64,000 bases of DNA from Chloroflexota bacterium (GTDB lineage: Bacteria; Chloroflexota; Dehalococcoidia; Bin125): NCBI GenBank assembly GCA_009838915.1, contig VXQT01000036.1, positions 1-64,000 of the forward strand, given 5' to 3'. Shown here piece after piece: positions 1 to 64,000 of this stretch. Under the pieces are notes generated by a model that saw only the letters and a program-made list of their open reading frames with translations, did no database searches and was not told the DNA's origin. Numbering within the stretch: position 1 is the first letter of the stretch; every line of letters starts with the position of its first letter. A program made the position numbers and the translations under genes.

Positions 1-63
1 CGGCTTGCCATATCTGTTCTCCCTCACCTACGGCAAGTATACCATATAATCCCCATCGAAACC

Positions 64-1206
64 ATGAGCGGGAAGCGTCTGGGACTGGTCATGGCGCTCG
101 GCGTGCTGGCGCTGGCCGGCGCGGCGCTGGCCGTGGTGTTGACGCTCGCGCTGCTGCGCTCCCAGACGGCGTCGGCATTGGACGAGGCGGTCACGGAAGC
201 GACGGAAGGACACCGATTTGAGCTGCTTCGCTTCGAGTTCACCCACCTGCCGAATCGACTCCTGACCGAGATCGCGCGCTGGTTCGACGATCGCGAGGAA
301 GATGAGGACGCGGCGCTCGAACGTTGGTTCAGCAGTCGCGAGGAGTCTGATCGCAAGGCGGCGGAACGCGCGCTGGAACGCGCGATCGCGCGATCCGCTT
401 CCGGAATGGGGTTGGACTCGTCGCTCCCGCTGTTCGGAGACGTAGCATTGCAATGGCCGCCGGTTGACGTCGACCTGGGCGAGACGCTGCGGGTGCTGGC
501 CGTCTCACCGCGCAGTGAAGTCAAGCTGGTCCGCACGGTGCTGCTGGGTTCGGACATCGGGGCCGACGAGTTCGAACGGCTGGAGGCGATCGTCGAAGCC
601 GATGGCGAGTGGTCGGCGTGGGTGACGACCATTGGCGGTGTAGCGCTCTATCCGGCGCCAGTCGTGTCCTCGCGGGACTACCTGCGCACGTTGCAGATCA
701 TGGCCCACGAGTGGACGCATCATTACCTGGGCTTCTATCCGCTGGGGCTGTCTTACGCCCGAGGCCCCGAGATGCGCACGATCAACGAGACCGTCGCGGA
801 CATCGTCGGTGATGAACTGGGCGAGGCGGCCGCGTTGTCGATTGCGGCCGAACTCCCGATTGCAGACAACCCGGAGCGCCAGTCAATCCTGGCTCGGACT
901 GATCCGATACTGCGTTCGCTGAGGCTTGAGGTAGACGAATTGCTGGCGCAAGGGGAAGTAGAGGAGGCCGAACGGCGCATGGAGGCGGCGCGACGGGAAC
1001 TGATCGACGCGGGCCGTCCGTTCCGCAAGATCAACCAGGCGTTCCTCGCGTTTCGCGGCGGCTACGGCGCCAGCGCCTCGTCGGCCAGCCAGTGGGGTCC
1101 AAGGCTGTTCGCGCTGCGCGAGGCCAGCCAGTCGCTGGCTCACTTCCTGGAGCAGGTGCGTGAGATCAACTCGCCCGAGGAGGCGGATCGCGTGCTGCCT
1201 CGTTAG
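64..1206 (+). CDS. Membrane-anchored HExxH putative metalloprotease
   Basis: This 380-residue protein has one N-terminal hydrophobic segment (about residues 6-30) and then a mostly helical, charged domain. Residues 213-221 read MAHEWTHHY, so H215-E216-x-x-H219 forms a zincin HExxH motif. E242, in NETVAD, is a plausible third zinc ligand. The pattern suggests a zinc peptidase facing the cell exterior, with a glutamate/alanine-rich helical stretch near residues 280-330. I cannot place it in a named peptidase family, and the substrate is unknown. The start is the first ATG, directly before the membrane segment. The stop overlaps the convergent PBP gene by four bases. The coding assignment is firm; the enzymatic role is inferred from the motif alone. 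Confidence 0.75.
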   Translation: MSGKRLGLVMALGVLALAGAALAVVLTLALLRSQTASALDEAVTEATEGHRFELLRFEFTHLPNRLLTEIARWFDDREEDEDAALERWFSSREESDRKAAERALERAIARSASGMGLDSSLPLFGDVALQWPPVDVDLGETLRVLAVSPRSEVKLVRTVLLGSDIGADEFERLEAIVEADGEWSAWVTTIGGVALYPAPVVSSRDYLRTLQIMAHEWTHHYLGFYPLGLSYARGPEMRTINETVADIVGDELGEAAALSIAAELPIADNPERQSILARTDPILRSLRLEVDELLAQGEVEEAERRMEAARRELIDAGRPFRKINQAFLAFRGGYGASASSASQWGPRLFALREASQSLAHFLEQVREINSPEEADRVLPR

Positions 1207-4022
1207 TTCTGATCGGACTCGACTTCCAACACGCTTGAGTCGTCCGGGAGGGTGATGATCGTGTGGTCGGTGATGACTCCCAGGTAGCCGTCGCGCACTT
1301 CGAGCGTGAGCTCGTAGGTGCCGCCCGGGAGATCGCTATTGTCCCAGCGGCCAAGCACGCCGCCGGGAACGGCGGCGTCGCCTTCGGCGATTGTGAAGGT
1401 GTCATCGCCGTCCTGAATCCGAGCGAGCAGCGTCCAGCCGACCAAGTCTGCGCTGTCGGCGCGGCCGATGATGACCATCGGGCCCCGCTTGATCGTCGCG
1501 CCCTCGGCGGGCAGGTCGAGGCGCACCGGGACGTGGTCCCCGGACACGGTGCCCGGCTGCAAGTAGGCGACTTGATTGTCGCGGAGCCAGGCCACAGCGA
1601 CAGGATCGAGCGCCGTGGCCGCCCCGCGCGCGATCGTCGGCGCTTCCAGCCAGACGCCCTGCAAGAGGAACTCCTCGGGGGTGTCGATAGTGGCGCGCTG
1701 CAGAGTGCGGCGATCCACTTCGACTTCGAAGCAGATGTGGTTGTCGACAGGAGGCGCGACTCGGACAGAGATGAAGACTTCCTCTTGCGGCGCGCCGCAG
1801 GGATCGAGAGGGCTCGATTCGACGCCGTCGGCGGCACCCACCGTGTGGACCGAGGGGGCGTACACATGGGCTCGGTGGATGCCCTCCGGCACAGTGAATT
1901 GCGCCTCGGGCAACCCATCGTGGGCGGCGATCATGACGCGACTCCAGATACGGCCGGCGGTCTCGACCGAGGAACCGCCGGTCATTGGCGACTCGTCGGC
2001 GTTGCCGACCCAGACGCCGACGGCGAGCTGCGGCGTGTAGCCCATCGTCCAATAGTCGCGGCGCACGTCATCGCGCCCGGGATCACCCGCCGTGCCCGTC
2101 TTCGCGGCGGCTGGCCGGTCCAGCACGAGCGGGCTGTCGAAGCCGTAGAGCAGGGAACGGGCCTGGTTGTCGGAGAGGATGCTGGTGACCTGGTAGACCT
2201 GTCCCGGTCGGGCGACGGCCCTGAGTTCCGGTTCACCGCTCGGGGACCATTCGTAGAGCAGCCGGCCCTCGGCGTCGCGGATCTCGAGAACGGCGACCGG
2301 ATCGAGTTCGCGGAACCCGTCGGGCAATACGATCGTGGTCGGGTGACCCTTCATCTCTCCCCCATTGGCGAGGGTCGCGTAGGCGTAGGTCATGTCGAGC
2401 AGCGAGACCTCGCCGCCGCCGAGCGTGATCGACGGGCCATACGCGCCGGGGTCGTGCATTGTCGTGATGCCAAGTCGATGCATCGTGTCCAGCAGGGCGC
2501 CGACGCCGAGACGGTCCGCGACCTTGAATGCCGGCACATTCATTGAGTTCGCCAGCGCACTGCGAATCGTGACCGGCCCGCGGAAGACGCCGTCGAAGTT
2601 GACCGGGCTGAACTCAGTGCCGTCCGCTTCGGTGTAGCTAGTCGGGACATCCCAGAGCACCGTGGCTGGATGCCACATGCGAGGATCGATCTGGAAAGCA
2701 GCGAGATAGGTGAGCGGTTTGAGCGCCGAACCGGGTGAGTGCGTCGCCGTGGCCAGGTTGACCTGGCCGTCAATCGACTCGTCGAAGAAGTCCCGGCTGC
2801 CGACCATCGCGAGGATCTGGCCGGTTGCAGGATCGATGGCGACGACGGATCCGTTATGTGCACCGGTGGAGGCTTCGAAATCATCAATCGCGGTGCGCAG
2901 TTCGACCTCGGCCCGTTCCTGGAGCGCGAAGTCCAGCGACGTACGCACGCGCAGACCGCCGTTGTCCATGAGGTTGTCGCAGCCGCCCGCGCCGGAAGGC
3001 GGCACGAAGCGCTCCAGCTCGCAGAGCCGCTCTACCTGGTCGCGGACGTAGAGCACGAAGTGCGGCGCGTTGATGTCGAACTCTGCCGAGTCGAACTGCA
3101 ATGGTTCAGCCCAGGCCTGGTCGGCCTCGACCTGGCTGATGTATCCGTGGCGAACCATGAGCGACAGGACCTGGCCCTGACGCTGCTTCGCGCCCTCGTA
3201 ATTCTCCAACGGGTTGTAGCGAGAGGGAGCCTGCGGCAGCCCGGCCAGCATCGCCGACTCGGCGAGTGTCAGCTGCAACGGGGACTTACCGAAGTAGCGC
3301 TGGCTCGCGGCGCCGATCCCATACGAGAAGTTGCCGTAGTAGATCGAGTTCAGATACCACTCGAGGATTTGCTCCTTGCCGTACTCGTTGGTCAGTTCGA
3401 CTGCGAGAATTGTTTCCTTGACCTTGCCTCGCACGCGATTCAGCGTTCGCCCGCTGCGTTCCTCAGGCGGGATCAACACGTTCTTGACGAGCTGCTGGGT
3501 GATCGAGGAACCGCCCGAGCCGCCGAGGAAGTCGGAACTGCCCACGCCGAAGTTCTCCCATGCCGCTCGCAGCAGCCCGCGGAAGTTAATCCCCTCGTTG
3601 GTCCAGAACGACGAGTCCTCGGTGGCGACCGTGGCGTCGATCATGTGTTGCGAGACGCCATGCAGGCGGACCGGCGCGCGCAGACCGTCGTAGGGGCGGG
3701 CGTACTCGAAGAGCAGCACGCCGTCCTCGCCGTTGCGATCGAAGATGCGGCTGCTACCCAACAGTCGCTGGGTTTCCTCGATCCGGTCGGGCGGCGCGAG
3801 ATCGTCGGCGAACTCCGTGTAGATCAGATATGCGGCGCCGGCGCTCGCGCCGAGCAGCACAGCGGGAATGCCCAGCAGCAGCGCGAGGCCGATCATCCAA
3901 CCTCGCATCCGCGGCGGCTCGGAGCGAAGCCCGCGCTTGCGACGACGCGAGCGCACGGCAAGCCGCGTAGCCAGGCTGAGTCGGCGGGTGCGCGCTGCAT
4001 TACGTTCTGCGGGCAACAGCAA
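1203..4022 (-). CDS. Class A penicillin-binding protein (PBP1A-type transglycosylase/transpeptidase)
   Basis: Bifunctional peptidoglycan synthase of 939 residues. A basic cytoplasmic tail and one membrane segment (about residues 42-68) precede a GT51 glycosyltransferase domain with EDSSFW, GGSSITQQLVKN and ILEWYLNSIYYGN. The transpeptidase domain carries the acyl-enzyme serine in HSPGSALKPL (SxxK), the SxN motif in ANSMNVPAFK and KTG in AAAKTGTAG. About 230 residues of probable beta domain follow. In the first GT51 motif the usual histidine of EDxxFxxH is asparagine (EDSSFWTNEG). The longest reading starts at TTG 4022; ATG 3908 (MRGWMIGL) is an alternative that shortens the tail by 38 residues. 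It is divergent from gatC. Confidence 0.93.
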   Translation of the reverse strand: MLLPAERNAARTRRLSLATRLAVRSRRRKRGLRSEPPRMRGWMIGLALLLGIPAVLLGASAGAAYLIYTEFADDLAPPDRIEETQRLLGSSRIFDRNGEDGVLLFEYARPYDGLRAPVRLHGVSQHMIDATVATEDSSFWTNEGINFRGLLRAAWENFGVGSSDFLGGSGGSSITQQLVKNVLIPPEERSGRTLNRVRGKVKETILAVELTNEYGKEQILEWYLNSIYYGNFSYGIGAASQRYFGKSPLQLTLAESAMLAGLPQAPSRYNPLENYEGAKQRQGQVLSLMVRHGYISQVEADQAWAEPLQFDSAEFDINAPHFVLYVRDQVERLCELERFVPPSGAGGCDNLMDNGGLRVRTSLDFALQERAEVELRTAIDDFEASTGAHNGSVVAIDPATGQILAMVGSRDFFDESIDGQVNLATATHSPGSALKPLTYLAAFQIDPRMWHPATVLWDVPTSYTEADGTEFSPVNFDGVFRGPVTIRSALANSMNVPAFKVADRLGVGALLDTMHRLGITTMHDPGAYGPSITLGGGEVSLLDMTYAYATLANGGEMKGHPTTIVLPDGFRELDPVAVLEIRDAEGRLLYEWSPSGEPELRAVARPGQVYQVTSILSDNQARSLLYGFDSPLVLDRPAAAKTGTAGDPGRDDVRRDYWTMGYTPQLAVGVWVGNADESPMTGGSSVETAGRIWSRVMIAAHDGLPEAQFTVPEGIHRAHVYAPSVHTVGAADGVESSPLDPCGAPQEEVFISVRVAPPVDNHICFEVEVDRRTLQRATIDTPEEFLLQGVWLEAPTIARGAATALDPVAVAWLRDNQVAYLQPGTVSGDHVPVRLDLPAEGATIKRGPMVIIGRADSADLVGWTLLARIQDGDDTFTIAEGDAAVPGGVLGRWDNSDLPGGTYELTLEVRDGYLGVITDHTIITLPDDSSVLEVESDQN

Positions 4023-4143
4023 TACTCCAGTTCAACTTCCACATTACGTGGTGTCCCTCCAAGCAGTGACCCGCGATACGCTTCCTCTGACCCTGCGAAA
4101 TCCAGCCCTTACGCTTCGCAGCGACCCCGACGAGTCTGCCCAG

Positions 4144-4464
4144 ATGTCCGACAGCCCCGACGCCGACGCCACGCAGTTCACCAGCGAGCAGGTGCGACAC
4201 CTGGCATCGCTGGTACGTATTGAATTGACGGAAACGGAAGTCGAAGAGTTCCGCAGCGAGCTGGCCAGCATCCTTTCGCACATCGACGCCCTGTCGGAGA
4301 TTGACACCAAGGGCGTGCCGCCGACCAACAACGGGGCCGACCTGTTGAATGTGGAAGCTGAGGACGCGTCGCGGCCGTCGATGCCGCGTGAGGAGATCCT
4401 GGCCAATGCGCCCCAGCGCGAAGCGGACTACTTCCGCGTCCACGCCGTGTTGGACCAGTCATGA
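4144..4464 (+). CDS. gatC: Glutamyl/aspartyl-tRNA amidotransferase subunit C
   Basis: GatC, 106 residues, is the small stabilising subunit of the GatCAB amidotransferase, which converts Glu-tRNA(Gln) or Asp-tRNA(Asn) to the amidated form. The sequence has the family pattern: EQVRHLASLVRIELTE near the N-terminus, a helical middle with FRSELASILSHIDALSEID, and a C-terminal segment with PSMPREEILANAPQ and the aromatic YFRV. The frame is open much further upstream, but ATG 4144 gives the normal GatC length. The stop overlaps the gatA start as ATGA, so the two are probably translationally coupled. gatB is not in this window. Confidence 0.93.
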   Translation: MSDSPDADATQFTSEQVRHLASLVRIELTETEVEEFRSELASILSHIDALSEIDTKGVPPTNNGADLLNVEAEDASRPSMPREEILANAPQREADYFRVHAVLDQS

Positions 4465-5951
4465 CCGCCGACGCCGATTTCGACCTGCTCTCGATCACAC
4501 TGGCTGACGGCGCGCGCCGGCTGCGTGCGGGCGAAGTTTCGTCTCGACAACTCACCGAGGCCTTCCTCGACCGGATTGCGTCGACCGACGACGAGGTGCA
4601 CGCCTTCGTCACGGTCACGGTGGACGCGGCGCTGGCCCAGGCCGACGAGGCGGACGAGCTGCTGGTCCGAGGCGACGCGGTCGCGCCGTTGACCGGACTG
4701 CCGGTAGCAGTCAAAGACGTCCTGATGACGAAGGGCGTGCGTACGACTGCGGGCTCGCGGATGCTCGATTCCCTGGTTCCTCCCTACGACGCGACGGCAG
4801 TGTCGAGACTCCGTGAGTCGGGCGCGATTTCGGTGGGCAAGACGAACATGGACGAGTTCGCGATGGGTTCGTCGACCGAGCACTCGGCCTGGTTCCCGAC
4901 GGCGAATCCGTGGGACCTGGAGCGCGTGCCGGGCGGCTCGTCTGGCGGATCGGCGGCGGCAGTGGCGGCGCAACAGTGCATTGCCTCGCTGGGCTCGGAC
5001 ACCGGCGGGTCGATCCGCCAGCCGGCCTCGTTCTGCGGCGTGGTCGGCCTCAAGCCGACCTACGGCCGTGTCTCACGCTACGGACTGATCGCCTTTGCCA
5101 GCTCGCTCGACCAGATTGGTCCGTTCACGCGCACGGTTGAGGACGCCGCCCTGCTGCTGCAGGCGATTGCCGGTCCGGATCCGCTCGACTCCACCTGCTA
5201 CGACGAGCCGGTCCTTGACTTCAGCAAACATCTTGATCGAGGATTAGACGGGCTGCGCGTCGCCGCGCCGCGCGAGTTCTTCAGCGAAGGCATGGACGAC
5301 GATGTGGCGGACGCAGTCGAAGCAGCGCTCGACCTGTTGGAGGCCAACGGCGCGATCATCGACCGTTCGCCGTCGATGCCGTCGATCCCGATGGCGCTGC
5401 CGGTCTACTACATCCTTGCGCCGTCCGAGTGCTCGGCGAACCTGGCCCGCTTCGACGGCGTCAAGTACGGCTATGGCGCGCGGGGAGGCGAGTCGATGTG
5501 GTCGGACATGGAAGCGACCCGCAAGCACGGATTCGGGCGCGAAGTCAAGCGCCGTATCCTGCTAGGGGCGTACGCGCTCTCGGCCGGCTACTACGACGCC
5601 TACTACCTGCAAGCGCAGAAGGTGCGCACCCTGATTCGACGCGAGTTCGACCGCGTCTTCGCCGAGCATGACGTCATCGTCGCGCCGACTGCGCCGACGG
5701 TCGCCTTCAAGCGCGGCGCGATCACCGATCCGTACCAGATGTACCTGAACGACATCTTCACGATCCCTGCCAACATCGCCGGCCTGCCGGCGATCTCGAT
5801 ACCGGGCGGCTTCGGCGCAGACGGGATGCCGGTCGGGCTGCAGTTCGTGGGACAGCGGCTGGACGAGGCGTCGCTGCTCGGCGTCGCCAACGCTTATGAG
5901 CGATTGGCGAACTGGCCGACGACTCCGCCGGAGAGTGTTGGCTCAACGTAA
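4461..5951 (+). CDS. gatA: Glutamyl/aspartyl-tRNA amidotransferase subunit A
   Basis: GatA, 496 residues, is the amidase-signature subunit that releases ammonia from glutamine for GatB. The Ser-cisSer-Lys triad is visible: K85 in PVAVKDV, S160 in PGGSSGGSAAAV and S184 in GSDTGGSIRQPAS. These positions have the same spacing (75 and 24) as known GatA triads. YGRVSRYGLIAFASSLDQIGP is the diagnostic stretch after the amidase signature. It overlaps gatC by four bases. The length is typical and there is no sign of damage. Other amidases share the triad, but the gatC partner and the GatA-specific stretch settle the assignment. Confidence 0.96.
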   Translation: MTADADFDLLSITLADGARRLRAGEVSSRQLTEAFLDRIASTDDEVHAFVTVTVDAALAQADEADELLVRGDAVAPLTGLPVAVKDVLMTKGVRTTAGSRMLDSLVPPYDATAVSRLRESGAISVGKTNMDEFAMGSSTEHSAWFPTANPWDLERVPGGSSGGSAAAVAAQQCIASLGSDTGGSIRQPASFCGVVGLKPTYGRVSRYGLIAFASSLDQIGPFTRTVEDAALLLQAIAGPDPLDSTCYDEPVLDFSKHLDRGLDGLRVAAPREFFSEGMDDDVADAVEAALDLLEANGAIIDRSPSMPSIPMALPVYYILAPSECSANLARFDGVKYGYGARGGESMWSDMEATRKHGFGREVKRRILLGAYALSAGYYDAYYLQAQKVRTLIRREFDRVFAEHDVIVAPTAPTVAFKRGAITDPYQMYLNDIFTIPANIAGLPAISIPGGFGADGMPVGLQFVGQRLDEASLLGVANAYERLANWPTTPPESVGST

Positions 5952-6016
5952 CGAGGACCGGGACTGGGTTGACCAGCGCAGACACGGACCGATTCTTCAC
6001 GTAAAGTGCGAACTTG

Positions 6017-6508
6017 ATGAACGGAATTCTCGAACCCGTGCTGCGCGAACTGGCGCGCGACGCGCGACTGACGGCCGCTCAGATCGCTGCGAACCTTGGT
6101 GAAGACGAAGCGGCGGTCACCGAGGCGATGCGCGAGGGCGAAGAGCGCAACATCGTGCTCGGTCACGGCGCGAAGATCAACTGGGAAACGCTGGGTCTCT
6201 CGACGGTCTACGCCGTGGTCGAAGTGACCGTCGAGCCGCAGGAGAACGTCGGCTACAACGCCGTCGCGCGGCGCATCGCCCGCTTCGACGAAGTACAGAC
6301 CGTCTACTTCGTCTCGGGCGCGTACGACCTGCTGGTGATGATCGCCGCCGACAACATGCGCGGCATCTCCGATTTCGTCGGAGAGCGCCTGGCGACGATG
6401 TCGGGAGTCAAAGGCACCACGACCCGGGTGCTGATGCGCCGTTACAAGGAAGACGGCGTGTACATCGATTCCGATCTGCAGAACGACCGCCAGAAGGTCG
6501 TGTTCTAG
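6017..6508 (+). CDS. Lrp/AsnC-family transcriptional regulator
   Basis: A 163-residue feast/famine regulator. Residues 1-50 form an AsnC-type helix-turn-helix (LTAAQIAANLGEDEAAVTEAM then EERNIVLGHGAKIN). The rest is a RAM ligand-binding domain with VYAVVEVTV, VQTVYFVSGAYDLLVMIAA and a closing basic strand. The frame also opens with TTG at 6014, directly before ATG 6017; I chose the ATG. An aminotransferase gene starts 32 bases downstream in the same direction, so this regulator probably senses an amino acid and controls that gene and itself. The ligand cannot be read from the sequence. Confidence 0.88.
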   Translation: MNGILEPVLRELARDARLTAAQIAANLGEDEAAVTEAMREGEERNIVLGHGAKINWETLGLSTVYAVVEVTVEPQENVGYNAVARRIARFDEVQTVYFVSGAYDLLVMIAADNMRGISDFVGERLATMSGVKGTTTRVLMRRYKEDGVYIDSDLQNDRQKVVF

Positions 6509-6540
6509 GGCTGACCGAAAGAGAGCAGAGCGAGAGTTCC

Positions 6541-7830
6541 ATGCCGATAGCCTCCAACGACCGCAGTTACGCAAGCGACGACGACCCGAGGCGTACCGAC
6601 GCCGCGGGAGCCGGTTCGGCGTCTGCGGCGGGAGCGACGGGAGAGCACGGAGCGCGGCGCGAGTCGCGGGTCGCCGAGCGGGTGCAGGCGGTGCCGAGTT
6701 CGGGCATCCGGCGGTTCTTCGACATCATCGCCTCGATGGACCACGTGATCTCGCTCGGCGTGGGCGAGCCGGACTTCGTCACGCCCTGGCCGATCAGCGA
6801 GGCGGGCATTCGCGCGATCGAGCGCGGGCACACGCACTACACCTCCAACCTGGGCCTGCTCGAACTGCGCGAAGCGATCGCCTCCGACCTGGAGCGGCGT
6901 TACGGCGTCGAGTGGGATCCGATCGATGAACTGCTGATCACGACCGGCGTCTCCGAGGGGTTGGACCTTGCCGCCCGGGCGATCATCAATCCCGGCGACG
7001 AGGTGATCGTCGCCGATCCGTCCTACGCCGCCCACGCGCCGGCGATCCTGCTTGCGGGCGGCGCGCCAGTGGCGGTACCGACCAGCGCGGCGCAGGGCTT
7101 CGCCCTCGAACCGGACAGGGTTGAAGCCGCGATCACGCACCGCACCAGGGCGCTGCTGCTCGGCTATCCCTCGAATCCGACCGGCGCGGTGCTGGACCGT
7201 CCCACACTGGAGGCGCTGTCCGAAATCGCCCAGCGCCACGACCTGCTTGTCATCTCCGACGAGATCTACGACCGACTCGTCTACGGCGGCGCGGTGCACA
7301 CGCCGATCGCCTCACTGCCGGGCATGAAGGAGCGGACGATCACGCTGGGCGGCTTCTCCAAGTCGCACGCGATGACCGGCTGGCGGGTCGCCTGGGCGGC
7401 GGCGCCAGCCGACCTGTTCGGCGGCATGCTCAAGATTCACCAGTACGCGATGATGTCGGCGCCGACGGTGGCCCAGTACGCCGCGCTCGAGGCGGTGCGC
7501 GCGGGCGAGGAGTACGTCGTCTCGATGCGCGAGGAGTACGACCGCCGCCGGCAGCTCATGTGGCGCGGCTTCAACGATCTCGGGCTGGCCTGCGCCGAGC
7601 CGCGCGGGGCCTTCTACGCGTTCCCGTCGGTCGCGCAGACCGGGTACGACGACGAGACGTTCGCCGAGCAATTGCTGCTGCGCGAGCAGGTCGCGGTCGT
7701 GCCAGGCTCGGCCTTCGGCGCAGCCGGAGCGGGCCACGTGCGCGCCTGCTACGCGACCAGTTACGCAGAGATCGAGGAAGCGCTGGAGCGCATTCGCCGA
7801 TTCTTGCACTCCGCGCCGATGGCCAAGTAG
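6541..7830 (+). CDS. Class I/II pyridoxal-phosphate aminotransferase
   Basis: A 429-residue fold-type I aminotransferase. The PLP lysine is K274 in GGFSKSHAMTGWR. Other family marks are LGVGEPDF near residue 75, SNPTGAVL and ISDEIYDRLVY. The first 45 residues are Gly/Ala/Arg-rich and are not part of the fold, so a later start is possible, although ATG 6541 is the only clear one before the conserved region. The sequence resembles the aspartate/aromatic aminotransferase branch (PatA/AspC-like). It lies 32 bases after an Lrp/AsnC regulator, a common pairing. The substrate amino acid is undetermined. Confidence 0.9.
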   Translation: MPIASNDRSYASDDDPRRTDAAGAGSASAAGATGEHGARRESRVAERVQAVPSSGIRRFFDIIASMDHVISLGVGEPDFVTPWPISEAGIRAIERGHTHYTSNLGLLELREAIASDLERRYGVEWDPIDELLITTGVSEGLDLAARAIINPGDEVIVADPSYAAHAPAILLAGGAPVAVPTSAAQGFALEPDRVEAAITHRTRALLLGYPSNPTGAVLDRPTLEALSEIAQRHDLLVISDEIYDRLVYGGAVHTPIASLPGMKERTITLGGFSKSHAMTGWRVAWAAAPADLFGGMLKIHQYAMMSAPTVAQYAALEAVRAGEEYVVSMREEYDRRRQLMWRGFNDLGLACAEPRGAFYAFPSVAQTGYDDETFAEQLLLREQVAVVPGSAFGAAGAGHVRACYATSYAEIEEALERIRRFLHSAPMAK

Positions 7831-7858
7831 CGTCCCAACCACGCGCTAGCCTGCGTCC

Positions 7859-8590
7859 ATGACGTTCCGTCTCATTCCTCCGCCGGATCAGCCCGGTCAG
7901 CCCGAGCCGGAAGACCTGACGCTGCGCATCACCGGAGTGCAGGCTCGCCCGCGGGAGCAAGAGGACAGGGAGCCCGACCCGTCGCAACTCGAACTGCGGT
8001 TGGCGACGACCCGCGGGGAGATATCGGCGCTGCTGGATGTGAGCGAGGGACAGACCGGAGCGCTGATCACCTGCTCAGGCGCGATGGGCGGCGAACACGA
8101 GACGCGCGGACCTGCCGACAGTGTTTACCAGCGGCTGGCCGACCGGCTGCCGGCAGAGGGGATCTCGACGCTGCGCATCCACTACCGGATCGCGGGAGAG
8201 TTCGAGGAGTGCGTCCTCGACCTGCTCGGCGCCTGTTCGTTCCTGAGCGGGATCGGTGCTGAGCGGATCGTGCTGGCGGGGCACTCATTCGGCGGCGCCG
8301 TGGTGATCAAGACGGCCCAGATTCTGCCCCAGGTGCAGGGCGTGATCTCGCTCTCGCCGCAGCTCTTCGGCACGCGCCAGGTCAATGAGATGGACAAGCC
8401 ACTGCTGCTGATCCACGGCACCGCCGACGCGATCCTGCATCACATGGCCTCCGAAGACATCTACGAGCGCGCGAATGAGCCGAAGCGGCTAGTGCTGGTC
8501 GACGGCGGCGGTCACGGTCTAGCCGAGGACCCCGAGCTAGTGATGTCGGAGATGCACCAGTTCGTGCACGAGCACGCGGGGCCGCGGTAG
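7859..8590 (+). CDS. Alpha/beta-hydrolase family protein
   Basis: A 243-residue alpha/beta hydrolase with a nucleophile elbow GHSFGG (S143). A likely acid lies in LLLIHGTADAI, and the C-terminal histidine is in VDGGGHGLAEDPE. The first 55 residues are proline- and charge-rich and look like an extension. The presumed oxyanion loop region carries CSGAMGGEHETRG, and the order of motifs fits the dienelactone hydrolase/esterase type. There is no signal peptide, so it is probably cytosolic. It lies 28 bases after the aminotransferase gene and may share its transcript. The substrate is unknown. A GC-rich dispersed repeat follows directly. Confidence 0.82.
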   Translation: MTFRLIPPPDQPGQPEPEDLTLRITGVQARPREQEDREPDPSQLELRLATTRGEISALLDVSEGQTGALITCSGAMGGEHETRGPADSVYQRLADRLPAEGISTLRIHYRIAGEFEECVLDLLGACSFLSGIGAERIVLAGHSFGGAVVIKTAQILPQVQGVISLSPQLFGTRQVNEMDKPLLLIHGTADAILHHMASEDIYERANEPKRLVLVDGGGHGLAEDPELVMSEMHQFVHEHAGPR

Positions 8591-8601
8591 CTCGTCGGTC
8601 C

Positions 8602-8702
8602 GAGCCCCCCTCTGCCTTCGGCATCTCCCCCCGCTTCGCGGGGGGAGAGCGGAGTGAGAAGGCCTTTGGCATCTTCCCCCACGAAGCGGGGGGAGAGAGG
8701 AG
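8602..8702. repeat. Two tandem copies of a dispersed double-hairpin repeat
   Basis: Copy one (about 8602-8654) has a C-run, a small hairpin TGCC-TTC-GGCA, the linker TCT, a large hairpin CCCCCCGC-TTC-GCGGGGGG and AGAG. Copy two (about 8655-8702) is degenerate: it keeps TTTGGCATCT and CCCCC-ACGAAGC-GGGGGG. It fills the gap between two convergent genes. Related copies lie near 13.9, 21.2, 41.8 and 58.0 kb. It may act as a bidirectional terminator, but no U-tract follows. Confidence 0.8.
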
Positions 8703-9572
8703 CTATCCGCCGTCGCCGCTATTGCCGTTGCCTCCGGCAACGCCGACGCCGAGGCGCTCGGCGATGGTCCGCGCGGCATTGGTCAGCTCCATGGGGATGA
8801 TCCACTTGGTGCTGTCGCTGTTGGCGAGGTTGCGCAGCGTCTCGAGGTACTGCAGACCCATGGTGTTGCCGTGTGCAACCTGGGCGGCGGTGTTGATCGA
8901 GTTGAGGGCGTCGGCGTAGCCCTGCGCCTCCAGGATCTGCGCTTCGCGATGACCTTCGGCGCGCAGGATCTGGGCCTGCTTCTCACCTTCGGCCTCAAGG
9001 ATGGCCGCCTGTCGCTCACCCTCGGCGACGTTGATCTGCGCATCACGCGCACCTTCGGACTCGGTGATCTGCGCGCGCCGGGTGCGCTCCGCCGACATCT
9101 GCCGGGTCATCGCCTCGGCGATCGCGGGCGGCGGCTCGACCTCGCGGATTTCGACCGCCGTGACCTTAACGCCCCAGCGGTTGGTCACATCGTCGAGCTT
9201 GACCTGCATCTGGTCATTGATGTCGTCGCGGCGCGAGAGCACCTCGTCCAGCGACAATTCGCCAATCACGGCGCGCAGCGTAGTCGTGGCGAGTTGGCGC
9301 GCGGCGCCAAGGTAGTCGCGCACCTCCAGCACCGTCCGCTCGGGATCCATCACCCGCAGGTAGACGACGAAGTCGACATCGACGCCGGCGTTGTCGGCGG
9401 TGATGTTGCGCTGCGGGGGGACGTCGAAGTACTGCTCGCGCATGTCGACCTTGGTGCCGGCCTGGATGATGGGAATGATCCAGACGAGGCCTGGCCCCTT
9501 CATCCCCACGTAGCGGCCGAGCTGGAACTTGGCGATGCTCTCGTAGTCGCGAACCATGTTGAGGATGGCCAT
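8703..9572 (-). CDS. SPFH/Band 7 (stomatin-like) protein
   Basis: A 289-residue SPFH-domain protein. Residues 20-160 hold the Band 7 core, with GPGLVWIIPIIQAG, VDMREQYFDVPPQ, ITADNAGVDVDFVVYLRV, and LRAVIGELSLDEVLSRRDDIN. A long alanine/glutamate/glutamine coiled coil follows (SEGARDAQINVAEGERQAAI and similar heptads). The tail is glycine/asparagine-rich. Stomatins normally open with a membrane hairpin; this one starts almost at the Band 7 core, so attachment would have to be peripheral. The usual NfeD partner is not adjacent. A TATACT box lies on the minus strand at 9631-9636, upstream of the start. It probably scaffolds membrane microdomains. Confidence 0.88.
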   Translation of the reverse strand: MAILNMVRDYESIAKFQLGRYVGMKGPGLVWIIPIIQAGTKVDMREQYFDVPPQRNITADNAGVDVDFVVYLRVMDPERTVLEVRDYLGAARQLATTTLRAVIGELSLDEVLSRRDDINDQMQVKLDDVTNRWGVKVTAVEIREVEPPPAIAEAMTRQMSAERTRRAQITESEGARDAQINVAEGERQAAILEAEGEKQAQILRAEGHREAQILEAQGYADALNSINTAAQVAHGNTMGLQYLETLRNLANSDSTKWIIPMELTNAARTIAERLGVGVAGGNGNSGDGG

Positions 9573-9711
9573 CGGGGACTCCTGTCCTTGCCGAGACTGG
9601 CGAACCGCGCACGGCGCGCGGCTTGCAGCGAGTATAAGGAGACGCGCGGTCGCGGCTCACAACCTGAATGTACAGAGCCTTCCGGGTCCGGCTGGCGCAT
9701 AAGCTGTCGGG

Positions 9712-10599
9712 GTGACTGAAGAGCGTCCAGACTGGCGCATTCGATTCGCGCGCAGCCGATGGGCGGCGATGATTGAATTGTGCCGTCCGATGACCGGCGC
9801 CTGGCTCATGCTCTCTGCGGCGCTCATGGTTGTCGCCGCGTCGCTAGGTAGGTTAGCGCTGGAGTTGCCGTTCCAGTACGCGGGAATGGTGGCTGCGTTC
9901 GCCTACGCGGCAGGGATCACCAACAGCATCTTCGACGCGCAGATCGACAGCCGCAGCAGGCTCTGGCGGCCGCTTCCGGCCGGACTGATCACAGTCAGAG
10001 GCTCGCTGCCACCTCTGGTGTTCTGCATTGCGCTCGGCTCGACGCTCGGCTTCCTGCTTGATTGGCAGGTTGGCGTGACCGGATTGGCGATGCTGGCCGC
10101 GGCGGCGTTGCATAGCTATGCCTGGCGGGGATCGGTGCTCGGAGTCGCGCCGTTTGCGCTGGTCGGCGTGCTCTTGCCGATCGGGGCGATCCAGGCGGTT
10201 GATACGCCGTTTCCCAACGAGCACCTGTACTGGGTCGTGCCGGTCGGGGCGCTCGCCGGGGCGGCGACATTCTTGATCTACAAGCTGCCGCAGTTCGAAA
10301 TGGATGACGAGGACGGCGCGCGTTCGATCCTGCACTGGCTCGGGATCGACATGGCGGTGCCCACCGCATGGGCAGTGGTAACCGCCGCGTTGGCCCTGGC
10401 GGCGGCATCGATCAACATTTCGGGTGGAGACCTGGTCTGGCTGCTGGGACCACTGCTCTACTTCATCCTTATCGGCCTGTTCTGCATCTGGATGATGATG
10501 CGCGGCATCACGGAGGGCCGTCTGCTGATCCAGAGGATGCTGGTCGTGCCGATGCTGCCCGTGCTGATCATCTGCTGGCTGGCCGCGGCCGCGTCGTAG
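9712..10599 (+). CDS. UbiA-family membrane prenyltransferase-like protein
   Basis: A 295-residue polytopic membrane protein with about eight or nine hydrophobic segments. The first UbiA aspartate motif is NSIFDAQIDSRSRLWRPLPAG, i.e. N-x3-D-x3-D, near residues 66-75. A second acidic cluster, MDDEDGARSI, fits the second metal-diphosphate site near residue 200. UbiA enzymes transfer prenyl groups to aromatic or other acceptors inside the membrane. I read a GTG start at 9712; ATG 9769 (MIELCRPMTGAW) is a reasonable alternative that begins near the first membrane helix. The acceptor cannot be told, and no quinone biosynthesis genes lie nearby. Confidence 0.8.
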   Translation: MTEERPDWRIRFARSRWAAMIELCRPMTGAWLMLSAALMVVAASLGRLALELPFQYAGMVAAFAYAAGITNSIFDAQIDSRSRLWRPLPAGLITVRGSLPPLVFCIALGSTLGFLLDWQVGVTGLAMLAAAALHSYAWRGSVLGVAPFALVGVLLPIGAIQAVDTPFPNEHLYWVVPVGALAGAATFLIYKLPQFEMDDEDGARSILHWLGIDMAVPTAWAVVTAALALAAASINISGGDLVWLLGPLLYFILIGLFCIWMMMRGITEGRLLIQRMLVVPMLPVLIICWLAAAAS

Positions 10600-10641
10600 A
10601 CTGCGCTCACACATCCAACCGTGAACGAAACGAGCAACGCC

Positions 10642-11103
10642 ATGTCCGATGTCTTCAGCGTCGACCCCAATCTCCCCGACTGGATCCGCGAGCACACCGA
10701 GCAATACCTCAACTCGGGCGGCGCGGAGGGCCACATGTGGGACCGTCCCGACGGCTCGGGACCGATTCCCTGTCTGCTGCTGGCCGCGAAGGGCCGGCGT
10801 TCCGGCGAGTGGCGCACGCTGCCCCTGATCTACGGCGAGTCGGAAGGCGCATATGTGATCGTGGCCAGCAAGGGCGGCGCAAGGAGCCATCCCGCCTGGT
10901 ATCTCAACCTCGACGCCAACCCCGATGTCCAACTGATGGTTGGAACCGACCAGTTTGAGGCCACCGCCCGAACCGCCGAAGGCGCGGAGCGGGACAAGCT
11001 CTTCGCCCTGATGGCCAAGGACTTTGCGCCGTATCTGGATTACGCCGTTCGCGCCGGGGGCGCAGGGCGACAGATTCCGATCGTGGTGTTGGAGCGGAAG
11101 TAG
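10642..11103 (+). CDS. Deazaflavin-dependent nitroreductase (DDN-like) family protein
   Basis: A 153-residue split-barrel protein of the F420-dependent DDN type. Family marks are GHMWDRPDGSG, LLLAAKGRRSGEWRTLPLIYGE, VIVASKGGARSHPAWYLNL and NPDVQLMVG. Members reduce quinones, nitroaromatics or unsaturated substrates using reduced F420. The frame opens with GTG 10621, seven codons earlier; I chose ATG 10642 because homologous sequence begins after it. It follows the UbiA-type gene on the same strand by 42 bases, which would allow a role in quinone reduction. That link is only positional. Confidence 0.87.
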   Translation: MSDVFSVDPNLPDWIREHTEQYLNSGGAEGHMWDRPDGSGPIPCLLLAAKGRRSGEWRTLPLIYGESEGAYVIVASKGGARSHPAWYLNLDANPDVQLMVGTDQFEATARTAEGAERDKLFALMAKDFAPYLDYAVRAGGAGRQIPIVVLERK

Positions 11104-11106
11104 GGG

Positions 11107-12114
11107 CTACGAGACGTTGGCCACTTCCGGCAACGACGCCGGAAGGCCGATGGCGTCCTTGACGTCGGCGAGGACCTCGGAGGCGATCACGCGGGCCCGG
11201 CGTGCGCCGTCGATCAAGATCTCGTCGACCGCGTCGGGGTCGGCGGCGAGCTCGTCACGCCGCTCGCGGATGGGCGCGAAGTAGTCGTTGACCGACTCGC
11301 TGAGCTGTTTCTTGCAGTCGACGCAACCGATTTCTGCGCTTCGGCAGGCTGCAGCGATCTCGGGCTGCTTCTCTGGTCCGAAAAAGCCGTGCAGCGTGTA
11401 GACATTGCAGACCTCGGGACGACCAGGGTCGGTGCGGCGCACTCGCTGCGGGTCAGTGATCGCGCTGCGGATGGCCTGGAATGTCTCATCGGGGGTTGCG
11501 GCGATGTCGACGGCGTTGCCGTAGGACTTGGACATCTTGCGGTTGTCGAAGCCCAGGACCATCGGCGCGCTGGTCAACTCCGCCTCGGGCTCGGGAAAGG
11601 TGTCGCCGAAGATGTTGTTGAAGCGGCGGACGATCTCACGCGCCAGCTCGAGGTGCGGCAACTGATCCTCGCCGACCGGCACCTTGTTGGCTCGGTAGAG
11701 CACAATGTCGGCGGTCTGCAGCACCGGATATCCGACCAGGCCGTAGTTGACGTTCTCGGGTTGTGACTTGGCCTTCTCCTTGAAGGTGGGTACGTTCATC
11801 AACCGCCCGATCGGAGTGACCATCGAGAGCAGCAGATGCAACTCGGAGATCTCCGGCACGTGGCTCTGGGCGTACAGAATGGTCTCTTCAGGCCGGATGC
11901 CTGCGGCGAGTAGGTCGAGCGCCGTCTCGCGGACGTGGTCGCGAAGCTGCTCGGTTTCGGTCAGTGTCGTCAGCGAGTGCAGGTCGACGATCGAGTAGAT
12001 GCACTCGTAGCGATCCTGCAGCGCGACGAAGTTCTGGATCGCGCCCAGATAGTTGCCGATGTGCTGGCGTCCGGTCGCGCGGATGCCGGCGAATACGCGA
12101 TCCAGCATGGTCAT
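11107..12114 (-). CDS. trpS: Tryptophanyl-tRNA synthetase
   Basis: TrpRS, 335 residues, charges tRNA-Trp with tryptophan. The Rossmann-fold signature near the N-terminus is GIRATGRQHIGNYLGAI, where HIGN corresponds to HIGH. The KMSKS loop is intact in DNRKMSKSYGNAVDI. YPVLQTADIVLYRANKVPVGEDQ is the tryptophan-pocket region typical of bacterial TrpRS. A CVDCKK segment falls in the C-terminal half. It is 13 bases downstream of argS on the same strand, so the two synthetases probably share a transcript. The stop is three bases from the convergent DDN-like gene. Confidence 0.96.
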   Translation of the reverse strand: MTMLDRVFAGIRATGRQHIGNYLGAIQNFVALQDRYECIYSIVDLHSLTTLTETEQLRDHVRETALDLLAAGIRPEETILYAQSHVPEISELHLLLSMVTPIGRLMNVPTFKEKAKSQPENVNYGLVGYPVLQTADIVLYRANKVPVGEDQLPHLELAREIVRRFNNIFGDTFPEPEAELTSAPMVLGFDNRKMSKSYGNAVDIAATPDETFQAIRSAITDPQRVRRTDPGRPEVCNVYTLHGFFGPEKQPEIAAACRSAEIGCVDCKKQLSESVNDYFAPIRERRDELAADPDAVDEILIDGARRARVIASEVLADVKDAIGLPASLPEVANVS

Positions 12115-12127
12115 GTCCTCCGAAGGG

Positions 12128-13810
12128 TTACATCTCGTCGGGCGCGTCGACGCCGAGCATACGCAGCGCGGCAGCCAGTGCTGCCTGGGCGGCCAGGGTC
12201 AGCGTCAGCCGAGCGCCCGAGCGCTGCGGTTCCTCGGGCACGACGATTCGGCAGGTGTCGTAGAACTGGGTGAAGGCCTGGGCCAGGCTCTGTGCGTAGT
12301 AGGTCAAATGGTGCGGCTCGCGCTTGAGCGCCATGTCCTCGACCAGTTCCGGCAGGCGCAGGATCTCGCCGATCAGCACGAATTCCTGGTCGGCGGCCAG
12401 CAGATCGAGGTGGTCGGAGGACGCTGCCAGTCCCGCATCGCTCGCGGTGCGCATCACGCTGGCGCAGCGGGCATGGGCGTACTTGACGTAGGAGGCGGGA
12501 TTCTGGCGGGGATCGGCGGATGCCGCCGCCTCGAGGTCGAAGTCCATTTGCGCGTCGGCCGAACGCTGGAGCATGAAGAATCGCGCTGCGTCAACGCCGA
12601 CTTCCTCGATCAGCTCTCGCAGCGTCACGATCTCACCGGTGCGCTTCGACATCCGCACCCGTTCTTCGCCTCGGCGTAGATGCACTAGTTGGTAAAGCAG
12701 CACTTCGAGCGCCTCGCCGTCGCCGCCGACCGCCGAGACGGCCGCCCGGGTCCGCGCGACGTGGCCCTGATGGTCGGCGCCCCAGACATCAATCACGGTG
12801 TCGAAGCCGCGGGTCAGGAACTTGTCGTAGTGATAGGCGACGTCGGAGGCGAAGTAGGTCGGCTCTCCGGAGGAGCGAATCAGGACGTTGTCCTTGTCCT
12901 CGCCCAGGTCCTCGGCGCGGAACCAGACCGCGCCCTCCTTTTCGATCACGAATGACCCTTCGCGCAGGCGGTTCATGGCGATGTCGTACGTGGACTGACC
13001 ATCGGCTGCGCCGTAGAGCGCGCTTTCTCGCTGCCAGTGATTGAACTCGACCCGCATCATTGCCAGGTCGTCGCGAATCTGCTCAACCATCAGCTCCAGG
13101 CCGCGCTCAGAGAGGTCGGCGGGCGGGTCGTCGCTGCTCTCCAGCCAGCGTTCTCCCGATTCGGCCTTGAGCCTTGCCGCGAGATCGATCATGTAGGCGC
13201 CCTGGTAACCGCCGTCTGGCAGAGGGACTTCGCGTCCGAACTGCTGCTGATAGCGGGCGAAGAGGGTCCGCCCGAATAGCCGGATCTGCGCGCCGGCGTC
13301 GTTGATGTAGTACTCGCGCTCGACCTCGAATCCGGCCGCATCGAGGACCGAGGCGAGGGCGTCGCCCAATACCGCGCCGCGCCCGTTGCCGACCTGCAAA
13401 GGGCCGGTCGGGTTGGCGGAGACGAACTCGACCTGGACACGGTGCCCTGAGCCGACTTCGGTCTGCCCCCACTGGTCACCTGCCTCAATCACGGCGAGTA
13501 GCTGTCCTCGCTGCCATTCGGAATCGAGTTTGAGATTGATAAAGCCGGGCGGGGCGACATCGACATCGGCGATCGGCTCGGTGCGCAGAATGCGCTGGGC
13601 AATGGCCGAAGCCACATCCATCGGCGGCATCCGCACGGCGCTGGCGAGCCGCAGCGCGACGTTGCAGGAGTAGTCGCCGTGCTCCCGCTCCTTGGGGCGC
13701 TCGATATGCATCTCGATCGGCGGGATCGGCGGCAGAGCACCGTCGGCCTGGGCCAACTCCAGGGCGTTGCGGACCAGTTCTCCAACCAGCTCTCGCGGTG
13801 CACGCGCCAT
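12128..13810 (-). CDS. argS: Arginyl-tRNA synthetase
   Basis: ArgRS, 560 residues, class I. An N-terminal Arg_tRNA_synt_N-type domain comes first, then the catalytic core with VEFVSANPTGPL, EYYINDAGAQIRLFGRTL and VWGADHQGHVART. RMSKRTGEIVTLRELI takes the KMSKS position, and the DALR anticodon domain ends with FYDTCRIVVPEE. The HIGH-equivalent reads QVGN (PLQVGNGRGAVLGD): both histidines are replaced, although the surroundings are conserved. The fourth position is known to vary in ArgRS; the glutamine at position one is unusual to me. It is upstream of trpS in a two-gene unit. Confidence 0.95.
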   Translation of the reverse strand: MARAPRELVGELVRNALELAQADGALPPIPPIEMHIERPKEREHGDYSCNVALRLASAVRMPPMDVASAIAQRILRTEPIADVDVAPPGFINLKLDSEWQRGQLLAVIEAGDQWGQTEVGSGHRVQVEFVSANPTGPLQVGNGRGAVLGDALASVLDAAGFEVEREYYINDAGAQIRLFGRTLFARYQQQFGREVPLPDGGYQGAYMIDLAARLKAESGERWLESSDDPPADLSERGLELMVEQIRDDLAMMRVEFNHWQRESALYGAADGQSTYDIAMNRLREGSFVIEKEGAVWFRAEDLGEDKDNVLIRSSGEPTYFASDVAYHYDKFLTRGFDTVIDVWGADHQGHVARTRAAVSAVGGDGEALEVLLYQLVHLRRGEERVRMSKRTGEIVTLRELIEEVGVDAARFFMLQRSADAQMDFDLEAAASADPRQNPASYVKYAHARCASVMRTASDAGLAASSDHLDLLAADQEFVLIGEILRLPELVEDMALKREPHHLTYYAQSLAQAFTQFYDTCRIVVPEEPQRSGARLTLTLAAQAALAAALRMLGVDAPDEM

Positions 13811-13897
13811 ATCGTCGTCGCATTCTCGCTTGCCAGACTCACACTGTAGTCGGCACTAGGGCAGAGAGTCAGGATATCTGGCGGTTCGGAGGCGGGG

Positions 13898-13957
13898 AGT
13901 GCCCCCCTCTGTCACTCCGTGACATCTCCCCCCGCTTCGCAGAGGGAGAGTGGAGTG
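13898..13957. repeat. Dispersed double-hairpin repeat, single copy
   Basis: A C-run is followed by the small hairpin GTCAC-TCC-GTGAC, linker ATCT and a decayed large hairpin (CCCCCCGC, TTCGC, then AGAGGG). It ends at the recG stop codon. The small hairpin has entirely different bases from the copy near 8.6 kb but still pairs, which points to selection on structure. Confidence 0.72.
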
Positions 13958-16486
13958 CTAGTGCACGGCGGTTGCGCCGGAGACGTTGAGCTGCTCCGAC
14001 TGCAGGCGCAGCAGGCGATGCTCGGGCGCGCGCAGTTGGGGATCGTCGTCGAGGATGCGGTTGGCCCAGTTGCGGGCGAGATTGAGCGTTTGGTGATCGG
14101 TCAGCTTGGCCACGCGCAACTCAGGCAGACCCGACTGGCGGGTGCCGAAGTACTCGCCCGGCCCGCGCATCTCCAGGTCCGCTTCGGCCAGGTCGAATCC
14201 GTTGGCGGTCTGCACCATCAGGTCGAGCCGACGCTGGCTCTGCTCGATGCCGGTATCGGAGATCAGGAAGCAGACCGACTCCAGGTCGCTGCGACCAACC
14301 CGGCCGCGCAACTGATGGAGCTGGGCCAGACCGAAGCGTTCCGCGCCCTCGATTGCCATGACGGTGGCGCGGGGCAAGTCGACGCCGACTTCGACCACGA
14401 TCGTTGAAACCAGCACATCCGCTTCGCCTCCGGTGAGGGCGGCCATCACGGCGCGCTTCTCCTCCGCCGTCATGCGTCCGTGCAGCAACCGGATGCGCGG
14501 GGCGAGGTCGCGCAGCGGTCCCGCGCGCAGGTGCTCGAACTGTTCGGTCGCCGCTTCCGACTCGAGGTTCTCCGACTCTTCAACCAGCGGGCAAATGACG
14601 AACGACTGGCGACCCTGCCGTGCCTCCTCGCGGATGCGCGCGTAGACGATCTCCTCGCGCTGCGAGGGCTCGACGATCTGCGTGCGCACGCGCAGTCGGC
14701 CGGGCGGTAGCTCATCGATCACCGAGGAGTCGAGCTCCCCGTAGACCGTCAGCGCGAGCGTGCGCGGGATCGGCGTGGCGGTCATGACCAGAAGGTGCGG
14801 ACTGCGTCCCTTGCCGCGCAGCGCGTCGCGCTGCAACACGCCGAATCGGTGCTGTTCGTCGACCACGGCGAGTCCGAGGTCGTTGAAGTTGGCGCTTTCC
14901 TGGATCAACGCGTGCGTGCCGACGACGAGGTCGAGCGCCCCCGATGCCATCTCCTGGTGAATCTGCCGCTTGCGCGCGGCGGGCACACTGCCGGTCAGCA
15001 GCGCCATGCGCACCGGGCGGCCCAGCGCGGGGGCGAGGTTGTAGTTGTGCCAGAGCGGTTCGTCGCCTTGCTGTTCTTTCCCCGCGAACAGGCGCTGGAA
15101 GGTCTCGAAGTGCTGCGAGGCGAGCACCTCGGTCGGCGCCATCAGCACCGTCTGGTGTCCGGCGCGTACCGCGGCGAGCATCGCGGCGGCCGCGACAACC
15201 GTCTTGCCCGATCCGACGTCGCCCTGCAGCAGGCGAGCCATTGGTTCGCGGCGGAACATGTCGTTGCGGATCTCAGTCAGTACGCGCTGCTGCGCGGCGG
15301 TCAACTCGAACGGCAGGGCGGCGATGAATCGATCGAGGAAGTCGCCGGGCATCGGGATCGGCGGCGCGTCGGCGCGCAGGCGCGCCTCGCGCTTGCGCGA
15401 GAGCACGGCGAGCTGGACGGCCAGCAGTTCCTGAAAGGCGATCCGCTGTTTCGCCTCGTCGACATCCTCGAGCCGGTCGGGGAAGTGAATGACCCGCAGC
15501 GCCTCGGCTTCTGAGAGAAAGCCCTGTTCCTGCACCAGATAAGCGGGCAGGGACTCGGCCAGCATCGGCAGATAGTCGCGCACCGCGGCGTGGGCGAGCC
15601 GTCGGATCGTGCGATTGGGCAGACCACGCGTCCTCGGATAGACGGGGGAGAGTCGTCCCACATGGACGGTGTCGTCGTCGGGGTCGTCGAGCCGTTCCCA
15701 CTCGGGCGACTCCATCTGCAGGTAGCGACCACGGATGCCCACCTTGCCGGAGAGTCCGACGCGCATGCCCGGCTGCAGGGTGCGGGCCAGGTAGGGTTGC
15801 TGCCACCACCAGGCGCGGATGCTGCCTGACCCATCCCGGACTACTGCCTCGGTCGCCTTCCGCCCCCCGCGCAGGTGCTTGACTTCGATGCTGGCTATGG
15901 TGCCGACGATCGTCAGCTCGATCCCCTCAAGCGCGTCCGAAACCGAGCGCACCTCGCGCCAGTCCAGATACCTGAACGGCAAGTGCCAGAGCAGGTCGTA
16001 AACCGAAGTGATTCCAAGCGAGGTGAGCGCGGATCGAGATATCGGCGGGATCCGACCGAGCACCGAGACGTCGGATGCGAGCGGGTCTTGCTCGTCGATC
16101 GCCGCCACTGCTCGTCTGCGCGCCGAGCGCGAACGGGTGACCGGCCTGGGCGTTGGGTCGCCGTCCGACACCTCGTCCGAATCGCTCCGGCCGGGACGCG
16201 CTGCTCGTGCACTCGATCCGCCACTTGGCGCAGAGCCCGGCGTCAACGCGGTTCGCACGCGCGCGGCCCACTGTCTGCGCTCTTCGGGTGAGAGCGCGGC
16301 GTAGCCCTCCTGGGGGAGCGCCGCGACGATTCGCCTAAAGAACTGTGCCTGTTCGCCTTCCTTGAGGACGCGGCGCAGGAACTCGTCCAGTCCGCCGCCG
16401 GTGACGGCGGTGTTGCGATAGCCGTGCTTGTCCTCAAGCGCCAGGATGCTCTGGAGCGTCTGCGTCGGTCGGCGCTGCGTCGTCAT
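13958..16486 (-). CDS. recG: ATP-dependent DNA helicase RecG
   Basis: RecG remodels stalled replication forks and branched DNA. The protein of 842 residues has an N-terminal extension rich in Ser/Arg (about residues 85-150), then the OB-fold wedge domain (LTIVGTIASIEVKHLRGGRKATEAVV). The SF2 helicase core follows with Walker A LLQGDVGSGKTVVAAAA, the DExH-type box DEQHRFGVLQR, MTATPIPRTLALT and the TRG-like end HQLRGRVGRSD. ATG 16486 gives MTTQRRPTQ and leaves 10 bases to the degV stop; the frame is open to 16549. The order fakA-degV-recG is shared with several phyla. Confidence 0.96.
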   Translation of the reverse strand: MTTQRRPTQTLQSILALEDKHGYRNTAVTGGGLDEFLRRVLKEGEQAQFFRRIVAALPQEGYAALSPEERRQWAARVRTALTPGSAPSGGSSARAARPGRSDSDEVSDGDPTPRPVTRSRSARRRAVAAIDEQDPLASDVSVLGRIPPISRSALTSLGITSVYDLLWHLPFRYLDWREVRSVSDALEGIELTIVGTIASIEVKHLRGGRKATEAVVRDGSGSIRAWWWQQPYLARTLQPGMRVGLSGKVGIRGRYLQMESPEWERLDDPDDDTVHVGRLSPVYPRTRGLPNRTIRRLAHAAVRDYLPMLAESLPAYLVQEQGFLSEAEALRVIHFPDRLEDVDEAKQRIAFQELLAVQLAVLSRKREARLRADAPPIPMPGDFLDRFIAALPFELTAAQQRVLTEIRNDMFRREPMARLLQGDVGSGKTVVAAAAMLAAVRAGHQTVLMAPTEVLASQHFETFQRLFAGKEQQGDEPLWHNYNLAPALGRPVRMALLTGSVPAARKRQIHQEMASGALDLVVGTHALIQESANFNDLGLAVVDEQHRFGVLQRDALRGKGRSPHLLVMTATPIPRTLALTVYGELDSSVIDELPPGRLRVRTQIVEPSQREEIVYARIREEARQGRQSFVICPLVEESENLESEAATEQFEHLRAGPLRDLAPRIRLLHGRMTAEEKRAVMAALTGGEADVLVSTIVVEVGVDLPRATVMAIEGAERFGLAQLHQLRGRVGRSDLESVCFLISDTGIEQSQRRLDLMVQTANGFDLAEADLEMRGPGEYFGTRQSGLPELRVAKLTDHQTLNLARNWANRILDDDPQLRAPEHRLLRLQSEQLNVSGATAVH

Positions 16487-16496
16487 GCTGCCGCAT

Positions 16497-17345
16497 TCAT
16501 GCCCTGCGACGCACGGCCGCGCCGACCGTCCCCGGACCGATGTGCGCACCCAGCACGGGCGAACTGAGAATCACCGGAACGTCGAGGCCTCCGCAGGACT
16601 CGGAGACCCGTTGCGCCAGCGCGGTCGCGTCGGTTTCGGCGTTGCCGTGCATGATCGCCACTCGTTCGGGTTCTCCGCCGGACATGATCTGAGCGTAGAG
16701 CCGATCAATCGCCTTCTTGCGAGTGCGCGGTCGCTCGATGTCCTCGACCTCGCCTTCGACAAGCTCGAGCAGCGGTCTCATGCGCAGCAACTTGCCGGCG
16801 AGTTGTCTCGCGCGTCCGATCCGACCGCCGCGCAGCAGGTAGTCCAGCGTCTCCACAAACATGATCACCCGCGTCCGCGAGGCGCTCTCGCGGGCGGCGT
16901 CGGCGGCATCCGAGAGACCGGCGCCGGCCTGAACCGCAGACAGGGCTGCCTCCGACGCCCAGCCGACGGGAATCGAGGCCGACTCGGTGTCGACGAACTC
17001 CATCGGCGGCGGATCGTCGAGCAACGAACCTCCCTGGCGCGCGGAGTTCAGCGTGCCCGAGAGTTTGCCGCTGATGTGAACGGAGATGACGCCCTCGGCG
17101 CCGCCCGAGACTAGCTCCTGGTAAGTGTCGCGGAAGACGCCGGGCGCGGGCTGCGAAGTGGTCGGCAGGACGCCGCCGCCGCTGAGCACCCGATCCATTC
17201 GCTGCCAGAAGTCGGACTTTGAGAGCGTCAGGCCGTCCTCGAACACCTCGTCGCCGAAGTGAAGGTGCAACGGCACGACCGTGATGCCCTCGATCTCGCC
17301 GAGCTCGAGATCGGAGGCGGAATCGGTGACTACTGCGATGGACAT
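16497..17345 (-). CDS. DegV-family fatty-acid-binding protein (FakB-like)
   Basis: A 282-residue DegV/EDD-fold protein. The N-terminus carries the family's TDSASDL motif, and TTSQPAPGVFRDTY gives the TSxP segment that contacts the lipid carboxylate. HISGKLSGTLNSAR forms the other side of that site. In the Fak system such proteins hold a fatty acid while FakA phosphorylates it to acyl-phosphate for phospholipid synthesis. The upstream FakA-like gene is only 60 bases away, which supports that partnership. ATG 17345 (MSIAVVTDS) was preferred over an earlier in-frame start at 17372. It is the middle gene of fakA-degV-recG. Confidence 0.9.
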   Translation of the reverse strand: MSIAVVTDSASDLELGEIEGITVVPLHLHFGDEVFEDGLTLSKSDFWQRMDRVLSGGGVLPTTSQPAPGVFRDTYQELVSGGAEGVISVHISGKLSGTLNSARQGGSLLDDPPPMEFVDTESASIPVGWASEAALSAVQAGAGLSDAADAARESASRTRVIMFVETLDYLLRGGRIGRARQLAGKLLRMRPLLELVEGEVEDIERPRTRKKAIDRLYAQIMSGGEPERVAIMHGNAETDATALAQRVSESCGGLDVPVILSSPVLGAHIGPGTVGAAVRRRA

Positions 17346-17405
17346 ACTTGCATCCTCACAATCCTGCCGCACGGCAAGGCGGCGTCGCCCGCTGGTGATC
17401 TGAAT

Positions 17406-19022
17406 CTACTCAAGCGCGAGCAACCACGGATAGTGCGGCTGTCCGCCGGCAACCAGATCGACCTCGATGCCGGTTTGCGACTCGATCTGCTCCGCCATTG
17501 CCTCGGCTCGCTCCTCGGAGACGTCGGCGCCGAAGTAGAGCGTGAACAGCGACGCGCCCGACAGAGACTCCGCCATCCGCTCTGCGAGCGAACGGCCGAC
17601 TTCGTCGATCTCGGAACCAGCACCGACGATCTCGCCGTCGAGCATGGCGAACGGCTGTCCCTCGGCGATCGGCGTGTCGCCCTCCAGCGTGCGCGCGGCC
17701 AGAGTCACCCGACCGATGCGAACGGACTGCATCGCCTCCTGCATCTCGGACACGACATCGTCAACCGGCACGCCGCCGATCAGCGCCGTCAGAGCGGCGA
17801 CGCCCTCGGCCTGGCTGTCGTTGTGAATCACGTGTAGTCGTTGCGGTTCATCCGCGGCGGCGGCGAGTTCACCCGCTCGTTCGGCGGCCGGCGTCACGTT
17901 GTGGTTGTTGGGCAACACGATGACGTCTCGGCCCTTGACAGACTCGGCGGCCGAGAACAGCATCTCGACCGATGGATTGTCGGCCGCGCCGCCGGAGACA
18001 ATCGCCGCCGCGCCGAGCTCGGTGAACACGCGAACGAAGCCGCTGCCCTGCGCGACCGCGACCACCGCCGGATCGGACTGCGACTCGTGCGTCCGCGCCG
18101 CCTGGGCTCGCATATCCACGGCGCGGAACACCCGGATGCGTCCGGCCGCGTCGGCGGCGGCATAGGTGTCGGCGGGCTCCACGGTGTGGATGTGGATGCG
18201 CAGATCGTCGCCGTCGGGGGCGAGCATGACGGTTTCGTCGTCGCCCGCGAGAATCTCGCGCAGGCCGTCAATGTCCTCGACGCCGGCGACGACGAGTTCC
18301 GTGCAGAACCCATCGAAGTCGCCGCCGGAGTCCAGTCGCCGCGCGAGCCAGCCCGGGTCAATTGCGCCCAGTTCGGCCGGCACGTCGGGAATCGGCTCGC
18401 CGGCGAGCGCGCCGGCCATGCCGCGCAGCATGAACTCGAGGCCGCGCGCTCCGGCGTCCACCACACCGGCGTCCTTGAGGACGGGATTCTGCTCGGGCGT
18501 GTACTCGACCGACTCATTGGCCGCTTCGACGGCAACCCGCAACTGGCTGACAGGGTCGCCCTCGGCCGAGCGGACCGCGGCCGCGGTATCGGCGGCGACA
18601 GAGATCATCGTGCCGTCGCGGGGTTCGGCAACGGCGTTGCGGGCTGCGTCTGCGGCAGCGTTGAAGGCGCGGGCCAGCGAACCGGCGCCGGCATCAGCGT
18701 CGCCTGCGAGCCCCGAGGCGAATCCGCGCAGCCACTGCGCGCCGATCACGCCTGAGCTGCCGCGTCCGCCGAGCAGCGCGGCCGATGCCGCAGCGGCGGC
18801 GATCTCGTGCGAGAGTGCGTCCTCCGCGATCTCGTCGAGCGACTCGCTGGCGGCGGCCAGCGTGCGACCGAGGTTGGCGCCGGTGTCGCCGTCGGGCACG
18901 GGGAACACGTTGATCTGATTGAGCGCTTCGCGATGCAGCGCGACCCAGCCTGCCGCCCCCTGGATCATGCGTCGGACCTGCGCGCCGCTGAGTCCAGGAC
19001 TCGAGCCATCGCTGTTGGTCAT
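17406..19022 (-). CDS. DAK2/DhaL-domain fatty acid kinase (FakA-like)
   Basis: A 538-residue protein of the YloV/FakA type. The N-terminal DhaL/DAK2 kinase domain (about residues 1-200) has NVFPVPDGDTGANL, the metal and ATP site, and LLGGRGSSGVIGAQWLRG. The middle and C-terminal DegV-like region includes VVAGVEDIDGLREILAG and DDLRIHIHTVEP. FakA phosphorylates the fatty acid presented by a FakB/DegV protein; the next gene downstream is such a DegV. The frame is open well upstream across rpmB, but MTNSDGSSPGLSG at ATG 19022 is the natural start. It is divergent from rpmB. Confidence 0.92.
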   Translation of the reverse strand: MTNSDGSSPGLSGAQVRRMIQGAAGWVALHREALNQINVFPVPDGDTGANLGRTLAAASESLDEIAEDALSHEIAAAAASAALLGGRGSSGVIGAQWLRGFASGLAGDADAGAGSLARAFNAAADAARNAVAEPRDGTMISVAADTAAAVRSAEGDPVSQLRVAVEAANESVEYTPEQNPVLKDAGVVDAGARGLEFMLRGMAGALAGEPIPDVPAELGAIDPGWLARRLDSGGDFDGFCTELVVAGVEDIDGLREILAGDDETVMLAPDGDDLRIHIHTVEPADTYAAADAAGRIRVFRAVDMRAQAARTHESQSDPAVVAVAQGSGFVRVFTELGAAAIVSGGAADNPSVEMLFSAAESVKGRDVIVLPNNHNVTPAAERAGELAAAADEPQRLHVIHNDSQAEGVAALTALIGGVPVDDVVSEMQEAMQSVRIGRVTLAARTLEGDTPIAEGQPFAMLDGEIVGAGSEIDEVGRSLAERMAESLSGASLFTLYFGADVSEERAEAMAEQIESQTGIEVDLVAGGQPHYPWLLALE

Positions 19023-19087
19023 CTGTAGCTTCCCCAATAGAGCGCGACCATTGCGTTTGCGTTGACACGGGCGCGAGTTCAGAGTGC

Positions 19088-19096
19088 TGGTATGAT
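19088..19096 (+). promoter_or_regulatory. Extended -10 promoter candidate for rpmB
   Basis: TGGTATGAT at 19088-19096 matches an extended -10 (TGn plus TATGAT), about 95 bases before the rpmB start. A perfect TTGACA lies at 19062-19067, but its 23-base spacing is too long for a standard sigma-70 pair. The extended -10 reading is therefore the better one. The gap is shared with the divergent fakA gene. Confidence 0.45.
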
Positions 19097-19190
19097 ACCT
19101 GCCACGTGCCGGCGAACGCCGTGATCGGTACGTGCCCCATGCATGGCGCGCACCCGGTGCGCGCTGAGGCGAGGGAACGAGGACGGACCG

Positions 19191-19406
19191 ATGGCCGGCA
19201 AATGCGATCTGTGTGACAAGCGGACCACGTTTGGCCGCAACATTCGCCACAAGCATTCCGGCCGCTGGAAGCGTAAGGCGCCTCGCACTTCTCGTACGTT
19301 TAAGCCAAATGTTCACCGTCACAAAGTGACTGTTGACGGCAAGACACAGCGGCTTAACGTGTGCACCGCCTGCCTGCGCACGATGATGAAGCGGCTCGCC
19401 GCCTGA
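19191..19406 (+). CDS. rpmB: 50S ribosomal protein L28
   Basis: L28, 71 residues, a component of the large ribosomal subunit. It starts MAGKCDLCDKRTTFGRNIRHKHSGR, as is usual for the family, and continues with RTFKPNVHRHKVTVDG. CDLC near the N-terminus and CTAC near the C-terminus give four cysteines, so this is a zinc-binding (C+) form. The frame is open to 19143, but ATG 19191 follows a purine-rich stretch (GAGGGAACGAGGAC) and gives the standard N-terminus. It is divergent from fakA, an arrangement seen in many bacteria. Confidence 0.96.
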   Translation: MAGKCDLCDKRTTFGRNIRHKHSGRWKRKAPRTSRTFKPNVHRHKVTVDGKTQRLNVCTACLRTMMKRLAA

Positions 19407-19554
19407 TTCGTCGCAGCCCATGACCGACATACGACACACTGAGATCGGAAGACTGCACGCCTGAGAGCCAGAGCACGGACGAAGCGTCCGCCCCTGACTA
19501 CCCGACCGAGACCCAACCGAGCGCCGAGGCGCCGCCAGACCGAGACCGAGGAAT

Positions 19555-19977
19555 ATGAGAATCTACGTTGGGAACCTGCCGTTCCGCACCAACTCCGAGG
19601 AACTTCGCGACCTGTTCGCCGAGCACGGCGAAGTTCGCGACTGCGTCATCCCCGTCGACCGCGACAGCGGCCGGTCGCGCGGCTTCGGCTTCGTCGATAT
19701 GGACGACGACGAGGCACGCACCGCGATCACCGCGCTGGACGGCTACGACATTGACGGCCGCCAGCTGCGCGTCAACGAAGCGCGACCCCGCGGAGGCGGG
19801 GGTGGTGGAGGCGGCGGCTACCGCGGTGGCGGTGGCGGCGGCGGCGGCTACCGCGAGGAACGCGGTGGCGGTGGCGGCGGCTACCGTGAAGAGCGCGGCG
19901 GCGGCGGGTACCGGGAACCGCGCCACGACGATCGCGGCTCGCGCGACAGCTACGCCGACCGAGGCCGCCGCTACTAG
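19555..19977 (+). CDS. Glycine-rich RNA-binding protein (single RRM plus RGG-like tail)
   Basis: A 140-residue protein. Residues 1-80 form one RNA recognition motif with RNP2 IYVGNL and RNP1 RGFGFVDM. The rest is a low-complexity tail of poly-glycine runs alternating with YREER or YREPR, like RGG boxes, and it ends in RGRRY. Bacterial proteins of this type are known as RNA chaperones, some cold-induced, best studied in cyanobacteria. The tail at DNA level is a GGC/GGT-rich imperfect repeat prone to length change. It lies 148 bases after rpmB and probably has its own promoter there, though I see no clear one. Confidence 0.92.
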   Translation: MRIYVGNLPFRTNSEELRDLFAEHGEVRDCVIPVDRDSGRSRGFGFVDMDDDEARTAITALDGYDIDGRQLRVNEARPRGGGGGGGGGYRGGGGGGGGYREERGGGGGGYREERGGGGYREPRHDDRGSRDSYADRGRRY

Positions 19978-20019
19978 CAGCGCCTCTACCCCGGCTCCAG
20001 CCTTTCCGCGACGGACGTC

Positions 20020-21153
20020 ATGACTACCCGCGTCCGGATCCGATCCGTCGGATTCGGACGTGAGGCGACGCCGTTTATCGATGTCTTGTGGCGCGTCTAC
20101 GCCGACGATCCACATTGGATCCCGATGTTGCGGCGCGTCCAGCGCGAGCGACTCGATCCTGCGCACACGCCGTTCCTGCGCTACGGGCAGGCGCAACTCT
20201 TCCTTGCCGAGCGCGACGGGGAACCGGTCGGCCGCATCTCCGCGCAGATTAATCCGCTGCACGATGAGAAGTGGAACGAGGCGGCCGGATTCTTCGGTCA
20301 CTTCGACTGCGTCGACGACCTCGAGGCCGCAGCCGCGTTGTTCGAAGCAGCCGAATCGTGGTTGCGCGAACGAGGCGCCGCGATCTCGCGCGGTCCCTTT
20401 AGCTTCACGATCAACGACGAGTCCGGCTGCCTGGTTGAGGGGTTTGATTCACCGCCCATGGTGGCGATGCCGCACGGTCGTCCGTGGTTCCCCGAACTGA
20501 TCGAGGCCAACGGCTACCGAAAGGTCAAAGACCTCTGGGCTTATCACTATCCCGTTGACGCTCCACTCGGCGACCGCCGTCAGCGCGCCTGGCAGCGCAT
20601 CCATGAGCATCCGCGAGTCACGGTGCGGCCATTCGACAAGCGCAACTTCCAACGTGACGTGCGAATCGCAGCCGAGATCTTCAACGAGGCCTGGGTTGAG
20701 AACTGGAGCTCAGTGCCGATCACCGAGGAGGAAGCCGATCGACTCGCCTCCGACCTTGTCCAGTTCGCCGATCCGGATCTCACCGCGTTCGTCGAGATCG
20801 ATGGCGATCCGGCTGCCATGGTGATTTCAATCCCCAACCTCAACGAATGCGCCCGAGACATCGACGGACGGCTGTTCCCGTTTGGTTGGGCGAAGCTGCT
20901 CTGGCGGCTTCGGCGGCGGCCGGAGAGTGGCCGCGTGATGCTGCTCGGCGTGCGGCAGAAGTGGCGGACCCGAGAGTTCGCCCAACTCGGCGTGATGCTG
21001 ACAGCCGAAGTGCACGTGCGTGGCGCGGCCAAGGGCTATCGCTGGGCGGAGTTGGGCTGGGTACTCGAGGACAATCACCTGCTCAATCATGCACTGAGGC
21101 GCACCGATGCAGAGGTCTACAAGGTGTATCGGGTGTACGAGAAGGCGCTGTAA
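20020..21153 (+). CDS. GNAT-like N-acetyltransferase-fold protein (YghO-like)
   Basis: A 377-residue protein resembling the large, poorly characterised GNAT family that includes E. coli YghO. Conserved-looking blocks are FIDVLWRVYADDPHWIPML near the N-terminus, FFGHFDCVDD, GPFSFTINDESGCLVEGFDSPP, and a C-terminal acetyltransferase-like half ending AELGWVLEDNHLLNHALRR and AEVYKVYRVYEK. The GWVLEDN segment matches the end of GNAT folds. No substrate is known for this family. It starts 42 bases after the RRM gene on the same strand, and a double repeat follows its stop. I recognised the family by pattern only. Confidence 0.75.
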   Translation: MTTRVRIRSVGFGREATPFIDVLWRVYADDPHWIPMLRRVQRERLDPAHTPFLRYGQAQLFLAERDGEPVGRISAQINPLHDEKWNEAAGFFGHFDCVDDLEAAAALFEAAESWLRERGAAISRGPFSFTINDESGCLVEGFDSPPMVAMPHGRPWFPELIEANGYRKVKDLWAYHYPVDAPLGDRRQRAWQRIHEHPRVTVRPFDKRNFQRDVRIAAEIFNEAWVENWSSVPITEEEADRLASDLVQFADPDLTAFVEIDGDPAAMVISIPNLNECARDIDGRLFPFGWAKLLWRLRRRPESGRVMLLGVRQKWRTREFAQLGVMLTAEVHVRGAAKGYRWAELGWVLEDNHLLNHALRRTDAEVYKVYRVYEKAL

Positions 21154-21165
21154 GCGATCTCTCGT

Positions 21166-21297
21166 TCCTCCTCTCCCCCGCCGCGCGGGGGAGATGTCGC
21201 AGAGCGACAGAGGGGGCACGCACGCCCAACGTATGCTCGGAGCCCCCCTCTGCCTTCGGCATCTCCCCCCGCTGTGCGGGGGGAGAGATGATGATGC
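21166..21297. repeat. Two dispersed double-hairpin repeats in opposite orientation
   Basis: The first copy (about 21167-21218) is inverted; read on the minus strand its small hairpin is GTCGC-TCT-GCGAC and its large hairpin CCCCCGC-GCG-GCGGGGG. The second (about 21240-21290) is direct: TGCC-TTC-GGCA and CCCCCCGC-TGT-GCGGGGGG. Together they fill the gap between the convergent GNAT-like gene and rpe. Confidence 0.8.
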
Positions 21298-21972
21298 TCA
21301 GTCCCTGGCCAACGCCCGACGCAGTCGCGCGATTGCGCCGGCGACGGATTCTCGGTCATTGAAGACGGCGGAGCCCGCAACCAACCAATCGGCGCCGGCC
21401 TCGACGATCGCGGCGATGGTCGATTCGTTCACGCCGCCGTCGACCGCTACGCGCGCGTCCTCGCGTCCGCAGTCATCCAGCATCTCGCGCGCCTGGCGAA
21501 TGCGGTCCAGCGATTCGGGAATGAAGCGCTGGCCTCCCCAGCCGGGATTGACGCTCATGACCTGCACCCGGCCGCAGATCGGCAGGACGGCCTCAATCTC
21601 ACTGAGCGGCGTTCCCGGATTGAGCGTGATACCCGCCTCGACGCCGCGTTCGGCGATTCGCTGCAGTAACCGGTGCGGATGCCGAGTCGACTCGATGTGA
21701 ATCGTGACGCAGTTGACGCCGGCATCGACGAAGTCGTCCACCTGGCCCTCGGGATGCTCAACCATCAAGTGCGCCTCGATCGGCAGGGATGTGAGTCCGC
21801 GGACCGCCGAGGCCATCTGCGCGCCGAAAGTGATTGGCGGCACGAAGTTGCCGTCCATCACGTCGAGCGAGATCCAGTCGGCGCCTGCGGACTCCAGCTG
21901 CTCGATTTGATCGGCGAGCCGTGTCCAGTCAGCGTTCAGGATCGAGGGCGCGAGTTGCACGAGACGCGTCAT
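21298..21972 (-). CDS. rpe: Ribulose-phosphate 3-epimerase
   Basis: Rpe, 224 residues, interconverts ribulose 5-phosphate and xylulose 5-phosphate in the pentose phosphate pathway. The TIM-barrel marks are all present: LAPSILNADW, SLDVMDGNFVPPITFG with the metal aspartate, IEAHLMVEHPE, MSVNPGWGGQRFIP and the phosphate-binding end VDGGVNESTI with ADWLVAGSAVF. Its start overlaps the argH stop by four bases (ATGA), so it is the last gene of the arginine unit and probably translated by coupling. Nothing in it is unusual. Confidence 0.96.
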   Translation of the reverse strand: MTRLVQLAPSILNADWTRLADQIEQLESAGADWISLDVMDGNFVPPITFGAQMASAVRGLTSLPIEAHLMVEHPEGQVDDFVDAGVNCVTIHIESTRHPHRLLQRIAERGVEAGITLNPGTPLSEIEAVLPICGRVQVMSVNPGWGGQRFIPESLDRIRQAREMLDDCGREDARVAVDGGVNESTIAAIVEAGADWLVAGSAVFNDRESVAGAIARLRRALARD

Positions 21973-23489
21973 CGTCGTCCCTGCTGTCGTGCGGCGGCGC
22001 GCCGCTGTGCGCGGTTGAGTCCGGTCTCCGGCCTGGTCTCGGGGGACGGCGCCGCTGGGGTGGAGTCCTGACTTGCGGGTTGGAGTTGGAGGCGTTGTTT
22101 GGCGGCTTCCAGGGCAGTGCTCACCTGCTTGGGCGCCGTTCCGCCCAACACGTCGCGCGACTCGAGTGCGAACTGCACAGTCATCCCGACCGCGTCCGCC
22201 CCGAACGCCGAATGCTCCCGCTGCAGATCGTCCAGGCTCAGGTCGCCCAGGGCGCAGTTCCGCTCCTCGCAGAGCTTGACCAGACGTCCGACGACCCCAT
22301 GCGCCTCGCGGAAGGGCACGCCCGCCCGCGTGAGATAGTCGGCGTAATCGGTAGCCAGGATGAACGGGTCGCTGTCGACCATCGCGCGGGCGCGGGCGCC
22401 GTGCACCTGCGCCGTCAGCAGCGCGCGCGCGAGCACGTGCAGCGTACCGATCAACGTCTCGGCGGTGTCGAACAGGCCCGACTTGTCCTCCTGCAGATCA
22501 CGGTTGTATGCGAGCGGCAGACCCTTGAGGGTCGTCAGCAGACCTGTAAGATGGCCGACCACCTTGCCGCTGCGTCCGCGGGCCAGCTCGGCGATGTCGG
22601 GATTGCGTTTCTGCGGCATGATCGACGAGCCGGTGGTGAAGGCGTCGCCGAACTGCAGCACACCAAACTCGGCCGAGCTCCAGAGGATCACGTCCTCGCA
22701 GAGCCGAGACACGTTGACCATGCAGATGGCCGCGTTGGCCAGGTACTCCGCGATGTAGTCGCGCGAGGAGACGGCGTCAATGCTGTTGCGCGAGACTGCC
22801 TCGAAGCCCAACTCGTCGGCGACGGCCTCTCGGTCGAGTGGATAAGCGGCTCCGGCCAGAGCGGCGCTGCCGAGCGGCATGATGTCGGCTCGGGCGAACG
22901 AGTCGACCAGTCGCTCGGCGTCGCGGTCGAGCATCTCCAGGTAGGCGAGCAGGTGATGGGCGAGCAGGACCGGTTGCGCGCGCTGGAGGTGGGTGTAGCC
23001 GGGCAGATACACGCCGTCCGAGCGCTCGGCCAACTCAATCAGCGCCGCCTGCAGTCCGCGCACCGCGCCGACGGACTGGACGATCGCGTCGCGGACGAAC
23101 ATGCGCGTGTCCAGCGCGACCTGGTCGTTGCGCGACCGCGCCGTATGCAGCCGGCCGGCGGCATCGGCGCCGATGATCTGGCTCAAGCGGGCTTCGACAT
23201 GGGTGTGAATGTCCTCGAGTTCGTGATTGATCTCGAAGCCGCCCGACTCGATCTCGGACTCGACCTGATCGAGTCCTTTCAGGATGCGCTCGGCGTCGGT
23301 GGAGTCAATGATGCCCTGAGCTGCGAGCATTCTCGCATGCGCGCGTGAGCCGGCAATGTCGTGATGGAAGAGCAGCAGGTCAGTTTGAATTGAGGACGTG
23401 TAGGCCTGAACCAGGGCGTCGGGCGCCTCCTCGAAGCGTCCACCCCAGAGCCGTTGAGGTTCTGATTCCGGGCTCCCGGCGTCAGCCAT
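21969..23489 (-). CDS. argH: Argininosuccinate lyase
   Basis: ArgH, 506 residues, splits argininosuccinate into arginine and fumarate. The fumarase-superfamily signature GSSIMPQKRNPD is intact. Other marks are LWGGRFEEAPDALVQAYTSSI at the N-terminus, DDVHTHVE-type EDIHTHVEARL, and PGYTHLQRAQPVLLAHHLLAY. The C-terminus has an extra tail of about 40 residues rich in Ala/Pro/Arg with no clear domain. It overlaps rpe by four bases and follows the small unknown gene by 10 bases. It belongs to the argG-orf-argH-rpe run. Confidence 0.96.
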   Translation of the reverse strand: MADAGSPESEPQRLWGGRFEEAPDALVQAYTSSIQTDLLLFHHDIAGSRAHARMLAAQGIIDSTDAERILKGLDQVESEIESGGFEINHELEDIHTHVEARLSQIIGADAAGRLHTARSRNDQVALDTRMFVRDAIVQSVGAVRGLQAALIELAERSDGVYLPGYTHLQRAQPVLLAHHLLAYLEMLDRDAERLVDSFARADIMPLGSAALAGAAYPLDREAVADELGFEAVSRNSIDAVSSRDYIAEYLANAAICMVNVSRLCEDVILWSSAEFGVLQFGDAFTTGSSIMPQKRNPDIAELARGRSGKVVGHLTGLLTTLKGLPLAYNRDLQEDKSGLFDTAETLIGTLHVLARALLTAQVHGARARAMVDSDPFILATDYADYLTRAGVPFREAHGVVGRLVKLCEERNCALGDLSLDDLQREHSAFGADAVGMTVQFALESRDVLGGTAPKQVSTALEAAKQRLQLQPASQDSTPAAPSPETRPETGLNRAQRRAAARQQGRR

Positions 23490-23499
23490 GCGCCGCCTG

Positions 23500-23859
23500 C
23501 TATTCGTCCGAGGGCAGCTTCGTCAGCCCCGCCGCGCCAATGGCGCTGTCGATCTGGTCATCCGAGAGGTCGCGCGCGCGAATCGTCTGAATTGCCAGCG
23601 GTTCAACTCCCGATCCGATCTGCGTGCGATAGAGCGCGTCGCCCAGGACGCGGATCAGCGACTGAACGTCGCCTTCGGAGAGCGGACCGCAAGCCGCCTC
23701 GAACGCCTGCTTCGCGTCCAGCGCCAGGTAAAGGGCGCACTCGAGCGTCGCATGACCGGGACGCCTGATGGCGAAATCGGCCGCGTCGGGACCGCCGGCC
23801 GTCGGCACTGCCGTTTCGTATTCGACCGCGATCTCGATGCCTTCGGCGTTTGTCGTCAT
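23500..23859 (-). CDS. Small conserved-looking protein between argG and argH, function unknown
   Basis: A 119-residue acidic protein with no signal peptide or membrane segment and no motif I recognise. It has a central helical-looking region (ATLECALYLALDAKQAFEAACGPL) and a C-terminal part with LIRVLGDALYRTQIGSGVEPLAI. Its codon use matches its neighbours. The tight packing, 10 bases before argH and 36 bases after argG, suggests a real gene in the arginine operon. A regulatory or accessory role is possible but there is no evidence for one. The start ATG 23859 is the first in frame. Confidence 0.7.
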   Translation of the reverse strand: MTTNAEGIEIAVEYETAVPTAGGPDAADFAIRRPGHATLECALYLALDAKQAFEAACGPLSEGDVQSLIRVLGDALYRTQIGSGVEPLAIQTIRARDLSDDQIDSAIGAAGLTKLPSDE

Positions 23860-23895
23860 CGCTGCCGTCCTATCTGGCCCTCGGTCCAGGTTCCA

Positions 23896-25149
23896 TCATC
23901 CCGTTCCACCCGATGATACGTCCAACACTCCGCCCGGTTGTCGGAGCAGTTGCTTCTCGGCTTGGACGCGAACGGGCAGGCCGAAAATGTCGATGAAGCC
24001 CACGGCGGACGACTGATCGAAGATGTCGCCTTCGTCGTAGGTCGCAAGCGAGTACTGGTACAGGCTGTTCGCACTCTCGACGCCGACCGTCACCGCCTGG
24101 CCCTTGTAGAGCTTGAGCCGCACATTGCCGGTCACGTGGCGCTGCATCGATGCCGTGAGCGCGGCCAAGTCCTGGTGCAAACCGGTAAACCACAGCCCGT
24201 CATAGATCAGATCGGCGTAATCATGTGTGAGCCGGTACTTGATCCGTAGTTGCGCCTTCGAGAGCGTCAGCGTCTCCAATGACTCGTGGGCGACGCGCAA
24301 GGCGGTTGCCGCTGGCGCTTCGTAGACCTCACGCGATTTGATGCCGACGAGGCGATCTTCGATCATGTCGATCCGGCCCACTCCGTTCGCTCCGGCGACA
24401 TCGTGGACGCGGCTAATCAGCGTGACCGGATCGAGTTCTTCACCGTCAAGCGAGACGGGTCTTCCGTGCTCGAACCCGACCTCGATGTAAGTCGGTTCGT
24501 CCGGCGCGTGCTCTGGATTGACCGTCCACTCCCAAACGTTGGCCGGCGGCTCGGTCCAGGGATCCTCCAGCGGGCCGGCTTCAATGGAGCGGCCCCAGAG
24601 GTTTTCGTCGGTTGAGTACTGCTTGTCCACGCTGACTGTGATCGGGATGTTGTGCGCCTGGGCGTAGACGATTTCGGACTCGCGGGTGGTCAACTCCCAC
24701 TCGCGAACGGGCGCGAGGATGCGCAGGTCGGGCGCGAGCGCCTGGACCGACACGTCAAAGCGCACCTGATCGTTGCCCTTGCCGGTGCAGCCGTGCGCGA
24801 CGGCCGTCGCGTTGTGTTCTCGCGCAACGTCGACCAGCGCCTTGGCGATCAGCGGGCGGGCGAGGGCGGTGGCGAGCGGGTAGCGGCCCTCGTAGAGCGC
24901 GCCCGCCATCAGGGCTGGAAAGCAGAACGAGCGGGCGAAGTCCTCGCGCAGGTCCAGCATCTCGAAGGCGATGGCGCCGGCGGCATATGCGCGAGACTCG
25001 AGCTCTTCGTCGGCCTCGAGGTAGCCCATGTCGGCAGTCATGCAGATCACTTCCCAGCCGCGCTCGGTCAGCCAACGGGTGACGACCGACGTATCCAGCC
25101 CGCCCGAGTAGGCCAGCACCACTCGCTTGTCTTCAGTTCGTCTTGGCAC
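23896..25149 (-). CDS. argG: Argininosuccinate synthase
   Basis: ArgG, 417 residues, joins citrulline and aspartate with ATP. The N-terminal PP-loop is clear: VVLAYSGGLDTSVVTRWL. Later blocks include YPLATALARPLIAKALV, AHGCTGKGNDQVRFD with the substrate loop, YSTDENLWGRSIEAGPLEDP and the C-terminal LYKGQAVTVGVESANSLY. The length is close to that of bacterial type I ArgG, with a short extra C-terminal tail. It lies 39 bases after argD in transcription order and is followed by the small unknown gene and argH. Confidence 0.97.
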   Translation of the reverse strand: MPRRTEDKRVVLAYSGGLDTSVVTRWLTERGWEVICMTADMGYLEADEELESRAYAAGAIAFEMLDLREDFARSFCFPALMAGALYEGRYPLATALARPLIAKALVDVAREHNATAVAHGCTGKGNDQVRFDVSVQALAPDLRILAPVREWELTTRESEIVYAQAHNIPITVSVDKQYSTDENLWGRSIEAGPLEDPWTEPPANVWEWTVNPEHAPDEPTYIEVGFEHGRPVSLDGEELDPVTLISRVHDVAGANGVGRIDMIEDRLVGIKSREVYEAPAATALRVAHESLETLTLSKAQLRIKYRLTHDYADLIYDGLWFTGLHQDLAALTASMQRHVTGNVRLKLYKGQAVTVGVESANSLYQYSLATYDEGDIFDQSSAVGFIDIFGLPVRVQAEKQLLRQPGGVLDVSSGGTG

Positions 25150-25188
25150 CCGGGTCTCCCAACTGCTTCGAGTACGGCGGTGGATTTG

Positions 25189-26373
25189 TTAATCAGAGAT
25201 CGACGCCAGCGCGTCGTCAATGATGTCGATCGCCTGGTTGATTTCCTGCTCCGAGATGGTCAGCGGCGGCACGAGGCGCAGCACGTTCGGCTTAACCACG
25301 TTGCAAAGCAGCCCGCGATCGCGAATCGCCGTAACCAGGGCGGGTCCGACGTCAGCGCTGAGCTGGACAGCGACGAGCAGTCCCTTGCCGCGCACGTGAT
25401 CGATCAACGGATGGCGATCTTCGAGCGCGCGCAGTCCGGACATCAACTGATCGCCGCGAGCCTCGGCCTGCGCGGGGATGTCCTCCTCGGTGATCACGCG
25501 CAGCGTCTCCAGGGCCACCGAGGTGGTAAACGGCTGACCGCCGAAGGTCGTGCCGTGGTCGCCGGCCTCAAGGATGTCGCCGCGCTCGTTCGCCACGATC
25601 GCGCCGATGGGCACGCCGCTGCCCAGGCCCTTGGCCAGGGCCATGACATCGGGCTGGATGTCCTCATGCTGCCAGGCGAAGAGCTTGCCTGTGCGGCCGA
25701 TGCCGGTCTGAACTTCGTCGAACATGAGCAGCAGGCCGTGTTCGTCGCAGATTTCTCGCAGGGCGACGAGGTAGCCATCGTCGGCGACGTTGACCCCGCC
25801 TTCGCCCTGCAGCGGCTCGACCAGGATGGCAGCGGTCTGCGGTCCCACGGCGGCGCGCACGGCGTCCACGTCGTTGAAGGCCACGTGACGGAAGCCGTCC
25901 AGGGGACCAAACGGTTCGCGGTAGCGCGGATTTCCGGAGGCGTTGACCGAGGCCAGCGTGCGGCCGTGGAAGGCCTCGTCCATGACGATGATCTCGTTGG
26001 CGCCGCCGCGCCGGGTCTGGCCCCACTTGCGGCCGATCTTGATTGCGCCCTCGGTCGCCTCGGCGCCGCTGTTGCAGAAAAAAATGCGGGTCATGCCCGA
26101 CTCTTCGAGGATCAGGTCCGCAAGGTCGAGCTGGGGAATCGTGTAGAAGTAGTTCGAGACGTGCAGCAGCGTCTCGGCCTGGTTCTTGATCGCGTTGACG
26201 ATCCGCGGGTGACAGTGACCGAGATTGTCGGCGGCGATGCCGGCGACGAAGTCGAGGTACTCGTTGCCCTCGTCGTCCCAGACCCTGGAGCCTTCGCCGC
26301 GCACCAGCGTGACCGGCAACCGACCTGCCGACATCATGAAGACGGCGGACTCGCGCTCAGCAGTAGTGGGCAT
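25189..26373 (-). CDS. argD: Acetylornithine aminotransferase
   Basis: ArgD, 394 residues, is the class III aminotransferase that makes N-acetylornithine from the semialdehyde. The PLP lysine is in MALAKGLGSGVPIGAIV, the PLP-binding aspartate motif is LMFDEVQTGIGRTGKLFA, and FFCNSGAEATEGAIKIGR forms the phosphate site. The context (argG, argH, argB, argJ, argC on the same strand) supports ArgD rather than another class III enzyme such as ornithine or GABA aminotransferase, which the sequence alone would not exclude. It is separated from UPF0182 by a 181-base gap holding a palindrome. Confidence 0.93.
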   Translation of the reverse strand: MPTTAERESAVFMMSAGRLPVTLVRGEGSRVWDDEGNEYLDFVAGIAADNLGHCHPRIVNAIKNQAETLLHVSNYFYTIPQLDLADLILEESGMTRIFFCNSGAEATEGAIKIGRKWGQTRRGGANEIIVMDEAFHGRTLASVNASGNPRYREPFGPLDGFRHVAFNDVDAVRAAVGPQTAAILVEPLQGEGGVNVADDGYLVALREICDEHGLLLMFDEVQTGIGRTGKLFAWQHEDIQPDVMALAKGLGSGVPIGAIVANERGDILEAGDHGTTFGGQPFTTSVALETLRVITEEDIPAQAEARGDQLMSGLRALEDRHPLIDHVRGKGLLVAVQLSADVGPALVTAIRDRGLLCNVVKPNVLRLVPPLTISEQEINQAIDIIDDALASISD

Positions 26374-26480
26374 GGTCTTATCTCCGGAAACGCCAACAGG
26401 CAGGGGCGATCCAACTCAGATTACGCGAGGCATCCACGCGCGTCTATGAAGTCTGTGGCGCTGTGCATAGCTCGCTATGT

Positions 26481-26508
26481 CGTCATTCCCGCGCAGGCGG
26501 GAATGACG
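26481..26508. repeat. Perfect 12-bp palindromic hairpin of the ATTCCC-N8-GGGAAT type
   Basis: Arms CGTCATTCCCGC (26481-26492) and GCGGGAATGACG (26497-26508) pair perfectly around GCAG. The core ATTCCC-N8-GGGAAT has the form of the Neisseria dRS3 element and of similar intergenic palindromes in many bacteria. It sits downstream of UPF0182 and upstream of argD. The rest of the gap (26374-26554) shows no gene. Confidence 0.85.
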
Positions 26509-26554
26509 GAACAGGCGTATGAGCACAGCGGACATAGATTCAGAATGGGCTGCG

Positions 26555-29500
26555 TTACTCCGACTCTGCCGCAGCCAGGCGTTCGAGGATTGCCCCGAGT
26601 CGCTCGATGGCCAACCCGTATCCGGCCCAGTCGCCTTCGCGTTGTTTCTGCAAGGCCTCTTCGAATGCCTCCTGCGCCTGCTCGGCCAACTCTGCCGCGT
26701 CGTCGGAGAGTTCGAGCGGCTGGCTAGGCTCCGACTGCTCCTGTTGGGGCTGTTCCTGCGCGGCAGGAGTCGGGTCAGGCTCATCCGTTGCCACTTGAGC
26801 CGGGGTATCGCCAAGGAGAGACAGTCCGCGCGCGGCGCGGTTGCCCAGCGCCACCTCGACCGCGCCGACAAACGTGTCCTCAAATGCGATGGTGTCGCCG
26901 TTGACTACGATTACGCCCTTGAGCTGCGGATAGCGGCCCGTCTCCGCTTGCAGATAGATCGGTTCTACGTACACATAGGAATCGCCGACTGGAATGAAGA
27001 GCAGGTTGCCCCGGATCACTTCGGAACCTTGCTGCCCCAACAGCGTGAACTGCTGCGAGACGGCGACATCCTGGTCGATACGGTTTTCGATCTGCTTGGG
27101 GCCGTCGACGTTTTTGTTCGCCGGGAAGCGGAAGGCGAAGAGCTTGCCGTAGTTCTCACCGTCCGATCGGCCGGCCATCCAGGCGATGGAGTTCAGCCGG
27201 TTGCGCGGCGTGAAGGGCAGGATCAGCAGGAACTCAGGTTCCTCCTGGTCGGGCAGACGCAAGGTGACGTAGTACGGCTCGACCGCAATCTCCTGTTGAC
27301 GTAGCAGTTCCTGCGGAATCGCCCAGAGATCTTCGCGATTGAACAGCCCGCGCGCCGACTCGATGTGGTAGGTCAGATACTGGTCCGCCTGAATCTGGAA
27401 GTAGTCCTGCGGGTAGCGCCAGTGATCCTGCAAGTCCACCGGGAACTCTTCTGCCGGCTTGAACAGCTCCGGGAAGATGTCCGACCAGACCTGAATGATT
27501 GGATCGGCTGGGTCCACGATGTACAGATCGACCGATCCGTTGTAGGCGTCGATCACCGCTTTGACTGAGTTGCGTACGTAGTTGTAACCGAAACTGTGCG
27601 GCTGCGAGTACGGGTACCGGTCCGTGACCGTGTAGGCATCCTGGATCCAGTAGAGCTTGCCGTCGTCGCCGACCACGATGTATGGATCGGCGTCGAGCCG
27701 CAGGAATGGCGCGAGCTCGTTCACCCGGTCCTGGATCAGTCGGCGGAAGAGGATGCGGCTGTCGCCGTCGACCGAACCGGAGATCAGGATGTTGGCGTCG
27801 CCGAAGGACCAGGCAAAGGCGAGGCGCCGGAAGAAGCCGCCCAACTCGATCCCGCCATCCCCTGAGTAACGGGTCGTCGCCTGATCGGCGACGCCGTCCG
27901 ACTCTTCACCGCTGAGGGGATAGTCAAATTCTTCGGTCTCGCTGTTGGCGATGATGTACGCGTCGGTGACCTCGCCGTAGTAGATGCGCGGCTCCTCGAT
28001 CCGCAGATCGATCGGTCCGGAGGAGGTCTCGTCGACGATCTCCGGCGGAATATTGGATACCCAGAAGTCCGGCTCTCCGGCCGGAGACACTTCGTCGACG
28101 GGCGTCATCACGACGCCGAATCCGTGCGTGAACTGCAAGCGCCGGTTGACCCAGCCCTGCTGGGTCGACTGCAGATTGGCCTGGGACAGCTCGCGAGCGG
28201 CGAGGAAGACCTGCCTCTCCTCCCCGCCCACGTTGTAGCGGTCTACGTCGACATCGGGGAAGACGTAGAGCGGTCGGATGGTCTGGATCGTGTTCAGCGT
28301 GTCATTGAGCGGGCGGTGGTCCCAGAGCCGCACATTTCGCAGCGCCTCGGGGTTCTGTTGGCGATCCTCCTCGCCGACAAAGTCACCGGCCGGGAACTCC
28401 CGCTCCTCGATACGATCCAGCGCGAACGCGGTGCGGGTCGCAGCGATGTTGCGCTCGATGTACGGCGTTTCGCGCTGCAGTTCGTTCGGTTCGACGGTAA
28501 ACCGCTGAACCGCGGCCGGCAAAATCGCCGCGCCGACGATTGAAACGAGGATTAGCAGCACGATTGACGTGATTGGGAAGCGCAGCCGCTCGTGGAAGGG
28601 CCATGACAGCACGCCCAGGATGACCAGCACGCCGGCGACCATCTTGACGATCTGGACCGGCGAGCGAATGTTGTCATCGGTGTATGTCGCGCCGAAGACG
28701 AACCCGCCCGGATTGAGCGCGAGCTCGAATCGTGCCAGCCAGTAGCTCCAGACGAAGAGTCCCATGACCGCAGCGATGGTGATCGCGATGTGCAGCCGTA
28801 CGGCGAGGGTCGAGCGAGCGTTGCCGCGATGCATCATCAGCCGCGTCCCGTAGGTGGCGGCCGTCGTCAGCATCGTCATGATCGCCAGGCCCGTCGCCCA
28901 GCCCTTCATGAACTGCAGGGCTTCGAGTTCAAAGATGTAGAAGCCCAGGTCGCGGCCGAACTGCGGGTCGGTTTCGCCGAAGGGTTTCGCATTGAGGAAC
29001 TGGAGAATCAACTCCCACTGCCCGGCGGCGACCGAGCCGAAGATGATCGCGAGCAGGATCATGGCGACTGCGGCGATGATGTGAATCACGCGCACCAGCC
29101 GCGGATCGTCAATCGCGGGCGCCATCTCTTCGATCGGCATGCGCCAGGCGAGCAGGTAGCTGCCACCCAGTACGGCCAACGAGATGGCCGCACCGGCGGC
29201 GAACAACCAGAGCTGGGTCACGATCCGCAGATCAAAGACGCCCTGGTAACCGACGCTGCCGAACCAGAGGCGATCGACGTAAATGTCGATGCCGATGTTG
29301 AGCAGGATCAGCAGAACGAGCAGCGCGACACCGGCAACGACGATGCGCGGCCAAGTCCGACCGCCGCCCGAAGGCTGACCTTCGGCGGCCGTGTACGGCG
29401 GCGGCTCCTCGTCACCGAACCCGCCGCCCAGTCCCTCGCGGAACACCGGCGGCGGCGGTCCGAGCTGGCCCGAGCGGCCTTCGTCGGACGGCGGTACGTC

Positions 29501-29584
29501 CTGTGGCCCATCGCCGCCGTTACGCCAACCACCCTGCGAGCGCTGAATCCATCCGGACATCGACGGCCGATTGAGGAACGTCAT
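26555..29584 (-). CDS. UPF0182-family large membrane protein
   Basis: A 1009-residue protein of the UPF0182 family, common in Actinobacteria, Cyanobacteria and Chloroflexota and without known function. A proline/glycine-rich cytoplasmic head of about 80 residues comes first. About seven membrane helices follow, with WFGSVGYQGVFDLRIVTQLWLF typical of the family. A large extracytoplasmic domain comes next (LWDHRPLNDTLNTIQTIRPLY, HGFGVVMTPVDEVSPAGEPDF, RRLAFAWSFGDANILISG). The C-terminus is a Glu/Gln-rich helical tail with a repeated AEQAQEAFEEALQKQ pattern. ATG 29584 overlaps the argB stop as ATGA, which argues for this start over 29668 or 29560. Confidence 0.92.
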   Translation of the reverse strand: MTFLNRPSMSGWIQRSQGGWRNGGDGPQDVPPSDEGRSGQLGPPPPVFREGLGGGFGDEEPPPYTAAEGQPSGGGRTWPRIVVAGVALLVLLILLNIGIDIYVDRLWFGSVGYQGVFDLRIVTQLWLFAAGAAISLAVLGGSYLLAWRMPIEEMAPAIDDPRLVRVIHIIAAVAMILLAIIFGSVAAGQWELILQFLNAKPFGETDPQFGRDLGFYIFELEALQFMKGWATGLAIMTMLTTAATYGTRLMMHRGNARSTLAVRLHIAITIAAVMGLFVWSYWLARFELALNPGGFVFGATYTDDNIRSPVQIVKMVAGVLVILGVLSWPFHERLRFPITSIVLLILVSIVGAAILPAAVQRFTVEPNELQRETPYIERNIAATRTAFALDRIEEREFPAGDFVGEEDRQQNPEALRNVRLWDHRPLNDTLNTIQTIRPLYVFPDVDVDRYNVGGEERQVFLAARELSQANLQSTQQGWVNRRLQFTHGFGVVMTPVDEVSPAGEPDFWVSNIPPEIVDETSSGPIDLRIEEPRIYYGEVTDAYIIANSETEEFDYPLSGEESDGVADQATTRYSGDGGIELGGFFRRLAFAWSFGDANILISGSVDGDSRILFRRLIQDRVNELAPFLRLDADPYIVVGDDGKLYWIQDAYTVTDRYPYSQPHSFGYNYVRNSVKAVIDAYNGSVDLYIVDPADPIIQVWSDIFPELFKPAEEFPVDLQDHWRYPQDYFQIQADQYLTYHIESARGLFNREDLWAIPQELLRQQEIAVEPYYVTLRLPDQEEPEFLLILPFTPRNRLNSIAWMAGRSDGENYGKLFAFRFPANKNVDGPKQIENRIDQDVAVSQQFTLLGQQGSEVIRGNLLFIPVGDSYVYVEPIYLQAETGRYPQLKGVIVVNGDTIAFEDTFVGAVEVALGNRAARGLSLLGDTPAQVATDEPDPTPAAQEQPQQEQSEPSQPLELSDDAAELAEQAQEAFEEALQKQREGDWAGYGLAIERLGAILERLAAAESE

Positions 29585-30357
29585 ACCACTGCCGTTCCGA
29601 CTGCTGCGCCATCGACGACCTGGCGGACCACATGCGCTTGAGTGCCGTCCACGATACGGACTCTGCACCCTGCTTCAACCGCGGCTCTTCCGGAGCGCAA
29701 CTTGGGCAACATCCCTCCGGCAATCACGCCTTCCCTGGTTAGACGTTCCTGGCGCTCGGCGTCCAGGCAGTCGATGCCGGCTCCGTCGCCATCTCGCACC
29801 TGGAGTACATCGGTGAGGTAGATGAGCATTGACGCACCGAGCGCAGCGGCGACGGCGCCGGCAGCAGTGTCGGCATTGATGTTGAGCGTGGTCGAGAAGT
29901 CGTCGGCCAGACCGACCGGCGCGAGGATTGGCAGCAGCCCGGCATCCAACAGCTTGCGCAACGTCTCCGGATTGCAGCGCGGCGTTTCGCCTACGAGGCC
30001 GATACGCGTGGAGATCGGCGAACACAGCGTCCCGCCATCCACGCCGCTCAAGCCGACCGCTGGCGCGCCGAGCTGCTGGAACTGCCGGGCCAGTTCCTTG
30101 TTGATTAGTCCGGTTAGCACTGCAACGACCACTTCCAGCGATTCCGGAGTGGTCGCGCGTAATCCGTCCACCCAAGCCGCCTCTGCACCGAGGCGCTCCT
30201 GCCAGTCGCTGACCGCTGCGCCGCCGCCATGGACGATGACGACCTTGTGTCCTCCGCGGTGCAGCTCAACGCAGTCGGCCAACGAAGTGTCGTGCTCGCC
30301 CAGGGTCGAGCCCCCGATCTTGATCACGATCGGTCCATCGTTGGCCGCTGCATTCAT
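29581..30357 (-). CDS. argB: Acetylglutamate kinase
   Basis: ArgB, 258 residues, phosphorylates N-acetylglutamate. The amino-acid-kinase fold shows IVIKIGGSTLG, VVIVHGGGAAVSDWQERLG, TLNINADTAAGAVAAALGA and GVIAGGMLPKLRSGRAAVEAG. The frame is open for another 215 codons upstream, but ATG 30357 gives the normal N-terminus just before the glycine-rich loop. Its last bases overlap the UPF0182 start. It is divergent from the molybdopterin oxidoreductase, with 63 bases between them. The long helix that lets hexameric, arginine-inhibited ArgB forms assemble is not obvious at this short N-terminus. Confidence 0.95.
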   Translation of the reverse strand: MNAAANDGPIVIKIGGSTLGEHDTSLADCVELHRGGHKVVIVHGGGAAVSDWQERLGAEAAWVDGLRATTPESLEVVVAVLTGLINKELARQFQQLGAPAVGLSGVDGGTLCSPISTRIGLVGETPRCNPETLRKLLDAGLLPILAPVGLADDFSTTLNINADTAAGAVAAALGASMLIYLTDVLQVRDGDGAGIDCLDAERQERLTREGVIAGGMLPKLRSGRAAVEAGCRVRIVDGTQAHVVRQVVDGAAVGTAVV

Positions 30358-30420
30358 GGATGCAAGCGTAACCGACGACCCAATCGACGGAGGCAGGGTC
30401 GAACCCGATACCGTCGCAGC

Positions 30421-31461
30421 ATGAGTCCCCGTGCGACCAATCACGCGATCCTGTTTCTGCTCAGCGTCGAACTGCTCTCCGGCCTGATCTCGTTCACGGT
30501 CGGCAGGCCGCAGGGCGAGTGGGTCTTCTGGCTGCACGGAATTGGCGGATTCTCGCTGGTTGGACTGGTGATCTGGAAGTACCGGATTGTCCTGCGATCC
30601 TTCCATCGCCGAGGGGTGGCATCCGAAACGGTGGGCTCGATCGTGCTCGCGCTGCTCTTCGTCGGCGTGCTGTCGACGGGCACGCTCTGGGCGATCATCG
30701 GCCGCGGCAGCCTTGACATTCCCGGCTACGGCAACATGCGGCTGCTGGTGATCCACACGACGCTGGGGCTTGCGTTGACGATTCCGCTGATTGTCCACGC
30801 GGCCATGCGTTGGCCGAGGCGCGTGAGGCGCAGCGACTTCGCCAATCGGCGCGCGGCGTTGCGGCTCTTCGCCGTCGGCCTCGTCGGCGTCGCCCTGTGG
30901 CAGGGCGCATCCGCCGCCGCGCCGGTCGCCGGCAGGCGACCTCGATTCACCGGGTCTCGCGAGGAGGCGAGCGGCGAGGGCAACGCCCATCCCGTCACGC
31001 AATGGCTATTCGACAGCCGGCAACGGATCGACGCGGGCGAGTGGCGGTTACGCATTGAAGGCGAGGTGGCGCAACCGATGCTGCTCACGCTGGATGAGAT
31101 CTCCGCAATCGCGCGCCACCGCGCAACGGCGACGCTCGACTGCACTGGCGGCTGGTACACGATCCAGGACTGGAGCGGTCTGCTGCTGTCCGAGCTGCTC
31201 GACATCGCCAGTCCGAGTCAGAACGCTGAGAGCGTCGTGATCGAGTCGGTGACCGGCTTCAACCGACGCTTCTCAGTCTCTGAGGCGGATCGGTTGCTGC
31301 TCGCAACCCACATCAAGGGCGAGCCGCTCTCGACCGGTCACGGATACCCGCTGCGCCTGGTCGCGCCGGGTCATCGCGGCTACAACTGGGTCAAGTGGGT
31401 GACGAGGATCGAGGTCAGTAGCATGCCGTCCTGGTGGCAGTCGCCGCTACCGCTGCAGTGA
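30421..31461 (+). CDS. Membrane cytochrome b-like/molybdopterin oxidoreductase fusion (YedZ-YedY-like)
   Basis: A 346-residue protein in two parts. Residues 1-170 hold about four or five membrane helices, with histidines in VFWLHGIGGFSL, VIHTTLGLAL and LIVHAAMRW that could bind haem b. The rest is a sulfite-oxidase-type molybdopterin domain: EWRLRIEGEVAQP, the cofactor cysteine in ATLDCTGGWYTIQDWSG, and the end GYPLRLVAPGHRGYNWVKWV. In MsrPQ (YedYZ) the two parts are separate proteins; here they are one chain. The orientation of the catalytic part cannot be fixed. It interrupts the arginine cluster on the opposite strand. The start ATG 30421 precedes the first helix. Confidence 0.85.
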   Translation: MSPRATNHAILFLLSVELLSGLISFTVGRPQGEWVFWLHGIGGFSLVGLVIWKYRIVLRSFHRRGVASETVGSIVLALLFVGVLSTGTLWAIIGRGSLDIPGYGNMRLLVIHTTLGLALTIPLIVHAAMRWPRRVRRSDFANRRAALRLFAVGLVGVALWQGASAAAPVAGRRPRFTGSREEASGEGNAHPVTQWLFDSRQRIDAGEWRLRIEGEVAQPMLLTLDEISAIARHRATATLDCTGGWYTIQDWSGLLLSELLDIASPSQNAESVVIESVTGFNRRFSVSEADRLLLATHIKGEPLSTGHGYPLRLVAPGHRGYNWVKWVTRIEVSSMPSWWQSPLPLQ

Positions 31462-31486
31462 CAGGCGCGGTGGGACCACGAATGGC

Positions 31487-32704
31487 CTACGTCACGTAAT
31501 CGGCGTTGAAGCGGACGTACTCCTCGGTCAGGTCGCAACCCCAGGCGGTGGCTTCGGCCTTGCCCTCGCCAAGGTCCATGCGCAGGAAGACCTCCGCGCC
31601 CTGGGTCTTGGCCGAGGCTTCCTCCTCGGGCACCCCAGTGGCCGTGCCGTCGAAGACGCACAGGTCCGAAATCCAGATACGTACCCGATCCAGGTCATAT
31701 GCGACCCCGGCTCGCCCCGCAGCCATCAAGATTCTGCCCCAGTTGGGGTCGTACTTGCTCAGGGCGGCCTTGAGCAGCGGCGACACCGCGATTGTCCGTG
31801 CCACATCGCGGGCGTCCTCCCAGGTCTTCGTGCCCGAAACCGTAATCGAAATCCGCTTGGTCGCGCCCTCACCGTCGCGAGCCATCATCTTGGCCAGGGC
31901 TGTCGATACCGCGAGCAGCGCCGAATCAAACGCTTTGAGCGACTTCCCGGTCAGCGGCTCTCCTCCAGCGGCGCCGTTGGCAAGAATCACCGCGGAGTCG
32001 TTTGTTGAGGTGTCGCCGTCGATTGTGACCATGTTGAACGATCGGTCCATCGCGTAGCGGAAGCAAGCGTCCAGAGAGTCGGCTGGTACCGGTGCGTCCG
32101 TCGTGAAGAAGGACAGCATCGTCGCCATGTCGGGATGGATCATGCCCGCGCCCTTGGCGCAGCCGCCCACGGCGTACGTGACGCCGTGGGCCTCAAACGT
32201 CGCGACCGCTTCCTTCTGGAAGGTGTCGGTGGTCATGATCGAACGGGCGAAATCAGCTCCGCCGTCGGGCACTGGCTGGAGTTGGGGAATCGCGGATCGC
32301 AACAGGTCCATGGGCAGGTAGTGACCAATGATCCCGGTCGAGTTGACAAACACGTCGTCGGCCTCACAGTCGATCAACGAAGCGGTCAGTTGTGTCATCT
32401 CACGGGCGTCGGCGAGTCCTTGTTCACCGGTGGCGCAATTGGCGTTGCCCGAGTTGACTACTGCCGCACGCAGCGACCCGTTCGCCGTGTGCGCCTTGCT
32501 GATGTGTACCGGCGCTGCCGTGCTCTGATTCTGGGTGTAGACCGCAGCTGTCGACGCCGGTCGGTCCGAGACAAGCAGGGCGAGATCCGGCAGTCCCGAC
32601 TCCTTGATCCCGGCCGTGAATCCACAGGCCGAGAATCCCTGCGCTCGGGTGACGGCGCCTTCGGCTTCGGAATTGGCGCCGAGCGCATCGTGGTTTTCGC
32701 TCAT
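31487..32704 (-). CDS. argJ: Glutamate N-acetyltransferase / amino-acid acetyltransferase
   Basis: ArgJ, 405 residues, transfers the acetyl group from acetylornithine to glutamate, closing the acetyl cycle. The self-cleavage site is in CAKGAGMIHPDMATMLSFF, with the threonine of MATML as nucleophile. Other blocks are VVNSGNANCATGEQGL, VFVNSTGIIGHYLPMD and the C-terminal DPNWGRILMAAGRAGVAYD. Whether it is bifunctional (also using acetyl-CoA) cannot be told from the sequence; no argA is in the window. ATG 32704 overlaps the argC stop by four bases (ATGA). The longer frame to 32767 lies inside argC. Confidence 0.95.
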   Translation of the reverse strand: MSENHDALGANSEAEGAVTRAQGFSACGFTAGIKESGLPDLALLVSDRPASTAAVYTQNQSTAAPVHISKAHTANGSLRAAVVNSGNANCATGEQGLADAREMTQLTASLIDCEADDVFVNSTGIIGHYLPMDLLRSAIPQLQPVPDGGADFARSIMTTDTFQKEAVATFEAHGVTYAVGGCAKGAGMIHPDMATMLSFFTTDAPVPADSLDACFRYAMDRSFNMVTIDGDTSTNDSAVILANGAAGGEPLTGKSLKAFDSALLAVSTALAKMMARDGEGATKRISITVSGTKTWEDARDVARTIAVSPLLKAALSKYDPNWGRILMAAGRAGVAYDLDRVRIWISDLCVFDGTATGVPEEEASAKTQGAEVFLRMDLGEGKAEATAWGCDLTEEYVRFNADYVT

Positions 32705-33774
32705 GGGTAGACGCCGATCTTGCTCAGGCCTAGCTCTTCGGACAGGCCGAACATCAGGTTGAAGCACTGCACGGCCGCGCCGGCAGTCCCTTTGACCAGG
32801 TTGTCAATCGCGCTGATCACCATGACCTCGCCGGTCATCGGATCGACGGTGGGGTAGACGATGCAGGCGTTGGAGCCGAGCGTCTGCTTGGTCGAGGGTG
32901 CGTTTGGCGCGACGTGCACGAACGGCTCGTCGGCGTAGTAGGACTCGTAGACGTCACGGAGCGCCAGGGAACGCTCCTCGGCGTTCTCAGGCAACGCGCC
33001 GTCCGCAATGGACGGATAGCAAGTCGCCAAAATGCCCCGCGTCATCGGTACGAGATGGGGCACGAAAGTCAGGCTCAACTCCGAGTCGCTCTCGCTCTGA
33101 TCCTGCAACGTGGACAGTTCCTGCACCATCTCCGGCTGGTGCCGGTGGCCCGAGAGTCCGTAGGCCGAGAAGTTGGAGTCGACCTCGGAGAAGTGGGACG
33201 TCAGCTTCAAGGCGCGACCCGCGCCGGAGACGCCCGACTTGGCGTCGACCACGGTACGGCCGTCCAGCCAGCCCTTGGAGGCCAGCGGCGCCAGCGCGAG
33301 AATTGCCGAGGTCGGATAACAGCCGGGCACTCCGACCAATCGCGACTCCGCGATTGCGTCTCGATGCAGCTCGGGCAGGCCGTACACCGATTCCGGCAGC
33401 AGGTGCGGCGACGGATGCTCGCCGTACCACTGCTCGTAGGTCTCTTCGTCGTAGAGGCGGAAATCCGCCGATGCGTCAATCACCGGCGTGCCGCGCTCGA
33501 TGAACGGCGTCAGCCTTTCGGCGGCCGCCGCATGGGGGAGACCGGAGAAGATTACATCGACATCGTCTTCGACCTCAGCCACAATCGGCAGGTCGAGCGA
33601 CCACAGGTGCGGGAACACTTCGGGCAGACGCTTGCCCACCTCGGAACGGCCGGTGACGCAGACGATCTCGACACGCGGGTGTTGCGCGAGCAACCGCGCC
33701 AACTCCGCTCCGACGTAACCCGTCACATTGATGATCGCTGCCCGGATCGGCGATCCGGATGCCGAGGTGCTCAC
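32701..33774 (-). CDS. argC: N-acetyl-gamma-glutamyl-phosphate reductase
   Basis: ArgC, 357 residues, makes N-acetylglutamate semialdehyde with NADPH. The N-terminal Rossmann motif is INVTGYVGAELARLLAQHP, and the catalytic cysteine is in LVGVPGCYPTSAILAL. SGVSGAGRALKLTSHFSEV and GHRHQPEM contribute the rest of the site. It is the first gene of the minus-strand arginine unit and is coupled to argJ by an ATGA overlap. A 112-base divergent gap separates it from a CoA-transferase gene and probably holds promoters for both; I see no confident arginine operator there. Confidence 0.96.
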   Translation of the reverse strand: MSTSASGSPIRAAIINVTGYVGAELARLLAQHPRVEIVCVTGRSEVGKRLPEVFPHLWSLDLPIVAEVEDDVDVIFSGLPHAAAAERLTPFIERGTPVIDASADFRLYDEETYEQWYGEHPSPHLLPESVYGLPELHRDAIAESRLVGVPGCYPTSAILALAPLASKGWLDGRTVVDAKSGVSGAGRALKLTSHFSEVDSNFSAYGLSGHRHQPEMVQELSTLQDQSESDSELSLTFVPHLVPMTRGILATCYPSIADGALPENAEERSLALRDVYESYYADEPFVHVAPNAPSTKQTLGSNACIVYPTVDPMTGEVMVISAIDNLVKGTAGAAVQCFNLMFGLSEELGLSKIGVYP

Positions 33775-33886
33775 AACCGTTTCCGTTCAACTGCGGCACG
33801 TCCGCCAACACATCGATCGTGTGTTGGTCGGAAAAGATGAAGATACACAAAGTGCCGTCCACTCAACCTGTCGTACTGTATTGACT

Positions 33887-35089
33887 ATGTCCCAGACAAC
33901 GCAGGCTGCGTTAAGCCCATATCGCGTCATTGACCTGACTGCCGAGATCGGCGGCCTCTCGACGAAGCTGCTCGCCGGACTCGGCGCGGACGTGATCCGG
34001 ATCGAGCCGCCCGGTGGCCATGTCACGAGGAGACGCGGTCCGATGCAGCGCGAGGACGAAGACTCGTCGCTCTACTGGGTTCAAATGAACGCGGGCAAGC
34101 GCTCGATCATGCTTGATCTGGACCAGGAACAGGACCACGAACGGTTGCGCGCGCTATGCGAGACCGCCGACTTCCTGTTCGAGTCTGACGCACCCGGAGC
34201 CATGGCCGCTCGCGGACTCGGCTACGACGACCTGCGCGAGCGCGCGCCGCAACTGATTTACGTCTCGATTACGCCGTTTGGCCAGACGGGGCCCAAGTCG
34301 ATGTGGGCCACGTCCGATCTAATCGGTCACGTCTCGGGCGGGCTCAGTTCGCTGGTTGGCGACCCCGACCGGGCGCCGCTGCGCCCATCGGTCGAGCAGG
34401 CCTACAACATCACGGCGCTCAACGCGGGCTCCGCAGCCTTGATCGCGTTGCACGCCCGACACCTGTCCGGGCGAGGTCAGCACGTGGACGTGTCGATGCA
34501 GGCGGCGATGGCCAACACGCTGGGCAACGCGAGGCTCTACTACGAGATGGACGGCATCGTCACCGAGCGAGCGGGAGGCGCGCGCGCATTCGCCGACCGC
34601 GCGACACGGATCATCTACTCCTGCGCCGATGGTTATGTTGCCTTTGTCCGCATCCCCGCGTCGATGAGGGCGCTGCATCGCTGGATGACGGCCGAAGACG
34701 CACATCCCGGGTTCGACGCCGAGAAGTGGGCCGGCATCTCGATCGCCGGCAACAACTTGCCCGACGACGACGAGGTCGCGGAACTGGAGTTCGAGATCGA
34801 GGCGTTCTTTGCCGCCCGCGGCGCGCAGTCGTTGTACGAATCTGGACAGCATCACGGCGTGATGATCTGTCCGGTCAACACGATGCAGGACATCGTCGAC
34901 AGCCCGCAACTTGCCGCGAGAGGCTTCTTCGACGAGATCGACGATCCTGAGCTGGGTCGACTGACGGTCCCGGGTGCGCCGCTGAAGATGTCGGCGACGC
35001 CCTGGCAGACACGTCCCGCGCCTACGCTCGGTCAACACCAGGATGAGATTCTCACCGCCGCCGCATCGGAAGTCAGAGACGGGGATTGA
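33887..35089 (+). CDS. CaiB/BaiF (family III) CoA-transferase
   Basis: A 400-residue family III CoA-transferase. The N-terminal block YRVIDLTAEIGGLSTKLLAGLGADVIRIEPP and RRRGPMQREDEDSSLYWVQMNAGKRSI are typical, as are YVSITPFGQTGP and SGRGQHVDVSMQAAM. Where the family usually has its catalytic aspartate, the sequence reads VEQAYNITALNAG, with no obvious aspartate, so transfer chemistry may differ. The frame is open into argC, but ATG 33887 gives the standard start. A crotonase starts three bases after its stop and a second CoA-transferase follows, suggesting one acyl-CoA catabolic operon. The substrate is unknown. Confidence 0.9.
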   Translation: MSQTTQAALSPYRVIDLTAEIGGLSTKLLAGLGADVIRIEPPGGHVTRRRGPMQREDEDSSLYWVQMNAGKRSIMLDLDQEQDHERLRALCETADFLFESDAPGAMAARGLGYDDLRERAPQLIYVSITPFGQTGPKSMWATSDLIGHVSGGLSSLVGDPDRAPLRPSVEQAYNITALNAGSAALIALHARHLSGRGQHVDVSMQAAMANTLGNARLYYEMDGIVTERAGGARAFADRATRIIYSCADGYVAFVRIPASMRALHRWMTAEDAHPGFDAEKWAGISIAGNNLPDDDEVAELEFEIEAFFAARGAQSLYESGQHHGVMICPVNTMQDIVDSPQLAARGFFDEIDDPELGRLTVPGAPLKMSATPWQTRPAPTLGQHQDEILTAAASEVRDGD

Positions 35090-35092
35090 GCC

Positions 35093-35884
35093 ATGAGCGA
35101 AGACCACCTGTTGATCGAACGACGTAGCAATGGCGTCGTACTGGCCACGCTGAATCGACCGGAGGTGCTCAATGCGCTCTCCAATCGGATTCGCGACGGC
35201 CTGCGCGAGATGGTCGCCGACTTACGCGCTGACCCGGACGTCCGCGCGCTGGTGATCACCGGCGCAGGCCGCGGTTTCTGCTCGGGCGCCGATCTCTCGA
35301 ATCGCGACGAGCGCGTCGCGGCCGAGGCCGAACCCGGCCTCGCCTCGACGGAACTACGTTACGGCTTCGCGGCCGAGTTGCAGCAGCTCGAGATTCCCGT
35401 GATTGCTGCCGTCAACGGGGCCGCCGCCGGCGCCGGGTTTGCGATTGCGCTCGCCTGCGACCTGCGCCTGATGTCCGACCGGGCGAGGTTCCACCCGGGA
35501 TTCCTGAAGATCGGGCTGGGCCCGGACTGGGCCGCTTCCTGGACGCTGACCCGCCTCGCCGGTCATTCGCGCGCGCTGGAGGCCTTCTGGCTGTCCGATC
35601 CGATTGACGCGAACCAGGCGCTGGAGATGGGCATTGCCAACCGCGTGGTCAACCACGACGAGCTGATGCCGGAAGCGCTGGCGCTGGCTGACCGACTTGC
35701 GCAGCACGCGCCCTGGGCAATGGCTCTGACCAAGCGCGCCATCTACGCCGCGCTCAACAACGACGCCACGCAGCAGGCGCAACTGGAAGAACTGAACCAG
35801 GCCTGGCTGCGAAACTCGCTCGACGCCCGCGAAGGCGCGCGCTCGTTCGTCGAGAAGCGTTCGCCCCAGTTCCAAAGGCGCTAG
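35093..35884 (+). CDS. Enoyl-CoA hydratase/isomerase (crotonase) family protein
   Basis: A 263-residue crotonase. The oxyanion-hole blocks are GRGFCSGADLS and AAVNGAAAGAGFAIALACD. The active-site region is HPGFLKIGLGPDWAASWTLTRL; the aspartate in LGPD and lack of the classical hydratase glutamate there are like PaaG-type isomerases rather than a standard hydratase. PRPEVLNALSNRI-like NRPEVLNALSNRI opens the fold. It sits three bases after one CoA-transferase and 14 before another, so it probably acts on the CoA thioester those enzymes make. The exact reaction is open. Confidence 0.9.
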   Translation: MSEDHLLIERRSNGVVLATLNRPEVLNALSNRIRDGLREMVADLRADPDVRALVITGAGRGFCSGADLSNRDERVAAEAEPGLASTELRYGFAAELQQLEIPVIAAVNGAAAGAGFAIALACDLRLMSDRARFHPGFLKIGLGPDWAASWTLTRLAGHSRALEAFWLSDPIDANQALEMGIANRVVNHDELMPEALALADRLAQHAPWAMALTKRAIYAALNNDATQQAQLEELNQAWLRNSLDAREGARSFVEKRSPQFQRR

Positions 35885-35898
35885 GTCGAGTCCGTCCG

Positions 35899-37143
35899 AT
35901 GGCCAGCAGTAACGTTCCCGGCGCGCATGTGTTTGACGGCGTTCGCATCGCCGACTTCGCCTGGGTCGGCGTGGGACCCAATGCGACGATGCAGATGGCC
36001 TTCCACGGCGCTGAAGTCATCCGAGTCGAATCTTCGAATCGTCCCGACACGTTCCGCAACGGCGGCCCTCGACCGCCCGGCGTCAATAGTCTCGACGCCT
36101 CGGCCTACTTCGCCAAATTCAATCGGGGCAAGCGCTCGGTGGCAATCAACCTTGCCCATCCTCGCGGCGCGGAGGTCGCCACACGCCTGATCGCCACTGC
36201 CGACATCGTCACGGAGTCGTTCGCGCCCGGCTTCATGCAGCGCATCGGCCTTAGCTACGAGGACGTGCGCAAGATCAAGCCGGACGTGATCATGTGCTCG
36301 ATGTCGATGGAAGGTCAGACCGGACCCCACGCCGGATTTCGCGGCTTCGGCCTGACGTTGCAGGCCACCGCAGGCGTGACCGGGGTGACAGGCTGGCCCG
36401 ACCGCAATCCGGTGGGGACCGGCGTCGCCTATACCGACTGGGTGGCGACCCACCTCGGCATCATCGGCATCCTCTCAGCGCTCGACCACCGCAGGCGGAC
36501 GGGCGAGGGCCAGTACATAGACCTCTCCCAGCTCGAAGCTTCGACGCTGGTGCTCGACGCCGGCGTGATCGACGCGGCCAACACAGGGCGCGTCGCCCAA
36601 CCCCTGGGCAACCGCGACCTGCGCCACGCGCCGCAAGGCGTCTATGCCTGCGCCGACGACCACACCGGTGGCGATCGCTGGGTGGCGATTGCAATCACGA
36701 ACGACGATCAATGGCACCGACTGGCGCTGCTCATGGATCGGCAGGACTGGATCGAATCGGACGAACTCTGTCACGCAGCAGGCCGACTGGCGGCGCAGGA
36801 CGCGCTCGACGAGGGCGTCGAGCGCTGGACCTCGACCCAGACCGTTTCCGAGGTGGAGCAGATCCTGCAAGCGATCGGTATCCCCGCGCATCGCGCATCC
36901 AATGTCCGAGACGCGCACGAAGACCCGCAGCTCGCCCATCGCAATCACTGGTGGACCAGCGACCATCCTGTCATCGGAACGATGTCCTACGAGAGCCCGG
37001 CCTGGCGCCTGAGCGACACGCCGCCGCCGATGCCGAGGCGCTCACCGCTGTTGGGCGAGGACTCGGAGTACGTCTACCGAGAGCTGTGCGGCTACTCGGA
37101 GGAAGAGTTCAAGCAACTCATCGTCGAGGGCGTGGTGGAGTAG
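35899..37143 (+). CDS. CaiB/BaiF (family III) CoA-transferase
   Basis: A 414-residue family III CoA-transferase. HVFDGVRIADFAWVGVGPNATMQMAFHGAEVIRVES begins the fold; ASAYFAKFNRGKRSVAINL and IMCSMSMEGQTGPHAGFRG follow. The likely catalytic aspartate is in GVAYTDWVATHLGIIGIL, followed by TGEGQYIDLSQLEAS. Unlike the transferase two genes upstream, the aspartate is present. The C-terminal half includes HRNHWWTSDHPVIGTMSYESPAWRL. It closes the CoA-transferase/crotonase/CoA-transferase run and is convergent with the D-aminoacylase-type gene, whose stop is two bases away. The substrate cannot be named. Confidence 0.92.
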   Translation: MASSNVPGAHVFDGVRIADFAWVGVGPNATMQMAFHGAEVIRVESSNRPDTFRNGGPRPPGVNSLDASAYFAKFNRGKRSVAINLAHPRGAEVATRLIATADIVTESFAPGFMQRIGLSYEDVRKIKPDVIMCSMSMEGQTGPHAGFRGFGLTLQATAGVTGVTGWPDRNPVGTGVAYTDWVATHLGIIGILSALDHRRRTGEGQYIDLSQLEASTLVLDAGVIDAANTGRVAQPLGNRDLRHAPQGVYACADDHTGGDRWVAIAITNDDQWHRLALLMDRQDWIESDELCHAAGRLAAQDALDEGVERWTSTQTVSEVEQILQAIGIPAHRASNVRDAHEDPQLAHRNHWWTSDHPVIGTMSYESPAWRLSDTPPPMPRRSPLLGEDSEYVYRELCGYSEEEFKQLIVEGVVE

Positions 37144-37144
37144 C

Positions 37145-38728
37145 TCACGGTAGCGACCGACCCGCCAGGATGCCTGTCGGCCGGCCCTCGTCAACTGCGA
37201 GCTGGCCGTTCACGATCACGTAGGGAATGCCTGCGGGCGGCGTTCTCGGATCGTTGAAGTCGGCCGTGTCGATCACCGTGTCGGCGTTGAACACGACCAG
37301 GTCGGCGAACTTGCCTTCGGCGACGACGCCGCGATCAGTGAGGCCGAAGCGGCCGGCGGGCAGCGAGGTCATGCCGCGCACGATGTGTTCGAGCGAGACG
37401 CCACTGCGTCGCCGCAGCCGACCCACGATCCTGGGGAATGTGCCGTATGCGCGGGGATGCGGGATGCCCTCGTCGAAGGGAATGCCGTCAGAGCCGACCA
37501 TGTAGTCGTCGCGCGAGAGCAGCGCCATCACGTCCGCCTCGACCTGGCGGACCACCGACGGGCTGGCCGGCATGCCGTCGCGGAAACCACACTGCAGGCC
37601 CGACTCACGCATCACCTTGAGCATCATCTCGGAGACCGAGGATCCCAACTTCTGAGCCGCGTCGGCGAAAGAGACGCCTTCAAGGTGCTTCAGGTGTTCC
37701 GCACCGATCCAGGTCCAGATAGCCGCGTCGTTTCGACCAGGAAACAGGTGCTCCAGCGAGTCGATCAGCCGATCGCGCCAGGCTGGATCGGCCAGGCGCT
37801 GCAGCAGTCGGTCGATGCCGCCGATGTGGCACTCGCCGCGCAGGAAATAGCCGGGCACGGTCGCGGCGGCGGCGTATGGGTAGCACTCGAGCGTGACGTC
37901 GACGCCGTCCGCCTTGGCCCGGTCGACCTCGGACATGATTGAGTCGATGTCGCCGGCGTTGCTGGGGAAGGTGCGGTAGTGCGAGATGTGCACCTTGACG
38001 CCGCTGCGGCGGCCGATGTTCATCGCCTCAACGATGCCGGAACCATCCGGTGCGCGGTCGTCGTTGTGGTTGCGAATGTGCGTCACGTAGACGCCGTCGT
38101 ACCGGGCGACAACTCTGTTCAGCGCCACCAGTTCGTCAGTGTTCGAGTATGAGTTGGGATAGTAGGACAGCCCCGTCGAGAGTCCAGTTGCGCCCTGCTC
38201 CATCGCCTCAGCGACCATCCGCTCGGCGTTGTCGAGGCCCGCGCCTTCGAGGGGGACATCCTCAAAGCCGACGCTCTCCAGTCGGACCGGTCCGTGCGGC
38301 GCCTGTACGGCGACGTTGCAGCCTTTGCCGTCGTAGTGCGAGCGGAAGGCGGCCATCGTCGACATGTCCAGCCCGCTCGGCGGCGGACCGTAGAGTCCGG
38401 CGATGTAGCGGCCGTAGGAGTCCAGATTCTGCTCGGACAGCAGCGCGTAGGAGAGTCCGTCCTGGGTGATGAACTCGGTGGTCACGCCCTGCACGAGTCC
38501 GTGCGCGTGCACTGGATCGCGCAGCAGGACGCCGTCGGAGTGCGCGTGGGTGTCGATGAAACCGGGCGCGACAGTTAGGCCCGCGGCATCAATCTCCCGC
38601 TCCGCCGTCAGCTCCGACAGGTCGCCGATTGCGCTGAACCGATCGCCCTCGATTGCCACGTCGGCAGGGAATGCGGGCGACCCGGCGCCGTCGACAACCG
38701 TGCCGCCGCGAAGTAGCAGATCAGCCAT
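37145..38728 (-). CDS. Amidohydrolase family 3 / N-acyl-D-amino-acid deacylase-type
   Basis: A 527-residue metal-dependent hydrolase of the D-aminoacylase group. The small beta domain MADLLLRGGTVVDGAGSPAF leads to the metal site FIDTHAHSDG. Later ligands are likely in YVTHIRNHNDDR and VKVHISHYRTF, and the catalytic aspartate region is MVGSDGIPFDEGIPHPRAYGTFPRI. The C-terminus has GRFGLTDRGVVAEGKFADLVVF. Such enzymes remove the acyl group from N-acyl-D-amino acids or open related rings. ATG 38728 overlaps the end of the upstream CotH gene by eight bases, so the pair is probably co-transcribed, though they share no obvious pathway. Confidence 0.9.
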   Translation of the reverse strand: MADLLLRGGTVVDGAGSPAFPADVAIEGDRFSAIGDLSELTAEREIDAAGLTVAPGFIDTHAHSDGVLLRDPVHAHGLVQGVTTEFITQDGLSYALLSEQNLDSYGRYIAGLYGPPPSGLDMSTMAAFRSHYDGKGCNVAVQAPHGPVRLESVGFEDVPLEGAGLDNAERMVAEAMEQGATGLSTGLSYYPNSYSNTDELVALNRVVARYDGVYVTHIRNHNDDRAPDGSGIVEAMNIGRRSGVKVHISHYRTFPSNAGDIDSIMSEVDRAKADGVDVTLECYPYAAAATVPGYFLRGECHIGGIDRLLQRLADPAWRDRLIDSLEHLFPGRNDAAIWTWIGAEHLKHLEGVSFADAAQKLGSSVSEMMLKVMRESGLQCGFRDGMPASPSVVRQVEADVMALLSRDDYMVGSDGIPFDEGIPHPRAYGTFPRIVGRLRRRSGVSLEHIVRGMTSLPAGRFGLTDRGVVAEGKFADLVVFNADTVIDTADFNDPRTPPAGIPYVIVNGQLAVDEGRPTGILAGRSLP

Positions 38729-40121
38729 CGCCCGGCGCCTTTCCGGTCGCATCCCAGGCTTCAATCTTGTCGGCAATGTACTGCCAGCGCTCGTCGATTT
38801 CCTTATGCAGCAGCCGGACCGCGGCGCGCCACTTAATCTCTCCTGGTCCGTTCTCGTCGGCCAGGACATGCGGCTCGATCAGCTCTGTGATCGCGTTCAC
38901 CCGCGCATGCATCTGTTCCAACGTGACGACTTCCTGCATCAGCTCACGCGACGCCTCGATGTAGCGTTCCCAGCCCTGCGTCACCAGCGCGTGGATTACC
39001 GCATTGCAGTGCGGCGCGCGGGCGTCGATACCCCAGAACACTTCGCGCGAGCGGCAACTGCGATCCGGTTCATCCCAGTCGGGCATGCCGTAGTAAGTGC
39101 GGATCGGACTAGGCGAGCGCCAACTGTTCTCGACGTCCCAGGGGATCAGGCTGAACTCTCCCGAGAGCGCATCTTCGTACCAGAAGTAGTTGTGATTGCC
39201 GCACACCGGCACGCAGTACCAGGCCACGATCCCGTCCCAGTTGTCGGTCAGGCGGTCCGCGGCCAGGTAGCCGAAGAGCGTGTCCAGGTCCTGGATGTAG
39301 TCCTCCAACACGGCGAACACCGCCGCGGCCGGATCGTCCGACTGCTCCGCCTCGGTGAGCGACGCCGAGAACTCGCGTAGTCCCGACGGATCTTCGGGTC
39401 CGCGCCTGATCGCTCCTTCAATCGTCTCGCTGAACGCCGGCAAGCGTTCAATGTTGCCCGGCCAGATCTCCTTGTAGAGCACGCCGCGCCCGCCATCGCG
39501 GAAGCGATCGGCAATGAACCGATCGTCGATGTCTTCGGACAGCGTGTACAGCCCAAGCGGCTCGCCGTTGAGGCGCAGCAGGGCGAATACGGAGCGCGGC
39601 GCCGCTACCCCGGCGTCGCGGAACACCTGGTAGGTCAACACTTCGCGCATCTGCGCGTCGTCGCTGTTCATCTGGTGGAAGTTCAGACGCTTCAAGCCGT
39701 GAAAGCGCAACGACGGTTCGTAGTGGTTGAACTTCAACTTCCAGGCCAGCTTGTCGCAGGTATTCACGCCGGTGAAGAAACACTGTCGCAGCACACCGAA
39801 GAAGCCTTTGTAGCGCACGCCGATCGGCCCGTAGTGTTCGCCGTCGATGATCACGGCCCCTTCGACGTATTGCTCAGCTGTCGGATTGGCGTCGAGCTTC
39901 GCCTGTTCCGCTTCATCGAGCAGGATGTCGTAGACCCGTACCGTGCGCTGATCGAAGACGATGTTGGACGGATCGCTGCGCTGCTGTTCGACGCCAATCG
40001 TCGACTCGGCAGCCTCTGTGGGAATGCGGGGATCCAACGCGTCTCCTGCAGTGGCGATCACCACTGCGGCGATAATCACACCGGCCGCCAGGACGAGCGC
40101 CAACACCGCTTGCCGGTTCAT
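38721..40121 (-). CDS. CotH kinase family protein, membrane-anchored or secreted
   Basis: A 466-residue CotH-type protein kinase-like enzyme. Residues 1-25 are a signal anchor (AVLALVLAAGVIIAAVVIAT). The CotH core has YGPIGVRYKGFF, LKRLNFHQMNSDDAQMREVLTYQVFRDAG, GLYTLSEDIDDRF and the active-site end NWDGIVAWYCVPVCGNHNYFWYED with FSLIPWDVENSW. Bacterial spore-coat CotH phosphorylates serines on other proteins; homologues outside spore formers are less clear. ATG 40121 was preferred over 40166 because it sits directly before the hydrophobic segment. It is divergent from a VTC-domain gene, a recurring association. Confidence 0.9.
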   Translation of the reverse strand: MNRQAVLALVLAAGVIIAAVVIATAGDALDPRIPTEAAESTIGVEQQRSDPSNIVFDQRTVRVYDILLDEAEQAKLDANPTAEQYVEGAVIIDGEHYGPIGVRYKGFFGVLRQCFFTGVNTCDKLAWKLKFNHYEPSLRFHGLKRLNFHQMNSDDAQMREVLTYQVFRDAGVAAPRSVFALLRLNGEPLGLYTLSEDIDDRFIADRFRDGGRGVLYKEIWPGNIERLPAFSETIEGAIRRGPEDPSGLREFSASLTEAEQSDDPAAAVFAVLEDYIQDLDTLFGYLAADRLTDNWDGIVAWYCVPVCGNHNYFWYEDALSGEFSLIPWDVENSWRSPSPIRTYYGMPDWDEPDRSCRSREVFWGIDARAPHCNAVIHALVTQGWERYIEASRELMQEVVTLEQMHARVNAITELIEPHVLADENGPGEIKWRAAVRLLHKEIDERWQYIADKIEAWDATGKAPGDG

Positions 40122-40172
40122 CGCGCCTCCGGGCCCGGTCGAGCCGGTCCAACAACGGGATAGCATATCGAC

Positions 40173-40907
40173 ATGGCGCTCACCCTACGCCGCCCGGGAA
40201 GTCGGAACCAGATAGCGGAAGCGGACTCGCGCGAGGAGCGCAAGTACCCGTTCCCGGCGGCGCGGGCGAGCCTACTGACCGCCTGGCTCGATGCGCGACT
40301 GCCGCGCGACCCGCAGTACCCCGTCGGCATCGTGACGAGCTGCTACTACGACACACCGCAGCTCGACGCCTACCAGGAATCGGCCGACGGCGAGCTGCGC
40401 AAGCAGAAGCTGCGCCTGCGCTGGTACGGCGAGCCGATTGATCCATACGCTGGCGTCTGGCTGGAGATCAAAACGCGCGACGGCGTGCGTTCCTCCAAGC
40501 AGCGTTATCGCTATCCGATCTCCGGCGCGGCCAATGCACTCGGCCTGGCGATCCCTCGGCGCAGGGAACTGGCGGCCTGGCTTACAGAGTTGTCGGCCAG
40601 CGTAGGCGCGCCGCTCGATCCGACGATGGAGCCGACGGCGCTGGTGCGCTACGGGCGGATTCGCTGGCAATCGAGCGACCGGCAGGTTCGAGCCGCGCTC
40701 GATACCGAGGTCTGCGCCGCCGCGCCGTCGGGCGCTCCGATCTGGCTGCCGATTCCCGACGGATCGGTGCTGGAGTTAAAGTCTGCAGGCGACCTGCCGC
40801 CGCAGATGGAGCAGCTGGGCCGGCTCGGCCTGCGCCGTACCGCGCACTCCAAGTACGCGCTCGCCGTCGAACGGCTCTACGGCGGCGACCGCCCGCCGAC
40901 CCGCTAA
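40173..40907 (+). CDS. VTC-domain (polyphosphate polymerase-like) protein
   Basis: A 244-residue VTC domain, a tunnel fold of the triphosphate-tunnel family. Alternating charged strands are visible: EERKYPFP at the start, VGIVTSCYYDTPQLDAYQES, RKQKLRLRWYG, VWLEIKTRDGVRSSKQRYRY and the end HSKYALAVERLYG. In yeast Vtc4 such a domain makes polyphosphate; the activity of bacterial stand-alone forms is not settled. It precedes a DUF4956 membrane protein by 24 bases and is divergent from CotH. The CotH/VTC/DUF4956 set recurs in bacteria, so the three probably work together at the membrane. Confidence 0.88.
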   Translation: MALTLRRPGSRNQIAEADSREERKYPFPAARASLLTAWLDARLPRDPQYPVGIVTSCYYDTPQLDAYQESADGELRKQKLRLRWYGEPIDPYAGVWLEIKTRDGVRSSKQRYRYPISGAANALGLAIPRRRELAAWLTELSASVGAPLDPTMEPTALVRYGRIRWQSSDRQVRAALDTEVCAAAPSGAPIWLPIPDGSVLELKSAGDLPPQMEQLGRLGLRRTAHSKYALAVERLYGGDRPPTR

Positions 40908-40931
40908 CGATTGACCGATGAGGAGGCGCGG

Positions 40932-41621
40932 ATGCCCATTGTGATGATCGAGTGGCCCGACATTCTCGGCCCCACGTCGGAGATCGTGCTGGAGGAGTAC
41001 CTCTTCGCGATGCTCGTGTCGCTGGCTGCTTCCGTGGCGACGTATGCGCTCTACGTGTTGTTCTACCGAGACTGGCAGCGCGGCGCGGGCATCCACCGCG
41101 TGTTCCTGCTCGCGGGACCGGCGATCACGCTGCTGTTCATCGCCATCCAGTGGTCACTGCCGCTCTCGCTGGGTCTGCTCGGCGCGCTCTCCTTCGTGCG
41201 CTTCCGCACGCCGATCAAGGATCCGGCCGAGATCGGATACCTGCTGGTGATCATCGCCTCGTCGATCGGCGCAGCAACCTACAACTACGAACTGGTCGGC
41301 ATCCTTTTCGCCATCGTCGCTGCCGTCCTGATCGCTCAGCGGATCTTCGGTTCGACGGGTCTGCGCGGGCTTGCCTCAGGCAGCCGCGACCTGATCATCA
41401 CGATGCCGGCCGAGGACTACACGGAGCACGAGTCTTCACTGCTGGAGTTCCTGCGCGCCAACCTGCGCGGCTTCAAGGTCGCATCGACGACACAGAATGC
41501 CGGCGCCGCCAGTCTGCACATCAACTTCCGCCGCTCCCGCCTGGACGACCGCTGGGGCGAGTTTCGACAGGAGCTTGAAACGGTCGTATCGCCGGCGTCG
41601 GTGGAGTTGTACGTCGGCTAA
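40932..41621 (+). CDS. DUF4956-family membrane protein
   Basis: A 229-residue protein with about four membrane helices in its first 140 residues, then a soluble ferredoxin-like C-terminal domain (RDLIITMPAEDYTEHESSLLEFL and ASLHINFRRSRLDDRW). The DUF4956 signature is LSFVRFRTPIKDPAEIGYLLVIIA. The frame opens earlier with TTG 40911, but ATG 40932 follows a strong ribosome binding site, GAGGAGG. The function is unknown; its steady partner is the VTC-domain protein encoded just upstream. The tRNA-Sec gene begins 12 bases after its stop, so read-through transcription into the tRNA is likely. Confidence 0.9.
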   Translation: MPIVMIEWPDILGPTSEIVLEEYLFAMLVSLAASVATYALYVLFYRDWQRGAGIHRVFLLAGPAITLLFIAIQWSLPLSLGLLGALSFVRFRTPIKDPAEIGYLLVIIASSIGAATYNYELVGILFAIVAAVLIAQRIFGSTGLRGLASGSRDLIITMPAEDYTEHESSLLEFLRANLRGFKVASTTQNAGAASLHINFRRSRLDDRWGEFRQELETVVSPASVELYVG

Positions 41622-41633
41622 GCTCACCTGCAC

Positions 41634-41731
41634 GGGAGCGGAAGGGGACCGGTGTCCCCCCTAGTCTTCAAAACTATTGCGGGGCGGCCCGCGCCGTCTC
41701 GGGTGGGTTCGACTCCCATGCGCTCCCGCCA
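41634..41731 (+). tRNA. selC: Selenocysteine tRNA, anticodon TCA
   Basis: The 98 bases fold as a tRNA-Sec. The acceptor stem is 41634-41640 with 41721-41727; the eighth position (41641/41720) is G-G. The D arm has a six-pair stem (41644-41649 with 41654-41659) and a four-base loop CGGT, a mark of tRNA-Sec. The anticodon loop CTTCAAA (41666-41672) has TCA at 41668-41670 and equals that of E. coli selC. A long variable arm spans about 41677-41702. The T loop is TTCGACT, the discriminator is G41728, and CCA is encoded. The long variable arm and D arm argue against an ordinary suppressor tRNA. It implies selA, selB and selD elsewhere in the genome. Confidence 0.95.
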
Positions 41732-41760
41732 TTCAAAAGCTGCACGCGATTCGATCCCCG

Positions 41761-41866
41761 CTTCCCTCTAAGGGAAGCTATCCCGTAGGGATTGAAGGGG
41801 GGCGCATCGTAGCCAGAGCCCCCCTCTGCCTTCGGCATCTCCCCCCGCTGCGCGGGGGGAGAGCGA
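41761..41866. repeat. Hairpin pair followed by one dispersed double-hairpin repeat
   Basis: Downstream of tRNA-Sec, CTTCCCT-CTA-AGGGAAG (41761-41777) and TCCC-GTA-GGGA (41781-41791) can form two small hairpins and may end the tRNA transcript. From about 41816 to 41866 lies a direct copy of the dispersed repeat: TGCC-TTC-GGCA, then CCCCCCGC-TGC-GCGGGGGG and AGAG. It stops two bases before the end of the convergent dehydrogenase gene. Confidence 0.75.
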
Positions 41867-41867
41867 G

Positions 41868-42986
41868 TTAGGGGAGCGCGTCGATTACGGCCTGGGCGAA
41901 GTCTTCGGTGCTGGCGCTGCCGCCCTGGTCGGGCGTCAGTGTTTGGCCCTCTGCATACACCGCGTCAATCGCCGACTCCAGCGCGGAGGCCTGGTCGTGA
42001 TGACCGAGGTGGTGCAGCATCATTACCGCCGAGAGCATGGTTGCGGTGGGATTGATGCGGTGCATGCCGGCGATGTCCGGGGCGGTGCCGTGGACCGATT
42101 CGAAGTAGGCCCAGTCCTCGCCGAAGCAGCCCGACGGCGCGAGGCCGAGGCCGCCGATGGTGCCCGCGCCCTCGTCGGAGAAGATGTCGCCGTAGAGGTT
42201 GGGCAGCAGCACGACATCGAGATCGTGCGGCGAAGCGACGAGGCGGCGGGCAAAGTCGTCGGCGATGAACGACTCGAACTCGACGTCGGAGTAGCCGGAG
42301 GCGACCTCGGCTGCGATCTCGACGAACCAGCCGTCGGTGCGGGACAGGACGTTGGTCTTGGCCGAGCAGGTCAGCTTGCCGGGATATCCCTCGGCCTTGC
42401 GCTGCTGAGCCAGGCGGCAGGCGAAGTGGGCCACGCGCTCGACGTTGGCGCGGGTGAAATACTTGATCGCATAGCGGCCCTCGGCCTCGGCGAAGTGGCT
42501 GAAGCCGCCCGGCACCTGGGTCCGCGAGACTCCGCCGAAGCGCGGACGGTCGGCCAGCCCCGAGGCTGCGACCTCGGACAGGTCGCCTTCGATCCCGGCG
42601 TACAGGTCCTCGAGATTCTCGCGCACAATGATGTAGTCGATGCCTTCCGGCTGCGCCATCGGCGAGCGGAATCCGGGCCGCCATTTGATCGGGCGCACGT
42701 TTGCGAAGGTCTGCTTGCCCCAGCGGAAGTAGCCGACTCCGGGCGTCTGCCCATTGGTCGAGCCGAACAGGACGGTATCGCAGCGCTCGGCCGTGTCGAT
42801 CACCAGTTGGGTGCCTTCTTCGCGCGACATCCTGGCGGCGAAGTCTGCGCCGTCGGGCAGGACCTCGAACCCGATCGGCAGTTCCATCGCCTGCAGCACC
42901 GTCATCGAGGCGTGCACTGCCTCGGGCGCGGCGTCGTCGCCGGGCAGCACGCCGACCGTCGACTGCGCGCCGGGTGAGTTGGCCAT
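41868..42986 (-). CDS. Isocitrate/isopropylmalate dehydrogenase-family protein
   Basis: A 372-residue beta-decarboxylating dehydrogenase. The family signature [24 protein letters not shown] is complete. [13 protein letters not shown] opens the fold, [15 protein letters not shown] and [18 protein letters not shown] give substrate contacts and the catalytic lysine, and [13 protein letters not shown] the cofactor loop. The set also covers NAD-isocitrate, tartrate and homoisocitrate dehydrogenases. The usual leu or citric-cycle neighbours are missing, so the substrate is open. The Mrr-like membrane gene ends two bases upstream of its start, so the two may be cotranscribed. Confidence 0.88.
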
Positions 42987-42988
42987 GG

Positions 42989-43771
42989 TCAGTCGTCCTC
43001 CCGCGTCAGGTAGCTCGATTCCAGCGCACGGAACCAGGCCTCGTCGACCGCGGTCACGCGGCCCAACTCATCGAGTATCAGTCCGAGACCCTGGCGCTGC
43101 ATCAAGTCGATCAGCTCGTCGCCGTCGATCAGCCGCGTCCCGTCCTCCGAAGACTCGGCCTCGCTCCGCGCCGAGGCCGAGAAGTCGCCGTTGGTGATGT
43201 ACAGACCCTCGTAGTCTTCCTCGTCCATACGCTCGTGCAGGTCGCGAATCTGATTCGCCCCCAGTGATCCGAACGAGCGGCGGAAGATCACGTAGACGCC
43301 GACGCCGTCCCCATCCTCGTTGCCGCCGCTCGTGGCAACGCACTCGACCGCGCCGTCGAACGCGGTCCGCTTGACTTCGATCTCGGACAATCCGATGGCC
43401 GTCAGGAACTGGAGCGTGAAGCGCTGGAATGCGTCGGACCCCAGGTTGCGGATCATCGAGTCGACGCGCGAGCGCCACTCGAACTCGCTCATCACGGGAG
43501 CATCGGTGACCTCGCCCTCAAACTCGACCCGGCCGCCCATCGCCTCTTCCTCCTCAGCCGCGCGCTGCTCCGCTTCGCGCCGCTGCCGGCCGCGCCGCAT
43601 CGTGCGCCAGCCGAGAAACAGCATGGCCAACACCAAGGGACCAAACTGCACCCAGGCCGGCGCCGTCTCGCCCTCCTCGACCCCCGCAAGCCGAGATAAG
43701 ATCGCCCCGCCAATCATCAGGATGAGCAAGGCGACGAGGACATCAACGAGGACGGATCGCATGTTGCTCAC
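42989..43771 (-). CDS. Membrane-anchored Mrr-like protein with degenerate catalytic site
   Basis: A 260-residue protein with two N-terminal membrane segments (about residues 7-28 and 41-57), a short charged coil (RRGRQRREAEQRAAEEEEA), and a soluble domain that resembles the restriction-endonuclease-like Mrr fold. The domain ends with RLIDGDELIDLMQRQGLGL, very like the Mrr C-terminus. Where an active Mrr has QxK after the second strand, this reads VYVIFRRSFG, so cleavage is doubtful. It overlaps the stop-start boundary with a complete Mrr gene upstream by four bases. The two are probably one transcript and possibly one complex. Confidence 0.72.
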   Translation of the reverse strand: MSNMRSVLVDVLVALLILMIGGAILSRLAGVEEGETAPAWVQFGPLVLAMLFLGWRTMRRGRQRREAEQRAAEEEEAMGGRVEFEGEVTDAPVMSEFEWRSRVDSMIRNLGSDAFQRFTLQFLTAIGLSEIEVKRTAFDGAVECVATSGGNEDGDGVGVYVIFRRSFGSLGANQIRDLHERMDEEDYEGLYITNGDFSASARSEAESSEDGTRLIDGDELIDLMQRQGLGLILDELGRVTAVDEAWFRALESSYLTREDD

Positions 43772-44670
43772 TCTGCATCTTCGAACTGGGCGAAGTAGGT
43801 GTCGTCTATGAAGACATCCTCGACCGTTCGTTCAATGACGCGCACTCCCAGCCTGTGTTGTTTCAGCAGTTCGCAAAGCGTTGCGCCGTCGATCAAGTCG
43901 ACAGGAGGGGCACCGGCCTTGCCGGCTTCATCAAGTGCCGATTTGGTGAAGCTACCGGTTGTGATGATGATTCCTCGATCAGCCTGACCAATGAACGAGC
44001 CACGAAAGTCCCGCACAGTAGAGGCGCCAACTGAACCTTGGTATCGCTTGCATTGAAACGCGGTGTGAAACGAAATCAGACCGGCAGGTCTGTACACGCC
44101 AATGCCGTCAATCCCCCCATCCCCGCTCCCTCCTGTAACGCGGACATCGTCGAACCCCGCGGCCTGAAGCAGTGAGCCAGCCAGGTGTTCGAAGGCCCTG
44201 GGTGTCACGCGCAACAGTCTGTCCAGCATCTGTCGGGACCAGTCGTCCTCCGAGCCCTCGTCCGATTTGGCGTGGGACAATGACGGGGCAGTAGCTTGCT
44301 TGCGCTTAGCGTCTTGCTCACGAACCCTCTTTCGATGCAGCTTCTCGATCTCATCGCTTGAGATCGTTCGTCCCCAGTCAGTCAGCTGATACAACCCCCG
44401 AGAAGGTTGCTCACAGACTCCGATTTGCTTCAAGTTGTTGCAGGCCCACTCGCTTTGCCATCCCACGAAGGACCGATGACTGTCACCACCACCGCTGCGG
44501 GGTTCTCGAATAGCCAACTGCACGTCGGACAGTGCGAGCCTGGAGGCAACAGCCGCGCCGATCTGCTCGCGATTCACAGGATTGGGCATCTCCTTCAGTA
44601 GCTCGAAGACGACGGCACGCATTCCAGGTCCAGTCGGCAAGCCTGCTTGCTCGCGTCGAGACGCCATCAT
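43768..44670 (-). CDS. Mrr-type restriction endonuclease
   Basis: A 300-residue type IV-like restriction protein. An N-terminal winged-helix Mrr_N-type domain (about residues 10-100, with GLYQLTDWGRTISSDEI) leads to a charged linker and the catalytic domain from about residue 145. The PD-(D/E)xK site reads GGSGDGGIDGIGV, then TAFQCKRYQGSVG, giving D and QxK. It continues with ADRGIIITTGSFTKSALDEA and VDLIDGATLCELL. Known Mrr cuts methylated foreign DNA. No modification methyltransferase is adjacent, in line with type IV. It overlaps the membrane Mrr-like gene by four bases (ATGA). Confidence 0.9.
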   Translation of the reverse strand: MMASRREQAGLPTGPGMRAVVFELLKEMPNPVNREQIGAAVASRLALSDVQLAIREPRSGGGDSHRSFVGWQSEWACNNLKQIGVCEQPSRGLYQLTDWGRTISSDEIEKLHRKRVREQDAKRKQATAPSLSHAKSDEGSEDDWSRQMLDRLLRVTPRAFEHLAGSLLQAAGFDDVRVTGGSGDGGIDGIGVYRPAGLISFHTAFQCKRYQGSVGASTVRDFRGSFIGQADRGIIITTGSFTKSALDEAGKAGAPPVDLIDGATLCELLKQHRLGVRVIERTVEDVFIDDTYFAQFEDAE

Positions 44671-44730
44671 TCAGCCCTCCACACCGCAGACTAGACGCAA
44701 CACACTTGTGCGCCGCCCAACAGGAATGCA

Positions 44731-44748
44731 GCGCCGCTGACGCGGCGC
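44731..44748 (-). terminator. GC-rich hairpin after the amidohydrolase gene
   Basis: GCGCCGC (44731-44737) and GCGGCGC (44742-44748) pair perfectly around TGAC. It lies about 53 bases past the stop of the minus-strand amidohydrolase and before the Mrr start. No U-run follows, so intrinsic termination is uncertain. The rest of the 130-base gap shows no gene. Confidence 0.4.
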
Positions 44749-44800
44749 GCCTGCACGTGTGGCGCGGGTGACTCAGCTGATGGCTCCAGAACCGGCTGGG

Positions 44801-45937
44801 TTACACCGGCAGGGCTGCGCGATCGATGTTGTAGAGCTTCTGCACGTTGCCCCAGACCATCTTGTCAACGTCTTCCTGGGGGACGCCCTCCATGATCTCG
44901 TCGAGGATGCGGTGCGAATTCGGCCAGATCGCGTCGTGGTGCGGGTAGTCGTTTCCCCAGAGGAGGTTGTCGACGCCGATGCCGTCGCGCGTCTGCACGC
45001 CGATCGCGTCGTCCTCGAAGGTGACGTTGAAGTTGCGGTGGAAATACTCCGAAGGCAGCATCTCCAACTCGGGCGTGCGGTCGACGGCGCGGGCGCGGTA
45101 GTAGGCGTGGTCCCAGCGCTCCAGCGTGTGGGCGATCCAGCCGGTCTCCCACTCGGCCATCACGAACTTGAGGTTCGGATGCCGCTCGCAGACGCCGGAA
45201 GTGACCAGGTTGGAGATCGTGTTCCAGGCGGCGGCGTGGGCGAGCGTGTAGCTGACGACCTCGTCCCACTCCTTGGGCAGCCCCATGCCCGGCTCCGCGC
45301 CGCAGAAGATGTGCATCGTCAGCGGTAGGCCGACTTCTTCGGCGGCCGTCCAGAAAGGCTCGTAGTAGGAGTCCGAGTAAGGCTTGTCCTTGGGCGCGGT
45401 GCAGGGAATCGCGAGTCCCTTGATGCCCATCTTCGCGCAGCGTTCGAGCTCGGCGATCCCGGTCTCGACATCGCGCAGCGTCAGGCAGCCGACGCCGATC
45501 AGCCGCTCCGGCGCGTGCGAGCAGTAGTCGCGGATCCAGTCGTTGTGGCGCTGGAAGACGGCGTTGACCACTTCAGTGTCGTCGACCATATAGGTCAGCA
45601 TGTTGATCGACGGGTACATCACCTCGCCGACCACGCCGTCCTGGTCCTGCTCGGTCAGGCGGGCGACCGGGTCCTTGACGCCCGGATTGATCAGGTCCCA
45701 GCCGCGCTGCATCTTCTCCTTGGTCTCGGGCAGGTTGAGGTTGGCACCGGCGATGCCCAGCCGGCCGACCAGCATGGCGAAGTCGATCTGCGGCCAGGCC
45801 AGGTAGACGCCCTCGCGGCCCTTCCAGCCGTCGACCACGCGCGGCGCGCGGTCGCCGTACTTCTCGACCAGACCCTCGAACACCTCGGGTCCTTCGACCA
45901 CGTGGGAGTCGCAGGAATAGACAATCTCGCTGACCAT
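44801..45937 (-). CDS. Amidohydrolase 2 (ACMSD-like) family metal-dependent hydrolase
   Basis: A 378-residue TIM-barrel amidohydrolase related to amino-carboxymuconate-semialdehyde decarboxylase. Near the N-terminus CDSHVVEGPEVFEG gives a D-x-H variant of the metal motif. Further blocks are DGVVGEVMYPSINML, GVGCLTLRDVETGIAELERCAKMGIKG, LPLTMHIFCGAEPGMG, the metal-site LKFVMAEWETGWIAHTLERWD and the catalytic aspartate in LLWGNDYPHHDAIWPNS. Members hydrolyse or decarboxylate small acids; the substrate is unknown. ATG 45937 (MVSEIVYSCDSH) was preferred over the much longer open frame to 46234. Confidence 0.9.
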   Translation of the reverse strand: MVSEIVYSCDSHVVEGPEVFEGLVEKYGDRAPRVVDGWKGREGVYLAWPQIDFAMLVGRLGIAGANLNLPETKEKMQRGWDLINPGVKDPVARLTEQDQDGVVGEVMYPSINMLTYMVDDTEVVNAVFQRHNDWIRDYCSHAPERLIGVGCLTLRDVETGIAELERCAKMGIKGLAIPCTAPKDKPYSDSYYEPFWTAAEEVGLPLTMHIFCGAEPGMGLPKEWDEVVSYTLAHAAAWNTISNLVTSGVCERHPNLKFVMAEWETGWIAHTLERWDHAYYRARAVDRTPELEMLPSEYFHRNFNVTFEDDAIGVQTRDGIGVDNLLWGNDYPHHDAIWPNSHRILDEIMEGVPQEDVDKMVWGNVQKLYNIDRAALPV

Positions 45938-46017
45938 TGGGACACGTCCTCTCGCTGTCGCGATCAGGATAGAGCGCGCGGTAGGCTGGCGTGCGATCGA
46001 CCAGCGGGCAGTTAGGG

Positions 46018-47085
46018 ATGAACGGCGTGAATCGGCGCAGCATCGGTATCGGCCTTGCCGCGATACTCGTACTCGCGATTCTCGCCGGAGTCTGCAACAC
46101 CGAGACATGGGACGCTCCCCGGCAGCGGGAGGCCACCCAGCAGCGCCAGGCTCAGGAGCAGGCCGCAGCTGAGCAGATTCAGCGGCAACCGGAAGCGCAG
46201 CAGCAACAGCAGCCGAAGCAAGAGTCCGAACCACAGTCCGAGCCGCCGGCCGGATCTGCGGAGCCGCCGCAGGCTCAGGCTCAGGCCGACCCCTATCAGG
46301 AACTGCTGGCGCAACTCAGGGTGGCTCCCGAGTCGGCCGCCGGAGTCGACTACGACCGCGACGACTACATGCCGCGCGGCTGGCTATTCAGCGCGCGTCC
46401 CGGCTGCAGTGTCCGGGAGCTGGTGCTGATCGCCGAAGCAGTGTCGATCTCCCAGGTCGACCAGGATTGCCGTCCGCTCGATGGTGTCTGGATCTCGTGG
46501 TACGACGGCGACACGTTCGACCATCCGTCGGAGCTCGACATCGACCATATGGTGCCGCTGGCCGAGGCGCACCGCTCGGGCGCAGCCCGATGGAGTCCGG
46601 AACGCAAGAGCGATTTCGCCAACGACCATGAGCAACCCGCGGCCCTGACCGCGGTGTCCGCGTCGAGCAACCGGAACAAGGGCGCCGACGATCCTGTCGA
46701 TTGGAAGCCGCCACTGCGCAGCGCCTGGTGCCAGTACGCGCTCGACTGGATCGCGGTCAAGCTCAAGTGGTCGTTGAGCGCCGAGCAAGCGGAGGTCGAT
46801 GCCTTGCGCGAGATGCTTAACACCTGTCCCTCCGACTACGAGCGACCGGCTGAGCATCCCGATCGCCAACCGACCGTCGTCTTCGTCGAGGACGAACCCG
46901 AGCAGGACCAGGTGGAGTCTGGTGATCCGGAGACGCCCGTCGGCGTCTACGCCTCCTGCGATGATGCCGAGCAAGGCGGGGTCGAGCGGCAGCGAGGCGC
47001 AATCGGAGACGGTCGAGGCTTCCCCGCTGAACTCGTCCCATCAGCGGGCGACGGTGACAACGACGGCGTCGTCTGCGAGCGGTAG
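46018..47085 (+). CDS. Secreted HNH/DUF1524-type nuclease with Excalibur domain
   Basis: A 355-residue protein. A hydrophobic N-terminal segment ([17 protein letters not shown]) directs export or anchoring. A Gln/Glu/Pro-rich linker follows (about residues 35-105). The nuclease part has the HNH-like [17 protein letters not shown] and [17 protein letters not shown], matching the GmrSD C-terminal/DUF1524 group. The C-terminus is an Excalibur calcium-binding motif, [17 protein letters not shown] with the end [11 protein letters not shown]. The combination suggests an extracellular nuclease for scavenging or defence. The cysteine after LAGV might take a lipid but fits the lipobox poorly. ATG 46018 follows GTTAGGG. 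Confidence 0.87.
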
Positions 47086-47094
47086 CGGGGGTGT

Positions 47095-48147
47095 TCAGGC
47101 CCCCAACGGAATGCCCATCTCCGACGACAGCTCGCGCAGCTCTTGCAGCGTGGAGGCGGGATAGACGACGTGCCCGGCCGCGATGCGTTCGTCGTGGGCT
47201 CGCTGCTCGATCTCGCCGGGGGCGAAGACCTCGTTGACGCCCGGCAATGGGTCGGCCGACTTGATCTGCTCGACCATGGAGTCGACCTTCTCGGCGAACT
47301 CGTCGGCGTCGCCGAAAATCTCGGGGTCGATCACGAGCAGGAACTGTCCCCGCTTGCCGATGTTGACATCCTTCGAGTGGTAGCCGCCGGGCAGGGCACC
47401 GGCGAGCAGGTTCATGAACAGGCTGAGTCCCGAGCCCTTGTAGGCGGCGACCGCGCCCAGCGCCGGGATGATGCCCGACAAGGCGGTTTCGGGATCGGTG
47501 GTGGGCAATCCCTCGATGTCGAGGAAGCCCCATTCCTCCGGAATCTCGCGGCCCTCCGCCCGCGCCCGCATCACCTTGCCCAGCGCGACCGGCGTCAGCG
47601 CCATGTCGAGCACGACCGGCGGCCCCGAGGCGCGGGGCGCGGCGAAGGCCATGGGGTTGTTACCCGAGATGCGCGTGCGCGAGCCGAACGGCGCGATGTT
47701 GGGCACGCTGGTCGTGGTGCAGAACGAGACGAAGCCCTCGGCGGCGGCCATCATCGGGTAGAACGCGCCCATGCCCCAGTCGTTCGAGTTGCGCAGCGTG
47801 CCCAGCGCCAGACCGGACTGCTTGGCCTTGGCGATGGTGCGCTCCATCGTCCGCGCGACGATCAGCTGGCCGATCCCGCCGTCGCCATCAACGACGAGAG
47901 AGATCGGCGTCTCCTTGAGCACTTCGAGGCTGGGCGTCGGGTTGTAGCGGCCGGACCGCAGGTGTCCTGCGTACCAGCCGAGCCGCTGGAAGCCGTGCGT
48001 GTCGACCCCGCGCAGGTCGGCGGTGAGCTGAATCTCGACCGTGAACACCGCGTCATCCGAGGGCACGCCGCAGGCCTCGTACACCGCCGTGCCGAACTCG
48101 CGCAGCGGCTCCAGCGGGACGACCTCGGTCGCATCCTGGTCGGCCAT
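47095..48147 (-). CDS. Ldh-family NAD(P)-dependent oxidoreductase (malate/lactate dehydrogenase type)
   Basis: A 350-residue member of the Ldh/YlbC/ComC oxidoreductase fold, unrelated to classical MDH. Family marks are TADLRGVDTHGFQRLGWYAGHLRSG near the N-terminus, LGTLRNSNDWGMGAFYPMMAAA, ISGNNPMAFAAP and KGSGLSLFMNLLAGALPGG. Members reduce 2-oxo acids or imines with NAD(P)H. It shares a one-base TGATG overlap with the upstream cupin gene, so the two are translated from one transcript and could act on the same small molecule. The substrate cannot be read. Confidence 0.92.
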   Translation of the reverse strand: MADQDATEVVPLEPLREFGTAVYEACGVPSDDAVFTVEIQLTADLRGVDTHGFQRLGWYAGHLRSGRYNPTPSLEVLKETPISLVVDGDGGIGQLIVARTMERTIAKAKQSGLALGTLRNSNDWGMGAFYPMMAAAEGFVSFCTTTSVPNIAPFGSRTRISGNNPMAFAAPRASGPPVVLDMALTPVALGKVMRARAEGREIPEEWGFLDIEGLPTTDPETALSGIIPALGAVAAYKGSGLSLFMNLLAGALPGGYHSKDVNIGKRGQFLLVIDPEIFGDADEFAEKVDSMVEQIKSADPLPGVNEVFAPGEIEQRAHDERIAAGHVVYPASTLQELRELSSEMGIPLGA

Positions 48148-48632
48148 CAGTCGCCGCCCTCACTGCCGGCTCCGAGCAGGCCGCCGTCCGACATGCCCCT
48201 CGCCTCGCCCTGCGTCTGCGCGGCGCAGACGATGAACTCGAGGTCGTCGGGGCCCTGGCTATAGATCTGGTGGGCGATGTCGGCCGGGAAGAAGAGGAAG
48301 TCGCCCGCTGTGGCGGTCGTGCGCCAGGGGCCACAATCGATCTCGGCGTTGCCTTTGAGGAAGTAGTAGACCTTCTCCACGTCCTCGTGGATGTGCCGTA
48401 CGTTGGTCTCGCCCACGGGCAGCACGTTGTAGAGCACGAATTGAAACGAGGACTCGAAGCGCCCCTCCGCCGTCGTGAACATCCGCCGAGCCTGGATGTT
48501 GCGTCCCACGCTTACCGGCGTCTCCGACATCGGCTTGATCACGAAACGGGCATCGTCGGGCGGCGGCACCGGGTCGCCCTCAAGCGCCGGCGCCACCGGC
48601 GGCATGTTCCGTTCAGGCGTCTGCTGGGTCAT
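48147..48632 (-). CDS. Cupin-domain protein
   Basis: A 161-residue single-domain cupin. Motif 1 is VRHIHEDVEKVYYFLKGNAEI, where the two histidines and the glutamate would bind metal; motif 2 is GDFLFFPADIAHQIYSQG with the fourth ligand histidine. The first 30 residues are proline-rich. The tail is glycine-rich. It may be an isomerase, dioxygenase or sensor; nothing in the sequence decides. It is the first gene of a pair with the Ldh-family oxidoreductase (one-base overlap). Confidence 0.9.
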   Translation of the reverse strand: MTQQTPERNMPPVAPALEGDPVPPPDDARFVIKPMSETPVSVGRNIQARRMFTTAEGRFESSFQFVLYNVLPVGETNVRHIHEDVEKVYYFLKGNAEIDCGPWRTTATAGDFLFFPADIAHQIYSQGPDDLEFIVCAAQTQGEARGMSDGGLLGAGSEGGD

Positions 48633-48686
48633 CGCGGCCTCCTCGCTGACTCGCTCGGTTCGCAGGATAGATGGGGTTTGTCAACG

Positions 48687-48703
48687 CTCCCCCTCTGGGG
48701 GAG
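48687..48703 (-). terminator. GC-rich hairpin after the DUF2461 gene
   Basis: CTCCCCC (48687-48693) and GGGGGAG (48697-48703) pair around a three-base loop, seven bases past the DUF2461 stop. On the minus strand no U-run follows; on the plus strand GTCTTTTC follows. It resembles one arm pair of the dispersed repeat and may be a remnant of it. Confidence 0.45.
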
Positions 48704-48709
48704 GTCTTT

Positions 48710-49390
48710 TCAGAACGGCAGGCCGATGGCTTTGGTCAGGAAGGCCATCCACTCGCGGGTCTCCTGGAAGCGGCGGATGGAGTAGTCGACGAAGTCGGGG
48801 GCGGTGACGTCTTCGGCGTCGACGTAGTGGGTGAGGATGAAGTGCTTGCGCTTGATGTCCTCGATTAGCGGATGGTCGGCGGTGTAGCCGCGCGGGGGCC
48901 GCTTGAGGCTGTCGCCGTGTCCGCCAAGTTCCCAGTCGTCGGACTCCGACAGTTGCTTGAGGGCGAGCCACTCGCGCGGTCGCTCGTCAATGGCGCGGCG
49001 GTAGGCGGCCAGCGCGTCGCGGTCGGGCATGTAGCTGCCGACGCCGATGAAGCAGTCGTCGGGCGCGATGTGCAGGTAGTAGCCGGGCGCGTGCACGTCC
49101 TTGCCCGACTCGTGGCGGAACTGGATACCGACGTTGGTCTTGTAGGGCGACTTGTCGCGTGAGAAGCGGACATCGCGGTAGATGCGCATCAGCGAGCCGC
49201 CCTGCTTGCGGTCGGAGGCGGTCATGTGCGGCGAGATGTCGGCCAGCGGATCCGCGATCCGGCGGACGTACTCGAGCGCCGGTTCGCGCAGCACGGTTTC
49301 GTACTCGTCCCTGTGGGCGTTAAACCACTCGCGGTCGTTGTGGGTGGCCAGTTCGACGAGGAAGTCGATCAGTTGCTCGCTGAAGACCAT
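48710..49390 (-). CDS. DUF2461 (TIGR02453) family protein
   Basis: A 226-residue protein of the DUF2461 family. Typical blocks are FLVELATHNDREWFNAHRDEYE at the N-terminus, RIYRDVRFSRDKSPYKTNVGIQFRH in the middle, and APGYYLHIAPDDCFIGVGSYMPD. The C-terminus has KHFILTHYVDAEDVTAPDFVDYSIRRFQE. No biochemical function is established for this family. ATG 49390 matches the start of family similarity; the open frame continues to 49441. It lies 25 bases after the MFS stop in transcription order, so the two may be one unit, though no link of function is evident. Confidence 0.9.
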   Translation of the reverse strand: MVFSEQLIDFLVELATHNDREWFNAHRDEYETVLREPALEYVRRIADPLADISPHMTASDRKQGGSLMRIYRDVRFSRDKSPYKTNVGIQFRHESGKDVHAPGYYLHIAPDDCFIGVGSYMPDRDALAAYRRAIDERPREWLALKQLSESDDWELGGHGDSLKRPPRGYTADHPLIEDIKRKHFILTHYVDAEDVTAPDFVDYSIRRFQETREWMAFLTKAIGLPF

Positions 49391-49415
49391 GTTTGCTTCG
49401 CTCCGGTTCGGTGCT

Positions 49416-50681
49416 TCAACTGACGAGGGTATCGGGCGCATGGTCGGGGGCGCGGTAGCGGCTGATCGAGCGCCAGAGCAGGCCGATCAGCAGGGTTGCG
49501 CCCAATCCGATCGCGCCGCCCATGAAATAGGTGTTGTCGACGCCGATCTCGTCGCCCCAGAATCCAACCCAGATGATGCCGATATTGTTGGCCGTCTGCG
49601 CCATCAGGACCATCACCGAGAAGGCGCGGCCGCGCATTTCGTCGGGCGTGGTCAGGTGGACGGTGACCTGGCGCACGGCGACGGTGACGGCGTCGGCGGC
49701 GCCCAGCATCGCGATCACGATCATCCCCACCCAGAGCCATGGCGCCGCGCCGAGGGCGAAGAGCAGCGCCGCGTAGAAGGCGGAGGCGGCCAGCACCATG
49801 ATTCCCTTGGCCCGGTAGTTGACCAGGAACAGGGCGAGCAGCATGCCGCAGGCCGAGCCGACCGCGTTGACGGTTCCCAGCGCGCCGGCCGAGCCGACGC
49901 CGGCCATGAACAATCCGGTGGCGAGCAGTGGCAGGATTTCCCGGTAGTAGCTGATCACCGTGATACCCCAGTCGAGGATGAACAGTCCGGGCAGAATCGG
50001 ATGTCGGACGACGTAGCGGGCGCCTTCGATCACCATCCGCAGCGTCGATTGCCGCTCCGAGACTGCCCGTGCCGACGTGCGAATCAACGTGGGCATGACT
50101 GCTGAGACGGCGGCGAATCCGGCGGCGACCCAGAGCATGCCGATCGCGTCAAGGCCGATCGCCAGCGCCGTGACGATCAGACCGCCGAGAATCCAACCCG
50201 TCATCTGGGTGCTGGTATCGATCGTCACCGCGGCGCTGAGGTAACGCGGGGGCACCACGCGCGGGGTGATCGTCGCCCTGGCCGGAGCGACGAACGTGGC
50301 CAATCCGCCCAGCACTCCCAGCGCGACCCAGGCCATCCAGAACTCAAGCGCGTCAAGGGTTGCCGCGGCCGCGACGAGCACGAGGATGATCAGCACGCTC
50401 GTGTTGGCGGCCGCCATCAGCCAGCGGCGATCGAAGCGGTCGGCCAGCACGCCGCCGTAGAGCACGGCGAAGGCCTGGATCGGCAGTTGCACCGCGCCGA
50501 TGATCGCCACCTCGGTGAACGACTCGGCCCCGGTCTGGTCGAGGAACCACTGGGGGATCGCGATGAAGCGGATCTGCTGGGCGATGATCATGCAGAGCGC
50601 CGCCACCCAGAGCACGCGGTAGTCGCGGATAGCGAACAGGCTGCGCAGGGGCGGCCGTGCCAGGGTGGGACGTTCGCTCAT
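49416..50681 (-). CDS. MFS transporter (EntS-like exporter type)
   Basis: A 421-residue major facilitator with about 12 hydrophobic segments. The opening PPLRSLFAIRDYRVLWVAALCMIIAQQIRFIAIPQWFL and the loop GGVLADRFDRRWLMAAANTSV (the A-motif) are typical of the enterobactin exporter/macrolide efflux branch. A second conserved loop is VHLTTPDEMRGRAFSVMVLM. The branch exports siderophores, macrolides or other compounds; no siderophore genes lie here. It is the likely first gene of a pair with DUF2461 and is divergent from the LLM-class oxidoreductase. Confidence 0.9.
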   Translation of the reverse strand: MSERPTLARPPLRSLFAIRDYRVLWVAALCMIIAQQIRFIAIPQWFLDQTGAESFTEVAIIGAVQLPIQAFAVLYGGVLADRFDRRWLMAAANTSVLIILVLVAAAATLDALEFWMAWVALGVLGGLATFVAPARATITPRVVPPRYLSAAVTIDTSTQMTGWILGGLIVTALAIGLDAIGMLWVAAGFAAVSAVMPTLIRTSARAVSERQSTLRMVIEGARYVVRHPILPGLFILDWGITVISYYREILPLLATGLFMAGVGSAGALGTVNAVGSACGMLLALFLVNYRAKGIMVLAASAFYAALLFALGAAPWLWVGMIVIAMLGAADAVTVAVRQVTVHLTTPDEMRGRAFSVMVLMAQTANNIGIIWVGFWGDEIGVDNTYFMGGAIGLGATLLIGLLWRSISRYRAPDHAPDTLVS

Positions 50682-50794
50682 GCCGAGCGCCGCCGCTCGG
50701 CATGCTCGTCAGTCATACTGTTCGGCGAACCCAATCGCATGCGGCGCATATCTGAGCAGGGTATCGCCGAAGCCGAGCGCAACGGGAGGTCCAC

Positions 50795-51679
50795 ATGAAG
50801 GTCGGCATCTATCTGCCCCAGATCGGCGGCGCGGCGAGTCCCGAACAGATCACACGCGTGGCGCGTTCGGTTGAGGCGAACGGCTACGACTCGCTCTGGA
50901 CGCTGGACCACGTCGTGCTGCGGCCCGACCAGGGTTCCGACTATCCCTACTCCGAGGACGGCCGTTTCCTCGTGCCGGCCGAGGCGCCGATGCTGGAGCC
51001 GCTGACCCTGCTGACCTACGCCGCCGCCGTAACCGAGCGGGTCGAGCTGGGCACCGCCGTGCTGGTCGCGCCAATGCGCGCGCCGGTGCTGCACGCCAAG
51101 ATCATGGCGACGCTCGATCATCTTGCCGGCGGCCGGCTGATCCTCGGCGCCGGGGTCGGCTGGTGGAAAGAAGAGTTCGAGGCGCTCTCGATGCCGTTCG
51201 ACCGCCGCGGCGCGCGGATGGACGAGTACCTGCAAGTCCTGCGCGACCTGTGGGAGAACGAGGTCGGCTCGTTCGAGGGCGAGTTTTACAACACCGCGGG
51301 CTGGTACTGCCGACCGCAGCCTCCGCGCCGGGTGCCGATCCTGCTGGGCGGCAACAACCCGCGGCAGCTCCGCCGCGCCGGGCGCTTCGCCGACGGCTAC
51401 CTGGCCAACCCGGCCATGCTCGACACGCTTGAGGCGGACTGGGCGCTGGTCCGGTCGGAGGCCGAAGCGCACGGCCGTGATTCGTCGCAGCTGCAACTGA
51501 TGATCAACCGGATCACAGTGATCGCCGAAGACACGATCGACGAGGCGGCGGCGACGCTGGCCGAGATCAGGTCGCGGGGCTTCGACCACGCGATCGCCAA
51601 CCTGCACCCCGCCGCCGACGCCGAGGCCGTCCTGGCCGAGTTCGCGGGGCGGCATCTGCAGGGTTTGCAAAGCGGGTGA
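50795..51679 (+). CDS. LLM-class flavin/F420-dependent oxidoreductase
   Basis: A 294-residue luciferase-like TIM barrel. KVGIYLPQIGGAASPEQITRVARSVEANGYDSLWTLDHVV at the N-terminus is typical, as are VELGTAVLVAPMRAPVLHAKIMATLDHLAGGRLILGAGVGWWKEEF and VPILLGGNNPRQLRRAGRFADGYLA. This pattern is that of the F420-binding branch (TIGR03619-like). Reduced flavin monooxygenases share the fold, so the cofactor is a guess. A good ribosome binding site, GGGAGG, precedes ATG 50795. A hairpin CTTCGC-ATGAAA-GCGAAG (51696-51713) after the stop may end transcription. Confidence 0.9.
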   Translation: MKVGIYLPQIGGAASPEQITRVARSVEANGYDSLWTLDHVVLRPDQGSDYPYSEDGRFLVPAEAPMLEPLTLLTYAAAVTERVELGTAVLVAPMRAPVLHAKIMATLDHLAGGRLILGAGVGWWKEEFEALSMPFDRRGARMDEYLQVLRDLWENEVGSFEGEFYNTAGWYCRPQPPRRVPILLGGNNPRQLRRAGRFADGYLANPAMLDTLEADWALVRSEAEAHGRDSSQLQLMINRITVIAEDTIDEAAATLAEIRSRGFDHAIANLHPAADAEAVLAEFAGRHLQGLQSG

Positions 51680-51821
51680 GGTTGCTCGGGCCGGACTTCG
51701 CATGAAAGCGAAGGGCGCGTTCCCTTGACGTGGAGCTGCGTCATCAAATGTTGATGGGCTTCGCTTTGATGAGGCGCTTCCTCATTCAAGTTTCTCGACA
51801 TATCTTTTGATTTGAGATATC

Positions 51822-51855
51822 GTCATTCAAGAATGAAGTGTCACTCTTGAATGAC
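51822..51855. promoter_or_regulatory. Perfect inverted repeat overlapping the Fic start codon (candidate operator)
   Basis: GTCATTCAAGA (51822-51832) and TCTTGAATGAC (51845-51855) are perfect inverse arms with a 12-base spacer. The right arm covers the ATG of the fic gene. A further TCATTCAAG occurs at 51782-51790, and ATATCT/AGATAT (51800-51805 with 51815-51820) lies between. The 171-base gap is much AT-richer than its neighbours. The Fic protein ends in a winged-helix domain, which could bind here. Confidence 0.6.
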
Positions 51856-53029
51856 GGAGTGTATCCACGTGCAGCGCGATGACAACGGCCGCTACGAGAT
51901 CACGACATTCGCCGACGAGCAGGTTCGGGCCTTCGTGCCGCGGCCGCTGCCACCGATTCCACCACTCGTCCTGACCGGGATGCAGCGCAGCATTGAGCAA
52001 GCCGGTGCGTCGCTGGGTCGGCTCGACTCCGAATCGAGGCTGCTGCCCGACCCTGAGTTGTTCATCTACGCCTACGTTCGCCGCGAAGCGCAGCTGTCCT
52101 CCCAGATCGAAGGCACACAGTCCTCGCTGACCGACCTCTTCGAGCTTGAGTTGGACGGGACGGCGGAGCTGTCCGGCGATGATGCGCTGGAGGTCTCGAA
52201 CTATGTCAGCGCGCTCGAACACGGGTTGCGGCGGATTCGCGATGGATTCCCGATTAGCAATCGCCTGATGCGGGAGATGCACCGGCTGCTGCTGCACAGC
52301 GGGCGCGGTAGCAAGAAACAGCCGGGCGCATTCCGCCGTTCACAGAACTGGATCGGCGGCACGAGACCGGGCAACGCCGTGTACGTGCCGCCGCCGGCCG
52401 AGTTGATCGAGGATTGCATGGCCGACCTGGAGCGCTTTATCCACGATCAGACGCACGGATTTCCGGCGGTCGTGCGGGCGGGACTCGTCCACGCGCAGTT
52501 TGAGTCGATCCATCCGTTTCTGGACGGCAACGGTCGCCTGGGACGGCTGTTGATCGGATTCATCCTCCAGAACGAAGGGCTGCTGCGCGAGCCGCTGCTC
52601 TACCTCAGTCTCTATCTCAAGCGGGAGCGGCAAACCTACTACGACCTGCTCTCGCAGCTGCGGACGAGGGGCGACTGGGAGTCGTGGCTGGAGTTCTTCA
52701 TTACCGGTGTCCGCGAGACGGCCGACGATGCAGTACAGACGGCCCGCCGTCTGGCTGAACTGTTCGCGACGGATCGGGCGCGAATCGCGGGCCAGGGCCG
52801 GCGCGCCGGGTCGGCGCTGCGGGCACATGAAGCGCTCAAGCGCAGCCCGCTGGTCTCAATCCGTCACGTGCAGCAGCAGACGGGGGTCTCCTGGCCGACG
52901 GCGTCCGCGGCGATCGAGTTGCTTACTGACCTGGACATCGCGCGCGAAATCACCGGACGCAAGTCCGATCGACTCTTCGCCTACGGTGAGTACATCGACA
53001 TTCTCAGCGAGGGCGCAGAGCCGCTCTGA
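51851..53029 (+). CDS. Fic-family protein with N-terminal inhibitory motif and C-terminal winged helix
   Basis: A 392-residue Fic protein. The N-terminal region carries the class II inhibitory motif S-x3-E-G in SSQIEGTQSS. The Fic core has IHPFLDGNGRLGRLLIGF with the catalytic histidine and the phosphate-binding loop, and the flap WIGGTRPGNAVYVPPP. The C-terminal part (from about residue 325) looks like a winged helix: SIRHVQQQTGVSWPTASAAIELLTDLDIAREITGRKSD. Such proteins AMPylate a target and may be self-regulated. ATG 51851 lies in the right arm of the inverted repeat and has no clear Shine-Dalgarno; GTG 51869 is a possible later start. Confidence 0.92.
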   Translation: MTECIHVQRDDNGRYEITTFADEQVRAFVPRPLPPIPPLVLTGMQRSIEQAGASLGRLDSESRLLPDPELFIYAYVRREAQLSSQIEGTQSSLTDLFELELDGTAELSGDDALEVSNYVSALEHGLRRIRDGFPISNRLMREMHRLLLHSGRGSKKQPGAFRRSQNWIGGTRPGNAVYVPPPAELIEDCMADLERFIHDQTHGFPAVVRAGLVHAQFESIHPFLDGNGRLGRLLIGFILQNEGLLREPLLYLSLYLKRERQTYYDLLSQLRTRGDWESWLEFFITGVRETADDAVQTARRLAELFATDRARIAGQGRRAGSALRAHEALKRSPLVSIRHVQQQTGVSWPTASAAIELLTDLDIAREITGRKSDRLFAYGEYIDILSEGAEPL

Positions 53030-53074
53030 TCGACGCGCGGGTAAGCTGAGCCGCGCAGTACAGAGGAGGCACCA

Positions 53075-53842
53075 ATGGGCGACACCGTGACCTATGAACG
53101 CTCGGGGCGGATTGCCACGATCACCTACAACCGACCCGAGGCGCTGAACGCGATCAACCACGAGTTGCGCTCCGACCTCAACGCCTGTTGGGAAGAGTTC
53201 CGCAACGACGATGAGGCCTGGGTCGGGATCGTGACCGGCTCCGGGCGCGCCTTCTCGGCCGGCGCCGACCTGCGCTCGCCTGCGCCGCCCGAGGAGCACA
53301 CGTTCTGGGAGGTGCCTTCGCTGACCTCACTCGAGTCGGGAATGGAAGTCTGGAAGCCGACGATCGCCGCCGTCAACGGCTATGCGCTGGGCTTCGGCCT
53401 GACCCTCGTCGCGGCCTGCGACTTCGTCATCGCCTCCGACCGCGCTCAGTTCGGATTTCCCGAGGTGCAGATCGGCGTGCCCACGATCCAGGGCGCGATC
53501 CGCATGCCCAAGCGGATCGCTTGGCATTACGCGATGGAGCTGCTGTTGATCGGCGACCGCGTCGATGCCTGGCGGGCCAAGGAGATGGGCCTGGTCTGGG
53601 AGATCGTCCCGCACGACGACCTGATGCAGGCAGCGCACAATCTCGCGCAGCGCCTCTGCAAGGGCGCGCCGCTCGCCGTGCGCGCGACCAAGGAGGTCTC
53701 GCACCGAGGCCAGGAACTGCCCTTCGTCCAGGCGATTCGCTTCGGCGAAACCATGCGTCGCGTCGCCCGCGAGACTGCCGACGCCAAGGAGGGCCCCGCA
53801 GCCTTCCGCGAGAAGCGCGCCCCGAGCTGGGGCGCGCAATAG
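53075..53842 (+). CDS. Enoyl-CoA hydratase/isomerase (crotonase) family protein
   Basis: A 255-residue crotonase. YNRPEALNAINHELRSDL opens the fold; SGRAFSAGADLRSP and AAVNGYALGFGLTLVAACDFVIAS form the oxyanion hole. The active-site region is FGFPEVQIGVPTIQGAIRMPKRI, with a glutamate in the classical position, so hydratase activity is possible. EMGLVWEIVPHDDLMQAA and FREKRAPSW close it. A ribosome binding site, GAGGAGG, precedes ATG 53075. The stop overlaps the GTG start of the next amidohydrolase gene by one base, so the two are probably coupled. Confidence 0.9.
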   Translation: MGDTVTYERSGRIATITYNRPEALNAINHELRSDLNACWEEFRNDDEAWVGIVTGSGRAFSAGADLRSPAPPEEHTFWEVPSLTSLESGMEVWKPTIAAVNGYALGFGLTLVAACDFVIASDRAQFGFPEVQIGVPTIQGAIRMPKRIAWHYAMELLLIGDRVDAWRAKEMGLVWEIVPHDDLMQAAHNLAQRLCKGAPLAVRATKEVSHRGQELPFVQAIRFGETMRRVARETADAKEGPAAFREKRAPSWGAQ

Positions 53843-55077
53843 TGTCGGATCCCGAGCGTCGCTTCTACCGCGCCTCGCGGGTCGCCAACGCGGCGATGGA
53901 CGGTTGGCTGCCCGACCATGCGGTCGGTGTCGCGGGTGGCAAGATTATCGACATCCTGCCCACGGCCGACGCGCCAATCGCAGAGACGGTGGATCTCGGC
54001 GATGTCTCGCTAATGCCCGGACTGGTGGAGGGGCACACGCACATCCCCTGTCCGCCCCGGGTTGACGCCTTCGACATCATCTCGCAAGAGCCGAATGAAC
54101 CTGCCCTGATGCGGGCCGCTCACGCGGTCGGTTTGGCTCTGCGCAGCGGGATCACGACGATGCGCGACCTGGGGTCCAAGAATGAAGTGGTCTTCGCAGT
54201 CCGCGGGGCGATCGCCTCAGGCGTGATTCCCGGGCCGCGACTGCTGGCGGCGGGCGCGCCGATCACGCGGACGATGGACCACTGCTGGTTCTGGGGCGGC
54301 GAAGCCGACTCGCCCGAGTCGGTGCGCGCCCAGGCGCAGTTGACCGTCGACGAGGGCGCGGATGTGCTCAAGGTGATGGCCTCGGGCGGCAACTTCACGC
54401 CGACATCGAATCCGCGCGACCGGCAGTATCCGCCGGAGACGATCCGCGAGATCGTCGAAGCCGGGCAGTCGGGCGGCATCGAGGTCGCCGCGCACACCCA
54501 TGCTGCAGAAGGCATCCGCGCCGCGGTTGAGGGCGGGGTCCGGCACCTGATTCACTGCCGCTGGCTCTCTGCCAATCCCGAAGAAGGATTCCGCTACGAC
54601 CCCGAACTGGCACAGCGGATCGCGGACGAGGGCATCTGGGTCAATCCGACGATCGGACTGGGACTACTCGCCTCGGAAGCGCGGAAGCGGGGCGATGCCG
54701 CGCCGCGGCGCAATCCCAACCTGCAGGGACCGTCGCCGCGAGAACAAGGGTTGGAGATCCTGCGGGACATGCGCGATCGGGGCGCTCGCTTCACGTCCGG
54801 GCTCGACATGGGCATGGCCTACGCCGACTTCAACCGAGCTCCGGCCGAGGCCTGGGCATTCGTCGAGGACGTGGGGTTATCCGAGTGGCAGGCCCTGCGG
54901 ATCATGACCTGCGACACCGCGAACGCAATCGGAGTCGGCGAACAGGTCGGCAAACTTGTCAAGGGCTACGACGCCGACCTGGCCGCGTTCACCGGCAATC
55001 CTGCGGCGAACATTCGCGACCTGGATCAGCCTGTCTTCGTGATGCAGCGCGGCAAGGTCGTCGTTTCGCCGATCTAA
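53842..55077 (+). CDS. Amidohydrolase family protein (imidazolonepropionase/prolidase-like)
   Basis: A 411-residue metal-dependent amidohydrolase. The metal site reads VSLMPGLVEGHTHIPCP, later ligands lie in VAAHTHAAEGIRAAVEGGVRHLIHCRWL, and the catalytic aspartate is in FTSGLDMGMAYADF. LLRAAGAPITRTMDH-like AAGAPITRTMDHCWFWGG and DVLKVMASGGNFTPTSNP are typical of the Xaa-Pro dipeptidase/imidazolonepropionase branch. The C-terminus has KLVKGYDADLAAFTGNP. I read GTG 53842 as start; it overlaps the crotonase stop by one base (TAGTG). The open frame extends further but only into the crotonase. The substrate is unknown. The stop overlaps the convergent selenoprotein gene. Confidence 0.9.
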   Translation: MSDPERRFYRASRVANAAMDGWLPDHAVGVAGGKIIDILPTADAPIAETVDLGDVSLMPGLVEGHTHIPCPPRVDAFDIISQEPNEPALMRAAHAVGLALRSGITTMRDLGSKNEVVFAVRGAIASGVIPGPRLLAAGAPITRTMDHCWFWGGEADSPESVRAQAQLTVDEGADVLKVMASGGNFTPTSNPRDRQYPPETIREIVEAGQSGGIEVAAHTHAAEGIRAAVEGGVRHLIHCRWLSANPEEGFRYDPELAQRIADEGIWVNPTIGLGLLASEARKRGDAAPRRNPNLQGPSPREQGLEILRDMRDRGARFTSGLDMGMAYADFNRAPAEAWAFVEDVGLSEWQALRIMTCDTANAIGVGEQVGKLVKGYDADLAAFTGNPAANIRDLDQPVFVMQRGKVVVSPI

Positions 55078-56582
55078 GGCAACGTCAACACGATCTCTCG
55101 GCCTTGCCGCGTTTCCAGGTCCAGTTGAACGATGCGGTGGTTGTTGGTGTCGGCGACGAGGAGGGATCGGCCGGGGCCGTTAGTCAGCCCGCCCGGCTCG
55201 TCGAACTGGAGCTCGCTGAAGCTGCCCAACGCATCGCCGTGGCCGCCGACCAGAGTGTTGACATTCTCGGTCAGCGGAAAGACCTGTTTGATCTTGTGAT
55301 TGAAGGTGTCGGCGACATAGAGCTCGTCACCGACGCGCGCGACATCAAGCGGGTGCTGCAGCTTGGCGATCGCGCGTCCGCCGTCTTCATCGCCGAAGTG
55401 GAAGAGGCCGCCCTGTCCGGTCTTGCCGATGAACGTGGTTGTGCGGCCGTCGGGATCCCATGAGATTTCGCGCACACCGCTCGACTCGGAGTCGGCGAAT
55501 GCGAGACCGCTGGGGCCAGGCGCAAGACCCGAGACCTGCGCAAGCTCCGACTGCATGCGCGGACCGTCGACAATGCCTTCGCGACCCGATCCGCCCCATG
55601 GGCCGACGTAGGAGTCGTCGCCGGCGTGCTCGCCGAGCGGCATCCTCCAGATCTGGTGGATGCCGGCCATGGCGATGTACAGGTCGCCATCGTGTACGGC
55701 GACATCCCAGGGCGAGCTCAAGGCCGTTTGGCGCGCCGGTTCGCCCTGCGGCATCATCCGCGCCTGCGCGCCGGTGCCCGCGATCGTCGAGACGCTGCCG
55801 TCGCGCAGATCGATACGCCGGATGGCGTGGTTCTCATTGTCGGCGACGAAGACGTAATCCCCGTAGATCTCGACACCCTGCGGCTGATTGAACTGCGCCT
55901 CGTCGGCCGTACCGTCGCGGAGTCCGGCCTCCGAGCCGCCGATTACCTGCGACACGTTGCCGTCGAGGTCCGAGATGATGATCCCGTCATTGTTGCTGTC
56001 GGAAACGACGAGCCGTCCGGAGGCGTCGTCCCAGGCGACCTTGCCCGGGAACGAGAGCGCGCTGTCGCGCCCGGTCTCGCGCACGAGGCCGAGGTCTCGG
56101 CGCGTGAGCACCGACTCGGCCTCGTACTCGGCCAGCCAGCCGTCGATCAGCGGGGCGGCCATGTCCTCGGTCAGCTCGCCCTCGTGGATACCGATCACGT
56201 TGCCGCGCGGATCAATGAAGTAGAGCGTCGGCCAGGCGCGGGCGCCGAAGGTCTGCCAATACTTGAAATCGGCGTCGTTGAGCACGGGATGTTCGATCCG
56301 CAGGCGGAGGATGGCCTGGCGCAGATTCTCGGTCTCGCGCTCGGTAGGGAATTTGGGCGAGTGGACCGAGACGACCTGGAGGGTGTCGGCGTAGCGTCGT
56401 TCCAGCTTCCGCAACTGCGGGAGCACATGCAGGCAGTTGATTCAAGCGTAGGTCCAGAAATGGAGAATCAGCAGGCGTCCCTGGAAGTCCTCCATCGACA
56501 TCTCGCGACCGGTGTTGAGCCAGGTCATGCCGGGGGGAACGGCGGGCGCGGGCGTCTGTCCGAATGCGCGTGAAGTAGTCAT
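55074..56582 (-). CDS. Selenoprotein: thioredoxin-like/NHL-repeat (NHLRC2-type) with in-frame TGA as Sec
   Basis: The gene reads through one in-frame TGA at 56442-56444 to give 502 residues with selenocysteine at 47. Residues 1-150 are thioredoxin-like: PPGMTWLNTG, then LLILHFWTYA-U-INCLHVLP, where NHLRC2-type relatives have CxxC (WTYCCINC), so U47 and C50 form a UxxC pair. The cis-proline is near residue 118 (RAWPTLYFID). From about residue 165 an NHL beta-propeller follows, with FPGKVAWDDASGRLVVSDSNN, FNQPQGVEIYGDYVFVADNEN and DEPGGLTNGPGRSLLVADTNN. ATG 56582 follows GGAGAG. Starting at GTG 56426 would remove the active site. There is no signal peptide. It lies 39 bases after the sugar-dehydrogenase gene, probably in one operon. 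A nonsense mutation or base error is the alternative. Confidence 0.92.
56405..56424 (-). promoter_or_regulatory. Candidate bacterial SECIS hairpin downstream of the Sec TGA
   Basis: On the minus strand GCT, C-A mismatch, CCGC, loop AGTT, GCGG, AGC forms a stem-loop. The apical loop begins 25 bases after the TGA and has G at its second position, as the bacterial SECIS rule asks (loop 16-37 bases away, G among the first two loop bases). A competing perfect pair CAACTGC/GCAGTTG lies closer to the TGA. SelB binding is inferred. Confidence 0.65.
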
Positions 56583-56621
56583 CGGGAGCTCTCTCCGACC
56601 ATCAAGTCCTGTCGTTGCAGA

Positions 56622-57977
56622 CTAGCGCTCACCTGCGACCAGCTTGAGGATCGGACCACTGAAGACAAGCACGTAGATCTCGCCATCGTCATCGGTGGCG
56701 AATGAGGCAATCCGGGAATCGGACTCCAGGATGACGTCTCGCGTCCAGCCAGTCTCTGTGCTGTCGTTTGGCCGAAGACCCCAAATCGTGCCGGAGCAGT
56801 AGTCGCCGAAAATGTAGACGCCCTGCAGATGGGGCAGCGCTTCGCCCCGGTAGACCATGCCTCCGGTGACCGAGCAGCCCTCGTCGTGTCCGTAGACGCC
56901 GACCGGCGCGACGGCGTCGGACAACGTCGCGCAGGCGTCCTCGCTGCCGAAACACTCGTCGCCTTCGAATACGTTCCAGCCGTGATTTTCCCCGGCGCGG
57001 ACGATTGCGATCTCCTCGACCCGGTTCTGACCCACGTCGCCGACCCAGAGCATGTCTGTCTCGGGATCGAAGGCCATGCGCCAGGGATTGCGAAGTCCGT
57101 AGGCCCAGATTTCGGGCCGCACGCCGGCGATCCCGAGGAACGGGTTGTCCGTCGGAATGCGGTACGGCGTCGTGGCGTCGATGTCGTTCACGTCGATGCG
57201 GATGATGGTGCCCAGCAGGGTCTGGCGATTCTGCCCGTGACCCTGCGGATCGTTGGCGGCTCCGCCGTCGCCGAGTCCGAGGTAAAGCATGCCGTCGGGG
57301 CCGAAGCGGACTGCGCCGCCGTTGTGGTTGGGGAATGGCTGGTCGACCTCGATGACGATCAGTTCAGAATCGATATGCGCCGCGCCGTCGCGCAGCTCGA
57401 ACCGCGACAGGCGTGAGACGTTGGTCCCTCGCGGGGAGTAGTACACAAACAGATAGGGAGCGTCGGGGTACTGCGGATCGAGCGTCATGCTGAGCAGCCC
57501 GCGTTCGCCGCGGAACGCGACCGCCTCGGTCAGGTCCAGCACGCCGAACTGTTGAATCTCGCCGCCGCCTTCGACGAAGCGGGTGATCGAGCCTCGCTGC
57601 TCGGCGATCAGGAACGAGCCGTCGGCCAGTGCCAGCAGCTCAGTCGGTTGCTCGAACTGGTAACCGCCGAGGATTGGCTGAAGAGTGGGCTCGAGAGGCG
57701 CGGACGGTTGCTCGTGTGCTTGCTGCTGTTCGGCGGCGGCTGTGGTCTGTTCCTGAGCCGGTTGGTCTTGCCGCTCTCGGTTGGCGGCTACGCGCGATTC
57801 GACTGCGGGCTGCTCAGGTTGATCTTGCGGTTCGACCTGTGCTTGCATTGCCGGCTGTTCGGGCTCCGGGTTGCCCGGCTCCCTTGGTTGGTTGTCTCCG
57901 CAGGCTGCCAGCAGCATGATCGCGGAGACGATGATGGCCAGCAGGGCGGGGAGCCCCCCACCGTCACTACATGACAA
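56622..57977 (-). CDS. PQQ-type glucose/sorbosone dehydrogenase lipoprotein
   Basis: A soluble-type sugar dehydrogenase fold (six-bladed propeller) on a lipid anchor. The signal peptide ends in a lipobox, IMLLAACGD. A linker of about 60 residues rich in Gln/Pro/Glu follows. The propeller has FEQPTELLALADGSFLIAEQRG, the calcium/PQQ region FPNHNGGAVRFGPDGMLYLGLGDGG, and AYGLRNPWRMAFDPETDMLWVGDVGQN. PQQ binding is family knowledge; the substrate is unknown. The start is uncertain: TTG 57977 (451 residues) sits at the edge of a dispersed repeat, while an ATG at 58082 would translate the repeat itself. The selenoprotein follows 39 bases downstream. Confidence 0.86.
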   Translation of the reverse strand: MSCSDGGGLPALLAIIVSAIMLLAACGDNQPREPGNPEPEQPAMQAQVEPQDQPEQPAVESRVAANRERQDQPAQEQTTAAAEQQQAHEQPSAPLEPTLQPILGGYQFEQPTELLALADGSFLIAEQRGSITRFVEGGGEIQQFGVLDLTEAVAFRGERGLLSMTLDPQYPDAPYLFVYYSPRGTNVSRLSRFELRDGAAHIDSELIVIEVDQPFPNHNGGAVRFGPDGMLYLGLGDGGAANDPQGHGQNRQTLLGTIIRIDVNDIDATTPYRIPTDNPFLGIAGVRPEIWAYGLRNPWRMAFDPETDMLWVGDVGQNRVEEIAIVRAGENHGWNVFEGDECFGSEDACATLSDAVAPVGVYGHDEGCSVTGGMVYRGEALPHLQGVYIFGDYCSGTIWGLRPNDSTETGWTRDVILESDSRIASFATDDDGEIYVLVFSGPILKLVAGER

Positions 57978-58064
57978 CTCCCCCCGCTTCGCGGGGGGAG
58001 GGGGATAGGAGTGTTGCGACACCTTCCTGCGATGCGCGGGGGGAGGGGGGTAGGAGTGTTCTCT
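57951..58064. repeat. Dispersed double-hairpin repeat, one full and one partial copy
   Basis: The full copy (about 57951-58005) has a C-run, small hairpin GTCA-CTACA-TGAC and large hairpin CCCCCCGC-TTC-GCGGGGGG with an AGGGGG end. The partial copy (about 58011-58060) has GTGT-TGCG-ACAC and a GGGGGGAGGGGGG half. They lie between the DUF35 stop and the sugar dehydrogenase gene, and extend into its possible N-terminus. Confidence 0.78.
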
Positions 58065-58065
58065 G

Positions 58066-58494
58066 CTAGGTGGCTGGTTCATACCGAAGCAGCGTAGTCT
58101 CGGTGCCCGGCAGAACCTCGAAAACCGGCTTCACTCTCATCCCGACTGCAATCTGGTCTTCATCCACGTTGACCAGCGTCGATGTCAGGCGCGGACCTTC
58201 GTGCAGCTCGATCACTGCGATGATCTGCGGTTCCTCGCCGGCGAAATCCGGTGCGGTGGGACGGCGGGCGATGGTGTAGGTGTAGAGCGTGCCCTCGCCG
58301 GAGATGTCTCGCCACTCGAGGTCGTCGGCCAGGGTCAGCGGCGCGTGCGAGCGGGGATAGAAGACCCACTGGTCGCTCGAGGGCGAGTACTGGATGCGCA
58401 CCTTGCGCTCGCGCAGGCCATCCCAGAAGGGCTGCGAGCGCGGAATCGGCGTGGGCAACGGCCGGCTGCTTACCTGGTTGGACTGGTCAACCAT
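58066..58494 (-). CDS. DUF35 OB-fold protein, partner of the adjacent thiolase
   Basis: A 142-residue DUF35 protein. The N-terminal helix is PRSQPFWDGLRERKVRIQYS. In most members a zinc ribbon follows with four cysteines; here it reads IQYSPSSDQWVFYPRSHAPLTL and has none, so metal binding is lost. The OB-fold continues with EWRDISGEGTLYTYTIARRPTAPDF, IIAVIELHEGPRLTSTLVNVDEDQIAVGMRV and VFEVLPGTETTLLRY. DUF35 proteins pair with thiolase-like enzymes as acyl-CoA-binding subunits. The gene overlaps the upstream thiolase by one base, which supports a complex. Confidence 0.9.
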   Translation of the reverse strand: MVDQSNQVSSRPLPTPIPRSQPFWDGLRERKVRIQYSPSSDQWVFYPRSHAPLTLADDLEWRDISGEGTLYTYTIARRPTAPDFAGEEPQIIAVIELHEGPRLTSTLVNVDEDQIAVGMRVKPVFEVLPGTETTLLRYEPAT

Positions 58495-59693
58495 CAGTCG
58501 CCCTCCAGGATCAGCGCGACCTGCTCCGACATCAGGCCGCCGTTGCCGGTGATGAAGGCGACGTCGGCGTCGGGCACCTGGTGGTCTTCGGCGCGGCGCA
58601 TGACCTGGCGAGCACCCTCGGTGATGTGCGACATGCCGCCCGCGAGCCCGGCCTGACCGAAACCGAGCTGTCCGCCGTGCGTGTTGCAGGGGAAGTCGCC
58701 CTTGAACGAGAGGTCGTGCTCGCGTACAAACGGCTGACCCGCGCCGCGCGGACAGAATCCTGCGTCCTCGATCGTCATCAGCACGGTGATCGTGTAGCAG
58801 TCGTAAACCGAGATCAAGTCGACTTCTTCGCGACTCCTGCCCGCCATATCGAATGCCTGGTCGGCGGCCGGGATCAGCGCGGTCGAGAGCAGGTCCTCGG
58901 CGTAGGTCGGCGTCTTGTGCAGCACGCGCTCGCCAAAGCCGGAGATCCAGGCGGGTCGGTGCTTCGAGCGTCGCGCGACGTCCTTGCCGGCGACGACAAT
59001 CGCCGCGCCGCCGGAACAGGGCATCACGATTTCAAGCATGTGGATCGGGTCGGCGATCATCGGCGAGTTGAGCACGTCTTCGATCGTGATCGGTGTCTGA
59101 TGGAAGACTGCCGCCGGATTGTGATTGGCCGAGACGCGCTGGTCGACGGCGATCTTGGCCAGCGCCTCGGGGTCGTAGCCGTACTCGGCGCCGTACTTCA
59201 TCGCGATCTGCGCGTAGCCGCAGTTCTGGGCGACGTTGCCGTAAGGGATGTCGAACTCGGCCTGGGGCGAACCGTAGTTGGCCGACGAAGCGCCGTAGCG
59301 CCAACTGCTGGGTCCCGAGGGCGGATTCGGCGGTCGCGGCGAGGGCCAGGAGGGCGCGGCGATCACGACGACGTTGCAGAGGCCGAGCTCGATGGCGGCG
59401 GCGGCGCGCCAGACCATCGCGGCGCAGGACGCGCCGCCGAGATCGACGACCTCGGCGAAGTTGACCTGCATACCCAGGTACTCGGTGATCGTGGAGGGGA
59501 CGAAGGAGTCGGACTCGCGGATGTTGGTCGCACAGATGCCGTCGACCTCGGAGGGGTCGATACCGGCGTCGTCGAGCGCCTCGCGAGTCAACTGAGCCCA
59601 CTGCTCCAGCGTGAACATCGGAGGCGCAGTGGGCCGCCGCTCCGGCTTCCACTCCGCAATGCCAACGATCGCCGCTTCGCCTCTAAGTCCCAT
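58494..59693 (-). CDS. Thiolase-family acetyl-CoA acetyltransferase (SCP-x-like)
   Basis: A 399-residue thiolase of the lipid-transfer/SCP-x-like branch. The N-terminus is EAAIVGIAEWKPERRP. The nucleophile cysteine is in VDLGGASCAAMVWRAAAAIELG. NCGYAQIAMKYGAEYGYDPEAL and DLISVYDCYTITVLMTIEDAGFC are typical of this branch, and NTHGGQLGFGQAGLAGGMSHI holds the catalytic histidine. The branch degrades side chains of steroids or branched acyl-CoA in Actinobacteria and is common in Chloroflexota. It overlaps the DUF35 gene by one base, so the two probably form an alpha/beta complex. The substrate is unknown. Confidence 0.92.
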   Translation of the reverse strand: MGLRGEAAIVGIAEWKPERRPTAPPMFTLEQWAQLTREALDDAGIDPSEVDGICATNIRESDSFVPSTITEYLGMQVNFAEVVDLGGASCAAMVWRAAAAIELGLCNVVVIAAPSWPSPRPPNPPSGPSSWRYGASSANYGSPQAEFDIPYGNVAQNCGYAQIAMKYGAEYGYDPEALAKIAVDQRVSANHNPAAVFHQTPITIEDVLNSPMIADPIHMLEIVMPCSGGAAIVVAGKDVARRSKHRPAWISGFGERVLHKTPTYAEDLLSTALIPAADQAFDMAGRSREEVDLISVYDCYTITVLMTIEDAGFCPRGAGQPFVREHDLSFKGDFPCNTHGGQLGFGQAGLAGGMSHITEGARQVMRRAEDHQVPDADVAFITGNGGLMSEQVALILEGD

Positions 59694-59738
59694 GATCTGC
59701 TCCGTTTCGTCGTCAGAGCATTGTAAAGCGGGGGCGCT

Positions 59739-61685
59739 TCACTCGCCGACGCAGAGGTTGTGGACCGAGACGACAAGTCGCGAGCCGTCGGGTGACCATC
59801 GCCATTCGCTGCACCCGGTGTAGCGAAACGTGGTGCGCAATCGGCCGTCGGAGGCGTAGATTCGAATCTCCTCATTGCCGACCGGCCAGTCGTGCCGACC
59901 GTCTTCAACCGTGAGGTACTCGCCGTCGGGAGTTGACCGATAGCGCAGCAAATCTCGGGGTTCGGAGGCGACTTCCTCAATTGGTCCCTCTGTACCAACT
60001 TCGCCGATCACAGTTCGACCGTCCTTGTAGTAGAAGAACCGTTCACTGTCGGGAAGCCAACGAGCGTTGTAACCGGATCGAGCGGAGTGTAACTCTCCCT
60101 GATCCGTGAGGATGAGCAGGACGTCGTTTGTCATCGCAATCAACAATTGTCCATCTGGTGAGACACGTAGTCCTGTATCAGCAGGGATGGAGCTGAAATC
60201 CGGCCAGCCTTCACCGTCGAGCGTCAGCCTGCGCACTCTGTAGTCACCCGGTTGACCTGGAACAGAGACCCGGACGTAGAGGGACTTGCTATCGGGATGA
60301 AACTCTGCCGTATCGAAGATTGGCAGCCATTGGGACTCCTCTGCGAGCAGGTCCACACGCTGGTTGATGTCAGTCCGATACAACCAGAACGCCCCTGCAT
60401 CGTGGTCGGCTACCGCATGTCTGGGGATGCCCCAGTCCCGGAACACGACGGTCCGACCGTCTGGCGACCATCGCGCCTGTCTCGACAGCAATCGGCCTCG
60501 ACCACACTGACAATATAGGAACGCTTCTCCGATCTCGGTCGTGCGTCCGTCGGGCTCAACGATTGTAAGCGTGAGAGAGGGCTCTGTTCCGAAGCCACTT
60601 GTTTCAGTGCGTCTGGTGTTCATTACAAGAACTCGGCCGCCGGAGGGCGCGACCAGAATGTCACCGCCGCCATGGGGCAATGCCGCTATGTCCTTCGCTT
60701 CCGTCGTGTAACGCTTGAGTTTCGCAGCTCCGGACTCCTCATAGTGTACGAACACGATGCTCTGATCATTGGCATCGAAGTCCCATGGTTCACTTCCCCA
60801 ACTGTCCCTGATGGAGTCGGAGAGCAGATGGGACCGCATACCGGGATCGGTTGAGACGAGCCAGAGCCCGTAGCTGTGAATCACTGGCGCGCGGTCCAGC
60901 AACGGGTCGTACTCCAGATCTCCAACAGGAATCCATCCTTCCCACAATTGGTATCTGTTCGAGACTCTGCACCCTTGATCGCCCGGACGGGCATACAACC
61001 ATTTGCCATCTGGACTGCGTCCTGCTACTTCAACTTCAATGCCTTCCGGCAAGACACAGTGATTGTCTCCGCGGGGCTCACTATGTATGACCGCACCTTG
61101 CTTCGTTGTCGCGTGAGCGACTGCATCGGCGCGATCGAGACGAGGCAGCCCTTTCAGGTCCGAGACCTGTAATCGCAGAGATTCCGCAGTCACCCACCCG
61201 GGCGTTCCGTCGGAAGTCTGAACCAGCAGCCAGCCAATCTCGTTGCCACGCGGAGTCAGGGGGGCGAGTCCGAGGATGGATGCTCGCTGGCCAGGCAGGA
61301 GGATGGCAACCGTCGGCCAGTCGACATTGGGCCACGCATGCAGTTCAACTGAGTCGATCCAGTGCGGCACGTACACGTCAACGGCTGTCTCGGTCAGACC
61401 TCCGCGTGCTTCCGGTTCGGGTGCTGGTCGAGCCGGAGAGTCAGCCGCGACCGACTGTGGCTCACTGTCTTGTACTGTGGACGACTGTTCCCTGTCTTCC
61501 AGTTGCAGCGCGTCAGCTTCCGGTTCCTGGGGAGTGCGGACGACAACCTGGATTTCGCTCTGCGGCGGCGGCTCTGCGGACTCCGGCTGTGGAGACGCAC
61601 TCGGCACGTCATCATGGCAGGCGCCGAGGAGGACCACCAGCAGAATCGCCCACGGAGCCAGTTTCGCCAGCACGCGCAGCCCCAC
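59739..61685 (-). CDS. Lipoprotein with SH3-like domains and a TolB/WD40-like beta-propeller
   Basis: A 648-residue lipoprotein. The signal peptide ends with the lipobox VVLLGACHDD. An acidic Ser/Pro/Glu linker (about residues 25-100) leads to two SH3b-like regions: VELHAWPNVDWPTVAILLPGQRASILGL with GWLLVQTSDGTPGWVTAESL, and AVIHSEPRGDNHCVLPEGIEVEVAGRSPDGKWLYAR. The C-terminal 400 residues form a probable propeller with repeated W-SPDG-type blades (ARWSPDGRTVVF, RVSPDGQLLIAMT, WRWSPDGSRLVVS). It probably senses or binds cell-wall or sugar ligands outside the membrane. The start is the ATG before the signal peptide. Codon use is a little less GC-biased than in its neighbours. Confidence 0.85.
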   Translation of the reverse strand: MGLRVLAKLAPWAILLVVLLGACHDDVPSASPQPESAEPPPQSEIQVVVRTPQEPEADALQLEDREQSSTVQDSEPQSVAADSPARPAPEPEARGGLTETAVDVYVPHWIDSVELHAWPNVDWPTVAILLPGQRASILGLAPLTPRGNEIGWLLVQTSDGTPGWVTAESLRLQVSDLKGLPRLDRADAVAHATTKQGAVIHSEPRGDNHCVLPEGIEVEVAGRSPDGKWLYARPGDQGCRVSNRYQLWEGWIPVGDLEYDPLLDRAPVIHSYGLWLVSTDPGMRSHLLSDSIRDSWGSEPWDFDANDQSIVFVHYEESGAAKLKRYTTEAKDIAALPHGGGDILVAPSGGRVLVMNTRRTETSGFGTEPSLTLTIVEPDGRTTEIGEAFLYCQCGRGRLLSRQARWSPDGRTVVFRDWGIPRHAVADHDAGAFWLYRTDINQRVDLLAEESQWLPIFDTAEFHPDSKSLYVRVSVPGQPGDYRVRRLTLDGEGWPDFSSIPADTGLRVSPDGQLLIAMTNDVLLILTDQGELHSARSGYNARWLPDSERFFYYKDGRTVIGEVGTEGPIEEVASEPRDLLRYRSTPDGEYLTVEDGRHDWPVGNEEIRIYASDGRLRTTFRYTGCSEWRWSPDGSRLVVSVHNLCVGE

Positions 61686-61779
61686 CTTGTGCCTCGCATC
61701 TTGCGACAGATCGCGTCGCTAGTTGATGCGGGCGTTCTAGTCAGGACGACACGGGGCAGTGAGAAGTTCCCAGGCCGGG

Positions 61780-64000
61780 TTACGCCAACTCGACCGGCTC
61801 CGACCAGACGACGCCCTCCGAGCGCAAGCGCTCGACATCCCCGCCTCGGCCTATCTCCGTGAGAATCTCGTCGGTTTCCTGACCCGCCAGCACGCCGGGG
61901 CCGTAGTCGTCTCGGCCGCCGGCCATCGTGGTCAGGGGACCCCAGCGGCGGACGGCGCCCAGGCGGCGGTGATTGGCCACCGGATTGAAGCCGTTGGCGA
62001 GGACATGCTCGTCGTGGGTGAAGAAGTCTCCAACGCTGGCGGAGTCGGCGCGGACGCAGCCGACGCCGGCTGCCGTCAGGCGGCGCTCCCACTCTTCGGC
62101 CGGCGCCCGTGCGAAGACTTCGGCGATGGCGGCGGTCATGGCCGCTTCATCGTCAGCGCTCAGGTCCGAGAGATGCGGCGCGGCGGCTTCGCAGAACGCC
62201 TCCCACTCCTCGCAGGTTGGCGCGGCGAAGAAGACCCAGCCCTCGGACGCCTCGTACAGCCGATACCAGGGCGCGGTGCCGTAGAGCTCACCGTCGACCT
62301 GGCGGCGCGGCGGCTTGCCCTCGTACTGGAGGAAGTCGTCGCTGTTGGCGTAGGCGTTGGCGGTCAGCATGTTGACGTAGATCTCCTGGCCGACGCCGTA
62401 GCGGCGCTGCGCGTAGAGTCCGAGCAGCGTGGCCGAGGCGACCAGCAGGCCCGTGTTGGGATCGGGATTGGCCTCGTTGGCGCGCATCAGCTGGCGCGAA
62501 GCCTCGCGGATTTCCTCGATCGTCTCGCAGCCGGCGGGCGGCATCGCCGATCCCGCCTGGAACAGCGCGCCGCCGATCACCGCGCCGGGAATCGGGTGCG
62601 CCGACGGCCGGCGCGCGCCGGGGGCGTCGGGGCCGTAACCGTTGGCCGAGACCCAGACGATTTCGGGATTGATCGCTCGGGCGGTTTCGTAGCCGATGCC
62701 GAGGCGGTCGGGGACGCCGGGGCGGTAGTTGTGCACGATGGCGTCGGCCCCGGCGATCAGGTCGGCGACGATGCCCTGTCCTTCCTCGGACTTGAGGTCG
62801 ATGCAGATCGATTCCTTGGCGGCGTTGGTCTTCGACGCCAGCAGACCGCGCAGCGGGCCGCCACCCATGCCGCGGAACGGGTCGCCGCCGATCGGTTCGA
62901 CCTTGATCACGCGCGCGCCGAGATCGGCGAGCATCGAAACGCCGATCGGCGTGGCGATGATCGTGGCGAACTCGAGCACCGTGAAGCCGTCCAGCGGCTT
63001 GCCCGAGGGGACTGCGCCGTTGGGCGTGGTGGTCATCGGGATGTGGCCGTTGCGGCCGTCACGTGTGGTCCAGGAGAAACCGTTCGACTCGCCGACCGCC
63101 GGCGCCGGACGCTCGATCTCGGCCGGCGTCTCGCGCAGGTGCGCGATCGGGCCGACCTGCTTGACCGGACCGAACTCGGGATCGTCGAGCGTGATCGTGT
63201 CGCCGTTGGCGGCCATGTCGAGGCTGTCGACGGCCTCTTCGGTCGGCGTGAACGGCTCCGCCGCGACGTTGCCCTGGGCGCGGAATATGTCCATCCACTC
63301 GTCGCAGGTCTTCTCCTGCAACCGTTCGAGGATGCGGTCGCGCATCTCCTCGGTCGCCTCCGGCGTCCACTCGGCCTGACCGCCCTGCCACTGCTCCTCG
63401 GCGAACAGCAGGGTCAGGTCGGCGGCGTCCATGAAGGCGTAGAAGAGGTGCTCGAGCAGGTTGCCGAGCTGGATCCAGCGGCCGTCGCGAGTCATCACCG
63501 GGTGATAGTTGAGCGTCGGCATGCCGCCGCCGATGTTGAAGAGCTGCGGGTAGGTCTCGGGGTCGCGCTCGGAGAGCTGGGTGAGCAGGAGCTGCAGCAG
63601 GTCGAACGGCATCAGGCCCTGCAACAGCGAGGTTTCGACGATCTGGCCGCGACCGCAGCGTTGGCGCTCGATCAAGGCGGCGAGGATGCCCTGCACCGCG
63701 CCCTGCGAGGCCCCGTGCGCTCCGACCGGCACGGCGGCAAATCCCGGACCCTCGCGCAGCCGTTGACCCGAGAACGACAGCATCCGCCCCGACTTGGCCG
63801 AAACCAGCGCCTCGTAGGCCGGATATTCGGCATAGGGCCCGGTCGGGCCGAAGCCGGTGATCGAACAGAAGACAGCCGATTCGTTCAGTTCACGGATGTC
63901 TAAGTACTCAAGCCGGCGGGCCTTGGCCTGGGCGGGCGAGTCGGTCGAGACCACGACGTCCGCCTCGCGGATCAGGTCTTCCAGCCGCGACCGATCCGAA
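61780..64000 (-). CDS. Tandem CaiB/BaiF (family III) CoA-transferase, N-terminus beyond the window
   Basis: The frame stays open to the right edge (last in-window codons read SDRSRLEDLIREADVVVSTD), so the gene starts outside. At least 740 residues form two CaiB/BaiF units. The first lacks its N-terminal part here; it has ITGFGPTGPYAEYPAYEALVSA and CGRGQIVETSLLQGL. The second starts near SGKPLDGFTVLEFATIIATPIGVSMLADLGARVIKVEP and has ANPDPNTGLLVASATLLGLYAQRRYGVGQEIYV. The first unit reads GAHGASQGAVQGILAAL where the catalytic aspartate is expected, so it may be inactive. An internal GTG at 63954 is not a natural start. The substrate is unknown. Confidence 0.9.
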   Translation of the reverse strand, partial: SDRSRLEDLIREADVVVSTDSPAQAKARRLEYLDIRELNESAVFCSITGFGPTGPYAEYPAYEALVSAKSGRMLSFSGQRLREGPGFAAVPVGAHGASQGAVQGILAALIERQRCGRGQIVETSLLQGLMPFDLLQLLLTQLSERDPETYPQLFNIGGGMPTLNYHPVMTRDGRWIQLGNLLEHLFYAFMDAADLTLLFAEEQWQGGQAEWTPEATEEMRDRILERLQEKTCDEWMDIFRAQGNVAAEPFTPTEEAVDSLDMAANGDTITLDDPEFGPVKQVGPIAHLRETPAEIERPAPAVGESNGFSWTTRDGRNGHIPMTTTPNGAVPSGKPLDGFTVLEFATIIATPIGVSMLADLGARVIKVEPIGGDPFRGMGGGPLRGLLASKTNAAKESICIDLKSEEGQGIVADLIAGADAIVHNYRPGVPDRLGIGYETARAINPEIVWVSANGYGPDAPGARRPSAHPIPGAVIGGALFQAGSAMPPAGCETIEEIREASRQLMRANEANPDPNTGLLVASATLLGLYAQRRYGVGQEIYVNMLTANAYANSDDFLQYEGKPPRRQVDGELYGTAPWYRLYEASEGWVFFAAPTCEEWEAFCEAAAPHLSDLSADDEAAMTAAIAEVFARAPAEEWERRLTAAGVGCVRADSASVGDFFTHDEHVLANGFNPVANHRRLGAVRRWGPLTTMAGGRDDYGPGVLAGQETDEILTEIGRGGDVERLRSEGVVWSEPVELA

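Follow-up and report, generated by a model that had tools for sequence, protein, structure and literature searches.

Positions 41634-41731 of the window, i.e., the whole stretch of 64,000 nucleotides that was analyzed, represent an ordinary, very probably functional selC gene within a full selenocysteine (Sec) system. We are highly confident in the overall reading that this gene would be transcribed from a -10-type promoter of its own and used by a complete Sec system, and that the G.G opposition at its eighth acceptor pair is a clade-wide variant that would leave function intact.

Results

Identity and structure of the tRNA-Sec gene

ARAGORN called a tRNA-SeC with the anticodon TCA on the forward strand at exactly 41634-41731, the sole tRNA of the window, and returned the same boundaries as the initial annotation. 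In a cmscan search against Rfam, RF01852 matched 41634-41727 with an E-value of 1.8e-12, and its score exceeded the tRNA-Sec cut-off of 47 bits, below which the initial annotation would have been withdrawn (Table 1). No Rfam families other than RF01852 were found in the window. The features from which the tRNA-Sec had been recognized (D stem, anticodon loop, variable arm, T loop, G73, and CCA) are each borne out by the bases. In tRNA-Sec, G73 and the long variable arm are tied to serylation. The six-pair D stem with a four-base loop is the feature recognized by SelA (PMC7609411).

With its UCA anticodon, six-pair D stem and four-base loop, long variable arm, G73, CCA, eight acceptor bases, and five-pair T stem, the gene resembles bacterial tRNA-Sec as represented by RF01852 (E. 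coli selC type, 8/5). Unlike in the E. coli type, the eighth acceptor pair is G.G instead of C-G, and position 27-43 is unpaired. Both oppositions had already been pointed out, the latter as a C-T mismatch at the top of the anticodon stem, and proved to be real on reading the bases. In the 8/5 register, all 13 layers of the acceptor plus T helix are present, 12 of which are paired, with G.G as pair 8. An alternative 9/4 fold, pairing A41642 with T41719, was evaluated at -41.2 kcal/mol compared to -42.5 kcal/mol for a 7/5 fold with open G.G; since the 9/4 fold is slightly worse, the bacterial 8/5 register was kept.

At position 27-43, C41661 opposes T41677, and the six-pair anticodon stem of the Rfam model flags 26-44 as well. 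Because most congeners have A.A at 27-43, while C.T or G.T is found in sister genera, the C.T opposition is considered lineage variation. Judged from these sequences, the lineage simply varies at the top of this stem, and C.T is lineage noise.

Table 1. Features of selC, its upstream region, and GrdB-like genes of the same genome. Positions refer to the window unless a contig is given.
Feature	Position	Strand	Evidence
DUF4956 protein gene (PF16316), neighbor outside selC	40911-41621	+	Pfam, 37.9 bits
Putative -10 element TAAGCT, overlapping the DUF4956 stop codon TAA	41619-41624	+	Conservation; recurrence before tRNA genes
selC, tRNA-Sec (UCA), with encoded GCCA end	41634-41731	+	ARAGORN; Rfam RF01852, 70.8 bits
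Acceptor 5' strand, eight bases, G41641 opposite G41720	41634-41641	+	Sequence, structure
D arm GGGGAC-CGGT-GTCCCC, six Watson-Crick pairs, four-base loop CGGT	41644-41659	+	Sequence, structure
Anticodon TCA	41668-41670	+	ARAGORN; read within loop CTTCAAA, 41666-41672
Long variable arm, seven-pair stem GGGGCGG/CCGTCTC	41681-41700	+	Structure
T arm, five pairs, G.T at base, loop TTCGACT	41703-41719	+	Sequence, structure
Acceptor 3' strand (41720-41727), discriminator G73 (41728), CCA (41729-41731)	41720-41731	+	Sequence, structure
GrdB-like gene L250, in-frame TGA	C38:57872-58261
GrdB-like gene L251, in-frame TGA	C22:228619-228975

Occurrence of selC in related genomes

Within the genus, selC was found above the cut-off in 13 of 15 genomes (this genome and 12 of its 14 congeners); the two congeners without selC are fragmented assemblies with a completeness of 88-89%. 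The genus alignment revealed an almost invariant tRNA body. Furthermore, variants of individual selC genes were observed. C38 takes the place of A38 (loop CTTCAAC) in three congeners and two other families (L056, L057, L058, L060, and L053), with the anticodon unchanged. One genome of the same class harbors two slightly different selC copies approximately 4.5 kb apart, which share the same upstream sequence (L061, G038:C68). In another selC (L054, G022:C1), the acceptor stem is followed by GGTT and, unlike in most of the class, CCA is not encoded. A 7/5 form of selC was found in some near-closed genomes of 1.4-2.1 Mb belonging to one family of the same class; as this form is on record for Dehalogenimonas lykanthroporepellens (PMC5330540), the class is probably Dehalococcoidia. 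Searches for selC-like DNA yielded nine records in the plasmid collection and no match in the phage and E. coli collections.

Upstream region and putative promoter

The start of selC lies 12 nt downstream of the stop codon of a protein gene (41619-41621), as initially described, and Pfam upheld the identity of this neighbor as DUF4956. DUF4956 is located immediately upstream of selC in 10 of the 13 selC-bearing genomes of the genus and is displaced by approximately 1 kb in the other three. An element of the form GGCTAACCTC (GGCTAAGCTC at 41616-41625 here) precedes selC, with minor changes, in 12 aligned genomes of the genus, and in three genomes it is tandemly doubled with an unchanged distance to the tRNA. 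Its hexamer TAAGCT, at -15, resembles a -10 box in both form and location. Moreover, of the 10 tRNA genes of this genome that were examined, selC included, 8 have a -10-like TANNNT box between -12 and -17, compared to 0.65 expected from shuffles. A sigma-70 consensus scan revealed no full promoter upstream of selC, because a -35 element is not recognizable. The initial annotation had described selC as being without a clear promoter; this has to be revised, as the putative -10 box TAAGCT is conserved in congeners and recurs before other tRNA genes. The best reading is probably that selC has a promoter of its own, which overlaps the stop codon of DUF4956 and from which transcription would probably start near the mature 5' end.

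Alternatively, selC might be expressed only as the tail of a VTC-DUF4956 transcript, which would tie Sec decoding to this operon. While the short gap, the frequent adjacency of DUF4956 within the genus, and the missing sigma-70 consensus match are in line with such an arrangement, we consider it unlikely: GGCTAACCTC is retained in all three congeners that have a different gene just upstream, DUF4956 is not found beside selC in other genera of the family, and the -10 box is also present ahead of other tRNA genes. Since the conserved -10-like element precedes selC, there is no indication that selC relies on transcription of DUF4956, which is a lineage-specific neighbor of selC, and no link to Sec is indicated.

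By Pfam, the neighbors of selC comprise DUF4956, VTC, CotH, and isocitrate/isopropylmalate dehydrogenase. At 38721-41621 of the window, a CotH kinase gene (reverse strand) adjoins the VTC-domain and DUF4956 genes (forward strand), and the latter two stay together within the genus. Additionally, a dispersed hairpin-like repeat, TCTGCCTTCGGCATCTCCCCC, is found at 41825-41845, 8611-8631, and 21249-21269 of the window, with one copy located approximately 95 nt downstream of selC. Allowing up to 2 mismatches, this repeat occurs at 156 places in the genome (0 for the backward control).

Sec machinery and Sec-type genes in the genome

The absence of Sec synthesis genes had been named as an observation that would speak against a tRNA-Sec; in the genome examined (2.87 Mb, 38 contigs, 95% complete), selA, selB, selD, and genes with in-frame TGA are all present. 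Matches to selA (528 bits) and selB (348 bits) were above the cut-off and devoid of in-frame stops, and selD, likewise above the cut-off (350 bits), contains one in-frame TGA. The latter lies in the context RCGG-TGA-GSK, presumably the active-site Cys/Sec position of SelD. The sel genes are distributed over four sites, with selA and selB approximately 460 kb apart on contig C28, selD on C24, and selC, which is present above the cut-off as a single copy, on C22.

Furthermore, two GrdB-like ORFs (PF07355) were identified, with TGA contexts of LTPV-TGA-PFCT and LTPV-TGA-PACT and a frame that remains open well past the TGA. They resemble each other both before and after the TGA, and both genes (LTPV-U-PxCT) likely encode selenoproteins. 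Candidate SECIS hairpins after the TGAs were examined by folding. Two molybdopterin (formate dehydrogenase-like) genes lack an in-frame stop in the matched part and have, therefore, been left out of the count of Sec proteins. Given selA, selB, and selD together with three genes in which an in-frame TGA falls at a Sec position, it is almost certain that this selC-bearing genome reads UGA as Sec. By homology with the established bacterial pathway, SerRS would put serine on tRNA-Sec, SelA together with selenophosphate from SelD would yield Sec-tRNA-Sec, and SelB would carry the latter to UGA codons.

A tRNA-Sec-like shape is also found in allo-tRNAs and tRNA-Cys of the selC* type, which could insert Ser or Cys at UGA or another codon; these relatives have long variable arms and long acceptor stems too, some with UCA (PMC7609411). 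However, it is most improbable that selC belongs to them. Their acceptor domains are 12-pair or 8/4 (PMC7609411), neither of which is found here, while the eight acceptor bases per strand and the five-pair T stem agree with tRNA-Sec, as do the six-pair D stem, G73, and TCA, and the genome, which carries selA, selB, and selD, has no other selC above the cut-off.

Mismatches at acceptor pair 8

The G-G at the eighth acceptor position had been regarded as unusual; however, comparison with selC acceptor stems of Chloroflexota revealed that it is common in the phylum. Every selC examined from the genus and the family has G.G at pair 8. Counted by family, 20 of the 33 in the class show a mismatch at this pair, which is G.G in 15 of them. 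The class contributed 42 distinct tRNA-Sec, 31 of them mismatched at pair 8; elsewhere in Chloroflexota the figure was 27 of 62, and it was 14 of 54 outside the phylum, where the mismatches include A.G in Acidobacteriota and G.G in Halomonas. Altogether, 72 of 158 distinct tRNAs have a mismatch at pair 8, compared to 15 of 1896 cells over the other twelve pairs; as the 158 tRNA-Sec are related sequences, these mismatch figures represent counts and not independent events. For the other-phyla control, named genomes were scanned with a pattern leaving the acceptor stem untouched. Since the paired forms found elsewhere are A-T, C-G, T-A, or G-C, pair 8 is a true pair in pairing lineages. A decayed selC pseudogene with a loosened acceptor stem, for which the non-Watson-Crick G.G at pair 8 and C.T at 27-43 might speak, is scarcely credible, considering that the whole family shares the identical G.G, which is also frequent in the phylum, that the tRNA body is nearly unchanged among congeners, and that this is the sole selC copy while selD carries a TGA.

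In the ViennaRNA model, G.G (-24.0 kcal/mol) is the cheapest mismatch at pair 8 and comes near to G.T (-24.6 kcal/mol), with G-C at -27.4 kcal/mol and most mismatches at approximately -21.4 kcal/mol. Based on column composition, 46.1 cases of G.G are expected under independence, and 47 were observed. As the purine-purine enrichment at pair 8 is weak given the column composition, we make no claim of selection for G.G itself.

Discussion

In E. coli, C7-G66, G49.U65, and C50-G64 have been reported to serve as identity elements for SelB and to keep EF-Tu from binding (PMC9976931). Pair 8 of the selC described here corresponds to C7-G66, and the second element, G49.U65, is retained. The G.G is a variant found throughout the clade, placed in the 13-pair acceptor/T helix where SelB is told apart from EF-Tu in E. 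coli; it would probably stack within the helix at a cost similar to that of a G.U pair and leave function intact. In the literature searched, which lay outside subscription journals, no description of a pair-8 mismatch in Chloroflexota was found.

Twelve-pair (7/5) variants of tRNA-Sec have been reported, among others for Dehalogenimonas lykanthroporepellens and Epsilonproteobacteria (PMC5330540, PMC4607533). As in the gene described here, their eighth acceptor pair is not Watson-Crick; however, they have seven 3' residues between T stem and discriminator, often with a 5' bulge, while here both strands keep eight bases with G.G opposed. Eukaryotic tRNA-Sec likewise has a non-canonical acceptor-helix pair (5a:67b), believed to be important for the Sec elongation factor, but at another position and within a 9/4 fold; the functional need for 5a:67b has been tested (PMC7609411). 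It is conceivable, albeit doubtful, that in Chloroflexota and, independently, in other phyla a mainly purine-purine joint at pair 8 replaces C7-G66, rejecting EF-Tu and fitting SelB. By analogy, and just as tentatively, such a joint would give bacteria an equivalent of the non-canonical acceptor pair seen in eukaryotes.

The selC gene described here adds one member to the known tRNA-Sec family, together with a modest structural observation. Sec decoding is strongly indicated in a lineage of Chloroflexota, probably Dehalococcoidia, and the apparent oddities of selC are explained away. For specialists, the one point to retain is that acceptor pair 8 has loosened phylum-wide. This pair is thought to aid the separation of SelB and EF-Tu, and it alone within the 13-layer helix is dispensed with in many lineages. 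Gene finders and the 8/5 rule should tolerate a mismatch at this pair, and its variation opens a clean test of the antideterminant model.
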